DNA from: an uncultured Bacteroidales bacterium
Lineage (GTDB): Bacteria; Bacteroidota; Bacteroidia; Bacteroidales; Bacteroidaceae
Direction: 5' to 3'
Length of the DNA stretch: 64,000 bases
NCBI GenBank assembly: GCA_902781515.1
Contig: CACZJU010000004.1
Location: 62,001 to 126,000 of the forward strand
A model generated the notes under the pieces. It ran no database searches and had not been told where the DNA came from. It was given only the letters and a program-made list of their open reading frames with translations. Below, piece by piece: positions 1 through 64,000 of this stretch; within the stretch, counting starts at the first letter, position 1, and each line of letters opens with the position of its first letter. A program made the position numbers and the translations under genes.

Positions 1-2444
1 TGAGTCTCTACGGTCAGAGCCTTACCTGCTACGAGGTCCCACTCATTAGCTACGAAGTTTGCCTCGTTATCGAAGCGAATCTTATACCACTTACCAGTCT
101 GAATCTTGTTTGCGCTGTTCAGGATGTTTTTCTTCATCTCTGTCAGACGTGTTACATAGTCTTCAATCTGCTCCTCAGTGTAGGTTCCGCCATCGTAGTA
201 GTCCTGAGCCTCGCCATAGAGCTGTTGGAAGGCAGTAGCTTGGCTATCGTCTGCCCACTCACCTGGGTTGCTACCAACCTTAATGAGTTTGTCTGTGCCC
301 TTGGTTTCTGCTAAGGCTTTACGCAGTTTCTCGTTGCTCACAAACTTTGCCATCAAGGCGTTGTATGCGTCCATTAATGTATTGAAATCTTCCTGTTGGA
401 TTTCATCGCGGTCCTTTAGACTATATACACCAACAAGGTTATTTAAAGCCATAGCTTCATTGAGGAAGGTTACTGTCTGTTCTTCATCGAGTTGAGCAGG
501 ATTTAACTGGAATTCGCTGACGTGACCATAGCCTCGACCAGTTGTTGTTCCATCAATATAGAAGCGCAGATATTGATTACCTTTGGTGCTGAATGGCAAG
601 GTGTTCAAGGTTTCGGTGTTATTGCCGAATGGTGTAGTTAAATAAGCTAGATAGCTCCATTCTTCATCTGCAGCCTCGGCATCATTGCTGCCAAATACAG
701 TCCAAGCCGTGATATGGTCATTTGCAACGGCACGACGAGCAATGGTCATAGCAATGTCGTAGTCAATAGCCTCTGTCAGGGCTACTTGTAGATAATGAGT
801 GTGGTTTGCTACACTGCCGGCCGACCATGCTGAATGCCAATATGTAGTTTTGTTGCCATCTATAATGTTGGCAAGTGAGCCTTCCGATGATTCAGTCCAA
901 GGACTGCTAAGCTGGTCAGCAGAGGTAATCAGATTCTGTTCAGTGTTGATAGTCATCTTTACGATGTCTAACTTCAGAGCCTTACCAAGCTCTCTCTTTG
1001 AAGCTGTCATCAATGTGTCGTATGCCATCAGCATGAGTTCCCTCTCCTTGATAGCTGCATAGGCTTCAAATATTGCTTTTGCCTCACCTTCCGAAACAGA
1101 TTCGAAAACCCACTGTGAAGCAGCTGCGTCGGGATACCATGTTACGATGTTACCGTTTGAATTATGCTTTGACTGTTTGCCAGAATTATGACCACTGATG
1201 TGGAAATAGCTGTTACCGTCAACAGTCTTGCTAACTAGACGGAATGCAACAGTTGTAATGTCATTTTCGTCTGTGCCAATAGGCTCAATAGAAATCAGGC
1301 TGTCGCTACCTTCTGACAAGGTGAAAGGATTGGTGTCGGCAAAATGATACTCAAATGCACCATTTACGATGTCGAACAGAGTGTCTTTCTGCTCAACCTT
1401 CCACAAGGCAGGAGCTTCTACATCCATATCTTCGGGTGTGTACCATTTAACATTGTATTTGCCATCGGCAAGCTTAACACCCATGTACTTGGTAACGTTC
1501 TCATCTACAACTTGGGCACCCTCGTCGTCATCGTAAGTCTCAGTGAAAGGCAGTGCACTGTAGATGCGATAGTAACCAGTTTCCAGCGACATGGGTACTT
1601 TGGTCTTCAAAACAGCTTCGTAGGCATCCACCAGTGCTTGACCAAGAGCCTTCAAATCTTCAACAGAAAGTGTATTATCGAAGTCGGGACCATCAGCATT
1701 AGCATCCTCCAAAGCGTCTAAGAAAGCTTGTACAGCTTCTTCGCTATACTGACCGGGTTTGTCACCGACGGTGAACTTGGACTTAAAATCCTCGTACTGT
1801 TTGTAAAGAGCAGCCAAATCTGCCAAAGCTTGTTGCTGTTCTCCAAGAGGAGCTACAACTACTGTAAAGTTGCTGGTACGTACATAAGAGTGATTGGTGC
1901 TTTGTTTTTCGGCTTTAATGTTAACGAAATAAATAGTTTTATCATCTTCTACGTTAAACCATTCAACATGTTGGTTGTCCTCAGGACTTGAACTTATAAC
2001 AGGATCTTCATCTCCTATGGTTATACTATTGCTACCCTCGTCATAATTACCATGAGCTAGAGTCCACTCTCTTGCATTAAAATCGAATTCTACAGATTTT
2101 ATATACCAACCATTTTCAACCATAATTTGATAGGTGTTATTGCTGGTATAGAATTGTAGATTGTTTCCATCATCACCCCAAGGTGTGATGTTGTTGGCTC
2201 CTTTAAATACGTTGCCACGGATGTCCGTTGTGTTGTTGCCTCCCATTGTGCTGCAAAATGATATTGCTGGTTTGGTATCAGAGTACCAACTGCGCGCAAC
2301 TGGAACATTGGTGTTCCCATTCCATTCTACCCAATGGCCATTGTCGATTCGTACCTCGATGGTAACGTCATCTTCTTGTGCAAATGCTTGCGTCACTCCC
2401 ACTAATGAGAGTAACACCATTAAGAAAAAGTAAAGCTTCTTCAT
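1..2444 (-). CDS. Large secreted F5/8 type C domain protein (3' end beyond window)
   Basis: An open frame runs without a stop from an ATG at 2442-2444 to the left edge, so at least 814 residues are present and the C-terminus is missing. It starts with a clear signal peptide (MKKLYFFLMVLLSLVG, then TQAFAQE). Residues about 500-650 form an F5/8 type C (discoidin-like) beta-sandwich: a TTYWHSAWS segment, an HYLQVAL strand, then YLRFYIDG and HVSEFQLNP. These domains usually bind glycans or other surfaces. A helical FIVAR-like stretch with KPGQYSEEAVQAFLDALEDA occurs near residues 230-260, and a similar one precedes the F5/8C domain. The protein is a paralogue of the next gene on the same strand, sharing GPDF...LS.(E/D)..KALG and GYYRI blocks. 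I do not recognise a catalytic domain. The exact ligand is unknown. Confidence 0.85.
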   Translation of the reverse strand, partial: MKKLYFFLMVLLSLVGVTQAFAQEDDVTIEVRIDNGHWVEWNGNTNVPVARSWYSDTKPAISFCSTMGGNNTTDIRGNVFKGANNITPWGDDGNNLQFYTSNNTYQIMVENGWYIKSVEFDFNAREWTLAHGNYDEGSNSITIGDEDPVISSSPEDNQHVEWFNVEDDKTIYFVNIKAEKQSTNHSYVRTSNFTVVVAPLGEQQQALADLAALYKQYEDFKSKFTVGDKPGQYSEEAVQAFLDALEDANADGPDFDNTLSVEDLKALGQALVDAYEAVLKTKVPMSLETGYYRIYSALPFTETYDDDEGAQVVDENVTKYMGVKLADGKYNVKWYTPEDMDVEAPALWKVEQKDTLFDIVNGAFEYHFADTNPFTLSEGSDSLISIEPIGTDENDITTVAFRLVSKTVDGNSYFHISGHNSGKQSKHNSNGNIVTWYPDAAASQWVFESVSEGEAKAIFEAYAAIKERELMLMAYDTLMTASKRELGKALKLDIVKMTINTEQNLITSADQLSSPWTESSEGSLANIIDGNKTTYWHSAWSAGSVANHTHYLQVALTEAIDYDIAMTIARRAVANDHITAWTVFGSNDAEAADEEWSYLAYLTTPFGNNTETLNTLPFSTKGNQYLRFYIDGTTTGRGYGHVSEFQLNPAQLDEEQTVTFLNEAMALNNLVGVYSLKDRDEIQQEDFNTLMDAYNALMAKFVSNEKLRKALAETKGTDKLIKVGSNPGEWADDSQATAFQQLYGEAQDYYDGGTYTEEQIEDYVTRLTEMKKNILNSANKIQTGKWYKIRFDNEANFVANEWDLVAGKALTVET

Positions 2445-2492
2445 AGGTTTTTAAATTAGGGTTAATTAATAAATTGGTTAGTCTTCCGCGGA

Positions 2493-2527
2493 CAAAAATA
2501 GTACAAATTGAGCGAATAACCAAATTT
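2493..2527 (-). promoter_or_regulatory. Putative Bacteroidetes-type promoter of the left-edge F5/8C gene
   Basis: On the minus strand the -7 box is TATTTTTG (complement of 2493-2500), matching TAnnTTTG. A TTTGG lies about 20 bases upstream, near the expected -33 position. It is about 50 bases before the start codon at 2444. The assignment is by pattern only. Confidence 0.5.
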
Positions 2528-2542
2528 TGGAGCAGTAAATGC

Positions 2543-2580
2543 AAAAAAGCGCCGCGAATTTTTATCGCAGCGCCTTTTTT
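2543..2580 (-). terminator. Rho-independent terminator after the 1246-aa secreted protein gene
   Basis: Read on the minus strand, a GGCGCTGCGA arm pairs with TCGCGGCGC across an AT loop and is followed by six T (complement of 2543-2548). It lies 39 bases past the stop of the gene ending at 2619 and upstream of the next minus-strand promoter. A run of T on the plus strand at 2575-2580 could make it work in both directions. Confidence 0.75.
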
Positions 2581-2618
2581 GATTGACTAGTTTATCTATA
2601 TTGTCTAGAGCAACTAGT

Positions 2619-5600
2619 TTATTTTACAATTACTCGTACACCATTGAGGATGTAGAGTCCCTTGCCGAAGCGAGAGAGCTCGTTGAGTGTTGCGCGGCGG
2701 CTTACAAGGCGACCATCGATGGTATAAACAGCGCCAGCCTTGGCAACTTTCTCAAGTACTGTCTGGATTCCATCTTCAGCTTCCTTGTCGAGAACAACCT
2801 CTACAGCAGTCTTCTTGTCGAATCCTTCCTCGGAGACGATGTAAGCGCTATTATAACCTACAGCATCACTGCTGCTCTTGGTAACATTGAATCCGTTGCC
2901 AGACATCACAATTGCGCCAGCACCTACAGTCTCTTTACCGAAACTACCACGCAGCAGACCAGAAGCCTGAGGCTCGACAGCGCTGATAGTGTAGTTGTGC
3001 TTAACCTTTACTGCAACAGGTGCTGCATTTTCCTGATAGAGTGTGGTGTCGCCATTGATGATGATGAACGGACGACCTGCGATGGCTTTCTGGTCCTCAA
3101 CCTTCACCAGGGTAATCTTGTTGCCTTCGGTCTTAGCGATACTCCACATTACTGCATCGGGATTTTGCTTCAAGGCTACTTCCATTGGGAAGCAGAAACC
3201 ACGAACTTCACCGGGCTTCATCATGATATTGACTTCTGAGCCATCGTACTCGCTGGCAACATCTTCTGCCTCTTCGATGATGAGGCCGCTGCGGCTACCA
3301 GGAGTGGAAGCTTCCCATGTTACACAAACATTGGATGCCACTTGGGCATGTAGTTTATACTCGTATTCGCCAGTGATGCTTTCGGCAGATATAACACTTA
3401 ATCCGTAACCTATAGCGCTGGTGGTGAACAATGAAGGCTGTATGCTCAGTATTACAGGATTAGTGCTGCTGTTTTGTGTACGACGAAGGAACAAACCTGT
3501 TGCCTTGTTTTGTAGCAAATAGGCAGAGTCGCCAACGCTGATGAAGCGGAACTTGGTAAGATCCTTGTCGGCCTCGCTCTGGAGATAACTATCGTCAACA
3601 AAATAGACGTTGCGACCTACACCAGCGGTATCAGCAGACATGGGCTCAATTTCATAAATGTCCACATCTTCCTGCTCATTGTTTTTACTTACATACTTGA
3701 ATGCGTATGCCAAACCTGCATACTTTCCAAACAGGGCAGGACTGGTGTTAACACCACCGCTAACAGCCGCATTACCTGCAACCTTGTCCCAATTGTAGGC
3801 TGTGAACATTTCCTCTGTCGGGAACTGTATGCGATACCACTTGCCTTCCTGGATGCCATTGGCAGCAGCATATAGAGCTTCAGCGTCTGCATTCAAACGG
3901 TGGGCATAGTCGTCACACTGCTCTTTGGTATAGACTGCATTCTTATAGTATTCCGCAGCTTCGTCATAGAGTTGCTTGTAAGCTGTTCCGGATTCGGCAG
4001 ATGTCCACTGGCCGGGAGCAGTACCTACCTTTACGATGTTCACGATGTCTTCTGCCAACTGCTTGCGGATATCCAATGTATCGCTCAGAGGTGTTGGATC
4101 TACATACTTGGTCAGGAATGCATCGTAGGCAGTCTTCAGTGAAGTGTACATGTCGGCTGTGATGTTGTCGCGGATTGTGATGGTGTCATATACATCAACC
4201 AATTCCTTCAAGTCGGTGTACAAATTGCCCATGTGTTCGGACTGAGCGTGAGCAAGAATCTCCTCTGTACCAGGATAGAGTTGGAACTCTGCTACATGGA
4301 AGTAACCACGATTGCTGGATGAACCGCTTTTTGTGGCTGATGAGCTAAGGTAGAAGCGTAAATACTTATAGCCCTTGACTGGGAATACAGTACTCTTTAC
4401 GGTTTCGCCATCCACATTGCTAATAGGCATTTCTATTGTAGCCAATAGTTCACAAGCCTCCTTGTCGGCATCACTGTTGTCAGTACCGCGTACATTGAAG
4501 CCCGTGGGATGGTCATTCGCGGCGCCACTTCGACGTGTGAGAACAGCTGCTGCAACCTCAACGTTGGCATCATTAATTTCAACTTGCAGGTAGTGGGTGT
4601 CCATTGCGACATTACCACCGCCCCAATAACTATGCCAGAAAGTAGTATTGTTATTGTCGTTTAATGGACCTTCGTCAAGTCCTTGTCCATCGGCATCGCC
4701 CAAATCGTTTTGGCTATAAGGACTGCTGAATTGGCTCTTATCGGTAATAAGAGGATGTGTTTCGTCAACGTGACTTGTCTTCTTGACTTTTCCAGCAATC
4801 GCCAATTTAGCCTTGGCATTTGTCATGATGCTGTCGAAGTTCTCAAGCAGCTTTTCACGGTCTTTCAAAGGAGCAAATGCTTCCAGTATTTCTTCGGCTT
4901 CTTCTTTGCCAACAGGCTCAAAGAACCATTCGCTGGCCTTGGGCTTTTTAGTGGCACGATCGAAACCAGGTGCCCAACCTACAACATTACCACTCTTACC
5001 CTTACCATAGCCTACATATTCACCTTCTTCCTGATATCCATGTCCTCCCTGATGAAGGCAGAAGTAGGCATCATGTTTCTGCGGATATACATTGATGTCA
5101 ACGTATGTGATTTCATCCTCGTTGGTGTACAAAGGTGTAATCACCATTTCGTTGGTAGATGTTGTAGAGAGTGTTGCGGCTGTGCTCGTCTGAATAGTGT
5201 CGAAACGGGCTTCCCAACCGGCATTCATGATGTCGTAGCGACCATCTTGTGTTGGCTTGACATACCAAAGGGCTGCACCGTCTTCTTCGAGATTTTCGGG
5301 AGTACCCCATACGGCTTTTAATGTACTGACGTCAAGGTTAACACGCATATATTTATTTGGATAGGTAACAGTCTCTTCTCCTGTTTCAGCGTCAGTATCT
5401 ACTTGGTAGTAGGTTACAGCTGTGCGAATGCGGTAGTAGCCTTCCTCAAGAGTGATGGGGACAACGGTTGGCCAGATAGCATCGTACTTAGCTTTGACGG
5501 AATCGCCCAATGCTTTTATTTCGTCAATAGATAGATCGTCACCTTCAAAGTCTGGACCTCCGGCGTTGGCAGCTTCCAATGCATCTTTAAATGCTTGAAC

Positions 5601-6359
5601 GGCCTCTTCGTCGAAGTCACCGGGTTTATCACCTGTAGTGAAGTAGTTATCTTCAGCGTATGCGGAATATTCGGTATAGATGTTTGCAAGCTCTTTTAAG
5701 GCTTCTGCTTGTGCGTTCAAGTCACCCCATATAACTTCATGGATAGCCCAGTCGTTGTTGCTGTCGAGTGACGTAAGCTCTCCGCTATCCCAAAATACGA
5801 TGGTATAGCCCTCACCATTGTTGTCGAGCCTGTTTTGCATGTTGTACTTGTTGATTCCGAAATGACCATCCGTCGGTTCACCGCCTACTTTGATGTTGTA
5901 AACGTTGTACAATCCAGCGTCAGATTCTTCATCGGTTGTACCCTCACCAGGGGCTGCCTTCAAATAGTTGCCCGTTCCGAATTGGATGCGATAGGCTCCT
6001 TCCTTGGTGGCATCGGCAAGGAAACGTACCAAATAGGCAGCTTTATTCACGGCTGAACCCTGATCTGGAATTTCCTCAAGGGTGGATTTCTTTAAGGCCA
6101 CACCAAGACCATTGTCGTAGGCCACACCACCAGTAGTTGGCAATTCGCCCACTACACTATGTGTACCTTTACCAGCATTGGAGCCTTTTGCACGTGCTTG
6201 GTGCAGGAAATACCAAGTCCCAGGCTCGAAAGTTGCTAAAGCTCCACCGATAGAGATGGATTTGCCCTCAAAATCGAAGTCTGATTCTTGAGCGAGTGTT
6301 GGCAAAGCCATGAAAGCCATGACTACCAACATCAAGAAATAAGTAATCTTTTTACTCAT
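2619..6359 (-). CDS. Large secreted F5/8 type C domain protein with type IX sorting tail
   Basis: A 1246-residue protein with a signal peptide (MSKKITYFLMLVVMAFMALP, cleavage near LAQE). Residues about 40-210 form a domain with GTWYFLHQA, KAAYLVRFL, TDGHFGI and NNDWAIHEV, which resembles the second N-terminal domain of the sialidase in this window. A helical FIVAR-like segment follows at about 215-290, then GYYRI repeats. An F5/8 type C domain spans about 533-695 (TTFWHSYWGGG, HYLQVEI, YLRFYLSSS, FHVAEFQLYPG). The last about 45 residues (VYTIDGRLVS ... GKGLYILNGVRVIVK) fit a type A C-terminal sorting domain, so export by the nearby type IX system and surface attachment are expected. It is paralogous to the upstream partial gene. 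No catalytic domain is recognised; a glycan-binding or surface role is inferred. Confidence 0.88.
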   Translation of the reverse strand: MSKKITYFLMLVVMAFMALPTLAQESDFDFEGKSISIGGALATFEPGTWYFLHQARAKGSNAGKGTHSVVGELPTTGGVAYDNGLGVALKKSTLEEIPDQGSAVNKAAYLVRFLADATKEGAYRIQFGTGNYLKAAPGEGTTDEESDAGLYNVYNIKVGGEPTDGHFGINKYNMQNRLDNNGEGYTIVFWDSGELTSLDSNNDWAIHEVIWGDLNAQAEALKELANIYTEYSAYAEDNYFTTGDKPGDFDEEAVQAFKDALEAANAGGPDFEGDDLSIDEIKALGDSVKAKYDAIWPTVVPITLEEGYYRIRTAVTYYQVDTDAETGEETVTYPNKYMRVNLDVSTLKAVWGTPENLEEDGAALWYVKPTQDGRYDIMNAGWEARFDTIQTSTAATLSTTSTNEMVITPLYTNEDEITYVDINVYPQKHDAYFCLHQGGHGYQEEGEYVGYGKGKSGNVVGWAPGFDRATKKPKASEWFFEPVGKEEAEEILEAFAPLKDREKLLENFDSIMTNAKAKLAIAGKVKKTSHVDETHPLITDKSQFSSPYSQNDLGDADGQGLDEGPLNDNNNTTFWHSYWGGGNVAMDTHYLQVEINDANVEVAAAVLTRRSGAANDHPTGFNVRGTDNSDADKEACELLATIEMPISNVDGETVKSTVFPVKGYKYLRFYLSSSATKSGSSSNRGYFHVAEFQLYPGTEEILAHAQSEHMGNLYTDLKELVDVYDTITIRDNITADMYTSLKTAYDAFLTKYVDPTPLSDTLDIRKQLAEDIVNIVKVGTAPGQWTSAESGTAYKQLYDEAAEYYKNAVYTKEQCDDYAHRLNADAEALYAAANGIQEGKWYRIQFPTEEMFTAYNWDKVAGNAAVSGGVNTSPALFGKYAGLAYAFKYVSKNNEQEDVDIYEIEPMSADTAGVGRNVYFVDDSYLQSEADKDLTKFRFISVGDSAYLLQNKATGLFLRRTQNSSTNPVILSIQPSLFTTSAIGYGLSVISAESITGEYEYKLHAQVASNVCVTWEASTPGSRSGLIIEEAEDVASEYDGSEVNIMMKPGEVRGFCFPMEVALKQNPDAVMWSIAKTEGNKITLVKVEDQKAIAGRPFIIINGDTTLYQENAAPVAVKVKHNYTISAVEPQASGLLRGSFGKETVGAGAIVMSGNGFNVTKSSSDAVGYNSAYIVSEEGFDKKTAVEVVLDKEAEDGIQTVLEKVAKAGAVYTIDGRLVSRRATLNELSRFGKGLYILNGVRVIVK

Positions 6360-6404
6360 AACATGTAGATTTAGGTTAGTAATATACAGTTTACGGCGGT
6401 AAAA

Positions 6405-6443
6405 TTAAAAAATCCCTCCCAATTCTGCAAAAGAACGGGAGGG
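6405..6443 (-). terminator. Terminator after the DUF4954 gene
   Basis: On the minus strand a perfect CCCTCCC / GGGAGGG stem (6414-6420 and 6437-6443) is followed by a T-rich run (complement of 6405-6412). It starts within 10 bases of the stop at 6450. It separates this gene from the secreted protein gene that begins at 6359. Confidence 0.85.
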
Positions 6444-6449
6444 TTTTTT

Positions 6450-8435
6450 TTATGAGAGGGCTTCAATCCATTTATCGCCGAGTGCCGATTTAACTTTAAT
6501 ATGTTGTTCTACGGCCGTTACGAAGGGGTTGCTGTCGAACTGTCCTCGCACTTCTGCAAAGTCTGCTTCTGCAGTGCTCGTGTTGCCGTCGAATCCGAAT
6601 CCTGTCTTCGTGGAGAGCGAGAACTCCTTGTGTGCATCTTGGTAGAGCATTTTGTCGAGGTCCACCACTGCTTCCTTCCAGTCTTGTATGATGGAGATGA
6701 GTGTCTCCTTGTGCTCTAAATCTTCTGGTTTGAGGTCGTAGAAGCTAAGCATCAACTTATAGGCCCATGCCCATTCATAGTCATAGTAACGGGCGTGGAT
6801 GTCGGAAAGACGCTGTATCATTTGTTCGTGGCTACTGATGGTGCCTTGCTCTATTTCGTTCATCATCTGTGTAATAACGGTGTGTGGAGCTATAAGGCCG
6901 GAAAGGTCGAGCCAGTCGCCTTCGCCCTCTGTCGTATCTGGCTTCAATTTACATTTTACATCTGACATTTTACATCCTTCCGGCTTCGTCTTCTCCAGAC
7001 GTGAGATGAGGGAGTTTCCAAGGAACTTCACAATAGCCATGCGATATAGCTTAATGCCGCGTTCGAGGCTTGAGTGTGTGATTTTTGCGCTCTGATAGGT
7101 GTAGGTGTCGCTGGTGGCACCTGAGAGCTCGCGCAGTCGCTGCAGTACACCGAGACCTCGCACCATCTTGTCAATAGTGTATGGTGAAAGAAGGTTGAAG
7201 TTGACGAGGTCAAGACGTCCATCAGCATAACGACGGTCGCGCTTCGGCCATTTCTGTGCATCGCGGATTGTGCCTACCGAACGTAGGTTGACAGCTGGCG
7301 CAAGCCATGTTTCGCCGTTCTTCTCAATAAGATAGGAGAATGGCAGGGCAGAAGTGTCGGGATTACTGGAGTGGCGTCCCATGACAAGTGAGAATGCTCC
7401 GATGCGAGCGGGCCATAGGATATAGCTGTCTGATGCGGTTTTTGCTCCGCGTTCCAATGCTCCCTGATGTATTGGGCCCAGTTTGTACATGTGATTACTT
7501 TGGTTAGAGCCAGAACCTGCGTTCATGAATGAGAACATGCCGGCAATAAGCAGAGTGCTCTTGTGGTGTGTAACGGTAAACGGACCTGCAAAGATGGCGC
7601 ATGCCTCTCCGTTCTCCTCTTGGCAGTTGCAGAAGAAGAGTGAGTCGCTGGCAGAATAGCTGTGACCAAGAGTGCATGACTGTCCAACATATACGCGAGT
7701 AAGGGTGGTGCAGTCCTCAATCTGACTGCCGTCCTGAACGATGAAATCCTCAGCGATGACTCCGTAGCCGATGTGTACTGGAGACTCTTCTCGCGACATA
7801 AGAGAGCCGTTCTTCAGTCGTCCGGCACCTTCAATCTTAGAGTAGGGGCCTACATAAAGGTTCTTGATGTAGCCAGTATCTACAATTGTGGAGTGCTGAC
7901 AGATGCATCCCCTCTCGCTTGAGGCAGCAGTGGTTACATCGGCTGCAAACTGCTTTAGGTGCTCAATCAGCACGGGACGATGGCGATACATGGCCTGCAT
8001 ATATGCTTCCTGTGCTGTCAGACGATGATGTATTGTGACTTCACGTCCTCCAGTTTCATTGAGGACAGACACTTCTACACCATTGCCGAATGCTGTGAGA
8101 CCGTCAACGATAATAATGTCAACATTCTCGATGAAGGAATCGTGTTCAATGTCGTAGTTGGCAATGTAGTTCTTGATGTTCTCGATGCAGCAGTCGTCGC
8201 CAACAGTTACGTTGTGAAGCGTGGCGTGATATATGCCTGAATGTTTGTGCATACCACCTGGCAGTGTGAACGATTCAGAGAAGCGCCCAAGACGGCATTC
8301 ACCTGAAAAGCGTACATGACGCAGGTACTTGATGTTGATGTCGGGGTGAACCATCACCTTCGCCCAGTCTTCAGCTGTGCAGCTTTGCTGCTCCAACTGC
8401 CATATCTCTTCATAGGTTAAATTTCTGTATTCCAT
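6450..8435 (-). CDS. DUF4954 family protein (left-handed beta-helix, nucleotidyltransferase-like)
   Basis: A 661-residue cytoplasmic protein without signal or membrane segments. The middle (about 50-330) has hexapeptide-like repeats typical of a left-handed beta helix (VGDDCCIENIKNYIANYDIE, YVGPYSKIEGAGRLKNG, VYVGQSCTLGHSYSAS). The overall sequence matches the Bacteroidetes DUF4954 family from memory, and the length is usual for it. Its biochemical role is unknown; distant similarity to sugar-nucleotide pyrophosphorylase/acyltransferase helices is only structural inference. Around residues 487-497 the frame crosses an AT-rich tandem array (6944-6977) that encodes a KMSDVKCKLK-like low-complexity insert. 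It is a single-gene unit bounded by its own terminator. Confidence 0.85.
   Translation of the reverse strand: MEYRNLTYEEIWQLEQQSCTAEDWAKVMVHPDINIKYLRHVRFSGECRLGRFSESFTLPGGMHKHSGIYHATLHNVTVGDDCCIENIKNYIANYDIEHDSFIENVDIIIVDGLTAFGNGVEVSVLNETGGREVTIHHRLTAQEAYMQAMYRHRPVLIEHLKQFAADVTTAASSERGCICQHSTIVDTGYIKNLYVGPYSKIEGAGRLKNGSLMSREESPVHIGYGVIAEDFIVQDGSQIEDCTTLTRVYVGQSCTLGHSYSASDSLFFCNCQEENGEACAIFAGPFTVTHHKSTLLIAGMFSFMNAGSGSNQSNHMYKLGPIHQGALERGAKTASDSYILWPARIGAFSLVMGRHSSNPDTSALPFSYLIEKNGETWLAPAVNLRSVGTIRDAQKWPKRDRRYADGRLDLVNFNLLSPYTIDKMVRGLGVLQRLRELSGATSDTYTYQSAKITHSSLERGIKLYRMAIVKFLGNSLISRLEKTKPEGCKMSDVKCKLKPDTTEGEGDWLDLSGLIAPHTVITQMMNEIEQGTISSHEQMIQRLSDIHARYYDYEWAWAYKLMLSFYDLKPEDLEHKETLISIIQDWKEAVVDLDKMLYQDAHKEFSLSTKTGFGFDGNTSTAEADFAEVRGQFDSNPFVTAVEQHIKVKSALGDKWIEALS
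6944..6977. repeat. AT-rich tandem array inside the DUF4954 gene
   Basis: Plus-strand units of the form TTTACA-TTTTACA-TC are repeated about three times and read through in frame by the minus-strand gene. It belongs to the same class as the intergenic AT arrays of this window. Confidence 0.6.
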
Positions 8436-8527
8436 ATTTTTTGCTTTTTACTTTTAGCAGTTATTACACAATAATATAACGTCGCGCGCGTTAAAATATT
8501 ATATAGGAATAGGAAAAATGAATAAAA

Positions 8528-9019
8528 ATGTTGCGCGTTAGGAATCCGTTTGTGGCTATACGGCGCTTGTGGTACACTGGAGGCAATGGGATTCACTCAC
8601 CATTTGCATATCAGATGGTTACGCAGGTGATAAACTGTCCTGGAAACTATTACGCTGATAGAAATCTTTATTCTTTGTCCGATAGAATACTGCGTCCGAG
8701 AATGACTGCTGTACGACGACTGATGTTTCGGCTGACCAACTATTGGCAACCGACTACGGTGGAGGCTCCGGTGGAGTATCATACATACATTGCATCTGCA
8801 TGTAAACGTACAAGGATTATGCCCTCAGATAAAGCGTATATCAGCATGGATGGCGATAAGGGACATATGATGGTACTGCCTGAACTTCAGAAATATAAGG
8901 ATCTGTGGAATGAGTGGAAGAAACGCGATGAAGTGCGTGTAACCTTTGACCTATACGATGTTGGCATAGCGATCAGTTTGCCTCGCCTTAACAAGCAAGA
9001 CTACGTGATAAATTGGTAA
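8528..9019 (+). CDS. Short conserved protein resembling the N-terminus of a SAM methyltransferase family
   Basis: A 163-residue protein. The opening segment NPFVAIRRLWYTGGNGIHSPFAYQMV resembles the start of a Bacteroidetes class I methyltransferase family (..GHGVHSPF.F.L...V). The glycine-rich SAM-binding loop that should follow is absent: the protein instead continues with a short alpha/beta stretch containing MPSDKAYISMDGDKGHMMVLPELQKYK. It ends 31 bases before the cobalamin adenosyltransferase gene, so the two are probably cotranscribed. I cannot assign a function. It may be a reduced methyltransferase relative or an unrelated family sharing the N-terminal motif. Confidence 0.7.
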   Translation: MLRVRNPFVAIRRLWYTGGNGIHSPFAYQMVTQVINCPGNYYADRNLYSLSDRILRPRMTAVRRLMFRLTNYWQPTTVEAPVEYHTYIASACKRTRIMPSDKAYISMDGDKGHMMVLPELQKYKDLWNEWKKRDEVRVTFDLYDVGIAISLPRLNKQDYVINW

Positions 9020-9050
9020 TTGTCAAATTGTGAAATTGTAAAATAATAAG

Positions 9051-9593
9051 ATGAAAAGCAACGTTTATACCCGAAGGGGGGATGATGGAACGACGGGACT
9101 TGTGGGCGGACAGCGCATCAGGAAGAACCATTCGCGACTAGAAGCCTATGGTACAATGGATGAGTTGAACAGTCAGGTTGGACTGTTGGTAGCCGAAATT
9201 ACTGATGAAGAAGACCGTAAGAGGTTGATAGACATACAGAACGACCTGTTTGCCGTAGGTAGCGAACTGGCAACCATTGACCGAGTACCAAAACATGCTG
9301 TAACTGCGGAGCGTGTGGAATGGTTGGAGCATACTATTGATGAGGCTGACGAATTATGTGGCGGATGGCGTGGATTTATCCTGCCTGGCGGGTCTCATGC
9401 TGCAGCTCAAGCCCATGTATGCAGGACAGTATGTCGCCGACTCGAACGCCGCATATATTCTATAGATGATGGAGTGGCTGTTGACCCTGTTTTGTTGCAG
9501 TATGTCAATAGGTTAAGTGATTATTTCTTTGTTTTGGCAAAGAAAACGAATATTTTGTTGGGCGTTGAAGAAAATTTTTGGCGAAATCGTTGA
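9051..9593 (+). CDS. Cob(I)alamin adenosyltransferase, PduO type
   Basis: A 180-residue enzyme transferring the adenosyl group of ATP to cob(I)alamin to make coenzyme B12. The N-terminus has the ATP-binding signature TRRGDDGTTGLVGG, followed by RLEAYGTMDELNS, characteristic of the PduO/MMAB family. FILPGGSHAAAQAHVCRTVCRRLER is the conserved C-terminal helix with the active-site arginines, and YVNRLSDYFFVLAK closes the domain. The length is normal for the family. Adenosylcobalamin would serve methylmalonyl-CoA mutase and related enzymes. An AT-rich array (9020-9046) lies between it and the upstream gene. Confidence 0.93.
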   Translation: MKSNVYTRRGDDGTTGLVGGQRIRKNHSRLEAYGTMDELNSQVGLLVAEITDEEDRKRLIDIQNDLFAVGSELATIDRVPKHAVTAERVEWLEHTIDEADELCGGWRGFILPGGSHAAAQAHVCRTVCRRLERRIYSIDDGVAVDPVLLQYVNRLSDYFFVLAKKTNILLGVEENFWRNR

Positions 9594-9612
9594 TTATATC
9601 ATTCCCGTGTTA

Positions 9613-9620
9613 TATCTTTG
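9613..9620 (+). promoter_or_regulatory. Putative promoter -7 box of the DUF2795 gene
   Basis: TATCTTTG followed by C matches the Bacteroidetes TAnnTTTGC pattern. It lies about 110 bases before the DUF2795 start, so the transcript would include the paired repeats at 9635-9700 in its leader. Confidence 0.6.
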
Positions 9621-9634
9621 CACCCCGAAAACGA

Positions 9635-9700
9635 CGCTTGCGTAGTGAAACGGAGCAAGTAATCGCTCTGCGCTTGCGTAGTGAAACGGAGCAAGAAATC
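9635..9700 (+). repeat. Two direct copies of a 30-bp hairpin-forming repeat
   Basis: Copies at 9635-9664 and 9671-9700 share CGCTTGCGTAGTGAAACGGA followed by GCAAG, then AATC. Each copy can form a small hairpin (CTTGC with GCAAG). Degenerate copies occur in pairs at 32696-32725 and 32733-32760, and a partial inverted relative near 60874-60905. The role is unknown. Confidence 0.75.
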
Positions 9701-9730
9701 TTATTTTATAGCATTTAAAAAAGAACAGAT

Positions 9731-9952
9731 ATGTATTGGACACTGGAATTGGCCTCGAAGCTGGAGGATGCTCCCTGGCCTGCGACCAAAGATGAGCTGA
9801 TTGACTACGCGGTACGTAGCGGTGCTCCTTTGGAAGTTATTGAGAATCTCAACGAGATTGAGGATGAAGGCGAAATCTACGAAACCATCGAGGATGTTTG
9901 GCCTGACTATCCCACCAAAGAAGATTTCCTCTTCAACGAGGATGAGTATTAA
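9731..9952 (+). CDS. DUF2795 domain protein
   Basis: A 73-residue acidic protein. WPATKDELIDYAVRSGAPLEVIENLNEI matches the DUF2795 fold (P..K.EL...A...GA...V...L). Small versions like this are common in Bacteroidetes; the function is unknown. It has its own promoter-like box upstream and a double hairpin downstream, so it is probably transcribed alone. Confidence 0.85.
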   Translation: MYWTLELASKLEDAPWPATKDELIDYAVRSGAPLEVIENLNEIEDEGEIYETIEDVWPDYPTKEDFLFNEDEY

Positions 9953-9963
9953 AGCAAAACATC

Positions 9964-10042
9964 GCATCGTGTCAAGCGCTACTAACGCTTGGCACGATGC
10001 ATTAATAATGTATAGTGACAAGCATTACTAATGCTTTTTGTC
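9964..10042 (+). terminator. Two consecutive hairpins downstream of the DUF2795 gene
   Basis: The first hairpin pairs GCATCGTG.CAAGCG with CGCTTG.CACGATGC (9964-10000, loop CTACTAA). The second pairs GACAAGCAT with ATGCTTTTTGTC (10017-10042, loop TACTA) and is followed by TTTTCCC. The second has the better terminator form; the first may be a stabilising 3' stem. Confidence 0.7.
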
Positions 10043-10107
10043 TTTTCCCTTTTCAACCTTTTACGATTGTTTGTGTCTAAACCACATAAGTATATATAAG
10101 AGGTATA

Positions 10108-11865
10108 ATGGAAGAGAAAGAGCATTGCGACATGGAACGTCGCGATTTCCTTAAAAGATTCGGCATGGGAGCAGTATCGGCAGCCTCGATAATGCTGCTT
10201 GACCCATTCAAATCAGTAGCTTCAACGGTTGATTCTCCCATCAGCTATGCAGGTGCTGACGATGGCATGTCTGCTGATGTTAAGATGACTTATCGTGTGC
10301 AGAACGGTTCTGGTAAGTCTGTATCACTGCTGGGATTTGGCATGATGCGTCTGCCTCGCGAGCAGGAGGAAGTTGACCGCTTGGTAGATTATGCCATAGA
10401 ACATGGTGTGAACTACTTCGATACAGCTCCTATGTATGGAGGTGGTCGTAACGAGGCCGTAACAGGTGCCACCCTAAGCCGCTATCCTCGTGATAAATAT
10501 TTTGTGGCTACTAAGATGTCGAACCAGAATCAGGCACTTTGGTCGTTCGAAAAGTCAAAGGAGATGTACGAAAACTCTTTCCGACAGTTGCGTGTTGATT
10601 ATATCGACTATTATCTTCTTCATTCCGTAGGTGGTGGAGGCATGAATGCGTTGCGTGGACGATTCCTCGACAATGGCATTTTGGATTTCCTGCTTGAGGA
10701 ACGCAAGGCCGGTCGCATTCGTCATCTGGGCTTCAGTTATCATGGCGATGTATCTGTCTTTGACTACCTTCTTGACAATAACGATAAATATCATTGGGAC
10801 TTCGTGCAGATACAGATGAATTACCTCGACTGGCGTCATGCACGTGGTGGAAAACGTCGTGGTGGAGATGCTGATGCCGAGTATCTATACAACAGATTGG
10901 AGAAATTGGGCATACAATGTGTGATAATGGAACCGATTCGAGGTGGAGGATTGGCGAATGTCGCAGAAGAAATCGGTCAGCAACTGCGCAATGTACATCC
11001 CGATGACAGTCCTGCTCGATGGGGATTCCGTTGGGTGGGTTCGCATAGCAACGTGCTGACAGTGCTGAGCGGAATGAACCGTATGGATCATGTGAAGGAC
11101 AATATTGCAACCTTCTCGCCATTGGTAACATGCACGCCTTCTGAGAATGAACTATTGGCACATATCGCCGATGAAATGGCAGGTTTTCCAACTATCAACT
11201 GCACCACATGCGCCTATTGTATGCCTTGCCCATATGGGGTAGATATTCCTGGCAACTTTGCGTTCTATAACTCTGCTGTAAACAAAGGACTATTGCCTCT
11301 GCCAGAAACTACGGCTGCAAATTATGCAGAGCGTCAACAGGCCTACACTAAAGCCTATCGCGAGACTATTGGTGAGGCGGCTCGCGCTAATCGGTGTCAG
11401 GACTGTGGCGAATGTTTGAACAAATGCCCGCAGCAAATACGTATTCCCAATCAAATGAGTCGTTTGGTAGAACTTACGAGAAAACTAAGGCCACTTGCCC
11501 TCCTTTTTGTGGGCGTACTGTTTATGAGCCAAAAGGTGGCGGATGTTGTTACGAAAGAAAGCGATATGACGGTTGTGAATACAACTACACTTGCATCTGA
11601 TGTAGAAGGCTATGCTGGCACTACTCCTTTGAAGATTTACATCAAAAAAGACAAGATTGAACGCATTGAGGCTTTGCCCAATATGGAAACTCCGAAATAC
11701 TTTGTCCGCATAAAGAAAGAACTGCTGACAAAATGGAACGGGCTGACAGTGAAGAAGGCTGAGACTCAGGAGGTTGATGTTCTGACGGGCGCAACTTACT
11801 CATCGGATGCTGTTATCGAGAATGTCCGACGAGGACTCAAATTCTATAACAAGCAAAAGCGCTGA
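10108..11865 (+). CDS. Tat-exported aldo/keto reductase fused to 4Fe-4S and FMN-binding domains
   Basis: A 585-residue protein. A twin-arginine signal (ERRDFLKRFGMGAVSAASIM, residues 10-29) precedes an aldo/keto reductase domain at about 60-330 with DTAPMYGGGRNE, TKMSNQ and LLHSV, corresponding to the Asp, Tyr, Lys and His of the active site. Two ferredoxin-like cysteine clusters follow (CTTCAYCMPCP, CQDCGECLNKCP). A hydrophobic stretch (LRPLALLFVGVLFM) then leads to an FMN_bind domain whose DVLTGATYSS holds the threonine that ApbE-type enzymes flavinylate. An export-side redox role is inferred; the substrate is unknown. The FMN domain is usually a separate protein, so the fusion is notable. 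An alternative start is the ATG at 10132 directly before the Tat motif. Confidence 0.88.
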   Translation: MEEKEHCDMERRDFLKRFGMGAVSAASIMLLDPFKSVASTVDSPISYAGADDGMSADVKMTYRVQNGSGKSVSLLGFGMMRLPREQEEVDRLVDYAIEHGVNYFDTAPMYGGGRNEAVTGATLSRYPRDKYFVATKMSNQNQALWSFEKSKEMYENSFRQLRVDYIDYYLLHSVGGGGMNALRGRFLDNGILDFLLEERKAGRIRHLGFSYHGDVSVFDYLLDNNDKYHWDFVQIQMNYLDWRHARGGKRRGGDADAEYLYNRLEKLGIQCVIMEPIRGGGLANVAEEIGQQLRNVHPDDSPARWGFRWVGSHSNVLTVLSGMNRMDHVKDNIATFSPLVTCTPSENELLAHIADEMAGFPTINCTTCAYCMPCPYGVDIPGNFAFYNSAVNKGLLPLPETTAANYAERQQAYTKAYRETIGEAARANRCQDCGECLNKCPQQIRIPNQMSRLVELTRKLRPLALLFVGVLFMSQKVADVVTKESDMTVVNTTTLASDVEGYAGTTPLKIYIKKDKIERIEALPNMETPKYFVRIKKELLTKWNGLTVKKAETQEVDVLTGATYSSDAVIENVRRGLKFYNKQKR

Positions 11866-11891
11866 TTTCTTACCTCTTCTAAAGAAGACTA

Positions 11892-11927
11892 CTGCGAAAT
11901 ATCATTATTTTTATTGTTATTTCGCAG
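11892..11927 (+). promoter_or_regulatory. Perfect 10-bp inverted repeat before the sialidase promoter
   Basis: CTGCGAAATA (11892-11901) pairs exactly with TATTTCGCAG (11918-11927) around a T-rich loop. It is 27 bases after the reductase stop and 9 bases before the -7 box of the sialidase gene. It could be a terminator lacking a downstream T run, or an operator. Confidence 0.5.
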
Positions 11928-11935
11928 ATTAATTG

Positions 11936-11943
11936 TATATTTG
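11936..11943 (+). promoter_or_regulatory. Putative promoter -7 box of the sialidase gene
   Basis: TATATTTG followed by CAGCC fits TAnnTTTG. It lies about 85 bases before the sialidase start codon. Confidence 0.6.
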
Positions 11944-12027
11944 CAGCCAGAGGGTGATGCGAGAGCATTATTACGCGCATATGTGCGCTCCCCAAAATAG
12001 AAAGTATTACAAAAAACCATAAAAAAC

Positions 12028-14775
12028 ATGAAAACAAGAACTATGTGGACAATAATGATGGCCCTCGTGATATTCATGGGCTTCAGTGCCAATGCAAAGG
12101 CTCAGGCCTCTGTGAGTGTGGGGAAGCAAATCACTCAGGAAAGTGGCATTGTGGATGGTGGCAAGTATATTTTGCAGTCGCAAGCCAGCGGCACACCTTA
12201 TATCGTTGATTCCGGGACTTACTATTCTGTTCCTAATGCTGGAAACAAGGCAACAACAGCTTGCGTGTATTATTTCTACAAAAACGATGATGGCACATGG
12301 CGTATAAAGAACCTGTATACAGGGAAATACTGGGGTAAGCCTGTTTATAATACCGCTTTGGAGCCAACAGTAGAGAGTGAGGCAGGTGCGTGGTCGCTCA
12401 ATATTTCTGGTGGTATCGCATATCCCAAGGCAAAAGATGCAAATGGTACGGTGCGTAGTATCGACCGTTCGTCACAGAAACTTGTGGCCTATACTACGAG
12501 CACCTCTGCCGCTCAGCGCATGAAAATATATGCTGTTGAAGCAGGACTATCTTCGGAACCGCTCCAAGAGCTGGAGGGCAAAATGGTGACAGTAAGCACC
12601 ACCGCGGCCAGTGACCTCGAACTGGGACAGTGGTACACGATGTTCGATCGTGGTGTCAACGCTGGTAAGCCTCACGGCTATTTGTATGAAAACAGTGATA
12701 GCCATTATCTGTTCAATATAGGCACTGCACCCAGTGGTGTTGCTACAAGTGCCGCCAAGTACCTTGTGCGCCTCGTTGATGCCGGCGATGGTAATTACTA
12801 TGTCCAGAATGGTTTTGGCAACTATTTCGGAGTATTCGAGCATAGTGCTCAGGTGGCTGTGGTGCAAGATGCCTCAGTGCCTATTGCCGTGAAGAAGATT
12901 GCCAACACCGATGGTCATTTCTATCTGCAATGTGTTAGTACGGGTGTTGTCCTTGATGCCAACGATCTTAGCTCAGGCATTGACAAGGCCACCGTTGTAG
13001 GATGGAATACTAACGTTCCTTCCAGTGTCAATGGTAATAATGACTGGGCATTCTATCCTGTCAACCTCTCTGGTATACCTGCAGAGATAGCACTCTTCGA
13101 TGGTGACGTATCTGTGACACGAGGCTATCAGACAACGGGCCGGGGTAATGCCGATGCCCTGCTTCTGCGTATTGATATGACACCGTCTCAGGCCCTGCAG
13201 AAGGCGACTTTCCGTGTAGCACTCGACGAGGCAACACTCAACAATATCAGTAGCCTTTATATCTATGATACCAAGGCAACTGAGTTTATCGCAAATATTC
13301 CTGATGCTCCTGTCGGTCGCAATGATGAGATCTCTGCTATAACGGGTGTTACCGTGGAGAACATAACTGTTGGCCTGCATCGCTTTTGGCTCTGTGCGAC
13401 AGTGAAGGACGATGCGGAATTGGGCGCTATCCTCAAGCCCTCACTCGTGGCGATCGACTACACGAGTTCTGCCGACGCCTCATTTGACGCAAGTACTGTA
13501 GGAAACCCAAACCGTCAAGGTATGAAGGTGTTTGACCAACAGATGTTTGTCTTTAAGCCTACAACGGATAACTGCCGTTTTTATCGTATTCCTGCGATGA
13601 TTCTGGATAAAGACGGCAATATTGTTATTGCTGCCGACAAACGTTACAATAGCAATTCGGACTTGGGTAGCCACAAGATTGATGTTGTAAGTAAGCGCAG
13701 TGAAGATGGCGGACGTACTTGGCAGGATTATGCAACGATAGCTGTTGGCGATGGTTCTACTGCAGCTTATTTCGGATATGGTGATGCAGCCCTGGCCCGT
13801 GCCACAAATGGTGACCTCGTGTGCATCATGGCTTCGGGCAGTAAGATGTGGGGGTATGGAATGGTTACAGCTGGATTTGCCAAGAGTTCCGACGATGGCA
13901 AGACTTGGACGCTTGTTAAGAACCTTCTGGATTCTCCTGCTTTCTACGATGAAAGTAATAATGACGGAAGTCTTAGTGTAAACAACATTTTTACCACTTC
14001 TGGTAAGGGCCTGACGACAACTGACGGCGTGATAATGTTCACAACCAACTGTCGTCGTGCCGATACTGGCAACACTGCTCTTTGCTATATCCTTTACTCT
14101 ACAGATAATGGTAGTCACTGGAGACTGAGCAATGCCCTCGCGTATAGCGGTTGTGATGAGTCGAAACTGGAACAGCGTAACGACGGTTCACTGCTTCTCT
14201 CTGTGCGTCAGAGCGGTAATCGCGGTTGGAATACAGCTACATACACAAAGAACGACGACGGTACGGTTACATTCAACTGGGGCACGCAGTGGCGCACCTC
14301 CGACATTTGGGGTAATGCCTGCAATGCCGACATCCTCTACTATAGTCGCAAGAGTGATACAACTCCCGACATCATGCTTCACAGTTTCATTAATACCAGT
14401 GGACGCGAGAGTCTGCAACTCAGCATGAGTCTTGATGCTGGTGAATCGTGGAATGGCGTATATAACATCCAGCCGAACGGTTCATGCTATTCAACGATGA
14501 TTCAGTTGTCAAATGGCAATGTCGCCATCTTGTTCGAAGACGAGTCTTATAGCGCTGACAACGGCTATGCCATCAACTTCGTTACAATTACCCGCGAACA
14601 GATTCTCGACTGGTTCGTAAAGGCTGGAGGCGAATTGCCTACAGGTATTGAGATAATTCACAATTCACAATTCACAATTGAAAATGATGCTGTGTATAAC
14701 CTTTCGGGACAAAGACTAAACAAACCCGCCAAAGGCGTGAATGTTATAAATGGCAAGAAGTTCTTAATGAAATGA
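12028..14775 (+). CDS. Secreted exo-alpha-sialidase with type IX sorting tail
   Basis: A 915-residue glycosidase expected to release terminal sialic acids from glycans. A signal peptide (MKTRTMWTIMMALVIFMGFS, cleavage near KAQA) is followed by two beta-trefoil-like blocks (about 30-180 and 190-345), the second similar to the N-terminal domain of the 1246-aa protein in this window. A sandwich domain lies at about 350-480. The catalytic propeller starts with the FYRIP motif (Arg520) and carries four Asp boxes (SEDGGRTW, SDDGKTW, STDNGSHW, SLDAGESW). The tail VYNLSGQRLNKPAKGVNVINGKKFLMK is a type A sorting signal, implying export by the neighbouring system. Its linker is encoded partly by three AATTCAC repeats. 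The gene has its own promoter. Confidence 0.93.
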   Translation: MKTRTMWTIMMALVIFMGFSANAKAQASVSVGKQITQESGIVDGGKYILQSQASGTPYIVDSGTYYSVPNAGNKATTACVYYFYKNDDGTWRIKNLYTGKYWGKPVYNTALEPTVESEAGAWSLNISGGIAYPKAKDANGTVRSIDRSSQKLVAYTTSTSAAQRMKIYAVEAGLSSEPLQELEGKMVTVSTTAASDLELGQWYTMFDRGVNAGKPHGYLYENSDSHYLFNIGTAPSGVATSAAKYLVRLVDAGDGNYYVQNGFGNYFGVFEHSAQVAVVQDASVPIAVKKIANTDGHFYLQCVSTGVVLDANDLSSGIDKATVVGWNTNVPSSVNGNNDWAFYPVNLSGIPAEIALFDGDVSVTRGYQTTGRGNADALLLRIDMTPSQALQKATFRVALDEATLNNISSLYIYDTKATEFIANIPDAPVGRNDEISAITGVTVENITVGLHRFWLCATVKDDAELGAILKPSLVAIDYTSSADASFDASTVGNPNRQGMKVFDQQMFVFKPTTDNCRFYRIPAMILDKDGNIVIAADKRYNSNSDLGSHKIDVVSKRSEDGGRTWQDYATIAVGDGSTAAYFGYGDAALARATNGDLVCIMASGSKMWGYGMVTAGFAKSSDDGKTWTLVKNLLDSPAFYDESNNDGSLSVNNIFTTSGKGLTTTDGVIMFTTNCRRADTGNTALCYILYSTDNGSHWRLSNALAYSGCDESKLEQRNDGSLLLSVRQSGNRGWNTATYTKNDDGTVTFNWGTQWRTSDIWGNACNADILYYSRKSDTTPDIMLHSFINTSGRESLQLSMSLDAGESWNGVYNIQPNGSCYSTMIQLSNGNVAILFEDESYSADNGYAINFVTITREQILDWFVKAGGELPTGIEIIHNSQFTIENDAVYNLSGQRLNKPAKGVNVINGKKFLMK
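14655..14680 (+). repeat. Three AATTCAC units inside the sialidase gene
   Basis: Three tandem 7-bp AATTCAC units (14655-14675) followed by AATTG are read in frame as I-I-H-N-S-Q-F-T-I just before the C-terminal sorting tail. Gain or loss of one unit would shift the frame and remove that tail. Confidence 0.8.
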
Positions 14776-14847
14776 TTCATCCTTAATATATCATATTTTA
14801 TATAATATGTACAATAAAACGGAGATAGCGTGCGTTATTAAAAGAGG

Positions 14848-15789
14848 ATGAAAAGACTGTTGTTGCTGGCAGTGGGCGTGCTGATGGCCGCAGGAGCCAA
14901 GGCTCAGTACGATGCGGCGTTCACAAACTACTGGACGTTGCAATCCTATTTCAACCCAGCAGCAAGCGGACTGGACGGACGTCTCGATATACGCGCTGCA
15001 CTCAGTATGCAGATGGTGGGATTCGAGAACGCACCACAAACAATGTTGGCTACGGCTGACATGCCGCTCTTCTTCTTGAGTCCACGACATGGAGTTGGCG
15101 TTGGGTTCATGAATGACAAGATAGGACTTTTCTCCAATAAAAAACTGTACCTGCAATATGCCTATCACCAACCGCTATGGGGCGGACAGTTGAGCATAGG
15201 AGCCCGAGTGGGGCTGTTGGACGAGACGTTCGATGGTTCGAAACTTGATGTGATTGATCCGGGAGATCCTGCTTTCGCTACAAATGAGGTCGATGGAATG
15301 GGGCTGGATGTTGACTTCGGAATACGTTATACGTACAAGAAGAGATGGTATGCCGGTTTGAGCTCGATGCACCTGACAGGTCCTACCATTAAGCTGGGTG
15401 ATGACAAGATGCACGAAACCAAAGTGCCGAGACTATACTACGTGACTGGAGGATACACTGTGCAATTCAAACAGCCAGAATACGCCCTCTACACTTCGGC
15501 AATAGTCCGCACGGACTTGCAAGCATGGCGAGGTGATGTGACAGCCCGATTGGCATATAATGGTCCGAAACTGCAACTGTATGCCGGACTGACTTACAGT
15601 CCTACGATAAGTGTAGGAGCTCTAATCGGAACGCAATTCCATGGTATGCAGATAGGATATTCGTATGAGGTATATACAGGAGGCATCAGTGCCCTGCATG
15701 GTAGTCATGAGCTGGTGGTGGGGTATCAGATGGACCTGAACATATTTAAGAAAGGAAAGAACTTGCACAAAAGTGTGAGAGTATTATAA
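14848..15789 (+). CDS. porP: PorP/SprF family type IX secretion outer membrane protein
   Basis: A 313-residue protein with a signal peptide (MKRLLLLAVGVLMAAGAKAQ) and beta-barrel-type alternating strands. YDAAFTNYWTLQSYFNPAASG is the family hallmark at the mature N-terminus; the Bacteroidetes-specific PorP/SprF family carries the same NP.A.G motif. The C-terminal strands include HELVVGYQMDLNIF. It is the first gene of the porP-gldK-gldL-gldM-gldN order known from Porphyromonas gingivalis. PorP-like proteins associate with type IX cargo or with the outer membrane ring. Confidence 0.92.
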   Translation: MKRLLLLAVGVLMAAGAKAQYDAAFTNYWTLQSYFNPAASGLDGRLDIRAALSMQMVGFENAPQTMLATADMPLFFLSPRHGVGVGFMNDKIGLFSNKKLYLQYAYHQPLWGGQLSIGARVGLLDETFDGSKLDVIDPGDPAFATNEVDGMGLDVDFGIRYTYKKRWYAGLSSMHLTGPTIKLGDDKMHETKVPRLYYVTGGYTVQFKQPEYALYTSAIVRTDLQAWRGDVTARLAYNGPKLQLYAGLTYSPTISVGALIGTQFHGMQIGYSYEVYTGGISALHGSHELVVGYQMDLNIFKKGKNLHKSVRVL

Positions 15790-15815
15790 AGTTTAGAGTT
15801 TAGAGTTTAGAGTTG
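15786..15815 (+). repeat. AT-rich 7-bp array between porP and gldK
   Basis: Three GTTTAGA units follow the porP stop and end in GTTGAAAG. It is one of many intergenic arrays in this window with this unit length. Confidence 0.7.
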
Positions 15816-15846
15816 AAAGATACAATTAAAACTAAGATAAATAAGA

Positions 15847-17298
15847 ATGAAGAAGTTAGCGCTTTTAATTTTTAATTTTTCATTTTTAATACTCCTATAT
15901 AGTTGTATGGGCATGAGCAATAATGCTATGTCCACAGGTGGTGAGGTAACGGGTGTGCGTGGTACATCTTTCAGTGAACCCACGCCGTTTGGTATGGTGC
16001 CTATTAGAAAAGGCTCGCTGAAAGTTGGCTTGGAGGAGAACGATACTCTCTGGGGCACGGAATTCCCACAACGTGAGATTTCTGTCGATGGATTCTGGAT
16101 GGATGAATATGAGGTATCGAATGCCAAGTATCGTCAGTTCGTAATGTGGGTACGCGACAGCATCATTCGCGAACGTCTGGCAGATCCAGCGTATGGTGGT
16201 GATGAGACTTACAAGATAGAGGAGGATAAAGAAGGCAACCCCATCACTCCTTATTTGAATTGGAATAAGTCAATTCCTTGGAAGAAGGCCAATGAAGATG
16301 AACAGCGTGCCATAGAGAGTGTGTATGTTACTCATCCCATTGATGGTACAAAGATGCTTGATGCCTCTCAGATGAATTATCGCTATGAGATATACGATTA
16401 TGCAGCAGCAGCTCAGCGTAAGTATCGTATGAATCCAGAAGAACGCGACCTTAACACTGATGCAACACATGATGCCGTTCGAAACCAGACAGTGATGATT
16501 TCAAAGGATACTGCATGGGTGGATGACGAAGGTCGTATTCAGCGACAGACTATCACTCGTCCACTGTCTGGTCCGTGGGACTTCCTGAATACTTACATCG
16601 TAAATATCTTCCCAGATACAACATGTTGGGTCAATGATTTCCAGAATGCCGACAATGAGCGATATATGAAGCTTTATTTCAACAATCCGGCATTTGATGA
16701 CTATCCTGTGGTGGGAGTAACTTGGGAACAGGCAAATGCTTATTGTGAATGGCGTACCAAGTTCCTGCTGAAGGGATTGGGCGGTATGGCTAAGCAGATA
16801 CAACGCTATCGCCTGCCGACTGAAATTGAGTGGGAGTTTGCTGCTCGTGGGAAGTCGGGAAATCCATTCCCATGGGAGAGCGGTGAAGTAAAGAGTGACA
16901 AGAATTGCTACTATGCAAACTTCAAGCCCGATCGTGGAAACTATACAGAAGACGGAAGTCTTATCACATCTAAGTGTGGTATCTACAGTGCAAACTCTAA
17001 TGGTCTATACGATATGGCTGGCAACGTAGCAGAATGGACAAGCACCGTATATACAGAGGCTGGTGTGCAAAGCATGAGCGATATGAACCCAGAACTTCGT
17101 TACAACGCTGCAAAGGAAGATCCTTACAGATTGAAGAAGAAGAGTGTACGCGGTGGTTCGTGGAAAGACCCAGAGAGCATGATACGTTCAGCATGGCGCA
17201 GTTACGAATACCAAAACCAACCTCGTTCTTATGTGGGTTTCCGTTGCGTGCGCTCAATGGTAAATGATAATAGTAAACAACAGAATAGTAAAAGATAA
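15847..17298 (+). CDS. gldK: Type IX secretion lipoprotein GldK/PorK
   Basis: A 483-residue lipoprotein: MKKLALLIFNFSFLILLYSC ends in the lipobox cysteine. The rest is a formylglycine-generating-enzyme-like (SUMF1) fold with MDEYEVSNAKYRQFV, VTWEQANAYCEWRTKF, YRLPTEIEWEFAARG, NPFPWES, GLYDMAGNVAEWTST and GGSWKD...R.A.R. This fold is shared by GldK/PorK, which forms the periplasmic ring with GldN at the outer membrane. The hydrophobic core of the signal peptide is partly encoded by an AT-rich TTTTTAAT array. The stop codon abuts the gldL start with no gap, indicating translational coupling. Confidence 0.95.
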   Translation: MKKLALLIFNFSFLILLYSCMGMSNNAMSTGGEVTGVRGTSFSEPTPFGMVPIRKGSLKVGLEENDTLWGTEFPQREISVDGFWMDEYEVSNAKYRQFVMWVRDSIIRERLADPAYGGDETYKIEEDKEGNPITPYLNWNKSIPWKKANEDEQRAIESVYVTHPIDGTKMLDASQMNYRYEIYDYAAAAQRKYRMNPEERDLNTDATHDAVRNQTVMISKDTAWVDDEGRIQRQTITRPLSGPWDFLNTYIVNIFPDTTCWVNDFQNADNERYMKLYFNNPAFDDYPVVGVTWEQANAYCEWRTKFLLKGLGGMAKQIQRYRLPTEIEWEFAARGKSGNPFPWESGEVKSDKNCYYANFKPDRGNYTEDGSLITSKCGIYSANSNGLYDMAGNVAEWTSTVYTEAGVQSMSDMNPELRYNAAKEDPYRLKKKSVRGGSWKDPESMIRSAWRSYEYQNQPRSYVGFRCVRSMVNDNSKQQNSKR

Positions 17299-18246
17299 AT
17301 GGGAAAGAAACTGAATCTCATAGAAATCATCCAGAAATGGATGGACACAATGGCAGGACAGACATTCATGAACTATGCCTATTCATGGGGTGCTGCAATC
17401 GTTATTTTGGGTACATTGTTTAAGTTGACCCATCTGCCAGGTGCCAACTTGATGCTGTTTATCGGTATGGGCACAGAGGTGTTTGTGTTCATAGTAGCAG
17501 GTTTCGAACGTGTAACAGAGAAGGTTCCAGAACAGGCAGGTGCTGGTCTTAGTAGTGAGACTGTGGAAGAGTTGGCTGCTGTGGCATCTGCTGCTGCACA
17601 GAACGGTGGAGCAGTCGTCAGCGGTGGAGTTGCCGGTGGTGGTACTGTTATCATTGGTGGTGGTTTTGCTTCGGCTGAAGCCTCGCAGCAGGATACTTCG
17701 GCTAAAGCCTCGTCACAGGACACAGAAGCCTCGTCACAGGACGCTGAAGCCTCGTCACAGGACACAGAAGCCTCGTCACAGGACGCTGAAGCCTCGTCAC
17801 AGAATACTGAAGGTTCTTCGCAGAAAGTTGTGGCTGGTGGTCAGCCCATAATAATGGGCGGTGGCATTGTGGGAGGTGCTGGTTTGAATGAGGCTGCACA
17901 GTTGGTAGCAACGAACCCCGCAAGTGTGGAAGAGGCTGTAAAGAACTATACTGAGCAGTTGAGTGAACTCACTGAGGTTCTGGGCAGAGTGAAGGTTCAG
18001 GCTGAGCGAATGTCCACAGACAGTGAGGAAATGGAGAATCTTAATCGTACTCTTACAGGAATTGCCACAGTTTATGAACTGCAATTACGCAACATTAGCA
18101 AGCAGGTGGCAACTATTGAGCAAATCGACGAGCAGACACGTCGTATGGCACAGCAAATAGAGGAACTCAACAATGTCTATGCACGAATGATAAAGGCATT
18201 GACTGTTAATGTTGTAGGACCAATCAATCCGCAGAATGAGGCTTAA
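17299..18246 (+). CDS. gldL: Type IX secretion inner-membrane motor protein GldL/PorL
   Basis: A 315-residue protein. Two membrane helices near the N-terminus (SWGAAIVILGTLFKL about 30-44 and NLMLFIGMGTEVFVFIVAGFE about 51-71) are typical of GldL, which with GldM forms the proton-driven rotary motor of the type IX system. A glycine-rich GGAVVSGGVAGGGTVIIGGG segment and a long cytoplasmic coiled coil (VEEAVKNYTEQLSELTEVLG to MAQQIEELNNVYARMIKAL) follow. Between them is a heptapeptide repeat (ASSQDTE/ASSQDAE) about 45 residues long that ordinary GldL proteins lack as far as I recall. It starts at the base directly after the gldK stop. Confidence 0.94.
   Translation: MGKKLNLIEIIQKWMDTMAGQTFMNYAYSWGAAIVILGTLFKLTHLPGANLMLFIGMGTEVFVFIVAGFERVTEKVPEQAGAGLSSETVEELAAVASAAAQNGGAVVSGGVAGGGTVIIGGGFASAEASQQDTSAKASSQDTEASSQDAEASSQDTEASSQDAEASSQNTEGSSQKVVAGGQPIIMGGGIVGGAGLNEAAQLVATNPASVEEAVKNYTEQLSELTEVLGRVKVQAERMSTDSEEMENLNRTLTGIATVYELQLRNISKQVATIEQIDEQTRRMAQQIEELNNVYARMIKALTVNVVGPINPQNEA
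17704..17814 (+). repeat. In-frame 21-bp tandem repeat in gldL
   Basis: About five 21-bp units encode A-S-S-Q-D-(T/A)-E, alternating T and A, with degenerate units on each side. Because the unit is a multiple of three, copy number can vary without loss of frame. It forms a polar linker between the membrane part and the coiled coil. Confidence 0.85.
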
Positions 18247-18280
18247 TTCTCAATTTTCAATATTCAATCTTCAATTTGAG
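18246..18280 (+). repeat. AT-rich array between gldL and gldM
   Basis: Imperfect TTCAAT-type units (TTCTCAATTTTCAATATTCA and onward) occupy the whole 36-base gap between gldL and gldM. Confidence 0.7.
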
Positions 18281-18282
18281 AA

Positions 18283-19836
18283 ATGGCTCAGATAAAAAAG
18301 AAAAAGATATCGCCACGTCAGAAAATGATAAATCTGATGTATGTTGTGCTGATGGCTATGTTGGCTCTTAATGTCAGCAGCGATGTACTGAAGGGATTTA
18401 CCATTGTATCCGACGGAATAGAACTGGCCACACAGAATGCGATGCAGACCAACGAGGGAATATATAAGAACTTCGACGAACAGATGAAGGCTAATCCCAC
18501 GAAGGTAAAGCAGTGGTACGACAAAGCGCAGTATGTGAAGCATATGAGCGACTCGCTTTACAATTTCGCTGAAGAACTGAAGGAAGCAATCGTTAAGAAG
18601 AGTGATGGTAAAAATGGTGATGTTCACAATATCAAGAACCAGGAAGACCTTGAGGCTGCAAGTAATGTGATGCTGGCTCCTAAAAAAGGACGTGGTAAGG
18701 AACTATATGATGCCATCAACAGCTATCGTGACCGTATTACCCAGATGGTCAACGACAAGGCACAACGTCTCATCATCGAGAGCAACTTGAACACAGAAGT
18801 TCCTCACAAAGGAAAACTTGAAGGCAAGAACTGGCAGGAGTATATGTTTGAGAGTATGCCAACATCAGCAGCAGTGACCTTGTTGACAAAACTGCAGAAT
18901 GATGTACGCTATGCTGAGGGAGAGGTCCTGCACGGTCTGGTTTCTAATATTGATGTAAAGGATATCCGTGTTAACATGGTAGATGCCTTCGTAGTTCCTA
19001 ATTCACAGACAATTGTGCAGGGAGGACGTTTTTCTGCTCAGATATTCATGGCAGCAGTAGATACCACAAACCGTCCTACAATATATGTGGGTGGACGTGA
19101 GATACAGAGCGACCGTGGTGTTTATGAGACTATATGCAACAAGACTGGAGACTTCACTTTGACAGGATGGATAGAAACTCTGAATGGTAGTGGTGAAAAA
19201 GTCCGTCGCGATTTTTCACAGAAATACACCGTTATACCTCCAAGTGCTACTGTTAGTGCCGATATCATGAACGTCCTGTATGCTGGATATGATAATCCCA
19301 TGAGTGTGAGCGTACCAGGAATTCCATCCAGCCGATTGCATGTGAGCATGACAGGTGGCAGCTTCACACAAAAGGGAGATGGCAAATACATAGCACGTCC
19401 TACGAACGTTGGTGGTGAGGCCGTCATTACCGTAGCTGCGCGAACTGAAGGTAGAGTGCAAGAGATGGGTAAGTTTACTTTCCGTGTTAGGAAATTGCCC
19501 GATCCAACGGCATATATTCCCATCGAAGATGACCATGTAATGGGTGGAAAGATCTCGAAACAGAATCTGATGGCAATGACCACTTTGGGTGCTGCTATTG
19601 ATGATGGACTGTTGAATATCCCATTCTCGGTTAGAGGCTTTGAAATGGTGTTCTATGACAATATGGGTAATGCTGTACCAGAGATAGCTCAATCGGCAGA
19701 GTTTACCCTTCGACAAAAGAATATGATTCGTCAGTTGAACCGTGGTAAGCGTTTCTACATTACGAAGATACGTGCCGTAGGTCCTGATGGCATAGAACGT
19801 ACCCTGAATAGTGCTATGGAAGTTATAGTTAATTAG
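18283..19836 (+). CDS. gldM: Type IX secretion motor/stator-periplasm protein GldM/PorM
   Basis: A 517-residue protein with one N-terminal membrane helix (MINLMYVVLMAMLALNVSSDVL, residues about 13-34), the hallmark start of GldM. A long periplasmic part follows: helical bundle (about 40-220) and then beta domains (VDAFVVPNSQTIVQGGRFSAQIFM, GGREIQSDRGVYE, SVPGIPSSRLHVSMTGG). GldM spans the periplasm and links the GldL motor to the GldK/GldN ring. The length is normal. It lies in the operon order gldK-L-M-N. Confidence 0.95.
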   Translation: MAQIKKKKISPRQKMINLMYVVLMAMLALNVSSDVLKGFTIVSDGIELATQNAMQTNEGIYKNFDEQMKANPTKVKQWYDKAQYVKHMSDSLYNFAEELKEAIVKKSDGKNGDVHNIKNQEDLEAASNVMLAPKKGRGKELYDAINSYRDRITQMVNDKAQRLIIESNLNTEVPHKGKLEGKNWQEYMFESMPTSAAVTLLTKLQNDVRYAEGEVLHGLVSNIDVKDIRVNMVDAFVVPNSQTIVQGGRFSAQIFMAAVDTTNRPTIYVGGREIQSDRGVYETICNKTGDFTLTGWIETLNGSGEKVRRDFSQKYTVIPPSATVSADIMNVLYAGYDNPMSVSVPGIPSSRLHVSMTGGSFTQKGDGKYIARPTNVGGEAVITVAARTEGRVQEMGKFTFRVRKLPDPTAYIPIEDDHVMGGKISKQNLMAMTTLGAAIDDGLLNIPFSVRGFEMVFYDNMGNAVPEIAQSAEFTLRQKNMIRQLNRGKRFYITKIRAVGPDGIERTLNSAMEVIVN

Positions 19837-19872
19837 GGTGAAGAGTGAAGAATTAAGAGTGAAGAATTAAGA
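19837..19872 (+). repeat. AT-rich array between gldM and gldN
   Basis: Alternating GAAGAGTGAAGAATTAAGA-type units (7-8 bp) fill most of the 47-base gap after the gldM stop. Confidence 0.7.
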
Positions 19873-19883
19873 ATACACGAGAT

Positions 19884-21011
19884 ATGAAAGGAAAAGGATT
19901 ATTATTGATGGTTGCAATGCTGTTTTGCGTCGGTCAACTTTCAATTTTCAATTTTCAATTTTCAATTGGCTCCGCCTTTGCTCAGCCGGCAAAGCGTCGT
20001 ACTACAACAAGTAATGCTGTTGCTCAGAAAGGACAAAGTACAGAGCAGAAGGCTGATCGCGCATCGCTGATGTTCCCTACCAGTGCAGAAATGCCTGAGG
20101 ATGTGGTATGGCGTCGCGATATATACCGTCAACTTGACTTGATGGCAGACAAAAATGCTCCGCTTTACTATCCCGTGGAGCCAACAGACCGACAGGTAAA
20201 CCTCTTTACTTATCTGTTCCGTCTGTTCCTTACCAAGCGAATACCTGTATATACATATAAGTTGGACGGAAACGAGTCTTTTGCAGAAAAAGACCGCGTA
20301 GAGGATGTTAAGGATATTCTGGACCGATATTATATCTACTATGAAGAGAATAACGGAAAGTACACAGTCGCTGACAACGATATTCCTTCGGCACAGGTAA
20401 AACGCTATTACGTGAAAGAAAGCAGTTACTTCGACCAGCGAACAGGTACATACAAGGCTAAGGTTACTGCATTATGTCCGGTTCTGTTGGAGGATGACGG
20501 CTTTGGTGATGAGGGAGCAGTGACTCCTAAACCCTTGTTCTGGATAAAGTACGACGATGCCGCTCCGTTCTTAAGCCGACTGCCTATCATGACATCTAAT
20601 CTGAACAATATTACAAACATGACAGCCGACGATTTCTTTACGATGAATCGATATGACGGAAAGATTTACAAGACGGCTAATATGCAAGGTAAGGTGTTAA
20701 TTAACGAGCAAGATACTGCGAAGCTGCATAAGGCGCAGCAGAAGATAGAACAGCAACTGGTTGATTTTGAGGAAGGAATTTGGAAACATCGCGAGAAGGT
20801 TGACACTGTGAGCACTGATAGCGTTGTAGTGGAAAAGAAGGTAAAGACCACAAAGACAGTTGCTAAAGCCAATACCGAAGAAAAGAAAACTACAGCACGT
20901 GGAACTACCCGTCGTTCTACAACAACCGTAAGCACTAATAAGGAAAGAAAACCTCGCGAGAGCTCAAACAGCAGTGGTCCTGCTGCCAGTGCTCGTCGTG
21001 AGAGAAGATAA
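19884..21011 (+). CDS. gldN: Type IX secretion ring protein GldN/PorN
   Basis: A 375-residue periplasmic protein that forms the GldK/GldN ring under the outer membrane. The core (about 75-270) contains DVVWRRDIYRQLDLMADKNAPLYYPVEP, NLFTYLFRLFL, YYIYYEENNGKY, VKRYYVKESSYFD, PVLLEDDGFG and KPLFWIKYDDAAPFLSR, all typical of GldN. The C-terminal tail is a basic, Ser/Thr-rich low-complexity region. The signal peptide is unusual: residues 19-28 are encoded by four exact TTTCAAT units, giving SIFNFQFSIG before the AQ cleavage region. A one-unit change would shift the frame very early in the gene. Confidence 0.94.
   Translation: MKGKGLLLMVAMLFCVGQLSIFNFQFSIGSAFAQPAKRRTTTSNAVAQKGQSTEQKADRASLMFPTSAEMPEDVVWRRDIYRQLDLMADKNAPLYYPVEPTDRQVNLFTYLFRLFLTKRIPVYTYKLDGNESFAEKDRVEDVKDILDRYYIYYEENNGKYTVADNDIPSAQVKRYYVKESSYFDQRTGTYKAKVTALCPVLLEDDGFGDEGAVTPKPLFWIKYDDAAPFLSRLPIMTSNLNNITNMTADDFFTMNRYDGKIYKTANMQGKVLINEQDTAKLHKAQQKIEQQLVDFEEGIWKHREKVDTVSTDSVVVEKKVKTTKTVAKANTEEKKTTARGTTRRSTTTVSTNKERKPRESSNSSGPAASARRERR
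19939..19966 (+). repeat. Four TTTCAAT units in the gldN signal-peptide region
   Basis: Four exact 7-bp units (28 bp) lie in the coding sequence for residues 19-28 of GldN. Seven is not a multiple of three, so slippage by one unit would abolish the protein. Confidence 0.9.
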
Positions 21012-21038
21012 TGAGGGTTGGAATATTAAGAAGATGAG

Positions 21039-21698
21039 ATGATGAGGCAAAATGTAACATATTCAATCAAAAAGAGAACGTGGATATTATTGCTCTCTTA
21101 TGTTCTTCTTTTCTCATACTCTCAATCCGTAAATGCCCAAGCCGTACCAACGCCTGTTGCTAATCCTGCATCTGTTGTAAAGAAAGCTAAGCCTTGGCAG
21201 ATAGGTGTTGAGGCAGGTCTTGATTTAAGCCGCTTTTCTGCCAGCAAGGAACTGTTCTCACCAGATAATCAGACAGGATGGTTCGCAGGTTTGAAGATTA
21301 AGACAAAGATTCCACTTCCTAATCTTGGAGTGGATGGTGCGGTATTGTACTCTCAGAATGATATTGATTATATGATAGGTACCGATTACAGGCAAAAACG
21401 AATGCATACGATTGTGGTACCTGCTAATCTTCGATACAACTGGAAGATAGACAGCAATTTCATATTATATATCGCCTCAGGACCACAATGGAACTGGTTG
21501 TTAGATAAAAGTCATATAAGCAATATCGGTAAACTCAACCATTCGTACTTCGACTGGAACATTGGTATGGGTTTGGACTTGTTTAAGCATGTGCAGTTTG
21601 GTTTTAACTACAACATCCCACTTGGTAAGATGGGCGAGGTGAACAATGTCAACTTGGAGGGTCATACATGGAACATCCGCTTCGCCTATTTCTTTTAG
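21039..21698 (+). CDS. Outer membrane beta-barrel protein
   Basis: A 219-residue protein with an N-terminal export signal (TWILLLSYVLLFSYSQSVNAQA) and an OMP-beta-barrel pattern: IGVEAGLDLSRFSA, GWFAGLKIKTKIP, GVDGAVLYSQND, IVVPANLRYNWKI, FILYIASGPQWNWL, SYFDWNIGMGLDLF, VQFGFNYNIPLG and the C-terminal WNIRFAYFF ending in phenylalanine. Its place directly after gldN suggests a link to the type IX machinery, and it is of the PorT/outer-membrane-barrel type, but I cannot name it more precisely. Its last 31 bases overlap the start of priA. Confidence 0.85.
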   Translation: MMRQNVTYSIKKRTWILLLSYVLLFSYSQSVNAQAVPTPVANPASVVKKAKPWQIGVEAGLDLSRFSASKELFSPDNQTGWFAGLKIKTKIPLPNLGVDGAVLYSQNDIDYMIGTDYRQKRMHTIVVPANLRYNWKIDSNFILYIASGPQWNWLLDKSHISNIGKLNHSYFDWNIGMGLDLFKHVQFGFNYNIPLGKMGEVNNVNLEGHTWNIRFAYFF

Positions 21699-24166
21699 CG
21701 GATGTGGTACTGCCCCTACCGCTTGCTGAAACCTACACTTATCGTATTCCTGAGATGCTCGCCGACCGTGTCAAGGTCGGCTGTCGGCTTGTTGTACCTT
21801 TTGGCGCTAAGCGCATTTATTCGGCAATTGTTGTGAATGTTCGATATGGCGAGAGCGAAATCGAACTGAAGGATGCGATGGAAGTCCTTGATGATGGTGC
21901 TGTGGTGTTACCTGAACAGTTGGAACTGTGGCGGTGGATAGCTGACTACTACCTGTGTACGATGGGTGAGGTGTATAAGGCAGCACTTCCGGGTGGACTG
22001 AAGTTGGAGAGCGAGAGTGTTGTCGTGTTTAATCCCGATTATGCAGCCGGACAGACACTGACTAAAAACGAACAGCACGTGCTCGATATAATGGAACATG
22101 TGCGTGAGCAACGAGTGCTGGATTTACAGAAGGTTGTTGAGGTAAAGAACGTGTTGCCAATATTGAAGTCCCTGCTTGAAAAGGGGGCTTTGGTAATACG
22201 TGAAGAGCTTAAACGCAATTACAAGCCTCGCACGGTAAATATAGTTCGATTAACAACAGAATTCTTCTCAGAGGAGCGTCTCGATAAACTATTCGAAGAA
22301 CTGCGAAAAGCTCAACGGCAACAGGATTTACTTTTGAGATACCTTGAACTGTCAAAGGCAAAGGCTGCACTTACGTTAAAGAATCCTCAATTGTTGGTGG
22401 AAGTAGAGAAACAGGTGCTGATGGAAAACCAGTCGGAAGCTGCTTTCCGAGGATTACGTGACAGAGGCGTTTTAGAGGTCTGCGAGAAACAAATCTCCCG
22501 TCTAAATTCCGTCTCAGTTAATTCCTCATTCTCTCATTTCCTCAATTTCTCATTCTCTGACGCGCAGCAGTTGGCCTACGACGAAATACAGGAGTCTTTC
22601 AAGGAACACGATACATGTCTGTTGCACGGAGTGACATCGAGCGGAAAGACGGAGATTTACATCCGGCTTATCGAAGAACAGTTAAAACAAGGGCGGCAAG
22701 TCTTGTATATGTTGCCCGAAATTGTACTGACGGCGCAACTGGTAGAACGTCTTAAACGAGTCTTTGGTGAGCGTTTGGGCGTATATCATTCAAAATATCC
22801 TGATGCTGAACGTGTGGAGGTATGGCAAAAGCAATTGTCTGATGCTCCATACGACATTATAGTCGGTGTGCGTTCATCTGTTTTTTTACCATTCCAACGA
22901 TTAGGATTGGTAATTGTGGACGAAGAACACGAATCCTCGTTCAAGCAGCAGGAACCTGCACCACGATATCATGCAAGGAATGTTGCATTGGTGTTAGCAC
23001 ACAATGCCGGTGCTAAGACATTACTAGGAACAGCAACTCCTTCATTGGAATCGTACTATAATGCACAGATGGGACGTTATGCTATGGTAACATTAGCAGA
23101 ACGCTTTGGACAAGTAAAACTACCACGAATAGAGGTTGTGGACTTGCGCGACCGTCGTCATCGTAAGGAGATGGTGGGACCATTTAGCACAGACCTTATT
23201 CGCGCTATGCGAGAGGCCTTAGAGCGCAGAGAACAGATAATCCTTTTCCAGAATCGCCGAGGGTATGCTCCGCAACTGGAATGTAATACATGTGGCTGGG
23301 TTCCAAGATGTACAAAGTGTGATGTAGCTTTGACCATGCATCGTGATACAAGGAAAATGACCTGTCACTATTGCGGTTCTACGTATGAGATTCCAGACCG
23401 TTGTCCCAACTGTCAGGGTCAGGAGTTGATGACTATGGGATATGGTACGGAGCGCATAGAGGATGATATACAACGGATATTCCCGAATGCAAGAGTCGGA
23501 CGTATGGATTTGGATACCACTCGCAGTCGTACTGCTTACGAGAATCTGCTTGCAGACTTCCAGCGCGGACGGACAGACATTCTTGTAGGTACGCAGATGG
23601 TGACCAAGGGACTTGACTTCGAGCGTGTCAGCGTAGTGGGTATATTGAATGCAGATACTATGCTGAATATGCCCGATTTCCGCAGTTATGAACGTTCATT
23701 TCAGATGCTTAGCCAGGTTGCAGGAAGAGCCGGACGCCGTAATAGGCAGGGTTTGGTGATATTGCAAACTAAATCTCCTGATTTGCCAGTCGTCCAACAA
23801 GTAATCATCAATGACTATGAAGGTCTGTATCGCGATCAGATGGAGGAGCGGAAGGCTTTCAACTATCCACCATATAGTCGTCTTGTAAATATTATAATAA
23901 AGCATCGCGATGCAAACACAGTCGTGCGAATGTCAATGGAAATGGCAAATCTCATGCGCCGAGTGTTTGGGAATCGTGTTTTAGGGCCTGATACACCAGC
24001 CATTAGCCGCATCCAATTGATGTATATTCGTCGTTTGGTTCTAAAGATAGAAGCAACAGCATCAATGGCTGAGGCTCGCAAACGACTGAGGCAGTTGCAA
24101 CAATACCTGCTACAACTGCCCCAATATCGTTCGGCTCAAATCGTCTATGACGTTGATCCGGTGTAG
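21668..24166 (+). CDS. priA: Primosomal protein N' (PriA helicase)
   Basis: An 832-residue superfamily 2 DNA helicase that restarts stalled replication forks. The N-terminal DNA-binding domain begins ADVVLPLPLAETYTYRIPE, which argues for the start at 21668 although it overlaps the upstream gene by 31 bases. Walker A is GVTSSGKTEIY, Walker B is IVDEEHESSFKQ, and later motifs include LGTATPSLESY and VAGRAGR. Zinc-binding cysteines are in CNTCGWVPRCTKCD and CHYCGSTYEIPDRCPNC. Around residues 284-297 the sequence VNSSFSHFLNFSFS is encoded by a CTCATT-type array (22519-22558), a low-complexity insert between the 3'BD/WH region and the helicase core. Confidence 0.95.
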   Translation: MEHPLRLFLLADVVLPLPLAETYTYRIPEMLADRVKVGCRLVVPFGAKRIYSAIVVNVRYGESEIELKDAMEVLDDGAVVLPEQLELWRWIADYYLCTMGEVYKAALPGGLKLESESVVVFNPDYAAGQTLTKNEQHVLDIMEHVREQRVLDLQKVVEVKNVLPILKSLLEKGALVIREELKRNYKPRTVNIVRLTTEFFSEERLDKLFEELRKAQRQQDLLLRYLELSKAKAALTLKNPQLLVEVEKQVLMENQSEAAFRGLRDRGVLEVCEKQISRLNSVSVNSSFSHFLNFSFSDAQQLAYDEIQESFKEHDTCLLHGVTSSGKTEIYIRLIEEQLKQGRQVLYMLPEIVLTAQLVERLKRVFGERLGVYHSKYPDAERVEVWQKQLSDAPYDIIVGVRSSVFLPFQRLGLVIVDEEHESSFKQQEPAPRYHARNVALVLAHNAGAKTLLGTATPSLESYYNAQMGRYAMVTLAERFGQVKLPRIEVVDLRDRRHRKEMVGPFSTDLIRAMREALERREQIILFQNRRGYAPQLECNTCGWVPRCTKCDVALTMHRDTRKMTCHYCGSTYEIPDRCPNCQGQELMTMGYGTERIEDDIQRIFPNARVGRMDLDTTRSRTAYENLLADFQRGRTDILVGTQMVTKGLDFERVSVVGILNADTMLNMPDFRSYERSFQMLSQVAGRAGRRNRQGLVILQTKSPDLPVVQQVIINDYEGLYRDQMEERKAFNYPPYSRLVNIIIKHRDANTVVRMSMEMANLMRRVFGNRVLGPDTPAISRIQLMYIRRLVLKIEATASMAEARKRLRQLQQYLLQLPQYRSAQIVYDVDPV
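22519..22558 (+). repeat. AT/C-rich array inside priA
   Basis: Repeated CTCATT(T/C) units of 6-9 bp are read in frame as SSFSHFLNFSFSD. The same composition and unit size occur in the GH127 signal-peptide region at 29808-29840. Confidence 0.7.
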
Positions 24167-24174
24167 TTTATTCC

Positions 24175-24756
24175 TTATTCCGTTTGTCCTACGCCTTCAT
24201 ACGAAATACTCATAACCTTTGTGTAATCTCCGTCCTCGTTGTCATCGAAGTAAACTTGGAGTTCCAAAGAAATATTCGTTGTGGTAGCATAGGTCTTATC
24301 AGGGGCTATGTATAGATTTTTGGCATCATAAGTGTCATTGCCAATTTTGAGTTTACCTACAATTGAAGTGTTCTCTCCAAAGTCAAATGTCGTTTTAGTA
24401 GCATCGCTGTTGTTCAGGGCAAGGTCATAGATGACTACTTCTGTGATGGTGACATCGCCATCGGTTATTGGGGTTGGAAGAGCAATGCTTGCTGTTGACG
24501 AACTGCTATTGATAGTTACTGTCGCATTATTTATTACAGCGTCGTTGTTTCTTAAGCGATTCCAAGTGTTTGTATTACTTGAACCGCTCATCGTGTAAAC
24601 TACGGCTTGACCCGTATAGGTGTAAGTGTCATTGTTAAACAGATTAAAGATTCTGCTGAGGAAGCCGCCAGAACCATCTTCACTGCAACTGGTCATAACG
24701 GTGCCCATGCTCATAGCGGCAAAGGCAATAGCTAAAAGTTTGAATGTCTTTTTCAT
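24175..24756 (-). CDS. Uncharacterised lipoprotein
   Basis: A 193-residue protein with a lipoprotein signal (MKKTFKLLAIAFAAMSMGTV, then MTSC with the lipobox cysteine near residue 24). The mature part is Thr/Asn/Ser-rich and mostly beta (YTGQAVVYTMSG, ATVTINSSSSTASIALP, TEVVIYDLALN, ISLELQVYFDDNEDGDYTKVMS). I do not recognise the family; calycin-like Bacteroidales lipoproteins are similar in look. It converges with priA, the stops being 8 bases apart, and lies 19 bases downstream of the 7TM-HD gene, so it is probably cotranscribed with it. Confidence 0.8.
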   Translation of the reverse strand: MKKTFKLLAIAFAAMSMGTVMTSCSEDGSGGFLSRIFNLFNNDTYTYTGQAVVYTMSGSSNTNTWNRLRNNDAVINNATVTINSSSSTASIALPTPITDGDVTITEVVIYDLALNNSDATKTTFDFGENTSIVGKLKIGNDTYDAKNLYIAPDKTYATTTNISLELQVYFDDNEDGDYTKVMSISYEGVGQTE

Positions 24757-24775
24757 TGTTTTTATTTGTTATAAG

Positions 24776-26854
24776 TTATACTTCTTGTTTTCTTTCTTTT
24801 TCCTCCGGATAGCTGATGCGAGTGTGGTATATGGTCATAAGTTTGTGCACAAGCACCTGCTTGGTGGTATCAATGTCCTGGAATGTGATAGGGCAGTGGG
24901 TAAAGTACCCCTCGCTGACCTGACTGTCGATGATTCGGTTGACAAGAGTGCTAATGCTCTCCTCGGTATATTCCGGCAGGCTGCGGCTGGCAGCTTCCAC
25001 TGCATCGCACATCATCAGTATTGCCTGCTCGGTGGTTGATGGATTGGGACCTGGGTAGGTGAAGAACTTCTCATCTATTTCCAGCAACGGATTATCCTGC
25101 TTGTATTTAATAAAGAAATATTTAGCCTTGCTGGTACCGTGATGAGACGCGATGAACTGGCGGATTACGTCTGGCAACTGATATTTTTCTGCCAATTCCA
25201 GACCTTTCTTCACGTGACTGATGATGATTTGTGCACTTTTCACATACGACAGATTGTCGTGAGGGTTCACTCCATTCTGATTCTCGGTAAAGAACACAGG
25301 AGCATCCAGTTTCCCTATGTCGTGATAGAGAGCAGCAGTTCTGACCAGTTGGCTCTTGGCACCAAGAATGTTTGCCACCTCGCCAGCAAGATTTGCCACC
25401 TGCATTGAGTGCTGGAACGTACCAGGGGCTTCCTCTGATAGACGTCTCAATATGTCGTTGTTGGTATTCGACAGTTCCACAAGCGTTACTGTTGACGTGA
25501 ACCCAAACATACGTTCGAATGGGATTAGCAACAGGTATGATATTAATAAGAGGAATCCATTGAGTACTATATAGGTATATGTGGCATAATCGAAGTGCTC
25601 AACTGTTATCACGCTCATTTGTATCAGGTCGAAGCACAGATAGCATAATAGGCTGGCTAAGGTTACCTGAATGACGGCGCGGAACAATTCGCTGCGTTGC
25701 GATAATTGGCGAAGATTATATATCGCCACAAGTCCGGCAACGCTCTGTACGACAATGAACTGATAAGGTGAATTGACTACTATTGCCGACAGCATAATGC
25801 TGATGAAATGGGTGATAAATGCCGTTCTGGAATCAAGGAATACGCGAACGAAAATCGGCACTATGCAATAGGGAATGAGATAGACATTTAGGAAGCTGTT
25901 GCGCACCATTATGTAGGTGGCAATAGGGAATATAAATGTCAACAATGCTATCAGCATCACTGTACGTGGACGTTGGAGATAGTCGCTGCGGAACTGGTTG
26001 AAAAACACCAGCAGACATAACACGAGGATAGCTACATACATCAGCTGACCTCCGATTTCGCTGAACCTGTCGGCTGCCGAACGTTTCTGCCCATTGTGGT
26101 GCTCTTGCATGGAACGCAGAATGTTGTATGCTTTGTCATCAACGATGTCGCCGTGGTCTATAATCTTTTGTCCTGCCAGCACCTGTCCAGAGTAGCGCAC
26201 TAATTGCTTGTCTATGTTTTCCATCTGCGAGGCCGAACGTTCAGCGTCGTATGTAAGGTTGGTGGTTACAAAACGACTCAGATTGCAATGCTGCAAAATG
26301 CCTCGCTGATAGTGTGCCGTGTCTTCATCGTGTATTAGGAATTCGTATGCCGTACGTGGAGTGAATACTTCCCTCAGTGCATTCGTGGCTCCCATGTTCT
26401 GTACTGAGACAACGATTTCCTTTATGCGGTCTTTTTTCAGTTTCTCATAGTCGTCGGTAGGCATCACGCCACGAGAATACATCTCTTGAAGTTTATCGGC
26501 AATATGGTTGCGATAGTATGAAGGAACACTCCTCGCCATCTCTTTGTCAAAAGCCTTATAGAATGCGTCAATCTGCACTTTAGTCAAATCAGAGGACATC
26601 TCAAATATGGGCTTATACATCTGCAGTAGGCTGTCGTGCTCCTGCTTCAGTTGCTCCTCAGCTTTCAGAATCGGGAAGTTCTCACGGGCGATAACTGTAC
26701 CATAGTTCCAGGGCTTTCCTTTCTTGATGTCCAGTTTAACCTGATTGCCTCTTGGCATCAGAGAAACAAGGATGACGATGGATGCTATGGTCACCAATGT
26801 CCTGTATATATATCCACGTGTGGTGAATGTGTTGTAGTGATTATAACGACTCAT
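24776..26854 (-). CDS. 7TM-HD (PgpH-like) HDIG membrane phosphohydrolase
   Basis: A 692-residue membrane protein when started at the ATG at 26852-26854 (MSRYNHYNTFTTRG); a longer frame begins 33 bases upstream but would cover the promoter box. The order is one N-terminal helix (IYRTLVTIASIVILVSLM), a large extracytoplasmic domain, about seven membrane helices (about 275-460), and a cytoplasmic HD domain with HSMQVANLAGEV, ALYHDIGKLDAPVFF, HVKKGLELAEKYQLP and IASHHGTSKAKYF. This is the 7TMR-HDED/PgpH architecture; PgpH of Listeria hydrolyses cyclic di-AMP. That activity here is inferred. It is divergent from gltX. Confidence 0.9.
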   Translation of the reverse strand: MSRYNHYNTFTTRGYIYRTLVTIASIVILVSLMPRGNQVKLDIKKGKPWNYGTVIARENFPILKAEEQLKQEHDSLLQMYKPIFEMSSDLTKVQIDAFYKAFDKEMARSVPSYYRNHIADKLQEMYSRGVMPTDDYEKLKKDRIKEIVVSVQNMGATNALREVFTPRTAYEFLIHDEDTAHYQRGILQHCNLSRFVTTNLTYDAERSASQMENIDKQLVRYSGQVLAGQKIIDHGDIVDDKAYNILRSMQEHHNGQKRSAADRFSEIGGQLMYVAILVLCLLVFFNQFRSDYLQRPRTVMLIALLTFIFPIATYIMVRNSFLNVYLIPYCIVPIFVRVFLDSRTAFITHFISIMLSAIVVNSPYQFIVVQSVAGLVAIYNLRQLSQRSELFRAVIQVTLASLLCYLCFDLIQMSVITVEHFDYATYTYIVLNGFLLLISYLLLIPFERMFGFTSTVTLVELSNTNNDILRRLSEEAPGTFQHSMQVANLAGEVANILGAKSQLVRTAALYHDIGKLDAPVFFTENQNGVNPHDNLSYVKSAQIIISHVKKGLELAEKYQLPDVIRQFIASHHGTSKAKYFFIKYKQDNPLLEIDEKFFTYPGPNPSTTEQAILMMCDAVEAASRSLPEYTEESISTLVNRIIDSQVSEGYFTHCPITFQDIDTTKQVLVHKLMTIYHTRISYPEEKERKQEV

Positions 26855-26871
26855 GTTGACATAGTTTTGCA

Positions 26872-26879
26872 CAAAAGTA
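26872..26879 (-). promoter_or_regulatory. Putative -7 box of the 7TM-HD gene
   Basis: The complement reads TACTTTTG, matching TAnnTTTG, 18 bases before the chosen ATG at 26854. It supports the shorter start. Confidence 0.55.
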
Positions 26880-26884
26880 CAAAA

Positions 26885-26919
26885 CAAAATTAAAAGTGAA
26901 AAGTGAAAAGTGAAAAATT
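26885..26919 (+). repeat. AT-rich array in the divergent gltX promoter region
   Basis: Three to four AAAAGTG(A)-type 7-8 bp units separate the two divergent -7 boxes. A change in copy number would change promoter spacing. Confidence 0.65.
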
Positions 26920-26924
26920 ATTAC

Positions 26925-26932
26925 TATCTTTG
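26925..26932 (+). promoter_or_regulatory. Putative -7 box of gltX
   Basis: TATCTTTG followed by CGC fits TAnnTTTG and lies 25 bases before the gltX start codon. Confidence 0.65.
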
Positions 26933-26957
26933 CGCATTCAACATATAAAATAGCATA

Positions 26958-28517
26958 ATGAGTGACAGAAAAGTAAGGGTTAGATTTGCCCCAAGTCCCA
27001 CGGGACCGTTACATATAGGTGGTGTGCGCACAGCTTTGTATAACTACCTCTTTGCCCGTCAGCATGGCGGTGATATGATATTCCGTATCGAGGATACCGA
27101 TTCTACGCGCTTCGTGCCTGGTGCCGAAGAATACATCATCGAGGCCTTCAACTGGTTGGGCATCAAGTTCGACGAAGGCGTGAGCTATGGTGGAAACTAT
27201 GGTCCCTATCGTCAGAGCGAGCGTCGTGACATATATAAGAAGTATGTTCAGCAACTGCTCGACAACGGAAAGGCTTATATTGCTTTCGATACCCCTGAGG
27301 AACTGGATGCCAAGCGCAACGAGATAGAGAACTTCCAATACGATGCCCGTACCCGTGGTATGATGCGCAACTCGCTCACTTTGTCGAAGGAAGAGGTTGA
27401 CCGCCTGATTGCCGATGGACAGCAGTATGTGGTGCGTTTCAAGATAGAACCGGGCGAAGACGTTCATGTTGACGACCTTATCCGAGGCGATGTTGTCATC
27501 AATAGCAGTATTCTCGATGACAAGGTGCTTTATAAGAGTGCCGACCAGTTGCCGACATATCATCTGGCAAATATCGTTGACGACCACCTGATGGAGGTTA
27601 GTCACGTTATTCGTGGCGAAGAGTGGTTGCCCAGTGCTCCTTTGCATGTGCTTCTGTATCGTGCTTTTGGTTGGGCCGACACTATGCCGCGTTTCGCTCA
27701 CCTGCCTCTGTTGCTGAAGCCTGTTGGTAATGGTAAACTGAGTAAACGCGACGGTGACAAGCTCGGTTTCCCCGTATTCCCATTGGAGTGGCACGACCCG
27801 AAGTCCGGTGAGATTAGCAGCGGCTACCGCGAACGTGGTTATCTGCCACAGGCCGTTTGCAACTTCCTTGCGCTGTTGGGATGGAACCCAGGCAACGATC
27901 AGGAGATGATGACGATGGAGGAGATGATTCGTCTCTTTGACCTCTCCAAGTGCTCGAAAAACGGTGCCAAGTTCGATTACGTGAAGGCAGCATGGTTCAA
28001 TCATCAGTATCTCTTGCAACAGCCCGATGAGGCTTGGGTGCCTGAGTTTGACAAATTACTCAAGGCACAGGGTATAGAGTCAACGCCTGAGAAAGAAACC
28101 GAAGTGGTCAGGATGATGAAACTGAAAGTCATCGAATACGTTGATGGTGAGGGCAATAAGAAAAAACGCAATATCAGCTTCATCAGCGACCTTTGGCCTC
28201 TGACACGTTTCTTCTTCGTGGCTCCAACAGAGTTCAATCGCGAGGACAAGTTCATCCGTAAGAATTGGCAGGAAACCACAGCCGACGAGATGCGTCAGTT
28301 TGTAAAAATACTTGAATCCATCGATGATTTCAGTGTCGAAGGACAGAAGGCTGTCGTTGACCCGTGGGTGGAAACTTCTGGATTGCGTCCTTGGAACGCT
28401 TGGCGCATCTGTCTTGTAGGTGCAGGACAAGGTCCTGATATGTATGAGCTGGCTGCATTCCTCGGTAAGGAGGAGACATTGCGCCGCATGAACTATGCTA
28501 TTGAAACCTTAGGCTAA
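26958..28517 (+). CDS. gltX: Glutamyl-tRNA synthetase
   Basis: A 519-residue class I aminoacyl-tRNA synthetase that charges tRNA-Glu. The HIGH motif is in [23 protein letters not shown] at the N-terminus, and the KMSKS loop is [57 protein letters not shown] and the C-terminal helical anticodon-binding part are all typical. The length is slightly above the E. coli enzyme, as in other Bacteroidales. The stop overlaps the waaA start by one base (TAATG), so the two are cotranslated. Confidence 0.97.
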
Positions 28518-29749
28518 TGCTATACACAATTGCTATTTACCTCTACCAGTTGGTAGTTATGCTGATTTGTCCATTCCACAAAAAAGCACGGACATTATTC
28601 AGGGGACAACGACATGCTTACAAAATACTGAAAGAGCAAGTCGATAAAAATGCACGCTATGTGTGGTTCCATGCTGCTTCGTTGGGCGAGTTCGAGCAGG
28701 GACGTCCTCTTATGGAGCGTTTCAAGAGGGAGCATCCGGAATTCAAAATTCTGCTAACGTTCTTTTCTCCATCTGGTTATGAGGTGCGCAAGGACTATAA
28801 AGGTGCAGACATTATCTGCTACCTGCCGTTCGATACTCCCAGCAATGTCTATCGCTTCTTCCGTCATGTGCGTCCCGAAATGGCATTGTTCATCAAGTAC
28901 GAGTTCTGGAGGAACTATCTCTGGGCTTGCCATCATTATCACATACCTTTCTACAGCGTAAGCAGTATTTTCCGTCCCAACAAGATTTTCTTCCGTTGGT
29001 ATGGACGCACCTATGCCCATGTACTGAAGTATGTTACGCATTTCTTTGTGCAGGATGAACAAAGTCGTGAACTCCTTGCCAGTAAGGGATATGTGGATAA
29101 TGTAACCATTGTAGGCGATACACGCTTCGACCGTGTGATAGATATTGCCCGTCTGGCAAAGGACTTGCCACTGGTGGAGCGTTTCTGCAAGGACGCACCG
29201 TTCGTATTTGTTGCGGGTAGTAGCTGGCCTCCCGACGAGGATTTGATTATTCCCTATTTCAACAGTCATCCGAGCATGAAGCTCATATTGGCTCCCCATG
29301 TTATCGGTGAAAGTCATTTGAAACAGATAGAGCAGAAACTTCAACGTCCCAGTTTGCGTTACACTGAGGCAAATGAGAAGAATGTGGGTGAGGCCGATTG
29401 CTTGATTATCAATTGCTTCGGTTTGCTGTCGAGCATCTACAGATATGCCCATGTAGCATACGTGGGAGGCGGCTTCGGCGTTGGCATTCACAATGTTCCG
29501 GAGGCTGCTGTGTATGGAGTGCCGGTTCTGATAGGTCCGAACAACAAGAACTTCCGCGAGGCTCAGGACCTCTTGCGCATGGGAGGATGTTTCGAGATAA
29601 CTGGACAGACACTCTTCAATGCTGTTGCCGACCGTCTGGTATCTGATGCCCAGTTGCGAACGCAGCGAGGCAAGGTCTGCAAGGACTACATCGTCAGCAA
29701 CGCAGGTGCTTCCGATGTCATCTTCAGCACTATAAAAATTAAGAATTAA
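28517..29749 (+). CDS. waaA: Kdo transferase WaaA (KdtA)
   Basis: A 410-residue GT-B glycosyltransferase that adds 3-deoxy-D-manno-octulosonate to the lipid A precursor. The N-terminal membrane anchor is LYTIAIYLYQLVVMLICPF. YVWFHAASLGEFEQGRPLMERF holds the catalytic Glu of the glutamate-flanked SLGE motif. LTFFSPSGYEVRK, IKYEFWRNYLW, VAGSSWPPDEDLIIP, LAPHVIGE, AYVGGGFGVGIHNVPEAAVYGVPVLIGP are standard family blocks. It is coupled to gltX by a one-base overlap. Confidence 0.95.
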   Translation: MLYTIAIYLYQLVVMLICPFHKKARTLFRGQRHAYKILKEQVDKNARYVWFHAASLGEFEQGRPLMERFKREHPEFKILLTFFSPSGYEVRKDYKGADIICYLPFDTPSNVYRFFRHVRPEMALFIKYEFWRNYLWACHHYHIPFYSVSSIFRPNKIFFRWYGRTYAHVLKYVTHFFVQDEQSRELLASKGYVDNVTIVGDTRFDRVIDIARLAKDLPLVERFCKDAPFVFVAGSSWPPDEDLIIPYFNSHPSMKLILAPHVIGESHLKQIEQKLQRPSLRYTEANEKNVGEADCLIINCFGLLSSIYRYAHVAYVGGGFGVGIHNVPEAAVYGVPVLIGPNNKNFREAQDLLRMGGCFEITGQTLFNAVADRLVSDAQLRTQRGKVCKDYIVSNAGASDVIFSTIKIKN

Positions 29750-29768
29750 GAGTTAAGAATTAAGAATT
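29744..29768 (+). repeat. AT-rich array after waaA
   Basis: AATTAAGA/GTTAAGA units (7 bp) repeated about three times span the waaA stop and continue to 29768. Confidence 0.65.
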
Positions 29769-29781
29769 GTTGTGCTGTAGC

Positions 29782-32463
29782 ATGAAAAACTTCCTGTTCT
29801 TACTCTCTTTTTCTCATTTTCTCATTTTCTCAATTTCTTGCTTCTCAGCAAAGAATGTTCGCGAGATTCGTCGTGTAGAGACGATATCCGTTGACGCTCC
29901 TGTAGGCACTGCACCTCGTTTGCCTTGGCAAGTATGGGTGACATATAAGGACGGCAGTGGCGAATGGCGACAGACACGTTGGACAAATTCCTTACGTTCC
30001 ATAGAAGAAGAACAGGCTAAAGCTTCTGTAGGCTCTTCGTACGCAGTGGATGGTTTCATCTTAGGCGACAACACCACAGACGAAGGTTATCCCATCAAGG
30101 CGCAGGTTAGGGTGGTGGCAGGACAGTATCTTGCTCCCAACCCCGTTCCCAAAGTTCATCCCTTGCCTTTGGCTGATGTGCAGCTCATTGGTAATAATCG
30201 TCTGACATCTAACCGCGACCTCGACATCCGTACTATCCTTTCGTGGGATGTTGCTCAGCAGATTTACAACTATCGTGATACCTACGGACTGCCTACTGAG
30301 GGCTATCCTGTGGCAGACGGGTGGGATTCGCCCACAACAAAACTAAAAGGACACGGTTCCGGACATTATATGTCGGCTCTGGCCTTTGCCTTTGCCTCGG
30401 CTCAGGACGATGCTGTCAAGAGTGAGTTGAGACAGCGCATTCGTCGAATGGTTGACGAACTACGTCTGTGTCAGGAGCGCACCTTCGTGTGGAACGACTC
30501 GTTGGGACGCTACTGGGAAGCACGTGACCTTGCTCCTGAGAATGAGTTGAGGGAGTTGAAAGGCAACTGGGCAGCCTTCGATGAGTACAAGAAGGACTGG
30601 CAACACTATGGTTATGGCTATCTGAATGCCATTCCTGCCCAGCACGCCATTCTTATTGAGTGCTATCGTGCGTATAATAACGAGGAATGGGTGTGGGCTC
30701 CATATTACAGCATCCACAAACAATTGGCTGGACTTATCGATATTGCAAAAAATATCGATGAAACCGCCATTTCTGAAAAAGCTCTGCTCATAGCTAAGGA
30801 TATGGGGCTGTGGGTGTGGAACCGCTTGCACTATCGCACATTTGTCAATACCGAAGGCTCTCGCGAGGAACGTCGCAGCCGTCCGGGCAATCGCTACGAG
30901 ATGTGGAACATGTACATCGCTGGTGAGGTTGGAGGTATGGCAGAATCTCTCAGTCGGCTGTCGGAGATGGTGAGTGATTCCATAGAGAGCCGTCGTTTGC
31001 TTGAGGCTGCATCGTATTTCGATGCTCCTGCTTTCTTCGACCCATTGAGCCGCAACATCGACGACATCCGTACTCGTCACGCCAATCAGCATATTCCTAT
31101 GATTACGGGTGCCTTGCGTTCTTACCGCAGCAACAAGAATCCTTATTATTATAATCTTGCCCTCAACTTCTGGAATCTCGTTCAGGGACGCTACATCTAT
31201 GCTATGGGTGGAGTGGGGAATGGCGAGATGTTCCGACAGCCATACAGTCAGGTGCTCGACGAACATGTCAACGAAACCTGCTGTGCCTATAATCTGGCGA
31301 AACTGACAAAGGAACTCAACTGTTACACTCCTGACGATGCAGCGTTGATGGACTACTACGAACGGGTTCTCTACAACCAGATTGTGGGCTCTGTTCATCC
31401 TACGCATTACGGCGTGTGCTACCAGTATGCTGTGGGCATGAATGCTGCTAAGCCTTTTGGCAACGAAACACCGCAGTCAACTTGCTGTGGAGGAACTGGT
31501 GCTGAGAATCATGTGAAATATCAGGAGGCAGCCTATTTCGTTGACGATGAAACCTTGTGGGTTGCCCTCTATCTGCCCACCGAAGCCCGTTGGCGTGAGA
31601 AAGGCGTTACTCTGAAGCAGGAATGCGAGTGGCCTGCCGAACAGACGCGCATTACCATAGAAGGCGAAGCGGAATTTACAATGAAACTGCGTGTTCCCTA
31701 CTGGGCTACCAAAGGCTTTGAAGTCCGCCTGAACGACCGCAAACTCCCCCTAAAGGGGGCTGGGGGGTCTTATATTGAGATTCCGCACCGCAGATGGAAG
31801 ACTGGTGATGTGGTGGAAGTCGTGATGCCCTACCAGCCACACATTCATTTCCATCCCGACAAGATGCAGTTCTCGCCACATTGGGTGGGCGCTCTCATGC
31901 TCGGCCCCTTGGTAATGGCTTCCCCCGACATCACTTCGTGGGAAGATGCGGTATTCCCACTCCCTCTAAAAAATAATTTTCAATTTTCCATTTTCAATTT
32001 TCCATTAGGCAAGGCCACATTCCAGCCCGACTATGCCATCGCAGACCAGCGTTCCACCCACTATCTCCGCTTCGATATGGGTAAGGCCAAACACCCGCTC
32101 AGCAAGCAGCAAGCCGAGGCCGAAATGAAGCGGCTGACGGAAGTCGCGCAGGAGCGAGTGGCAAATCCCAAAGCTTGGGCTCCACACGGCTATGCCCGTA
32201 TGCTTAAAGCTATGGAAACGGAGGATGCGCAGGCTCTGAAGACGGTTCTCGCCACTATGCGTCCCAGCAACTTGGCAGAGCCCGAAGACCTGACCGAACT
32301 TCTCGTTCTGTTAGCCAAAGCGAAAGACGTCAGCAATAAATCAGCGGAACTGAGCGAAGCCATCAAGTATGCCGAAATGGTGGTGCAGTACGTCAACGAC
32401 GGCTCTGGCACCCACGACTTCATCCGCAAAGCCACCCACTCCCTCCAGCCCCTCATTCCTTAA
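29782..32463 (+). CDS. GH127 family glycosidase (beta-L-arabinofuranosidase-like)
   Basis: An 893-residue secreted protein; the ATG at 29782 gives a clean signal (MKNFLFLLSFSHFLIFSISC, possible lipobox), while an ATG 15 bases earlier adds MLCCS. The catalytic (alpha/alpha)6 part carries the GH127/DUF1680 blocks GHGSGHYMSALAFAFAS, YYSIHKQLAGLID, GNRYEMWNMYIAGEVGGMAE, HANQHIPMITGALR, NETCCAYNLAKLTKEL and STCCGGTGAENHVKY, which include the zinc-binding cysteines and acidic residue. GH127 enzymes remove beta-L-arabinofuranose from plant glycans. Two in-frame inserts are visible: PLKGAGGS (31744-31769) and NNFQFSIFNFPL (31972-32007). The helical C-terminal about 110 residues are not recognised. 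Confidence 0.9.
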   Translation: MKNFLFLLSFSHFLIFSISCFSAKNVREIRRVETISVDAPVGTAPRLPWQVWVTYKDGSGEWRQTRWTNSLRSIEEEQAKASVGSSYAVDGFILGDNTTDEGYPIKAQVRVVAGQYLAPNPVPKVHPLPLADVQLIGNNRLTSNRDLDIRTILSWDVAQQIYNYRDTYGLPTEGYPVADGWDSPTTKLKGHGSGHYMSALAFAFASAQDDAVKSELRQRIRRMVDELRLCQERTFVWNDSLGRYWEARDLAPENELRELKGNWAAFDEYKKDWQHYGYGYLNAIPAQHAILIECYRAYNNEEWVWAPYYSIHKQLAGLIDIAKNIDETAISEKALLIAKDMGLWVWNRLHYRTFVNTEGSREERRSRPGNRYEMWNMYIAGEVGGMAESLSRLSEMVSDSIESRRLLEAASYFDAPAFFDPLSRNIDDIRTRHANQHIPMITGALRSYRSNKNPYYYNLALNFWNLVQGRYIYAMGGVGNGEMFRQPYSQVLDEHVNETCCAYNLAKLTKELNCYTPDDAALMDYYERVLYNQIVGSVHPTHYGVCYQYAVGMNAAKPFGNETPQSTCCGGTGAENHVKYQEAAYFVDDETLWVALYLPTEARWREKGVTLKQECEWPAEQTRITIEGEAEFTMKLRVPYWATKGFEVRLNDRKLPLKGAGGSYIEIPHRRWKTGDVVEVVMPYQPHIHFHPDKMQFSPHWVGALMLGPLVMASPDITSWEDAVFPLPLKNNFQFSIFNFPLGKATFQPDYAIADQRSTHYLRFDMGKAKHPLSKQQAEAEMKRLTEVAQERVANPKAWAPHGYARMLKAMETEDAQALKTVLATMRPSNLAEPEDLTELLVLLAKAKDVSNKSAELSEAIKYAEMVVQYVNDGSGTHDFIRKATHSLQPLIP
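31744..31769 (+). repeat. GC-rich palindromic mini-element inside the GH127 gene
   Basis: A 26-bp element beginning CTCCCCCTAAAGGGGGCTGG with a CCCCCTAAAGGGGG palindrome is read in frame as LPLKGAGGS. It differs at only one base from the element at 34632-34657 (complement). Confidence 0.85.
31972..32007 (+). repeat. AT-rich array inside the GH127 gene
   Basis: Units of TTTTCAA / TTTTCCA (7 bp) are repeated about four times and read as NNFQFSIFNFPLG. It closely resembles the gldN signal-peptide array. Confidence 0.8.
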
Positions 32464-32812
32464 CACCTTAGTCCTTCCAACGGAGGGGTAGTAGGGCTTG
32501 GCAGGTAGGATTAGTAATCCTTCGGGGGAAGCGATAGTAATGTTCCGTGCTTAACATTACTATTCCTGTCGTCATAAGACCTAGACCTTATCGCAACAAG
32601 ACCTAGGTCTTATCGACACAGGTTAAGTTAACCTTCGGCAATAGGTTAACTTAACTTTTGGAAAGAGGTAATATTCGCTCGGCGACGTAAGGAGACGCTT
32701 GCGTAGCAAAGAGGAGCAAGTAATCGGCTTGCCGCTTGCGTAATATAATGGAGCAAGAACCTATGGGCATAGATAATATTATCTGCTTCTGCTGAAAAAT
32801 TGTTGTAATCAC
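32464..32812. repeat. Gene-free island of palindromic repeat modules
   Basis: No credible gene is present. The stretch holds a CCTTCCAACGGAGGGG fragment (32474-32489), a GATAGTAATGTT / AACATTACTAT hairpin (32541-32569), an exact 14-bp palindrome AAGACCTAGGTCTT (32598-32611), an AGGTTAAGTTAACCT / AGGTTAACTTAAC hairpin (32620-32655) and two CGCTTGCG...GCAAG repeats (32696-32760). A 33-bp segment at 32603-32635 recurs at 60947-60979 with three differences. Confidence 0.8.
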
Positions 32813-32813
32813 A

Positions 32814-33056
32814 AAAAACCTCACAACCTCCCCCAGGCCCGATGAATAACGGGCTGAAGGCGGTGAGGTTTGCTTTCAAACCTCACCCGAAAGTCCATAA
32901 ACCTCACCTCTTGGGAGAAGTTCAAGCAAAATGCATTGGTAAGAGATGTCTTAAGTGAAATGGGAGGTTTAGGTGAGGTTTGGGTGACTTTTGCGAATAA
33001 ACATCCCATTGGCGAGTCCTTTATTTATCGGACTTGGGGGAGTTTGTGAGGTTTTA
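32814..33056. mobile_element. MITE-like element with 36-bp terminal inverted repeats
   Basis: The left end (32814-32849) and the reverse complement of the right end (33021-33056) match at 31 of 36 positions, including CTCACAA, CTCCCCCA and CGAT.AATAA. Inside are further copies of AAACCTCACC in both orientations (32862, 32878, 32899, 32970). No transposase or credible gene fits in the 243 bp and no clear target duplication is visible. A non-autonomous transposable element is the best reading; a structured RNA is the alternative. Confidence 0.6.
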
Positions 33057-33101
33057 CGCGCGATGCATGTTTTTCAGGGTTAAGAACATAATCCTTTATT
33101 C

Positions 33102-33686
33102 CTAATCCTTAATCGGAGTGTAGTCCTCGGAGCGGGTGACGACTTGAGTGTTGGAGGGGTCGGAGTCGGCCTCGCGGAACCAGTCGCTGTATTCGATGTA
33201 GTGACGGGCGTAGGTCTTGTTCATGGCTTGTGCCTGTTCGGGGTCAACTTTCTTGATGAACTTGGCAGGGACACCTCCCCAGAGTTCGCCGTCGCCAATC
33301 TGGGTGTTGGAGAGGACAAGAGCACCGGCTGCGACTATCGCTCCCTTGCCTACTACGGCGTGGTCGAGCACCGTTGCTCCCATGCCCACGAGGGCTCCAT
33401 CCTTGATTTCGCAGCCGTGAAGGGTGACCGAGTGACCGATGGTGACATCGTCGCCAAGAATGCAGGGGGCTTTGCCGTTGAGGGTGTGGATGCAGGAGTT
33501 GTCCTGAATGTTGGTGCGGTTGCCAACCTTTATAAAATGCACGTCGCCGCGAACGACGGCATTGAACCAGACGGTGCAGTCGTCGCCCATTTCTACGTCA
33601 CCAACTATTACCGCTCCTTCGCTGAAGTAGCAATGCTTGCCGAAGCGGGGGGCAGGCATGCCTTTGAGAGCTTTTATTATAGCCAT
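33102..33686 (-). CDS. Gamma-class carbonic anhydrase family protein
   Basis: A 194-residue left-handed beta-helix protein with hexapeptide repeats (AVIVGDVEMGDDCTVWFNAVVRGDV, RTNIQDNSCIHTLNG, VTIGHSVTLHGCEI, LVGMGATVLDHAVVG). The three zinc histidines of the gamma carbonic anhydrase/YrdA/PaaY family are present in SCIHT, IGHSV and LHGC. Proteins of this group may interconvert CO2 and bicarbonate, though many members have unproven activity. It follows the aminopeptidase P gene on the same strand, separated only by an AT array. Confidence 0.9.
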   Translation of the reverse strand: MAIIKALKGMPAPRFGKHCYFSEGAVIVGDVEMGDDCTVWFNAVVRGDVHFIKVGNRTNIQDNSCIHTLNGKAPCILGDDVTIGHSVTLHGCEIKDGALVGMGATVLDHAVVGKGAIVAAGALVLSNTQIGDGELWGGVPAKFIKKVDPEQAQAMNKTYARHYIEYSDWFREADSDPSNTQVVTRSEDYTPIKD

Positions 33687-33691
33687 TTTTG

Positions 33692-33736
33692 CTAATTACG
33701 AATTACGAATTATGAATTACGAGTTATGAATTATGA
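33692..33736. repeat. AT-rich array spanning the aminopeptidase P stop
   Basis: ATTACGA/ATTATGA 7-8 bp units fill the gap between the two minus-strand genes, and the aminopeptidase stop codon (33731-33733) lies inside it. Confidence 0.75.
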
Positions 33737-35473
33737 AATGGGACTTGTTGATTCGCGCAGCCAGGCGCGGTCTTCCTCGCAGAGCAGGGGAGAGAGTTCG
33801 GCATAGACGTGCTGGTGATAACTGTTGAGCCATTCTATCTCGTCGGGCATCATCATCTCAAAGACGATGGGCGTAGTGTCGATGGGACAGAGGGTTAGCG
33901 GCTCAAATTGCAGAAATTCGCCGAATTCACCGTCACAAAAGTGTGTTATGAGCATAGTGTTCTCCGTTCGGCAGCCGTGCTTGCCTGTCTTGTAAATACC
34001 TGGCTCGTTGGTTACCGTCATTCCTGCGACAAGAGGCGCTGGCATGTAGTTCATGCGAATCTGATGAGGCCCTTCGTGAACGTTAAGATACGAGCCTACA
34101 CCGTGCCCTGTGCCGTGCAGGAAGTTGATGCCCTGTTGCCACATAGCATAGCGAGCCAGCACATCGAGCTGTGTTCCGCTGCTCCCAGAGGGGAACTTTG
34201 CCATAGCCAGTCGGATGTGTCCCTTCAGCACCAGCGTGTAGTCTGTGCGCTCCTCTTCGGTCAAGGGGCCGAGGGCGATAGTTCGCGTGATGTCTGTGGT
34301 TCCTTCCTGATATTGTGCACCGCTGTCGAGTAGGAGCAATCCGTGCGGCTCAAGCGGGATATCGGTTTCGGGAGTTGCTTCGTAGTGCACTATAGCTCCG
34401 TGAGCTCCGTAACCGGCGATGGTGTCGAACGAAATATCGCGGAACCCTTCCTGTTCAGCCCTCAGTGAGGTCAGTTTCTGATCAATACTTATTTCTGTCT
34501 GTCCACCTGCTTCAACAGCAGGTTTCAACCAACGCAGGAACTTCACCAAAGCGATTCCGTCCTTACGCATAGCACTTCGATAACCCGCAATCTCGGCCTC
34601 GTTCTTTACGGCCTTCATAGGTGCTACCAAAGACCCCCCTGCCCCCTTTAGGGGGAGAGAAACAAGTGCAGAGTTGCAGGTGCTTGGGTCAACGAGTATT
34701 CGTCCCTTTGGACAGGCGACATTGGTGTATTCGTCGGTCTCTATGCCTTGTTGCGCGAGATATTGACGAACCTCGTCGGTGAGTTTTTGGGGTAGGGTAT
34801 AGAGCGTGACATTATCCATCGTTACCATCAGATACGAGACGAAAAGCGGACAGCAGTGGACATCTGTTCCGCGCAGGTTTGTGAGCCACGCAATGTCGTC
34901 GAGCTGTGTGATGATGGTGGCATCGGCGTGTAGGTCGCGAAGTTCCTGACGAAGTCTTTCAATCTTGTGACAAGCTTCTTCGCCTGCGAACTTCAGGGGC
35001 TGTATCTCGATGGGGTTGAGGGGAATGGGCGGACGGTTCTCCCATAGTTCTGCTGCAGGGTCGGGTGCAAGGACAAGCTCCAGTCCCTCGAACTCCAGTT
35101 CGCTGCGCAGTTGTTCTACATTATTTATAGTATTTACCCATCCGTCTATGCCTACCTTGCTGCCTTTAGGCAGTATGTTGCCGAGCCATTTGGCAATGGA
35201 GGGTGTTTCGGACAGCTTTTCCTTCATCAGGCGGAAGGGCGTGCCTTTGAGCTGCTCCTCGGCAGCGAGCCAGTAGCGGCTGTCGGTCCACAATGCAGCA
35301 TCATTGAGAGTGACGACAGCTGTTCCTGCCGAACCGTTGAAGCCGCTTATCCATTCGCGCGTCTTCCAATGGTCGGGGACGTACTCGCCGCAGTGTGGGT
35401 CGGTGCTTGGGAATATGAATGCTGCGAGGTTGTGGGCTTTCAGCCACTCGCGTAGGGGGGTGATGGGGGTCAT
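33731..35473 (-). CDS. Xaa-Pro aminopeptidase (aminopeptidase P, M24B)
   Basis: A 580-residue cytoplasmic metallopeptidase removing N-terminal residues before proline. It has the three-domain plan of the eukaryote-like APP family: two creatinase-N domains (LREWLKAHNLAAFIFPSTDPHCGEY; the second around LPQKLTDEV) and the pita-bread catalytic domain. The metal ligands are seen in LLLLDSGAQYQEGTTDITRT (two Asp), FLHGTGHGVGSYLNVHEGP (His), TNEPGIY (Glu) and RTENTM (Glu). Residues about 273-280 (LPLKGAGGS) come from a GC-rich palindromic element nearly identical to that in the GH127 gene. Confidence 0.93.
   Translation of the reverse strand: MTPITPLREWLKAHNLAAFIFPSTDPHCGEYVPDHWKTREWISGFNGSAGTAVVTLNDAALWTDSRYWLAAEEQLKGTPFRLMKEKLSETPSIAKWLGNILPKGSKVGIDGWVNTINNVEQLRSELEFEGLELVLAPDPAAELWENRPPIPLNPIEIQPLKFAGEEACHKIERLRQELRDLHADATIITQLDDIAWLTNLRGTDVHCCPLFVSYLMVTMDNVTLYTLPQKLTDEVRQYLAQQGIETDEYTNVACPKGRILVDPSTCNSALVSLPLKGAGGSLVAPMKAVKNEAEIAGYRSAMRKDGIALVKFLRWLKPAVEAGGQTEISIDQKLTSLRAEQEGFRDISFDTIAGYGAHGAIVHYEATPETDIPLEPHGLLLLDSGAQYQEGTTDITRTIALGPLTEEERTDYTLVLKGHIRLAMAKFPSGSSGTQLDVLARYAMWQQGINFLHGTGHGVGSYLNVHEGPHQIRMNYMPAPLVAGMTVTNEPGIYKTGKHGCRTENTMLITHFCDGEFGEFLQFEPLTLCPIDTTPIVFEMMMPDEIEWLNSYHQHVYAELSPLLCEEDRAWLRESTSPIS
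34632..34657 (-). repeat. GC-rich palindromic mini-element inside the aminopeptidase P gene
   Basis: On the coding strand it begins CTCCCCCTAAAGGGGGCAGG and is read as LPLKGAGGS, the same frame and peptide as the copy in GH127. 25 of 26 bases agree. Confidence 0.85.
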
Positions 35474-35520
35474 GAGTTTAGAGTTTAGGGTTGAGAGTTG
35501 AGAGTTTAAGGTTTAAAGGG
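35474..35520. repeat. AT-rich array upstream of aminopeptidase P
   Basis: GAGTTTA, GGTTGA and GAGTTGA-type 7-bp units fill the gap between msrC and the aminopeptidase gene. Confidence 0.7.
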
Positions 35521-35522
35521 GA

Positions 35523-35993
35523 TTAAAGGATGCTTGCGATTTTTTCGAGCCATTCTTTGTCAGTTTCGTCGAAGGTGGCAAGTTCGGCACTATCAATATC
35601 GAGTACGGCGATGACCTGTCCTTCCTTGTCGTGGACGGGAACCACTATCTCGCTGCGTGAGGCGGAAGAACAGGCTATATGACCTGGGAACTTCTCGACA
35701 TCGGGCACCACTTGCGTTTCGTCTTTGTCCCACGCAGTGCCGCAGACGCCTCGTCCGCGACGTATGCGAGTGCAAGCCATCGGTCCTTGGAAAGGTCCCA
35801 GCACCAACTCCTCGTTAACCACTCGGTAGAAGCCTGTCCACCACCATCCGAACGTCTCGTGAAGCATGCTTGCCACGTTTGCCATGCAGGCTATCAAATC
35901 GGGCTCGTCCTCCACCACACTCTTTATCTGCGGCAGCAAGGCGGCGTACTTTTCCTCCTTGTTTCCCTGTGAAATTCTTAATTCTTCGCTCAT
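35523..35993 (-). CDS. msrC: Free methionine-(R)-sulfoxide reductase (GAF domain)
   Basis: A 156-residue GAF-domain enzyme that reduces free methionine-R-sulfoxide. WWWTGFYRV, LVLGPFQGPMACTRIRRGRGVCGTAW, VPDVEKFPGHIACSSASRSEIVVPV and VLDIDSAELATFDETD are the conserved fRMsr blocks, with the catalytic and resolving cysteines in ACTRI, GVCGT and HIACSS. The length is normal. A -7 box lies only 9 bases before the start codon, so the transcript would have almost no leader. It is the first of three minus-strand genes. Confidence 0.92.
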   Translation of the reverse strand: MSEELRISQGNKEEKYAALLPQIKSVVEDEPDLIACMANVASMLHETFGWWWTGFYRVVNEELVLGPFQGPMACTRIRRGRGVCGTAWDKDETQVVPDVEKFPGHIACSSASRSEIVVPVHDKEGQVIAVLDIDSAELATFDETDKEWLEKIASIL

Positions 35994-36001
35994 AATTACG
36001 A

Positions 36002-36009
36002 CAAAGATA
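36002..36009 (-). promoter_or_regulatory. Putative -7 box of msrC
   Basis: The complement reads TATCTTTG, fitting TAnnTTTG. It is divergent to the mdh box at 36054-36061. Confidence 0.6.
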
Positions 36010-36010
36010 T

Positions 36011-36050
36011 GAAATAATTCGTAATTCGTAATTCGTAATTCGTAATTATT
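36011..36050 (+). repeat. AT-rich array between divergent msrC and mdh promoters
   Basis: About four GTAATTC units (TTCGTAATTCGTAATTCG and onward) lie exactly between the two -7 boxes and cover the expected mdh -33 region. A copy-number change could alter mdh or msrC expression. Confidence 0.75.
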
Positions 36051-36053
36051 CCT

Positions 36054-36061
36054 TATATTTG
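36054..36061 (+). promoter_or_regulatory. Putative -7 box of mdh
   Basis: TATATTTG fits TAnnTTTG; the leader to the mdh ATG is about 60 bases. Confidence 0.6.
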
Positions 36062-36124
36062 TGTCCGAATTAACCTTTTAGACGCTTAAACCATTAAACA
36101 TTTAATATAATAAATTCACACATT

Positions 36125-37111
36125 ATGGCTTTTTTAACTAACGAGAAACTGGTGATTGTTGGTGCCGGCGGTATGATCGGTTCTAACATGGTACAGAGTG
36201 TGCTGATGCTGGGTCTGACTCCCAACATCTGCTTGTATGACATCTATGAGCCCGGTGTTCATGGCGTTTACGATGAGATGTGCCACTGCGCCTTCCCCGG
36301 TGCAAACCTCTCTTATACCGTTGATGCCAAGGAGGCTTTCACAGGTGCTAAGTACATCATCTCCTCTGGTGGTGCTCCCCGTAAGGAGGGTATGACACGT
36401 GAGGACCTGCTGAAGGGTAACTGCCAGATTGCAGCCGACTTCGGTGAGAACATCAAGAAGTACTGCCCCGATGTGAAGCACGTTGTCGTTATCTTCAACC
36501 CCGCTGACGTAACAGCTCTGACAGCTCTGATTCACTCTGGTTTGAAGCCCAACCAACTAACCTCTCTGGCTGCTCTCGACTCTACACGTCTGCAGCAGCA
36601 GTTGGCTCAGGAGTTCGGTGTTCAGCAGGACAAGGTTACTCAGGCTTACACCTACGGCGGTCATGGCGAGCAGATGGCAGTATTTGCCAGCAAGGCTCTT
36701 ATCGATGGCAAGCCCCTCAGCGAGCTTCCTCTCAGCGCCGAGCGTTGGGCAGAGATTAAGCACATGACAACTCAGGGCGGTAGCAATATCATCAAGCTGC
36801 GCGGTCGCAGCTCATTCCAGAGCCCTGCTTATCAGGCTGTGAAGATGATTGAGGGCGCTATGGGTGGCGAACCCTTCAAGTGGCCTGCTGGTTGCTATGT
36901 CAACGCCTTTGGTTTCAAGAACGTGATGATGGCTATGCCTACCGTTATCGATAAGGACGGTGTTCACTTCACTGAGCCAGAAGGTACTGCAGAGGAAATG
37001 GCTGCATTGCAGGCTTCTTACGAGCACCTGCAGAAGATGCGCGACGAAATCATCGGTCTGGGCATCATTCCTGCTATAGCTGACTGGGGCAAGGATAATC
37101 CTAACCTTTAA
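36125..37111 (+). CDS. mdh: Malate dehydrogenase
   Basis: A 328-residue NAD-dependent enzyme of the lactate/malate dehydrogenase superfamily interconverting malate and oxaloacetate. The dinucleotide loop is KLVIVGAGGMIGSNMVQS. YIISSGGAPRKEGMTREDLLKGN contains the substrate-binding arginines, VVIFNPADVTALTAL and SLAALDSTRLQQQLA the conserved Asn/Asp/Arg region, and YTYGGHGEQMAVF the catalytic histidine. This is the Bacteroidetes-type sequence. It is transcribed alone, with its own promoter and a strong terminator. Confidence 0.93.
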   Translation: MAFLTNEKLVIVGAGGMIGSNMVQSVLMLGLTPNICLYDIYEPGVHGVYDEMCHCAFPGANLSYTVDAKEAFTGAKYIISSGGAPRKEGMTREDLLKGNCQIAADFGENIKKYCPDVKHVVVIFNPADVTALTALIHSGLKPNQLTSLAALDSTRLQQQLAQEFGVQQDKVTQAYTYGGHGEQMAVFASKALIDGKPLSELPLSAERWAEIKHMTTQGGSNIIKLRGRSSFQSPAYQAVKMIEGAMGGEPFKWPAGCYVNAFGFKNVMMAMPTVIDKDGVHFTEPEGTAEEMAALQASYEHLQKMRDEIIGLGIIPAIADWGKDNPNL

Positions 37112-37126
37112 ACCGCTCACTCCAAT

Positions 37127-37168
37127 ACAAAGCTCTGGCACCCTCCGTGTCGGAGCTTTGTTATTTTT
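37127..37168 (+). terminator. Terminator after mdh
   Basis: ACAAAGCTC (37127-37135) pairs with GAGCTTTGT, followed by TATTTTT. It starts 16 bases past the mdh stop. Confidence 0.85.
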
Positions 37169-37340
37169 AATGGTAAGAGCTAAAAAACCTTAGTCGTTCT
37201 CGCTCGCGTGCGATACATATTATAATATAATAATAACGTAGATGGTAACTTTGACTGCGTCATAATTATCTTTTTGCATCATAAATATCATGTTGATGAC
37301 ATGTATTTCTGCTACAAATAGATAATTTTTGCTTATAATG
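37169..37340 (+). other. Gap upstream of rpsU with one orphan promoter-like box
   Basis: No open frame of interest. A TAACTTTG box at 37246-37253 fits the -7 pattern but is over 180 bases from rpsU and precedes the stronger rpsU promoter. It may be a second promoter or drive a small RNA; nothing else is recognisable. Confidence 0.3.
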
Positions 37341-37372
37341 TTTGGCAGTGCGCTCGATTTTCACTAATTTTG
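37341..37372 (+). promoter_or_regulatory. rpsU promoter (-33 TTTG, -7 TAATTTTG)
   Basis: TTTGGCAGT at 37341 and TAATTTTG at 37365-37372, spaced about 20 bases, then CAGCCG. The same arrangement is found before the tRNA cluster at 38851-38882. Confidence 0.75.
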
Positions 37373-37435
37373 CAGCCGCAAATTATAGACGCTAATACAA
37401 AAACATAAATTTAAATAACTTAAACGTAACAAAAA

Positions 37436-37627
37436 ATGATTGTAGTACCTGTAAAAGAAGGCGAGAACATTGAGCGCGCCCTGAAGAAGTTCAAGAGAAA
37501 GTTTGAGAAGACTGGTGTTATGAAGGAGCTCCGTGCTCGTCAGCAGTTTGACAAGCCCTCTGTTCTGAAGCGTCTGGCTCACGAGCGCGCCGTTTACGTT
37601 CAGCAGCTCAACCGCGTAGAGGACTAA
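37436..37627 (+). CDS. rpsU: 30S ribosomal protein S21
   Basis: A 63-residue basic protein of the small subunit. MIVVPVKEGENIERALKKFKRKFEKTG and LRARQQFDKPSVLKR are typical of S21, which sits near the anti-Shine-Dalgarno end of 16S rRNA. It is followed after 6 bases by the tyrosine recombinase gene. The leader from the promoter is about 60 bases. Confidence 0.97.
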   Translation: MIVVPVKEGENIERALKKFKRKFEKTGVMKELRARQQFDKPSVLKRLAHERAVYVQQLNRVED

Positions 37628-37633
37628 TCTGGC

Positions 37634-38527
37634 GTGTGGATTCCTCCGTTCCTCGCGTATCTTGAGAGCGAATGTAACCGCTCGAAACTGACGGTAGAGA
37701 CTTACCGCATCGGGCTGGAGCAATTCGAACGCTATATGGCCTGCCAAGAGGGAAAGCCCGATTGGGATAGCATAGACGGCGACCTCGTACGTGATTGGAT
37801 GGTGGAACAGATGGAGCAGGGCGAGAGCGCCCGTACCGTCTGCAAGAAATTGAGCGCCCTGAAGACTTTCTATCGCTACCTGCTGGGGCGCGGAATGGTG
37901 AAGACCGATCCGGTGCACTCATTGCAGGGGCCGAAGAAAGAGAAAACACTGCCAACGTATGTCCGCGAGGCTGATATGGACAAGCTGCTCGACAGCAACC
38001 AGTTCGACCAAGCACCGGATGGAGAGCGAGACAGACTGATTCTGCTGATACTCTATTCCACTGGCATACGACGTTCGGAACTCTACGGACTAAACTGGGC
38101 AGATGTGGAATTTGATAGTCGCCAGCTAAAGGTTACTGGAAAACGCAACAAACAGCGCATAGTACCTTTCGGAGACGAACTCAAGCAAGCGTTGCTCGAC
38201 TATCGCCAGACATTGGAACAACTGCCAGAGGGCAGTGTTAGGACAAAGGCTTTGTTGGTTGACCGAAAGACGGGGGGCAGGCTCTCTTCGGCAAAAATCT
38301 ACGAGACGGTGCATAATTACCTCTCACAGATTCCAACCCTGAAAAAACGCTCGCCGCACGTGTTGCGACACTCGTTTGCCACTGCAATGCTCAACCACGA
38401 TGCCAACTTGCAAGCCGTGAAGGAACTGCTTGGGCATGAAAGTCTTTCCACAACAGAGATATACACACATACATCCTTTGAGGAACTAAAACGAATGTAT
38501 AACCAGGCTCATCCAAGAGCCAAATAA
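37634..38527 (+). CDS. xerC: Xer-type tyrosine recombinase
   Basis: A 297-residue site-specific recombinase. A SAM-like N-terminal core-binding domain (FLAYLESECNRSKLTVETYRIGLEQF, VCKKLSALKTFYRYLL) precedes a catalytic domain with the Arg in YSTGIRRSELYGLNW, a Lys in TGKRNKQRIVPF, HVLRHSFATAML, LLGHESLSTTEIYTH and a tyrosine within TEIYTH. Length and motifs fit XerC/XerD chromosome-dimer resolvases; which of the two cannot be decided here. The start is GTG at 37634, six bases after rpsU. The rpsU-recombinase-hpf order is common in Bacteroidales, so it is core rather than phage-derived. Confidence 0.9.
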   Translation: MWIPPFLAYLESECNRSKLTVETYRIGLEQFERYMACQEGKPDWDSIDGDLVRDWMVEQMEQGESARTVCKKLSALKTFYRYLLGRGMVKTDPVHSLQGPKKEKTLPTYVREADMDKLLDSNQFDQAPDGERDRLILLILYSTGIRRSELYGLNWADVEFDSRQLKVTGKRNKQRIVPFGDELKQALLDYRQTLEQLPEGSVRTKALLVDRKTGGRLSSAKIYETVHNYLSQIPTLKKRSPHVLRHSFATAMLNHDANLQAVKELLGHESLSTTEIYTHTSFEELKRMYNQAHPRAK

Positions 38528-38538
38528 AACAGACGATT

Positions 38539-38835
38539 ATGGAAATCAAGATTCAGACCATCCATTTCGAGGCTACCGAGAAGTTACAGGACTACGTGCA
38601 GAAGCGCGTGTCGAAACTGGGACGCTTCAGCAGTGATATCCATACGGCAGAAGTCACCCTCAAGGTGGTTAAGCCCGAAACCGCAATGAACAAGGAGGCC
38701 GCCCTCCGTCTCAAAGTTCCCGGAAGCGATTTGTTCGCCACAAAGATTGCCGATACGTTCGAAGAGGCTGTTGACCAGTGTGCAGACACCCTGACTCGTC
38801 AGCTCGAGAAGTATAAGGATAAGAAAAATCGCTAA
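38539..38835 (+). CDS. hpf: Short ribosome hibernation promoting factor
   Basis: A 98-residue protein of the HPF/YfiA family that binds the decoding centre of idle ribosomes. MEIKIQTIHFEATEKLQDYVQKRVSKLGRF and LRLKVPGSDLFATKIADTFEEAVDQCADTLTRQLEKYK are characteristic. It lacks the extra C-terminal domain of long HPF. It is 11 bases after the recombinase gene and probably cotranscribed. Confidence 0.93.
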   Translation: MEIKIQTIHFEATEKLQDYVQKRVSKLGRFSSDIHTAEVTLKVVKPETAMNKEAALRLKVPGSDLFATKIADTFEEAVDQCADTLTRQLEKYKDKKNR

Positions 38836-38850
38836 AAACATTGCCAAACA

Positions 38851-38882
38851 TTTGGCAGTTTCGCAAATAATGCCTAATTTTG
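38851..38882 (+). promoter_or_regulatory. Promoter of the tRNA cluster
   Basis: TTTGGCAGT at 38851 and TAATTTTG at 38875-38882, then CAGCCG. It is nearly the same as the rpsU promoter and lies about 43 bases before the first tRNA. Confidence 0.75.
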
Positions 38883-38924
38883 CAGCCGATTACTGGCAAA
38901 GTTGTCTTTATTCGGTATGCAATT

Positions 38925-38998
38925 GCCTCTTTAGCTCAGTTGGCCAGAGCACGTGATTTGTAATCTCGGGGTCGTTGGTTCGAATCCGACAAGAGGCT
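38925..38998 (+). tRNA. tRNA-Thr (TGT)
   Basis: The cloverleaf has acceptor GCCTCTT / AAGAGGC, D-stem GCTC/GAGC, anticodon loop TTTGTAA with TGT at its centre, and T-arm GTTGG TTCGAAT CCGAC. The anticodon stem has one T-T mismatch. CCA is not encoded. Confidence 0.95.
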
Positions 38999-39040
38999 CA
39001 AAAGCGGGTGAACCCGCGCTCTTTGAAAGAATGAAATAAC

Positions 39041-39126
39041 GGGTGGTTACCAGAGTGGCCAAATGGGGCAGACTGTAAATCTGCTGGCTTACGCCTTCGG
39101 TGGTTCGAATCCATCACCACCCACCA
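39041..39126 (+). tRNA. tRNA-Tyr (GTA)
   Basis: Acceptor GGGTGGT / ACCACCC, anticodon stem GCAGA/TCTGC with loop CTGTAAA (GTA), a long variable arm as in class II tRNAs, and T-arm GTGGT TTCGAAT CCATC with one wobble. CCA is encoded at 39124-39126. Confidence 0.95.
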
Positions 39127-39350
39127 CAGATTGAACAACACACTACGGTGTGGATTGCCGAAAGCGCGAAATTGCGGAATGTTCGTGCAAGCCGAGAGCA
39201 ACAGCAAACGCTGTTGCGGCAGATTCGGAACAAAGGCGATGGATGATTTTAATCATACATAAGACTTTGGAACGAAGATGCGCAGGGGAAAGCAACGCTT
39301 GATACTGCCGAGGTGACGCCGGACTTCTCGCAAAATCAGATTCGGATTTT
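39127..39350 (+). other. Unexplained 224-bp spacer within the tRNA cluster
   Basis: No credible gene. Hairpins are visible: CACACTACGGTGTG (39140-39153) and GCAACAGC / GCTGTTGC (39198-39217). Several GCCGA and CGAA blocks recur. It could be a processed leader or a small structured RNA; I cannot identify it. Confidence 0.35.
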
Positions 39351-39423
39351 GCGGAAGTAGCTCAGTCGATAGAGCACTAGCCTTCCAAGCTGGGGGTCGC
39401 GGGTTTGAGCCCCGTCTTCCGCT
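39351..39423 (+). tRNA. tRNA-Gly (TCC)
   Basis: Acceptor GCGGAAG / CTTCCGC, anticodon stem CTAGC/GCTGG with one G-T pair, loop CTTCCAA (TCC), T-arm GCGGG TTTGAGC CCCGT. CCA is not encoded. Confidence 0.95.
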
Positions 39424-39445
39424 CAACTGTGAAACAGAAAGCGAT

Positions 39446-39517
<72 letters not shown>

Positions 39518-39520
39518 CGA

Positions 39521-39556
39521 AACAATTGACAATTGATAATTGATAATTGATAGTTG
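39521..39556 (+). repeat. AT-rich array between tRNA-Thr and tuf
   Basis: AATTGAC/AATTGAT units (7-8 bp) repeated about four times, ending in ATAGTTGAAAT. Confidence 0.7.
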
Positions 39557-39594
39557 AAATACATTTTTCACTTATAATATTATAAAGTACTGCT

Positions 39595-40776
39595 ATGGCA
39601 AAAGAAAAATTCGAAAGAACCAAACCGCATGTAAACATCGGTACTATTGGTCACGTTGACCACGGTAAGACCACTTTGACCGCTGCCATTACTACTGTAT
39701 TGGCTAAGAAGGGTCTCTCTGAGGTTAAGAGCTTCGATCAGATTGACAATGCTCCCGAAGAGAAGGAGCGTGGTATCACCATCAACACCGCTCACGTTGA
39801 GTACGAGACCGCTAAGCGTCACTATGCTCACGTTGACTGCCCGGGTCACGCCGACTATGTAAAGAACATGGTAACTGGTGCTGCTCAGATGGACGGCGCT
39901 ATCATCGTAGTTGCTGCTACTGACGGTCCTATGCCTCAGACTCGTGAGCACATCCTGCTCGCTCGTCAGGTGAACGTTCCCCGTCTGGTTGTCTTCCTGA
40001 ACAAGTGCGATATGGTAGACGACGAGGAAATGCTCGAACTCGTTGAGATGGAAATGCGTGAACTGCTCGAACAGTATGACTTCGAGGAGGATACTCCTAT
40101 CATCCGTGGTTCAGCTCTTGGTGCCCTGAATGGTGTACCCGAGTGGGAAGCTAAGGTTATGGAGCTGATGGACGCTTGCGACACCTGGATTCAGGAGCCC
40201 GTTCGCGACATCGATAAGCCCTTCTTGATGCCCGTTGAGGACGTCTTCTCTATCACAGGTCGTGGTACCGTTGCTACTGGTCGTATCGAGACTGGCGTTG
40301 TTAAGGTTGGTGACGAAGTTCAGATCCTCGGTCTGGGTGAAGACAAGAAGTCAGTTATCACCGGCGTTGAAATGTTCCGCAAGCTGCTCGATCAGGGTGA
40401 GGCTGGTGACAACGTAGGTCTGCTGCTCCGTGGTATCGATAAGAACGAAGTTCGTCGTGGTATGGTTATCACCCACCCGGGTGCTATCACTCCTCACAAG
40501 GGCTTCAAGGCTTCTATCTACGTCCTGAAGAAGGAAGAAGGTGGTCGTCACACTCCATTCGGTAACAAGTATCGTCCTCAGTTCTATCTCCGCACCATGG
40601 ACTGCACAGGTGAAATCCACCTGCCCGATGGAATCGAGATGGTAATGCCCGGCGATAACGTAGAGATCAAGGTTGAGCTTATCTACGCTGTGGCTCTGAA
40701 CGTAGGTCTGCGCTTCGCTATCCGTGAAGGTGGCCGCACAGTAGGTTCAGGTCAGATTACCGAGGTATTCGACTAA
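39595..40776 (+). CDS. tuf: Elongation factor Tu
   Basis: A 393-residue GTPase that delivers aminoacyl-tRNA to the ribosome. The G motifs are [14 protein letters not shown] (in [13 protein letters not shown]), NKCDMVDD and the SAL of RGSALGAL; the switch region [14 protein letters not shown] and C-terminal domains 2 and 3 are complete. Codon use is strongly biased to C/T-ending codons, as in other highly expressed genes here. It is followed by tRNA-Trp and secE in the order normal for Bacteroidetes. Confidence 0.98.
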
Positions 40777-40838
40777 TAATCGATAACACCTAAAAAATAA
40801 GTCGGGGATTGTGGCGAAAGCTAATCCTCGACTTACAT

Positions 40839-40911
40839 ACGGGAATAGCTCAGTTGGTAGAGCACTGGTCTCCAAAACCAGGTGTCGGGAGTTCGAGCCT
40901 CTCTTCCCGTG
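40839..40911 (+). tRNA. tRNA-Trp (CCA)
   Basis: Acceptor ACGGGAA / TTCCCGT, anticodon stem CTGGT/ACCAG, loop CTCCAAA (CCA), T-arm GGGAG TTCGAGC CTCTC. An AAGTCG.GGATT / AATCC.CGACTT hairpin (40799-40834) precedes it, possibly a processing or weak termination stem after tuf. Confidence 0.96.
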
Positions 40912-40927
40912 CTAAAAAAATACAGAT

Positions 40928-41119
40928 ATGAATATCATAGAATATTGTAAAGTTTCATACGAAGAACTCGTGCATAAGACCACTTGGCCTACACGCTCAG
41001 AGCTTATGAACAGTGCGGTGCTCGTACTCGTTGCTTCCCTATGCATCGCATTGGTAGTTTTCGTTATTGATCAGGTCTTCCAGCATGGCATGGAAGTCAT
41101 TTACGGATTGTTTCGCTAA
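40928..41119 (+). CDS. secE: Preprotein translocase subunit SecE
   Basis: A 63-residue one-helix subunit of the SecYEG channel. The family motif YEELVHKTTWPTRSEL (E..KV.WP.R.E) precedes the membrane helix SAVLVLVASLCIALVVFVID. The length is normal for the short SecE of Bacteroidetes. It is 13 bases before nusG. Confidence 0.95.
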   Translation: MNIIEYCKVSYEELVHKTTWPTRSELMNSAVLVLVASLCIALVVFVIDQVFQHGMEVIYGLFR

Positions 41120-41132
41120 AATCGATTAGGAA

Positions 41133-41687
41133 ATGGCTGAAACTGGAATGCAGTGGTACGTTATGCGTGCCATCAGTGGTAAGGAAGGAAAGGTAAAGGA
41201 GTACGTTGAGGCAATGCTTAACCAAGGCGGTGAGTTTGCCAAACACGTATCCCAGGTTCTTATTCCTACCGAGAAGATAGTTTCTGTCCGTAATGGCAAA
41301 CGTGTCGTTAAAGAGAAGAATCGTTTCGCCGGCTATGTCTTTGTAGAGGCAGAACTGGTGGGCGAGACTCAGGGAAGACTGAGAAATGTCCCCAACGTAC
41401 TTGGATTCCTGAGTGACACCAAGACCAACACCACACCTATGCCCCTGCGCCCACATGAGGTAAGCCAAATGCTTGGCACCGTTGACGAGCTGCAGGACAT
41501 CCCCGAGGATATCGTTATCCCATTCGTGGTAGGCGAGAGTGTGAAGGTTGCGGATGGACCATTCACCGGATTCGACGCCGTTATCGAGGAAATCAACAAC
41601 GAAAAGAAGAAGCTGAAAGTGTCTGTCAAGATCTTCGGGCGTAAGACCCCGTTGGAACTTGGCTTTATGCAAGTTGAAAAGCAATAG
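41133..41687 (+). CDS. nusG: Transcription termination/antitermination factor NusG
   Basis: A 184-residue protein. The NGN domain includes [41 protein letters not shown] and NVLGFL, and the C-terminal KOW domain [38 protein letters not shown]. NusG binds RNA polymerase and links it to Rho or the ribosome. It lies between secE and rplK as usual. Confidence 0.96.
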
Positions 41688-41743
41688 TGTAGTTGTTACC
41701 TACCTATGCTTTTATACATCAATAGATTTAAAGTATTAAGAAA

Positions 41744-42187
41744 ATGGCTAAAGAAGTTGCTGGATTAATCAAATTACAGATTAAAGGAGGCGCTGCAAAT
41801 CCATCACCCCCAGTAGGTCCTGCATTGGGCTCCAAGGGTATCAACATCATGGATTTCTGTAAGGCATTCAACGCCAGAACTCAGGACAAGGCCGGTAAGG
41901 TACTGCCTGTAGTTATCACTTATTACACGGACAAGTCTTATGATTTTATCGTAAAGACTCCTCCCGTGGCAATACAGTTGATGGAGGCCGCGAAAGTCAA
42001 GGGCGGTTCTGCTGAGCCCAATCGCCGCAAGGTAGCCGAGATTACTTGGGACCAGGTGCGTGCAATTGCCCAGGACAAGATGCCTGACCTGAACTGCTTC
42101 ACCGTTGAAGCTGCAATGACTTTGGTAGCCGGAACAGCAAGAAGTATGGGTATCACCGTCAAGGGTGACTTCCCCGGTAATAACTAA
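41744..42187 (+). CDS. rplK: 50S ribosomal protein L11
   Basis: A 147-residue protein of the GTPase-associated centre. [40 protein letters not shown] is the conserved N-terminal domain with the proline-rich hinge, and the C-terminal rRNA-binding part includes AGTARSMGI. It opens the L11-L1 pair. Confidence 0.97.
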
Positions 42188-42201
42188 AAACTTCAATTAA
42201 A

Positions 42202-42903
42202 ATGAGTAAACTGACAAAAAATCAAAAGTTGGTCGCTGATAAGATTGAAGCAGGGAAGGCATACACCTTGAAAGAAGCTTCACAACTGGTCAAGGATATT
42301 ACCACGACCAAGTTCGACGCTTCGGTAGATATCGATGTACGCCTTGGTGTAGATCCTCGTAAGGCCAACCAGATGGTACGTGGCGTGGTATCACTGCCCA
42401 ACGGTACCGGTAAGGTTACACGAGTTCTCTGCCTGTGTACACCAGATGCTGAAACTGCTGCCAAAGAAGCAGGCGCTGACTATGTAGGTCTCGATGAATA
42501 TATCGAGAAAATCAAAGGTGGTTGGACTGACATTGACGTAATCATCACCATGCCCGCTATCATGGGTAAGATTGGTGCTCTGGGTCGTGTGCTTGGTCCC
42601 CGTGGCTTGATGCCTAACCCCAAGAGCGGTACCGTAACAATGGATGTTGCAAAGGCTATCCGCGAGGTTAAGCAGGGTAAGATTGACTTCAAGGTCGACA
42701 AGACTGGTATTGTTCATGCCTCAATCGGTAAGGTGTCATTCGACGCTCAGAAGATTCTGGAGAATGCCAAGGAGTTCATCAACACCATCATCAAACTGAA
42801 GCCCGCCGCTGCTAAGGGAACTTACATTAAGAGTATTTATCTTTCGAGTACAATGAGCCGCGGTGTCAAGGTTGATCCAAAGGCCGTTGAAGAAACCGCT
42901 TAA
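42202..42903 (+). CDS. rplA: 50S ribosomal protein L1
   Basis: A 233-residue L1-stalk protein. [32 protein letters not shown] and [23 protein letters not shown] are the defining motifs. In many bacteria L1 represses the rplK-rplA mRNA; the site is not obvious here. It starts 14 bases after rplK. Confidence 0.97.
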
Positions 42904-42916
42904 AATTTAGAATGTC

Positions 42917-43441
42917 ATGAGAAAGGAAGATAAAGTTGCAATTATTGCAAAGCTGGGCGAGACCCTGAAGGAGTATCCTCACTTCTACCTGGTAGATGTA
43001 GAGGGTATGGACGCAGCCTCAACAAGCGCTCTTCGTCGTAAGTGCTTCCAGAACCAGATTAAGATGGTGCTCGTTAAGAACACCCTCCTGCAGAAGGCAC
43101 TGGAGGCTACAGAGGTAGATTTCACTCCTCTGTTTGCAACCCTCAAGGGCACTACCGCTGTACTGTTCACACAGGTAGCTAACGCTCCTGCCAAGATGAT
43201 TAAGGAACTGAAGGCTAAGAAGGCTGAAAAGCCCGCGCTGAAGGCTGCTTATGCTGAGGAAGGTTGCTACGTTGGTGCTGACCAGCTCGACGCACTGTGC
43301 TCAATCAAGAGCAAGAACGAGGTTATCGCAGAGATTGTTGCACTGCTGCAGTCTCCTGCCAAGAACGTCCTGTCGGCTCTGCAGAGTGGACAGAACACAA
43401 TCCACGGAGTCCTCAAGACTCTTGGCGAGAAGGCCGAGTAA
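42917..43441 (+). CDS. rplJ: 50S ribosomal protein L10
   Basis: A 174-residue protein that anchors the L7/L12 stalk. [39 protein letters not shown] is typical, and the C-terminal helix [31 protein letters not shown] binds L12 dimers. Spacing to rplA is 13 bases. Confidence 0.97.
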
Positions 43442-43503
43442 TCGAGCGCATCGCCGCCTATGATTTAACAAAAGAAAGTATAAACAAACAAAATTTTAAT
43501 AAA

Positions 43504-43884
43504 ATGGCAGATTTGAAAGCTATTGCTGAAGAGTTGGTAAACTTGACAGTGAAGGAAGTTAATGAGTTGGCAACCATCCTGAAGGATGAGTATGGAATTG
43601 AGCCCGCTGCTGCAGCTGTTGCTGTTGCTGGTCCCGCTGCTGGCGGTGCCGCTGCTCCCGCTGCTGAGGAGAAGACTGATTTCGACGTAGTTCTGAAGTC
43701 AGCTGGCGCTAACAAGCTCCAGGTCGTTAAGGCCGTTAAGGAGGCTTGTGGCCTGAACCTGAAGGATGCTAAGGACCTCGTTGATGGTGCTCCCAGCACT
43801 CTGAAGGAAGGTATGCCTAAGGCAGACGCTGAAGCTCTGAAGAAGACCCTCGAAGAGGTTGGCGCAGAGATTGAGCTGAAGTAA
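43504..43884 (+). CDS. rplL: 50S ribosomal protein L7/L12
   Basis: A 126-residue stalk protein. The start is the ATG at 43504 ([19 protein letters not shown]); the open frame extends upstream but that part has no L12 similarity and overlaps rplJ. The Ala/Gly-rich hinge [22 protein letters not shown] is followed by the C-terminal factor-binding domain [41 protein letters not shown]. Confidence 0.97.
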
Positions 43885-43911
43885 GATTAACCTCCTGTAA
43901 ATCAGGAACAC

Positions 43912-43949
43912 GGTAAAGAATCCTCTGGTAGGGGGTTCTTTACCTTTTT
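43912..43949 (+). terminator. Attenuator-type hairpin between rplL and rpoB
   Basis: GGTAAAGAA (43912-43920) pairs with TTCTTTACC (43936-43944) and is followed by TTTTTG. Placed between the stalk genes and rpoB, it probably terminates part of the transcription, as known for this junction in E. coli. Confidence 0.75.
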
Positions 43950-43988
43950 GTGTCTATAAAATTCTATATCGATATAATACATTTATAG

Positions 43989-52129
<8,141 letters not shown>

Positions 52130-52155
52130 ACATCTCGCATTCAATACTTAATAGA

Positions 52156-52192
52156 GTAGGGGCAGTCTCATTGAGGCCGCCCCTACTTTTTT
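52156..52192 (+). terminator. Terminator after rpoC
   Basis: AGTAGGGGC pairs with GCCCCTACT around a CTCATTGAG-containing loop and is followed by six T. It ends the ribosomal protein-polymerase transcript. Confidence 0.9.
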
Positions 52193-52272
52193 CCCATTTT
52201 TCTTTTATTATTAAAAAAATGTTCCTACCTTTACGGGCGATAACCGACGTTAAATAATTAAATTACAGTACT

Positions 52273-53214
52273 ATGAGTAGAATCTTTTTCAAGCAAATGC
52301 TGTTGTTGGCAACCATGTTGTTCGCAACTATAGGAGCACGTGCTCAGGACGACACTACCAGTCAGACTACTGAAGATCGTGAAGAACAGAAAAGCGGCGC
52401 TGTTGTTGAATTTGTACGTGCTGGGCGTCCTCGTATCTTGGTGGAGCAATGCGTTGGTCCCATCAACTTCACTGGGAACATCAGGAACACTCTGGCTTCA
52501 TACGGACGCGCTGAACTGGTCTATGAAGACGATGTTAAAGTTGGTGGCACTCGTATTGGCGAAAACATACGCAAGGAGGATAAAATCGTTGTCCGACTCG
52601 ATTCTGCTCAGCTGGCAGGCTTCGACTTTGTCATCGGCATGTCTTGCTCCGCTGCCACTCAGACCCACACTTCATCAACTATCCGTAACAAGAATCAGAC
52701 CTACACTTATCATAACTACACCGCTTCGCAGAACTACGCGCTTCGTCTCTATAATGCCCAGAGCAAGGAGCTGGTGCGAAAGGGCGACAGAGCCAAGACT
52801 CTTGTTTATTCTGTAGCAGGTGATTACAGGCAGCGCGTGTCCAACAGCCTTATCAATGACTTCCCACGCCAGTTACGCCGTCTCATCAACCGCACCTTCC
52901 CCGTATCAGGCAAGGTCAAGGATGTGTTTGAGCGCAGCAAGAATGTGTTCACCTCGCTTGATTTAGGTGTAAAGGACGGAGTGAATGTCAACGACGAGTT
53001 CAACATCATGATTGAGAAGGTCAAGAAGGGTGAGACCGTCATGGAACGTATTGGTCGTGGTACAGTCACTGCCGCCGGCGATGACTATGCCAGTTGCAAG
53101 TTGAAGCGTGGTGAGAAGAAAGTCCTCAAGGCTTTCCAGAAAGGCACTCCGCTGTTCTATTCCGACGAGGCTAAGCCCAACCTCGACGAGAAGGACGACA
53201 AGGACGACGACTGA
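52273..53214 (+). CDS. Secreted protein of unknown function
   Basis: A 313-residue protein with a signal peptide (MSRIFFKQMLLLATMLFATI, cleavage near ARAQ). The central part (GRPRILVEQCVGPINFTGNI, FDFVIGMSCSAATQTHT, YALRLYNAQSKELVRKG) and the C-terminal SLDLGVKDGVNVNDEFNIMIEKVKKGE...GRGTVTAAGDD resemble CsgG/LpoB- or FlgT-like periplasmic assembly proteins in outline; this is weak. The tail is very acidic (DEKDDKDDD). A TACCTTTA box at 52226-52233 could be its promoter. It converges with asnB, the stops being 2 bases apart. Confidence 0.75.
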   Translation: MSRIFFKQMLLLATMLFATIGARAQDDTTSQTTEDREEQKSGAVVEFVRAGRPRILVEQCVGPINFTGNIRNTLASYGRAELVYEDDVKVGGTRIGENIRKEDKIVVRLDSAQLAGFDFVIGMSCSAATQTHTSSTIRNKNQTYTYHNYTASQNYALRLYNAQSKELVRKGDRAKTLVYSVAGDYRQRVSNSLINDFPRQLRRLINRTFPVSGKVKDVFERSKNVFTSLDLGVKDGVNVNDEFNIMIEKVKKGETVMERIGRGTVTAAGDDYASCKLKRGEKKVLKAFQKGTPLFYSDEAKPNLDEKDDKDDD

Positions 53215-53216
53215 CG

Positions 53217-54899
53217 TTAATACGCCTGTTGGTGTACACCTTTGACGGCACGACCGCTGGGGTCGTTCATATTCTTGAAGGCGGCATCCCATTCAAGGGC
53301 GATGGCTGTGGAGCAGGCAACGCTTGATTCTTGGTTTACGCTTCGTGCCGCAGAGTCGCTGGGGAAATACTCGGCGAATATGCTGCGATAGAAATATTCC
53401 TCCTTGTTGAGTGGCGGATTGATGGGGAAGCGTTCGGCTGCGTGTGCCATCTGTTCATCGGTTACGGTCTCTGAGGTTATGCTCTTCAGAGTGTCAATCC
53501 ATGAGTAACCTACACCATCGCTGAACTGCTCCTTCTGTCTCCAAGCAATTTCTTCTGGCAGCATGTCGGCAAAAGCTTCACGCACAATCTTTTTCTCAAT
53601 GGTTGAGCCCGGACACATCTTTGCAGAAGGGTTCGTGCGCATAGCCACATCGAGGAACTCCTTGTCGAGGAATGGCACACGACCTTCTACACCCCATGCC
53701 GAAAGACTCTTGTTGGCACGCAGACAGTCGTAGAAGTGGAGTTTGGAGAGTTTTCTTACGGTTTCATCGTGGAAATCCTTTGCCGAAGGAGCTTTATGGA
53801 AGTAGAGGTAACCACCGAAAATCTCGTCGGCACCCTCGCCTGAAAGCACCATCTTGATACCCATCGATTTGATGACACGAGCCAGCAGGTACATTGGAGT
53901 GGAGGCACGCACTGTTGTGATATCGTAGGTTTCGATGAAATAAATGACATCGCGAATGGCATCGAGCCCTTCCTGAATGGTGTAGTTGATTTCGTGGTGC
54001 ACAGTGCCGATGTGGTCTGCCACAAGACGTGCCTTTGCCAAATCGGGAGCACCTTTCAGTCCTACTGCAAACGAATGGAGACGAGGCCAGTAAGCCTTCG
54101 TCTTAGAACCGTCCTCTATTCGCATCTCAGAGAATTTCTCGGCAATGGCAGAAATGACGCTACTGTCAAGACCTCCAGAGAGCAGCACTCCGTATGGAAC
54201 ATCGGACATAAGTTGACGTTTCACGGCATCCTCAAGGGCATCGTGGATGGCTGTTACGCTGGCTGGATTGTCCTTCACGGCATCATACTCAAACCAGTCG
54301 CGCTTGTAGTATCTTTCAATTTTTAATTTTGAATTTAAGGATTTTGAATTGCCATATGCGTAATGTCCTGGCAAGAAAGGTTCATATCGCTCGCATTGTC
54401 CTTCGAGAGCCTTCAGTTCGGAGGCTACATATACGGTTCCATCGCTATCATAGCCTATATAGAGTGGAATGACGCCTATTGGGTCGCGGGCAATGAGAAA
54501 CTCATTCTTCTCTTCATCATAAAGTGCAAAGGCAAAGATACCGTTCAGGTCTTCGAGAAAGTTGATACCCTTCTCACGATAAAGGGCAAGTATTACTTCG
54601 CAATCGCTACCTGTCTGGAAATCATACCGACCAGCATAACGACGACGTATCTCCTGATGGTTGTAAATCTCACCATTTACGGCGAGAACCTGCTTGCGGT
54701 CGGGCGAGAATAGTGGCTGACCTCCGCTTTCGGGGTCGACAATTGATAGTCGTTCATGGGCAAGTATGGCACTTCCGCCACAGTATATTCCACTCCAGTC
54801 AGGTCCGCGATGACGGATTTTCTGACTCATCTTCAACGCCTTCTGTCTTAGTTCTGGCGTTTGCTGCTTAATATTGAAAATACCTACGATTCCGCACAT
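53217..54899 (-). CDS. asnB: Glutamine-hydrolysing asparagine synthetase B
   Basis: A 560-residue enzyme making asparagine from aspartate with glutamine nitrogen. The N-terminal class II amidotransferase starts MCGIVGIFN with nucleophile Cys2, and RLSIVDPESGGQPL, VNGEIYNHQEIR and TGSDCEVI bind glutamine. The synthetase part carries the PP-loop YGVLLSGGLDSSVISAIA and SGEGADEIFGGYLYF. Residues about 183-195 (NSKSLNSKLKIER) are encoded by an AT-rich array at 54314-54351. It is the last gene of a probable dapF-dapL-pyrG-glmS-asnB operon. Confidence 0.96.
   Translation of the reverse strand: MCGIVGIFNIKQQTPELRQKALKMSQKIRHRGPDWSGIYCGGSAILAHERLSIVDPESGGQPLFSPDRKQVLAVNGEIYNHQEIRRRYAGRYDFQTGSDCEVILALYREKGINFLEDLNGIFAFALYDEEKNEFLIARDPIGVIPLYIGYDSDGTVYVASELKALEGQCERYEPFLPGHYAYGNSKSLNSKLKIERYYKRDWFEYDAVKDNPASVTAIHDALEDAVKRQLMSDVPYGVLLSGGLDSSVISAIAEKFSEMRIEDGSKTKAYWPRLHSFAVGLKGAPDLAKARLVADHIGTVHHEINYTIQEGLDAIRDVIYFIETYDITTVRASTPMYLLARVIKSMGIKMVLSGEGADEIFGGYLYFHKAPSAKDFHDETVRKLSKLHFYDCLRANKSLSAWGVEGRVPFLDKEFLDVAMRTNPSAKMCPGSTIEKKIVREAFADMLPEEIAWRQKEQFSDGVGYSWIDTLKSITSETVTDEQMAHAAERFPINPPLNKEEYFYRSIFAEYFPSDSAARSVNQESSVACSTAIALEWDAAFKNMNDPSGRAVKGVHQQAY
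54314..54351. repeat. AT-rich array inside asnB
   Basis: Plus-strand units of the type TTTTAATTTTGAATTT are read through on the minus strand as NSKSLNSKLKIE, between the amidotransferase and synthetase domains. Confidence 0.7.
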
Positions 54900-54932
54900 G
54901 TTAGTTTATGGTTTACGGTTTACAGTTTAAAG

Positions 54933-56801
54933 TTATTCTACGGTGACGCTCTTGGCGAGGTTGCGAGGACGGTCAACATCCTTGCCCTTGCAAACAGCGA
55001 TGTGGTAGGCCAGAAGCTGTAATGGTATGCTGGCGATGAGGGGTTGGAAGCATTCGAGGGTGTCGGGCAGGGTGATTACGTGGTCGGCGAACTTCTGTAT
55101 CTGTTGGTCGCCTTCAGTTACCAATGCTGTAACACGACCACCACGGGCACGCACTTCCTGAATGTTTGAGATTACTTTTTCATACAGCCTGTCGCGAGTA
55201 GCAATGACGAATACCGGCATTTCCGAATCGATGAGGGCAATGGGACCGTGCTTCATTTCGGCTGCAGGATAGCCTTCGGCATGTATGTAGCTGATTTCCT
55301 TTAGTTTCAAAGCACCCTCCAGAGCCAACGGATAGTTGTAGCCGCGTCCCAGATACAGACAATTCTTTGCGTAGGTGAAGATGGGCGCAAGGCGTTCTAT
55401 CTGTTCGTTTGTCTTCAGGGTTTGCTCCATCTTTTCGGGAATGAGAGTCAGTTCCTTCACCATACTATGATATAGCTCGTCGGAAATGGTCTGACGCTCC
55501 TTTGCTAAGCATAGCGCCAGCATCGAAAGTACGGTAACCTGACCTGTGAAGGCCTTAGTGGACGCTACGCCGATTTCCGGTCCTACGTGAATGTATGTTC
55601 CAGTGTCTGTGGCGCGTGGAATGCTGCTGCCAATGGCGTTGCAGATACCATAGATGAAGGCTCCCTGTTCCTTTGCCAACTGAATGGCAGCCAGCGTGTC
55701 GGCAGTCTCGCCGCTCTGTGAGATGGCGATGACGACATCGTCTTTGTTTACTACAGGATTGCGGTAACGGAACTCAGAAGCATATTCCACTTCGCAGGGA
55801 ATGCGACACAGTTGCTCGAAAAGCTGCTTACCGATGAGACCTGCGTGCCAAGATGTTCCGCAAGCCACGATGATGATACGTTTAGCACCCAGCAATTGTT
55901 GTCGGTAGTCTATCATTGCAGAGAGCGTAACGTTGTCGCCCTCCACATTTATGCGTCCTCGCATACAGTTCTGCAGACACTCCGGCTGTTCGAAAATCTC
56001 CTTCAGCATGAAGTGACTGTAGCCGCCTTTCTCTATCTGTCCAAGGTCTATATCCACCTTTTTCACCTTCAGCTCCTGTTCCTCGCCAAGGATGCTCAAT
56101 ATTTTCAGTCCTTCATCTTCATTTTCACCGTTCGGGCTCTTAACCCTGATAACAGCGATGTTGCCGTCCTCCAGATACACCACCTTGTCCGTGTAGTCGA
56201 TGATAGGACTTGCATCGGAGCCGAGGAAGAACTCACTATCGCCGATGCCCACTACCAGCGGACTCTGCTTGCGTGCGGCGATAATCTGGTAAGGATCGCG
56301 CTTGTCAACGATGGCAATGGCATAGGCACCGATTACCTGATGCAAGGCTACCTGAACGGCTTCGAGTAGCGACAGATTCTTTTTATCCATGATGTACTCC
56401 ACAAGTTGCACCAGCACCTCAGTGTCGGTGTCGCTCTTGAAGGTCACACCATTAGCCTGCAGTTTTGCCTTTATGCCTGCATAGTTCTCTATGATGCCGT
56501 TGTGTATAATGGCGAGATTGCGACTCGTGGAGTAGTGAGGATGGGCATTTCGCGCCGATGGCTCGCCGTGTGTTGCCCAACGCGTATGAGCTATGCCCAC
56601 ACATCCGGTCACATCCTTGTCGCTGCAATATTCCGTCAGGTTGTCAACTTTTCCTTTCGTCTTATAGACATTCAGGTTGCCGTTATCACCAATCATGGCC
56701 ACGCCGGCACTGTCGTAACCACGATATTCCAATCTTTTCAGTCCCTTAATCAATATTGGATAGGCACGCTTAGTGCCGATATATCCTACAATTCCACACA
56801 T
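54933..56801 (-). CDS. glmS: Glutamine-fructose-6-phosphate aminotransferase
   Basis: A 622-residue enzyme forming glucosamine-6-phosphate, the entry to peptidoglycan and lipid A amino sugars. The amidotransferase domain begins MCGIVGYIGT with Cys2, then RWATHGEPSARNAHPH and HNGIIENY. Two SIS domains follow (IVACGTSWHAGLIGKQLFE, ISQSGETADTLAAI, YLGRGYNYPLALEGALKLKEISYIHAEGYPAAEMKHGPIALID). It ends LAKSVTVE as usual. Gaps are 33 bases to asnB and 71 to pyrG. No glmS ribozyme-like element is visible in the short upstream gap. Confidence 0.97.
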   Translation of the reverse strand: MCGIVGYIGTKRAYPILIKGLKRLEYRGYDSAGVAMIGDNGNLNVYKTKGKVDNLTEYCSDKDVTGCVGIAHTRWATHGEPSARNAHPHYSTSRNLAIIHNGIIENYAGIKAKLQANGVTFKSDTDTEVLVQLVEYIMDKKNLSLLEAVQVALHQVIGAYAIAIVDKRDPYQIIAARKQSPLVVGIGDSEFFLGSDASPIIDYTDKVVYLEDGNIAVIRVKSPNGENEDEGLKILSILGEEQELKVKKVDIDLGQIEKGGYSHFMLKEIFEQPECLQNCMRGRINVEGDNVTLSAMIDYRQQLLGAKRIIIVACGTSWHAGLIGKQLFEQLCRIPCEVEYASEFRYRNPVVNKDDVVIAISQSGETADTLAAIQLAKEQGAFIYGICNAIGSSIPRATDTGTYIHVGPEIGVASTKAFTGQVTVLSMLALCLAKERQTISDELYHSMVKELTLIPEKMEQTLKTNEQIERLAPIFTYAKNCLYLGRGYNYPLALEGALKLKEISYIHAEGYPAAEMKHGPIALIDSEMPVFVIATRDRLYEKVISNIQEVRARGGRVTALVTEGDQQIQKFADHVITLPDTLECFQPLIASIPLQLLAYHIAVCKGKDVDRPRNLAKSVTVE

Positions 56802-56802
56802 A

Positions 56803-56895
56803 TTTAAACTCTTAAACTCTTAAACTACTAAGCTACTAAGCCTTTAAACTTTAAACTTTCAACTTTCAACTTTCAACTTTCGCGCTCCGCGCTCC
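56803..56895. repeat. Composite tandem array between pyrG and glmS
   Basis: From left to right: TTAAACTC units, CTACTAAG units, TTTAAACT units, three or four TTTCAAC (7-bp) units, then CGCGCTC-type units. The pyrG stop (56873-56875) falls inside the TTTCAAC block, and the last residues of PyrG are encoded by the CGCGCTC block. Confidence 0.85.
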
Positions 56896-58528
56896 GCGCC
56901 GCATCTATAAAACTCATAAACAGAGGGTGGGGGTGAAGTACCGTTGAGGAGTATTCCGGATGGAACTGAGTTCCGATGTACCAACGCTTTTCCGGAATTT
57001 CCACCACCTCCACCAGATTGGCAACGGGGTTGATGCCCACGCACTTCATTCCTGCAGCCTCGTATTCTTTCATATATTTATTATTGAACTCATAACGATG
57101 CCTGTGCCTTTCACTGACAATAGGACCATCTCCCTGCTCTCCATTATAGGAGGGGCTGGGGGTAGGCCTATAGGCCTCTGCCACGCGGCTTCCCTCGACC
57201 AGTTTGCACTCGTAGGCGCCCAATCGCATCGTTCCGCCCATTTCCGTGATGTTTTTCTGTTCCTCCATCATGTCAATGACGTTGTGAGGAGTCTTTTCGT
57301 CAAGCTCGGAGCTGTTGGCGTCCTTGTAGCCCAGCACGTTACGGGCAAACTCTATGACCATAATCTGCATACCGAGACAGATTCCGAATGTAGGAATGTC
57401 GTGGGTGCGTGTATATTCTGCCGCTACGATTTTTCCCTCCGTACCTCTCTTTCCGAAGCCCGGACAAATCACCACTCCAGCCATACCGCTTAATTTCTCG
57501 GCGATATTGTCGGCGGTGATGTCTTCGCTGTTGATGAAGTGCAGCTCGGTTTTCACATCTTTGTATATCCCTGCCAGGTTGAGGCTCTCGCGGATGCTCT
57601 TGTAGGCATCCTGCAGGTCGTATTTCCCGACAAGTGCAATGGGGACAATGCGAGTGGCATTGCGTTGTTTTTCAAGAAATTCGTGCCAAGGTCTCATTGC
57701 GGGCGTTTCTCCCACAGGAATGCCGATTTTACGCATTATTGCAGCGTCAAGACCCTGTTTCTGCATGTTCACAGGCACTTCGTAGATGCTTGGCATATCC
57801 TCGCTCTGAACCACACATTCGAGGTCAACATTGCAGAACGATGCAACCTTCAGGCGTAGCGAATCGTCGAGGTGACGTTCCGTACGCAGAACCAGAATGT
57901 CGGGTTGTATTCCCATGCTCTGCAGTTCCTTCACGGAATGCTGAGTGGGCTTCGTCTTCAGTTCATCGGCAGCCTTCAGATACGGCACGTAAGTCAGGTG
58001 AACGCACACGGCATTGCGCCCCAATTCCCAACGCAACTGTCGGATGGCTTCCATGAACGGCGCACTCTCGATGTCGCCAATCGTACCGCCAACCTCCGTA
58101 ATCACAAAGTCCAAATCCTCCCCAAGCCCCTCGCGCAGCATTCTGCGTTTAATCTCGTCAGTGATGTGCGGCACCACTTGGATGGTCTTTCCAAGATAGT
58201 CGCCGTGGCGCTCGCGGTCGATTACCGTCTTGTAGATGCGTCCTGTAGTTATGCTGTTGTCGCGTGTGGTTTCTATACCCGTGAATCGCTCGTAATGACC
58301 GAGGTCGAGGTCGGTTTCCATACCGTCGGCAGTAACATAGCATTCCCCGTGTTCATAGGGATTCAGTGTCCCTGGGTCAATGTTGATGTAGGGGTCGAAT
58401 TTCTGTATAGTTACCTTGTAGCCGCGTGCCTGCAGCAACTTGCCTATGCTAGCAGAGATGATACCCTTTCCAAGCGAGGAAACCACGCCGCCCGTGACGA
58501 AAATGTATTTTGTATTCACCTTAACCAA
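56873..58528 (-). CDS. pyrG: CTP synthase
   Basis: A 551-residue enzyme converting UTP to CTP with glutamine. The synthetase domain starts KYIFVTGGVVSSLGKGIISASIGKLLQARG and has KFDPYINIDPGTLNPYEHGE. The class I amidotransferase domain has GFGKRGTEGKI and the nucleophile elbow FGICLGMQ with cysteine, plus IGTQFHPE with histidine. The protein is somewhat long: a GC-rich element (57132-57168) inserts PTPSPSYNGEQGDG near residues 454-466, just before the conserved ERHRHRYEFNN, and the C-terminal SAERES is encoded by tandem repeats. Confidence 0.96.
   Translation of the reverse strand: MVKVNTKYIFVTGGVVSSLGKGIISASIGKLLQARGYKVTIQKFDPYINIDPGTLNPYEHGECYVTADGMETDLDLGHYERFTGIETTRDNSITTGRIYKTVIDRERHGDYLGKTIQVVPHITDEIKRRMLREGLGEDLDFVITEVGGTIGDIESAPFMEAIRQLRWELGRNAVCVHLTYVPYLKAADELKTKPTQHSVKELQSMGIQPDILVLRTERHLDDSLRLKVASFCNVDLECVVQSEDMPSIYEVPVNMQKQGLDAAIMRKIGIPVGETPAMRPWHEFLEKQRNATRIVPIALVGKYDLQDAYKSIRESLNLAGIYKDVKTELHFINSEDITADNIAEKLSGMAGVVICPGFGKRGTEGKIVAAEYTRTHDIPTFGICLGMQIMVIEFARNVLGYKDANSSELDEKTPHNVIDMMEEQKNITEMGGTMRLGAYECKLVEGSRVAEAYRPTPSPSYNGEQGDGPIVSERHRHRYEFNNKYMKEYEAAGMKCVGINPVANLVEVVEIPEKRWYIGTQFHPEYSSTVLHPHPLFMSFIDAARSAERES
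57132..57168 (-). repeat. GC-rich mini-element inside pyrG
   Basis: On the coding strand it reads ACCCCCAGCCCCTCCTATAA and onward to GGAGAGCAGGG, related to the CCCCCT...AGGGGG elements of this window. It is in frame and encodes PTPSPSYNGEQG. Confidence 0.7.
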
Positions 58529-58555
58529 ACTAATACTAATTTTCCTTTTTACCTT

Positions 58556-59794
58556 TTAAACTTTACGACTCCACTTCGCTATGCGGTCGAGAGCCTCTTC
58601 CGTCTTCTCGTGGTTGCCGAATGCCGTGAATCGTACATAGCCCTCGCCCGATGGACCGAAGCCCACACCAGGTGTACAAACGACGTTGGCTCCATAGAGA
58701 AGGTTCTCAAAGAAATGCCACGAATCAAAGCCATCGGGTATGCGCATCCAGATGTAAGGAGCGTTCTCGCCGCCGTAGCATTCGAAACCTAACGAGCGCA
58801 GTGTTGACAGCATCTTGTGCGAATTCTGCATGTAGTAGTCGATGGTGGCTTTCACCTGCTCTTTGCCTTCGGGGGTGTAGATGGCTTCCGCTGCACGCTG
58901 CGAGATGTAACTTGTGCCGTTGAATTTCGTGCACTGACGACGATACCATAGTGGATTCAGGGGCACGCGCTCGCCTGTGAGCGTAGCTGCTGTCAGGTCT
59001 TTCGGTACAATGGTGTAACCGCAACGAACACCGGTGAAACCGGCTGTTTTTGAAAAACTATGGAACTCTATGGCGCACTTGCGAGCTCCTCTTATCTCGT
59101 AGATGCTGTGCGGAATTGTGTCGTCTTGGATGTAAGCCTGATAGGCTGCGTCGTAGAAGATTATGGTGTCGTTGTGCAGGGCGTAGTTTACCCACTTGCG
59201 AAGCTCTTCTTTCGAAATTACGGTTCCCGTGGGGTTGTTGGGATAGCACAGGTAGATGACATCAACGCGGCGGTCGGGAATTTCCGGCACAAATCCGTTC
59301 TTCGCGTTGCAGGGCATATATATTACATTCGACCATCGTCCGTCCTCGCCTTTCAGTCCTGCACGTCCAATCATCGCATTGGAATCTATGTAAACAGGAT
59401 AGATGGGGTCGGTGACGGCAATGGAATTGTCCCAGCGGATAAGTTCCTGAATGTTTCCGGTGTCGGACTTTGCACCGTCGTTTATGAATATCTCATCGAG
59501 GTCCAGATGTATGCCTCGTGGCAGAAAGTCGTTCTTCAGTATCGCTTCGCGCAGGAAGTCATATCCCTGTTCCGGACCATAGCCTCTGAATCCCTCAAAA
59601 GTGCCCATTTCATCGGCTGCTTTGTGCATTGCCTCCACGACGGCAGGGCACAGAGGCTGTGTCACATCTCCTATGCCGAGTGAGATGACATCGGCTTTGG
59701 GATGCATCACTTTGAAGGCATTCACCTTCTTTGCTATGTCTGCGAACAGGTAGTTGTTCGGTAATTTCAGGAAATGGTCGTTAACTAAAGCCAT
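58556..59794 (-). CDS. dapL: LL-diaminopimelate aminotransferase
   Basis: A 412-residue PLP enzyme converting tetrahydrodipicolinate directly to LL-diaminopimelate for lysine and peptidoglycan. LPNNYLFADIAKKVNAF, ISLGIGDVTQPLCPAVVEAM, FEGFRGYGPEQGYDFLREAI and FINDGAKSDTGNIQEL are DapL signatures. The PLP lysine is in EFHSFSKTAGFTGVRCGYTIVP. DapL use is typical of Bacteroidetes, replacing DapC/D/E. The gap to dapF is 17 bases and to pyrG 27 bases. Confidence 0.97.
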   Translation of the reverse strand: MALVNDHFLKLPNNYLFADIAKKVNAFKVMHPKADVISLGIGDVTQPLCPAVVEAMHKAADEMGTFEGFRGYGPEQGYDFLREAILKNDFLPRGIHLDLDEIFINDGAKSDTGNIQELIRWDNSIAVTDPIYPVYIDSNAMIGRAGLKGEDGRWSNVIYMPCNAKNGFVPEIPDRRVDVIYLCYPNNPTGTVISKEELRKWVNYALHNDTIIFYDAAYQAYIQDDTIPHSIYEIRGARKCAIEFHSFSKTAGFTGVRCGYTIVPKDLTAATLTGERVPLNPLWYRRQCTKFNGTSYISQRAAEAIYTPEGKEQVKATIDYYMQNSHKMLSTLRSLGFECYGGENAPYIWMRIPDGFDSWHFFENLLYGANVVCTPGVGFGPSGEGYVRFTAFGNHEKTEEALDRIAKWSRKV

Positions 59795-59811
59795 ATATTG
59801 TCGTTTGATAA

Positions 59812-60681
59812 TTATATTTCGATTTCACCGTCAAAAACGAAGGTTGCAGGGCCTGTCATATAGACGTGGTTGTCGTCTTTGCTCCACTCAATACTGAGTG
59901 TTCCTCCGTCCATCTCAATGTCTGCCTTACGTCCGTTGCGCCCCGTCACGGCGGCTGCCACAGCGGTGGCGCAAGCTCCTGTGCCGCAGGCTTGTGTGAT
60001 GCCGCTTCCACGTTCCCATACTCTGGTGCGGAAAGCAATCCCCTCCCAACCTCTCCGGGGGGAGGTTTCTTTACCCTTCAACGCACTCATGTTCCCCTCG
60101 GGGGATGAAAGAGGGGTCGCAAACTCTATGTTGCAGCGTTGTGGGAATGCAGGATGTATTTCAAGCTTCGGTCCCGTTTCGCCTACTTGGTCAATGTCGT
60201 CTGTGAATATGACGTAGTGCGGATTTCCCATGCTTACAAAACATCCCTCTGGCAGCGTTTCACCACAGGGTGCGAACTGCTCTGGATTCTCCAGTACTGG
60301 TTCACCCATATCCACCGTCACGCTCTTTACGACACCGTCTTCTACGTGCAACTGGAGCACCTTCACTCCTGACAGCGTGAGTAGTCGGATTGTCGTTTTG
60401 TTGGTTAAATGACGTTCGTACAGGTATTTCCCGATACAACGACTGGCGTTGCCGCACATCATGGCCTCGCTGCCGTCGGCATTGAAGATTCGCATGGAAA
60501 AGTCGGCACTTGGTTCCGTGCTGCGGTCGATAAGAACCAGTCCGTCCGAACCAATACCTTTGTTCCTGTTGCTCCATCTGATAGCCGCAGCCGCAGGGTC
60601 GGCAATAGGGTGGCGCGATACATCGACGTAGATGTAGTCGTTGCCGCAACCATGCATCTTTGTGAACGCTATCTTACTCAT
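59812..60681 (-). CDS. dapF: Diaminopimelate epimerase
   Basis: A 289-residue enzyme converting LL- to meso-diaminopimelate. [15 protein letters not shown], the first catalytic cysteine in [14 protein letters not shown] and the second in [17 protein letters not shown] are present. It is about 15-20 residues longer than usual: residues about 189-214 ([25 protein letters not shown]) are encoded by two back-to-back GC-rich palindromic elements (60040-60116) placed just before RTRVWERG. It leads the minus-strand operon. Confidence 0.95.
60040..60116 (-). repeat. Pair of GC-rich mini-elements inside dapF
   Basis: Plus-strand segments CCCTCCCAACCTCTCCGGGG (with GGAGG following, 60041-60065) and CCCCTCGGGGGATGAAAGAG (60095-60114) are both palindromic C/G blocks of the same type as those in GH127, aminopeptidase P and pyrG. 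Both are read in frame. Confidence 0.75.
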
Positions 60682-60698
60682 ATTGCACTAATTCAATG

Positions 60699-60706
60699 CA
60701 AAGTTA
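60699..60706 (-). promoter_or_regulatory. Putative -7 box of the dapF operon
   Basis: The complement reads TAACTTTG, followed by C, 18 bases before the dapF start. Confidence 0.65.
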
Positions 60707-60822
60707 ATACAAAATTCTCGTCTAATTGCGAATTTTGCCCCATTTTTGAAACTACAAACACTAATAAAATAACAAATCATTATTTTTTACATCACTTTTA
60801 TAACGATTTATTATTATAACAC

Positions 60823-60866
60823 ACAAAAATCCCCCCACAATCTTTCAATCTGAAAGTTGTAGGGGA
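60823..60866 (-). terminator. Terminator for leftward transcription through the repeat island
   Basis: On the minus strand CCCC.ACAA.CTTTC pairs with GAAAG.TTGT.GGGG (two mismatches) and is followed by ATTTTTGTG. It would end transcripts coming from the 61303-62046 gene before the dapF promoter. Confidence 0.65.
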
Positions 60867-60869
60867 ATT

Positions 60870-61010
60870 TGATGCTTCGCATCGAGCGCTGCGCGATTAC
60901 TTATTCTCTCATTTTCGATAAGCTGGGCAGCTTATCAACGAAGGTTCTAGGCCTTATGGCCACAGGTTAAGTTAACCTTTGACTGTATGTTAAGTTAATA
61001 TTCTGTCGCA
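60870..61010. repeat. Second copy of the palindromic repeat island
   Basis: GCGCTGCGCGATTACTTA (60888-60905) is an inverted relative of the CGCTTGCG...AAGTAATCG repeats at 9635 and 32696. CTAGGCCTTATGGCCACAGG and the following TTAAGTTAACCTT (60947-60979) match 32603-32635 at 30 of 33 positions. TTAAGTTAATATTC follows. No gene is present. Confidence 0.75.
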
Positions 61011-61080
61011 TGAGGTGCAATGACTTTCATTAGCAGTTGCAATCAACTTATTTTCAATATTTTAGTAGTAAGTAGGGATG

Positions 61081-61290
61081 GTAGTATGGGGTGCCGCAGT
61101 GCGTTACGCGTTACGCGTTACAATTAAAATATTGGCACCCCCTTACTAAGCTATATATAGGCTTATAATAATATTATAATATTATTATAAAATATTATTA
61201 ATAATAAATTATTACTACAATCTATCTACTCAGGGTATGACCACGCAATTTTAAAACTGTAATGTGTAACGTGTAACGCGCAAGATGCTT
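61081..61290. repeat. AT-rich palindromic region bracketed by inverted GCGTTAC arrays
   Basis: Three GCGTTAC units (61101-61121) on the left face two GTGTAAC units (61264-61277) in inverse orientation on the right. GGGGTGCC (61088-61095) pairs with GGCACCCC (61134-61141). The centre (61150-61216) is almost pure A/T with TTATAATATTATTATAA-type palindromes. No gene is visible. Confidence 0.65.
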
Positions 61291-61302
61291 CGCTTTAATC
61301 CT

Positions 61303-62046
61303 TTATATTTTGAATGAGAGGCCGAAAAGGAGATAGGCCTTTCGGGAGTCGGGGTTTGCCGTCAGACCGGCAAAGATGGGAAGGTGGTATTTCTTTTTTA
61401 TGGCGAAGTCCTTTGTGGCACGAAGAGAAACATTTGTTGCGGCAAAATGCTTGTTGCCGTAGAGTGTTGTGCGCCAGGGGACAATGCCTAACGAGGCTTC
61501 CCAGTCGAGCGTGGCAAGTCGGAATGGGGCAGTGAGCTCTATATAGCTGCTATAGGCACGTTTGCCGTCGGCATTCAGACCGTCGTTGCCGGCAAAGTTC
61601 GTGAACCATTTCACGGCGATGTAGTCGAAATCGTAGCCGACATACCCTTCCCAGATGTGGGTGGTCTTGTTGTTCTTGTACTGGAAATAGCTGCCAGTAG
61701 AGAACCAGTAGTCCGTTATGCCGACGCTGAATCCTTTGTATGTATAGTCAAGGGTGAAATCCAGTTCCTTTGTATCGGCCCAGTTGGAAATGCCCACACT
61801 GCCCCAGGTGGAGAGGCTAAGGCCTTTGTATTCGATGCCGAGAGTGGGTTGCAAGCTTACGTTTCCCAAGTCCTGACCACGCCAGATGTATTGACTGACG
61901 AAATCTACTCCGAGACTGGCTGAAATCTTGCTTTTCGTGGAGTCTGTTTTGTTTTCCTCTATTTCATTGGCGTAAATTGTTGTTGACAGGGTTAAAAGTA
62001 TAGATACAGTAAGGGCTCTGAAGCCCCATTCTTTTATGGTCTTCAT
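61303..62046 (-). CDS. Putative outer membrane porin-like protein (TorF/Gcw-like)
   Basis: A 247-residue protein with a signal peptide (GFRALTVSILLTLSTTIYAN). The mature part is beta-rich, starting SASLGVDFVSQYIWRGQDLG, a motif of TorF/Gcw_chp-type putative porins, with later strands LDFTLDYTYKGFSVGITDYWF, HIWEGYVGYDFD and the C-terminal AYLLFGLSFKI. It lies 99 bases downstream of amtB on the same strand, so it may be coexpressed with ammonium transport; a role in passage of nitrogen compounds is inferred only. Confidence 0.75.
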   Translation of the reverse strand: MKTIKEWGFRALTVSILLTLSTTIYANEIEENKTDSTKSKISASLGVDFVSQYIWRGQDLGNVSLQPTLGIEYKGLSLSTWGSVGISNWADTKELDFTLDYTYKGFSVGITDYWFSTGSYFQYKNNKTTHIWEGYVGYDFDYIAVKWFTNFAGNDGLNADGKRAYSSYIELTAPFRLATLDWEASLGIVPWRTTLYGNKHFAATNVSLRATKDFAIKKKYHLPIFAGLTANPDSRKAYLLFGLSFKI

Positions 62047-62052
62047 AATGGT

Positions 62053-62090
62053 TAGCCTCCCCCCTAACCCCTCCAGAAGGAGGGGAACCC
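62053..62090. repeat. Intergenic GC-rich palindromic mini-element
   Basis: CCTCCCCCCTAACCCCTCCA followed by GAAGGAGGGG. It is an intergenic member of the family found inside GH127, aminopeptidase P, pyrG and dapF, here between amtB and the porin-like gene. Confidence 0.75.
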
Positions 62091-62145
62091 AAATGGAGAC
62101 TCAGGGTTTGTGTTGTTTACATAATGTTATTTGTGTTTTCTCTTC

Positions 62146-63399
62146 TTAGTTGTAGCACATTTCCCCATGCTCGTACACATCGAGTCCTTCATCCTCGATG
62201 CGGGCGGGAACACGGAGACCGTGAAGTTTCTTAATGCCATAGAAGAGAGTGATGCCGCATGCTGCTGCCCAGAGGTCGATGACGAGGATGCCGAAACATT
62301 CTGCTCCGAAGAAGCCCCATCCGTGACCATAGAGGGCACCGCTGCTGGTGGAGAGCAGGCCTGTCATGAGTGTTCCGAGAATGCCGCAGACACCATGTAC
62401 ACTGGAGGCACCGACAGGATCGTCGATGTGCAGCTTGTGGTCGATGAATTCGATTGCGAATACCAGAATGGTACCGCAGACAAGACCGATGACGACGGCG
62501 CCAGCGGGAGAAACCACGTCGCAACCAGCCGTTATGCCTACCAATCCTGCCAGAACACCGTTGAGCATCAGCGAGAAAGATGGCTTCTTGTACTTTATCC
62601 ATGTGAGGAACATAGTGGCAACACCACCTGCTGCTGCGGCTAAGTTGGTGGTCAGGAATACATGGCTGATGGCTGTACGGTTGACGGCTCCTGATGCTGC
62701 CAACTGAGAACCCGGGTTGAAACCGAACCATCCCAACCATAGGATGAATACACCCAAGGCGGCGAGGGTGAGAGAGTGACCGGGGATGGCACGACTGCTG
62801 CCGTCCTTAGCGTATTTTCCGCGTCGGGGACCAAGGGCTATCGCACCGATGAGGGCAAGTACGCCTCCCACGCTATGCACTATGGCAGAGCCGGCAAAGT
62901 CGTGGAACACATCGCCGAAGGTGGTCATCATGAAGCTGTCGGCAGCATCGTTGCACAGCCAACCGCCGCCCCATGTCCAGTGCCCTTCGATGGGGTAGAT
63001 GAACAGGGAGATGATGGCGCTGTATATGACGTACATGGAAAACTTGGTACGTTCAGCCATTGCACCGCTGACAATCGTGGCAGAGGTGGCGCAGAATACT
63101 GTTTCGAAGATAAGGAAACCCTCAACGGGGAGGTCACCTTCGTAGAAGGAGAGATTGCCCCAGTTGGGCATTCCTATGAATCCTGCACCGTCGGAACCGA
63201 ACATAAAGCCGAATCCAACGAACCAGAACAGCAAGGAGCCAAACATGAAGTCCACAAAGTTCTTGAAAAGAATGTTGACGGTGTTTTTGCCGCGCGTGAA
63301 GCCAGCCTCACACAGTGCAAAGCCGGGTTGCATGAAGAAAACCAACATTGCTGCCAATAACATCCATACGGTATCCAGTGAAAGTGCTATTTCGTTCAT
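62146..63399 (-). CDS. amtB: Ammonium transporter AmtB
   Basis: A 417-residue inner-membrane channel with about eleven helices. DTVWMLLAAMLVFFMQPGFALCEAGFTR is the family start; FDGAGFIG, VFHDFAGSAIVHSVGGVLALIGAI (signature D.AG...H..GG with a pore histidine), LWLGWFGFNPGSQL and DDPVGASSVHGVCGILGTL (second pore histidine) are all conserved. It is 44 bases downstream of glnB, the normal pairing in which PII gates AmtB. Confidence 0.96.
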   Translation of the reverse strand: MNEIALSLDTVWMLLAAMLVFFMQPGFALCEAGFTRGKNTVNILFKNFVDFMFGSLLFWFVGFGFMFGSDGAGFIGMPNWGNLSFYEGDLPVEGFLIFETVFCATSATIVSGAMAERTKFSMYVIYSAIISLFIYPIEGHWTWGGGWLCNDAADSFMMTTFGDVFHDFAGSAIVHSVGGVLALIGAIALGPRRGKYAKDGSSRAIPGHSLTLAALGVFILWLGWFGFNPGSQLAASGAVNRTAISHVFLTTNLAAAAGGVATMFLTWIKYKKPSFSLMLNGVLAGLVGITAGCDVVSPAGAVVIGLVCGTILVFAIEFIDHKLHIDDPVGASSVHGVCGILGTLMTGLLSTSSGALYGHGWGFFGAECFGILVIDLWAAACGITLFYGIKKLHGLRVPARIEDEGLDVYEHGEMCYN

Positions 63400-63443
63400 A
63401 TTTCAAAAATCTAAGGGTTAAACTAAAACTTCTTTTTACTTAA

Positions 63444-63791
63444 CTACTTTTTGTCTCTAAGAACCATGTCGCCGTTTTCGCCAGTGCGGATGCTCCATGT
63501 GTCAATCATCTCGCTCACGAAGATGCGACCGTCGCCAACCTCGCCTGTGTGGGCAGTGTTGATAATCACCTTTACGGTGGGCTCCACGAACTGGTCGCGA
63601 CACACAATTGTCACGGCTACACGCTCAATAACGTCAGTTGAGTATTGTACACCACGGTAGATGCGTTCCTGACGGCTCTGGCCAATGCCATGAACGTCGT
63701 GGTATTCAAACCAGTCGATGTCTGAAGAAAGTAGTGCTTCCTTGACATCCTCAAACTTTGTCTTTCGGATAATTGCTTCAATCTTTTTCAT
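63444..63791 (-). CDS. glnB: Nitrogen regulatory protein PII
   Basis: A 115-residue PII signal protein that senses 2-oxoglutarate, ATP and ADP and controls AmtB. MKKIEAIIRKTKFEDVKEAL is the usual start, and VIINTAHTGEVGDGRIFVSEMIDTWSIRTGE is the B/C-loop signature. The T-loop reads QERIYRGVQYSTDVIER: the tyrosine corresponding to the uridylylation site is kept, but the usual YRGAEY is YRGVQY. It heads the glnB-amtB-porin operon and is of the GlnK-like amtB-linked type. Confidence 0.93.
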   Translation of the reverse strand: MKKIEAIIRKTKFEDVKEALLSSDIDWFEYHDVHGIGQSRQERIYRGVQYSTDVIERVAVTIVCRDQFVEPTVKVIINTAHTGEVGDGRIFVSEMIDTWSIRTGENGDMVLRDKK

Positions 63792-63859
63792 AGAAAATCA
63801 TTTTGCCTTAAAACCTAATAATAATGAATATAACTCACTGATATCAATGAACTTGGGTG

Positions 63860-63867
63860 CAAAGTTA
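63860..63867 (-). promoter_or_regulatory. Putative -7 box of glnB-amtB
   Basis: The complement reads TAACTTTG followed by CACCC, 69 bases before the glnB start. I saw no sigma-54 type site nearby. Confidence 0.55.
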
Positions 63868-64000
63868 CGGCAGTATGAGAAAACAGCACTCAAAAAATGG
63901 TTTTTTGTGAATATTATATTTCTTTTGCTCATAAAATGTAAGTAAAATAGCATTTCTAATATCAAATTGTTACAAAAAGGCTGTAAATGGCCGTATTTTG

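Follow-up and report, generated by a model that had tools for sequence, protein, structure and literature searches.

A 26-bp repeat carried in frame by two unrelated enzymes of an uncultured Bacteroidales bacterium, probably from a mobile REP/REPIN-like family of its genus

The DNA examined here, called the window below, is a stretch of 64,000 nt from an uncultured Bacteroidales bacterium (GCA_902781515.1, contig CACZJU010000004.1, positions 62,001-126,000 of the forward strand). Two of its genes, which encode enzymes on opposite strands, each carry one copy of a short repeat, referred to here as the element. The scores given below come from a whole-genome search with a covariance model, R1, and both window copies were among the 35 copies used to build it.

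29767..32463, + strand: host gene 1, an ORF of 898 aa for a GH127 beta-L-arabinofuranosidase-like enzyme (PF07944, PF20736)
31744..31769, + strand: element copy 1, haplotype I (CT...GGGGGGTC), 48.8 bits, E 3.7e-10
33731..35473, - strand: host gene 2, an ORF of 580 aa for an aminopeptidase P of the M24 family (PF01321, PF16189, PF00557, PF16188)
34632..34657, - strand: element copy 2, haplotype I, 46.8 bits, E 1.4e-9

A sequence-only reading of this DNA had proposed that one palindromic element of 26 bp is inserted in the same frame in two different enzymes, and its description of the two copies proved accurate. Read in the element's orientation, the copies match at 27 of 28 positions (CTCCCCCTAAAGGGGGC[T/A]GGGGGGTCTT); outside them the sequences do not align, and identity ends at the element edges. 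Copy 1 and the next base form nine codons that read LPLKGAGGS in the GH127 ORF, and copy 2 with its adjoining base encodes the same peptide in the aminopeptidase P ORF. Pfam places the hosts in different families, GH127 and M24 aminopeptidase P, the latter being identified by its best PDB match as well. The description as a palindrome held for the 14-bp core but not for the rest of the 26 bp, and the window copies, folded as single strands, did not exceed shuffles in stability (z −0.81 and −0.78). A chance repeat was ruled out, both by the genus-wide counts against a reversed control pattern (see below) and within the window itself, where the core CCCCCTAAAGGGGGC occurs twice with up to two mismatches against an expectation of 0.05, a count that none of 100 shuffles reached.

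The peptide was found in none of the homologues aligned. For aminopeptidase P it was absent from 29 of 29 same-genus homologues (a set of 30 loci including the window's own, from 50 genomes with a match) and from all 27 named homologues that were aligned out of 48 loci; the element itself, with up to one mismatch allowed, was found in none of these 48 loci. For GH127 it was absent from 29 of 29 same-genus homologues (30 loci including the window's own, from 37 genomes with a match) and from seven of seven named ones. An ancestral peptide is therefore ruled out for the aligned homologues of both enzymes, and the earlier proposal that the element has spread rather than been inherited is supported by this absence together with the further copies in the genome and the genus. 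The records retrieved by aminopeptidase similarity were largely rumen and gut MAGs of Prevotellaceae/Bacteroidaceae.

In the GH127 protein, the element corresponds to residues 660-668, a turn between two predicted strands in a loop that varies among relatives. The structural model of this protein is poor overall (mean pLDDT 55.2), with the block 661-670 at 56 and the neighbouring blocks at 84 and 89. In aminopeptidase P, the element corresponds to residues 273-281, which lie after the N-terminal domains and before the M24 catalytic domain; the AlphaFold model is good (mean pLDDT 91.1), its lowest 10-residue block is 271-280 (58), and in this model the insert sits in the least confident coil. 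The GH127 loop has the same length as in the window protein in 20 of 29 same-genus homologues, and the window aminopeptidase P is two residues shorter at the element site than a relative of 81% identity. As the loops of the window enzymes are, against most of the relatives compared, equal in length or shorter, the element replaces host residues and does not simply add to them. The claim of insertion into coding DNA was thus borne out as regards spread but has to be amended as regards its outcome, because the proteins were not lengthened and a similar number of host residues was replaced. The GH127 ORF has a second variable loop, at window positions 31960-32006, where CTCCCTCTAAAAAATAATTTTCAATTTTCCATTTTCAATTTTCC encodes LPLKNNFQFSIFNF; this low-complexity repeat has a beginning that resembles half of the element and shares its frame. 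The element loop of GH127 holds other repeat-like peptides in genomes G055 (locus L287) and G018 (L294), namely NNSKLTINNEQL and NNSQFTIHNSQL.

The genome of 2.46 Mb contains further copies. The pattern was found at seven places with up to two mismatches, three of them exact, against one for the reversed control pattern; the covariance model from 35 copies gave eight places at E <=1, six of which have E <=0.0011. Besides the window copies, the following were found:

RsmB/F 16S rRNA methyltransferase gene (L004): in-frame copy
RNase P protein gene (L003; PF00825): in-frame copy
PnuC gene (L007/L334; PF04973): two adjacent in-frame copies, one of them weak (E 0.12)
L006/L333: intergenic copy just before a small ORF with, by reading of the sequence, a lipoprotein-like start

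Two places are doubtful: a degenerate C5 copy (L005) and the one with the weakest score (C10:30259, E 0.4).

The search across relatives gave 304 matches in the 61 genomes of the genus, against two for the reversed control pattern. With up to one mismatch, the element is present in 34 of the 61 genomes (own included), which are mostly incomplete MAGs of 1.6-3.7 Mb, at 0 to 60 copies each. When an exact match was required, tail included, the element appeared in 3 of the 10 same-genus genomes searched (own included), in 1 of 151 genomes of other genera of the family and nowhere in a further 394 genomes across the class (six of the family, none of the genus). The copy from another genus (G593, L346) lies in the ORF of a D-2-hydroxyacid dehydrogenase, where it reads LPLKGAGGS, with contamination of that genome being possible.

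To describe the unit, we used a sample of 260 de-duplicated copies, the loci of which were chosen for carrying the core and not at random. Among the 211 copies with an exact core, 77 belong to haplotype I (CT...GGGGGG), 67 to haplotype II (TT...AGGGGG) and 67 to neither. The consensus of the 26-bp unit from exact-core copies is [C/T]T-CCCCCTAAAGGGGG-NN-[G/A]GGGGG-TC. The core and the haplotype positions, including the G-run, had been selected for; the terminal TC had not been selected, and it is conserved at 1.5-2.0 bits (77 haplotype I and 65 haplotype II copies), with a G before it. Positions outside the unit mostly carry 0-0.3 bits and at most 0.8. Spread by phage was rejected, only two viral contigs matching haplotype I and none haplotype II: contig L245 of the viral collection has one convincing haplotype I copy at about 3299-3324 on the - strand, and that of L244 is an apparent chance match in GC-rich DNA, which was left out of the stem and target-duplication analyses.

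Neighbouring copies are predominantly inverted. At distances of 31-120 bp, 45 of 56 neighbours were arranged '-+', six '+-', three '++' and two '--' (binomial p 6e-18 for the excess of '-+', with related genomes counted as independent), in a count that allowed up to two core mismatches and therefore takes in related families. These families, B (CTCCCCCAAAGGGGGAG...) and C (CTCCCCCTTAAAGGGGGAG...), share the layout of the element but have different stems. Seven neighbours lay 121-400 bp apart, three of them '-+'; among the 30 that were no more than 30 bp apart, 18 had the same orientation. One complete inverted pair (L078) folded into a long hairpin of −31.9 kcal/mol (z −7.55 against shuffles). 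By the strict pattern there are 119 singles and 18 pairs, a count that decayed partners would escape. Around these 18 pairs and 119 singles, direct repeats of 2-10 bp that would indicate target duplication were within the range of 300 shuffles. In 99 imperfect copies, none of 495 stem pairs was compensatory (460 intact, 14 wobble and 21 broken), which rules against selection on the stem after insertion. Some intergenic copies lie in tandem arrays with a period of about 44-50 bp (L184, L185 and L186 in G036, L343 in G597 and L201 in G020), where they alternate with CACGTG-, GTGAAGA- or TTTACCA-type repeats; as L184 and L185 start at a contig end, the copy counts from MAGs may be too low.

Both window copies lie inside genes, as had been claimed, but this is not the general rule in the genus: under a strict coding test, which demanded a coding signal on both sides of a copy, only 42 of the 260 sampled copies passed. 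The two haplotypes differ in this respect, with 28 of 77 copies strictly coding for haplotype I and 2 of 67 for haplotype II (Fisher p 2.6e-7, related genomes being treated as independent). When only frames open in both haplotypes were used, the numbers were 18 and 1 (p 9e-5, again with relatives as independent). A looser criterion, under which any coding ORF spanning the copy sufficed, gave 49 of 75 against 3 of 67 and is biased by the greater number of stops in haplotype II. Haplotype I is stop-free in four of six frames, all of them Pro/Gly-rich (LPLKGxGGS, PPKGGxGV, TPxPPLGG and DPPxPFRG), so it should be easy to tolerate in genes. The host ORFs are mostly of recognizable families: 16 of 20 in one set (the exceptions being L068, L165, L024 and L241) and 10 of 10 in another had a Pfam family. 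One ORF at L070:3073-3996 (-) contains Bro-N and C_GCAxxG_C_C domains, with a copy of the element within the stretch of the second domain.

Occupied and empty sites were found in close relatives. The site in the ODP flavoprotein gene is occupied in G036, G027 and G053 and empty in G012, G020, G032 and two named relatives; it consists of five codons if empty and eleven if occupied, nine of which are the element, a net gain of 18 nt. In IleRS, where the proteins share 89-95% identity with the G036 protein (77% in the case of G051), one loop holds an inverted pair of the element in G036 and G053, a family C pair at that position in G027 and G005 (68 of 68 positions identical) and, in the other seven genomes aligned, sequence that is unrelated and, by reading, partly low-complexity. 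Relative to the best solved structure, IleRS is made longer by about 17 residues through its in-frame pair; in PrmC, by the same kind of comparison, an in-frame pair ends a few residues ahead of the NPPY motif. A ValRS loop carries an in-frame pair only in G053 among the 11 genomes aligned. In G027 (L275) the aminopeptidase P loop contains an inverted pair of family C, and in G013 (L259) an inverted array of GGGGCAAG-type octamers. In a kelch/sodium-solute symporter protein, the element lies at one common site in G053, G005 and G597 (L081, L206 and L348).

At shared sites, the conservation of the element was compared with that of gapped flanks of 150 and 400 bases. The p values for a more conserved element were 0.0016 and 0.005 for IleRS family C, 0.048 and 0.032 for ODP L142/L170, 0.092 and 0.12 for ODP L142/L065, 0.26 and 0.33 for IleRS family A, and 0.5 and 0.074 for the symporter, so that stronger conservation of the element than of its flanks was only partly seen. 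As a tentative suggestion, which we regard as rather unlikely, haplotype I might be a specialist of coding DNA and enzyme loops might serve as landing pads where repeat families replace one another, parasitic DNA thereby driving loop turnover. If this were true, such turnover would operate in the surface loops of essential enzymes between closely related species.

We suggest that the window probably holds two single copies of a short mobile repeat family, REP/REPIN-like in kind, of this Prevotellaceae genus. The unit of 26 bp is bounded and dispersed, its copy number varies strongly between species, and in-frame copies occur in loops of conserved enzymes, some of them common to several species and absent from others. 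It is the inverted order of neighbouring copies, taken with the bounded unit, that suggests a REPIN-like mobile element, and from this we infer movement. The moving form would be the inverted pair, able to fold as a single long hairpin; it would move as a single strand, mobilized by an enzyme acting in trans, and single copies would be simpler products or remnants. Entry of the element would replace a few host bases and make no target duplication, and selection would remove insertions that shift the frame or hit the structure, leaving copies between genes or in permissive surface loops. The repeat thus appears to rewrite short segments of important proteins that nevertheless stay functional, and we have no evidence for an effect on the function of a host enzyme. 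Several results speak against this reading: the Y1 search turned up no mobilizing enzyme, the two window copies are single, singles outnumber strict pairs, the closest neighbours more often share their orientation, tandem arrays occur, imperfect copies lack compensatory stem changes, four host ORFs match no Pfam family, and most of the genomes are incomplete MAGs.

The excess of singles makes the reading as a REPIN-like mobile family somewhat less likely and somewhat favors a route without a dedicated enzyme, in which hairpins, and the low-complexity repeats that accompany the element, would seed its spread through slippage, gene conversion or template switching as DNA is replicated or repaired. 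Such a route is left open by the loss of host bases at entry, the lack of target duplication, the many singles and the amplification of some intergenic copies together with the short-repeat arrays in which they are embedded; slippage, in particular, better fits the shared orientation at 30 bp or less and the arrays with a period of 44-50 bp. It would also agree with the different repeat types held by the IleRS, ValRS, GH127 and aminopeptidase loops across species and with the missing association with a Y1 transposase. However, a bounded unit in mostly inverted arrangement in unrelated genes points to a defined element, and neither of the genic window copies has an adjoining array, so we consider this route a serious possibility but on balance improbable. 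By either route, frame and structure filter the survivors in genes. Less likely still, these may be ordinary REPINs moved by a RAYT (TnpA-REP, a Y1 HUH transposase), the gene for which has been lost or missed in most genomes. The layout of tag, stem-loop and inverted pair with spacer, without target duplication, is shared, and a Bacteroidetes RAYT subclass, 2.6, with atypical flanking structures is described in the accessible part of PMC6006769. The distribution of Y1 genes does not support a RAYT as the driver: no Y1 match was found in the own genome, and in the genus matches occur in 22 of 61 genomes at E <=0.001 (17 over the cut-off), with strong, near-full-length ones (E 1e-16 or better) in six, the copy numbers of which did not differ from those of the rest of the 61 (p 0.52). 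Among the five richest genomes, the fourth, G027 (25 copies), has a strong Y1, but G036, G020 and G005 have none and G053 has only a partial match (profile 38-89, E 5.9e-5, in a 460-aa frame); G051 (19 copies) has a weaker match over most of the profile (E 1.5e-7). No element was found within about 1.5 kb on each side of the six strong loci (L037-L042) or, by flank scan, near the weaker matches, save a shorter CCCCTAAAGGGG core at L058, and the GTAG tag is missing. Other short hairpins unlike the element, CCCCAGCGGGG, CCCCGTTGGGG and CCCCTTCGGGG, lie near the Y1_Tnp genes at L037, L039 and L041.

Two further explanations invoke function. The repeats might be transcription terminators or mRNA stabilizers, with genic copies accidental, as 51 of the 56 scored intergenic copies of haplotype II lie between genes in tandem; yet neighbouring ORF pairs at those loci are tandem about equally often (278 of 331), the consensus ends in GGGGGTC with no T-run, and haplotype I is enriched in genes, all of which makes this explanation quite improbable. 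That enzymes have converged on LPLKGAGGS as a useful linker is hardly credible at all. The frame encoding it, +0, is indeed the commonest in haplotype I, with 12 of the 25 strictly coding copies that remained after shared sites were collapsed (12, 8, 4 and 1 over four frames; p 0.012, with members of a pair counted apart). But it is the DNA that is nearly identical and not the peptide alone, four frames and both strands are in use, many copies lie outside genes and the aligned homologues lack the peptide.

Rickettsia palindromic elements, to which the sequence-only reading had likened the element, are reportedly the subject of Ogata 2000 and Ogata 2002. The likeness is apt in behaviour: in both cases, so far as the Rickettsia elements are described, in-frame copies lie in unrelated protein genes and, as found here, are absent from homologues. 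According to the portion of PMC10969869 that was available, the Rickettsia elements are mobile palindromic DNA of about 150 bp, in frame in unrelated metabolic genes. Compared by this description only, they differ from the present element in size (26 bp for the single unit and upwards of about 70 bp for a pair) and in host lineage, which here is gut/rumen Bacteroidota.

The REPs with a CGTC tag, which include RPE-4 and RPE-6 of Rickettsia and dRS3 of Neisseria, are presented in the accessible text of PMC3733652 as short palindromic repeats, frequently in inverted dimers with spacers of 20-100 bp; copies occur in ORFs, some as dimers encoding 20-30 residues, with tRNA synthetase genes among the hosts, and a dedicated transposase is reported to be lacking. 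The element resembles them, as far as they are described there, in its short size (26 bp against palindromic units of 20-40 bp), in the inverted order of 45 of 56 neighbours, in intragenic copies and in tRNA synthetase hosts, and no link to a transposase was found in the Y1_Tnp search, which covered the Y1 class alone. It differs from that description in its stem, in its end (GGGGG-TC in place of the CGTC tag) and in having two haplotypes divided between genes and intergenic DNA. The element therefore works like the CGTC REPs but is not a member by the defining tag, and the GTAG of the other REPs is likewise absent.

REPINs are not known to make target duplications, and none was detected for the element. 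The orientation counts and the one pair folded indicate that two inverted units can form one long hairpin, as in REPINs. A stem-loop with a conserved end and an inverted pair around a spacer are features shared with REPINs and BIMEs, as outlined in the available parts of PMC6006769 and PMC3733652. Unlike in GTAG REPs and REPINs, the aligned unit has no GTAG and no conserved flank to hold one; no linked RAYT gene was found, and intragenic copies are frequent. MITEs that make in-frame fusions are treated in a review (PMC10969869) and, reportedly, in a Coxiella MITE paper (PMC5896051). The element is like them in consisting of non-autonomous inverted repeats able to add coding sequence, and unlike DDE-type MITEs in showing no target-site duplication and in having 119 singles to 18 strict pairs.

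Literature searches on Bacteroidetes, Prevotella, RAYT, REPIN and Rickettsia yielded no report of this repeat family by title or abstract, and the matches listed for literal motif strings in literature text had titles and abstracts on unrelated subjects. In-frame mobile palindromes are described, in the available parts of PMC3733652 and PMC10969869, from Rickettsia and other, mainly proteobacterial, genomes. The present case is a lineage of gut and rumen bacteria in which close relatives differ in whether a site is occupied or empty, and in which a single IleRS loop hosts different repeat families in relatives with 90-95% identical proteins; with such a system it can be tested how protein segments are added or exchanged by a mobile repeat while essential enzymes stay active.
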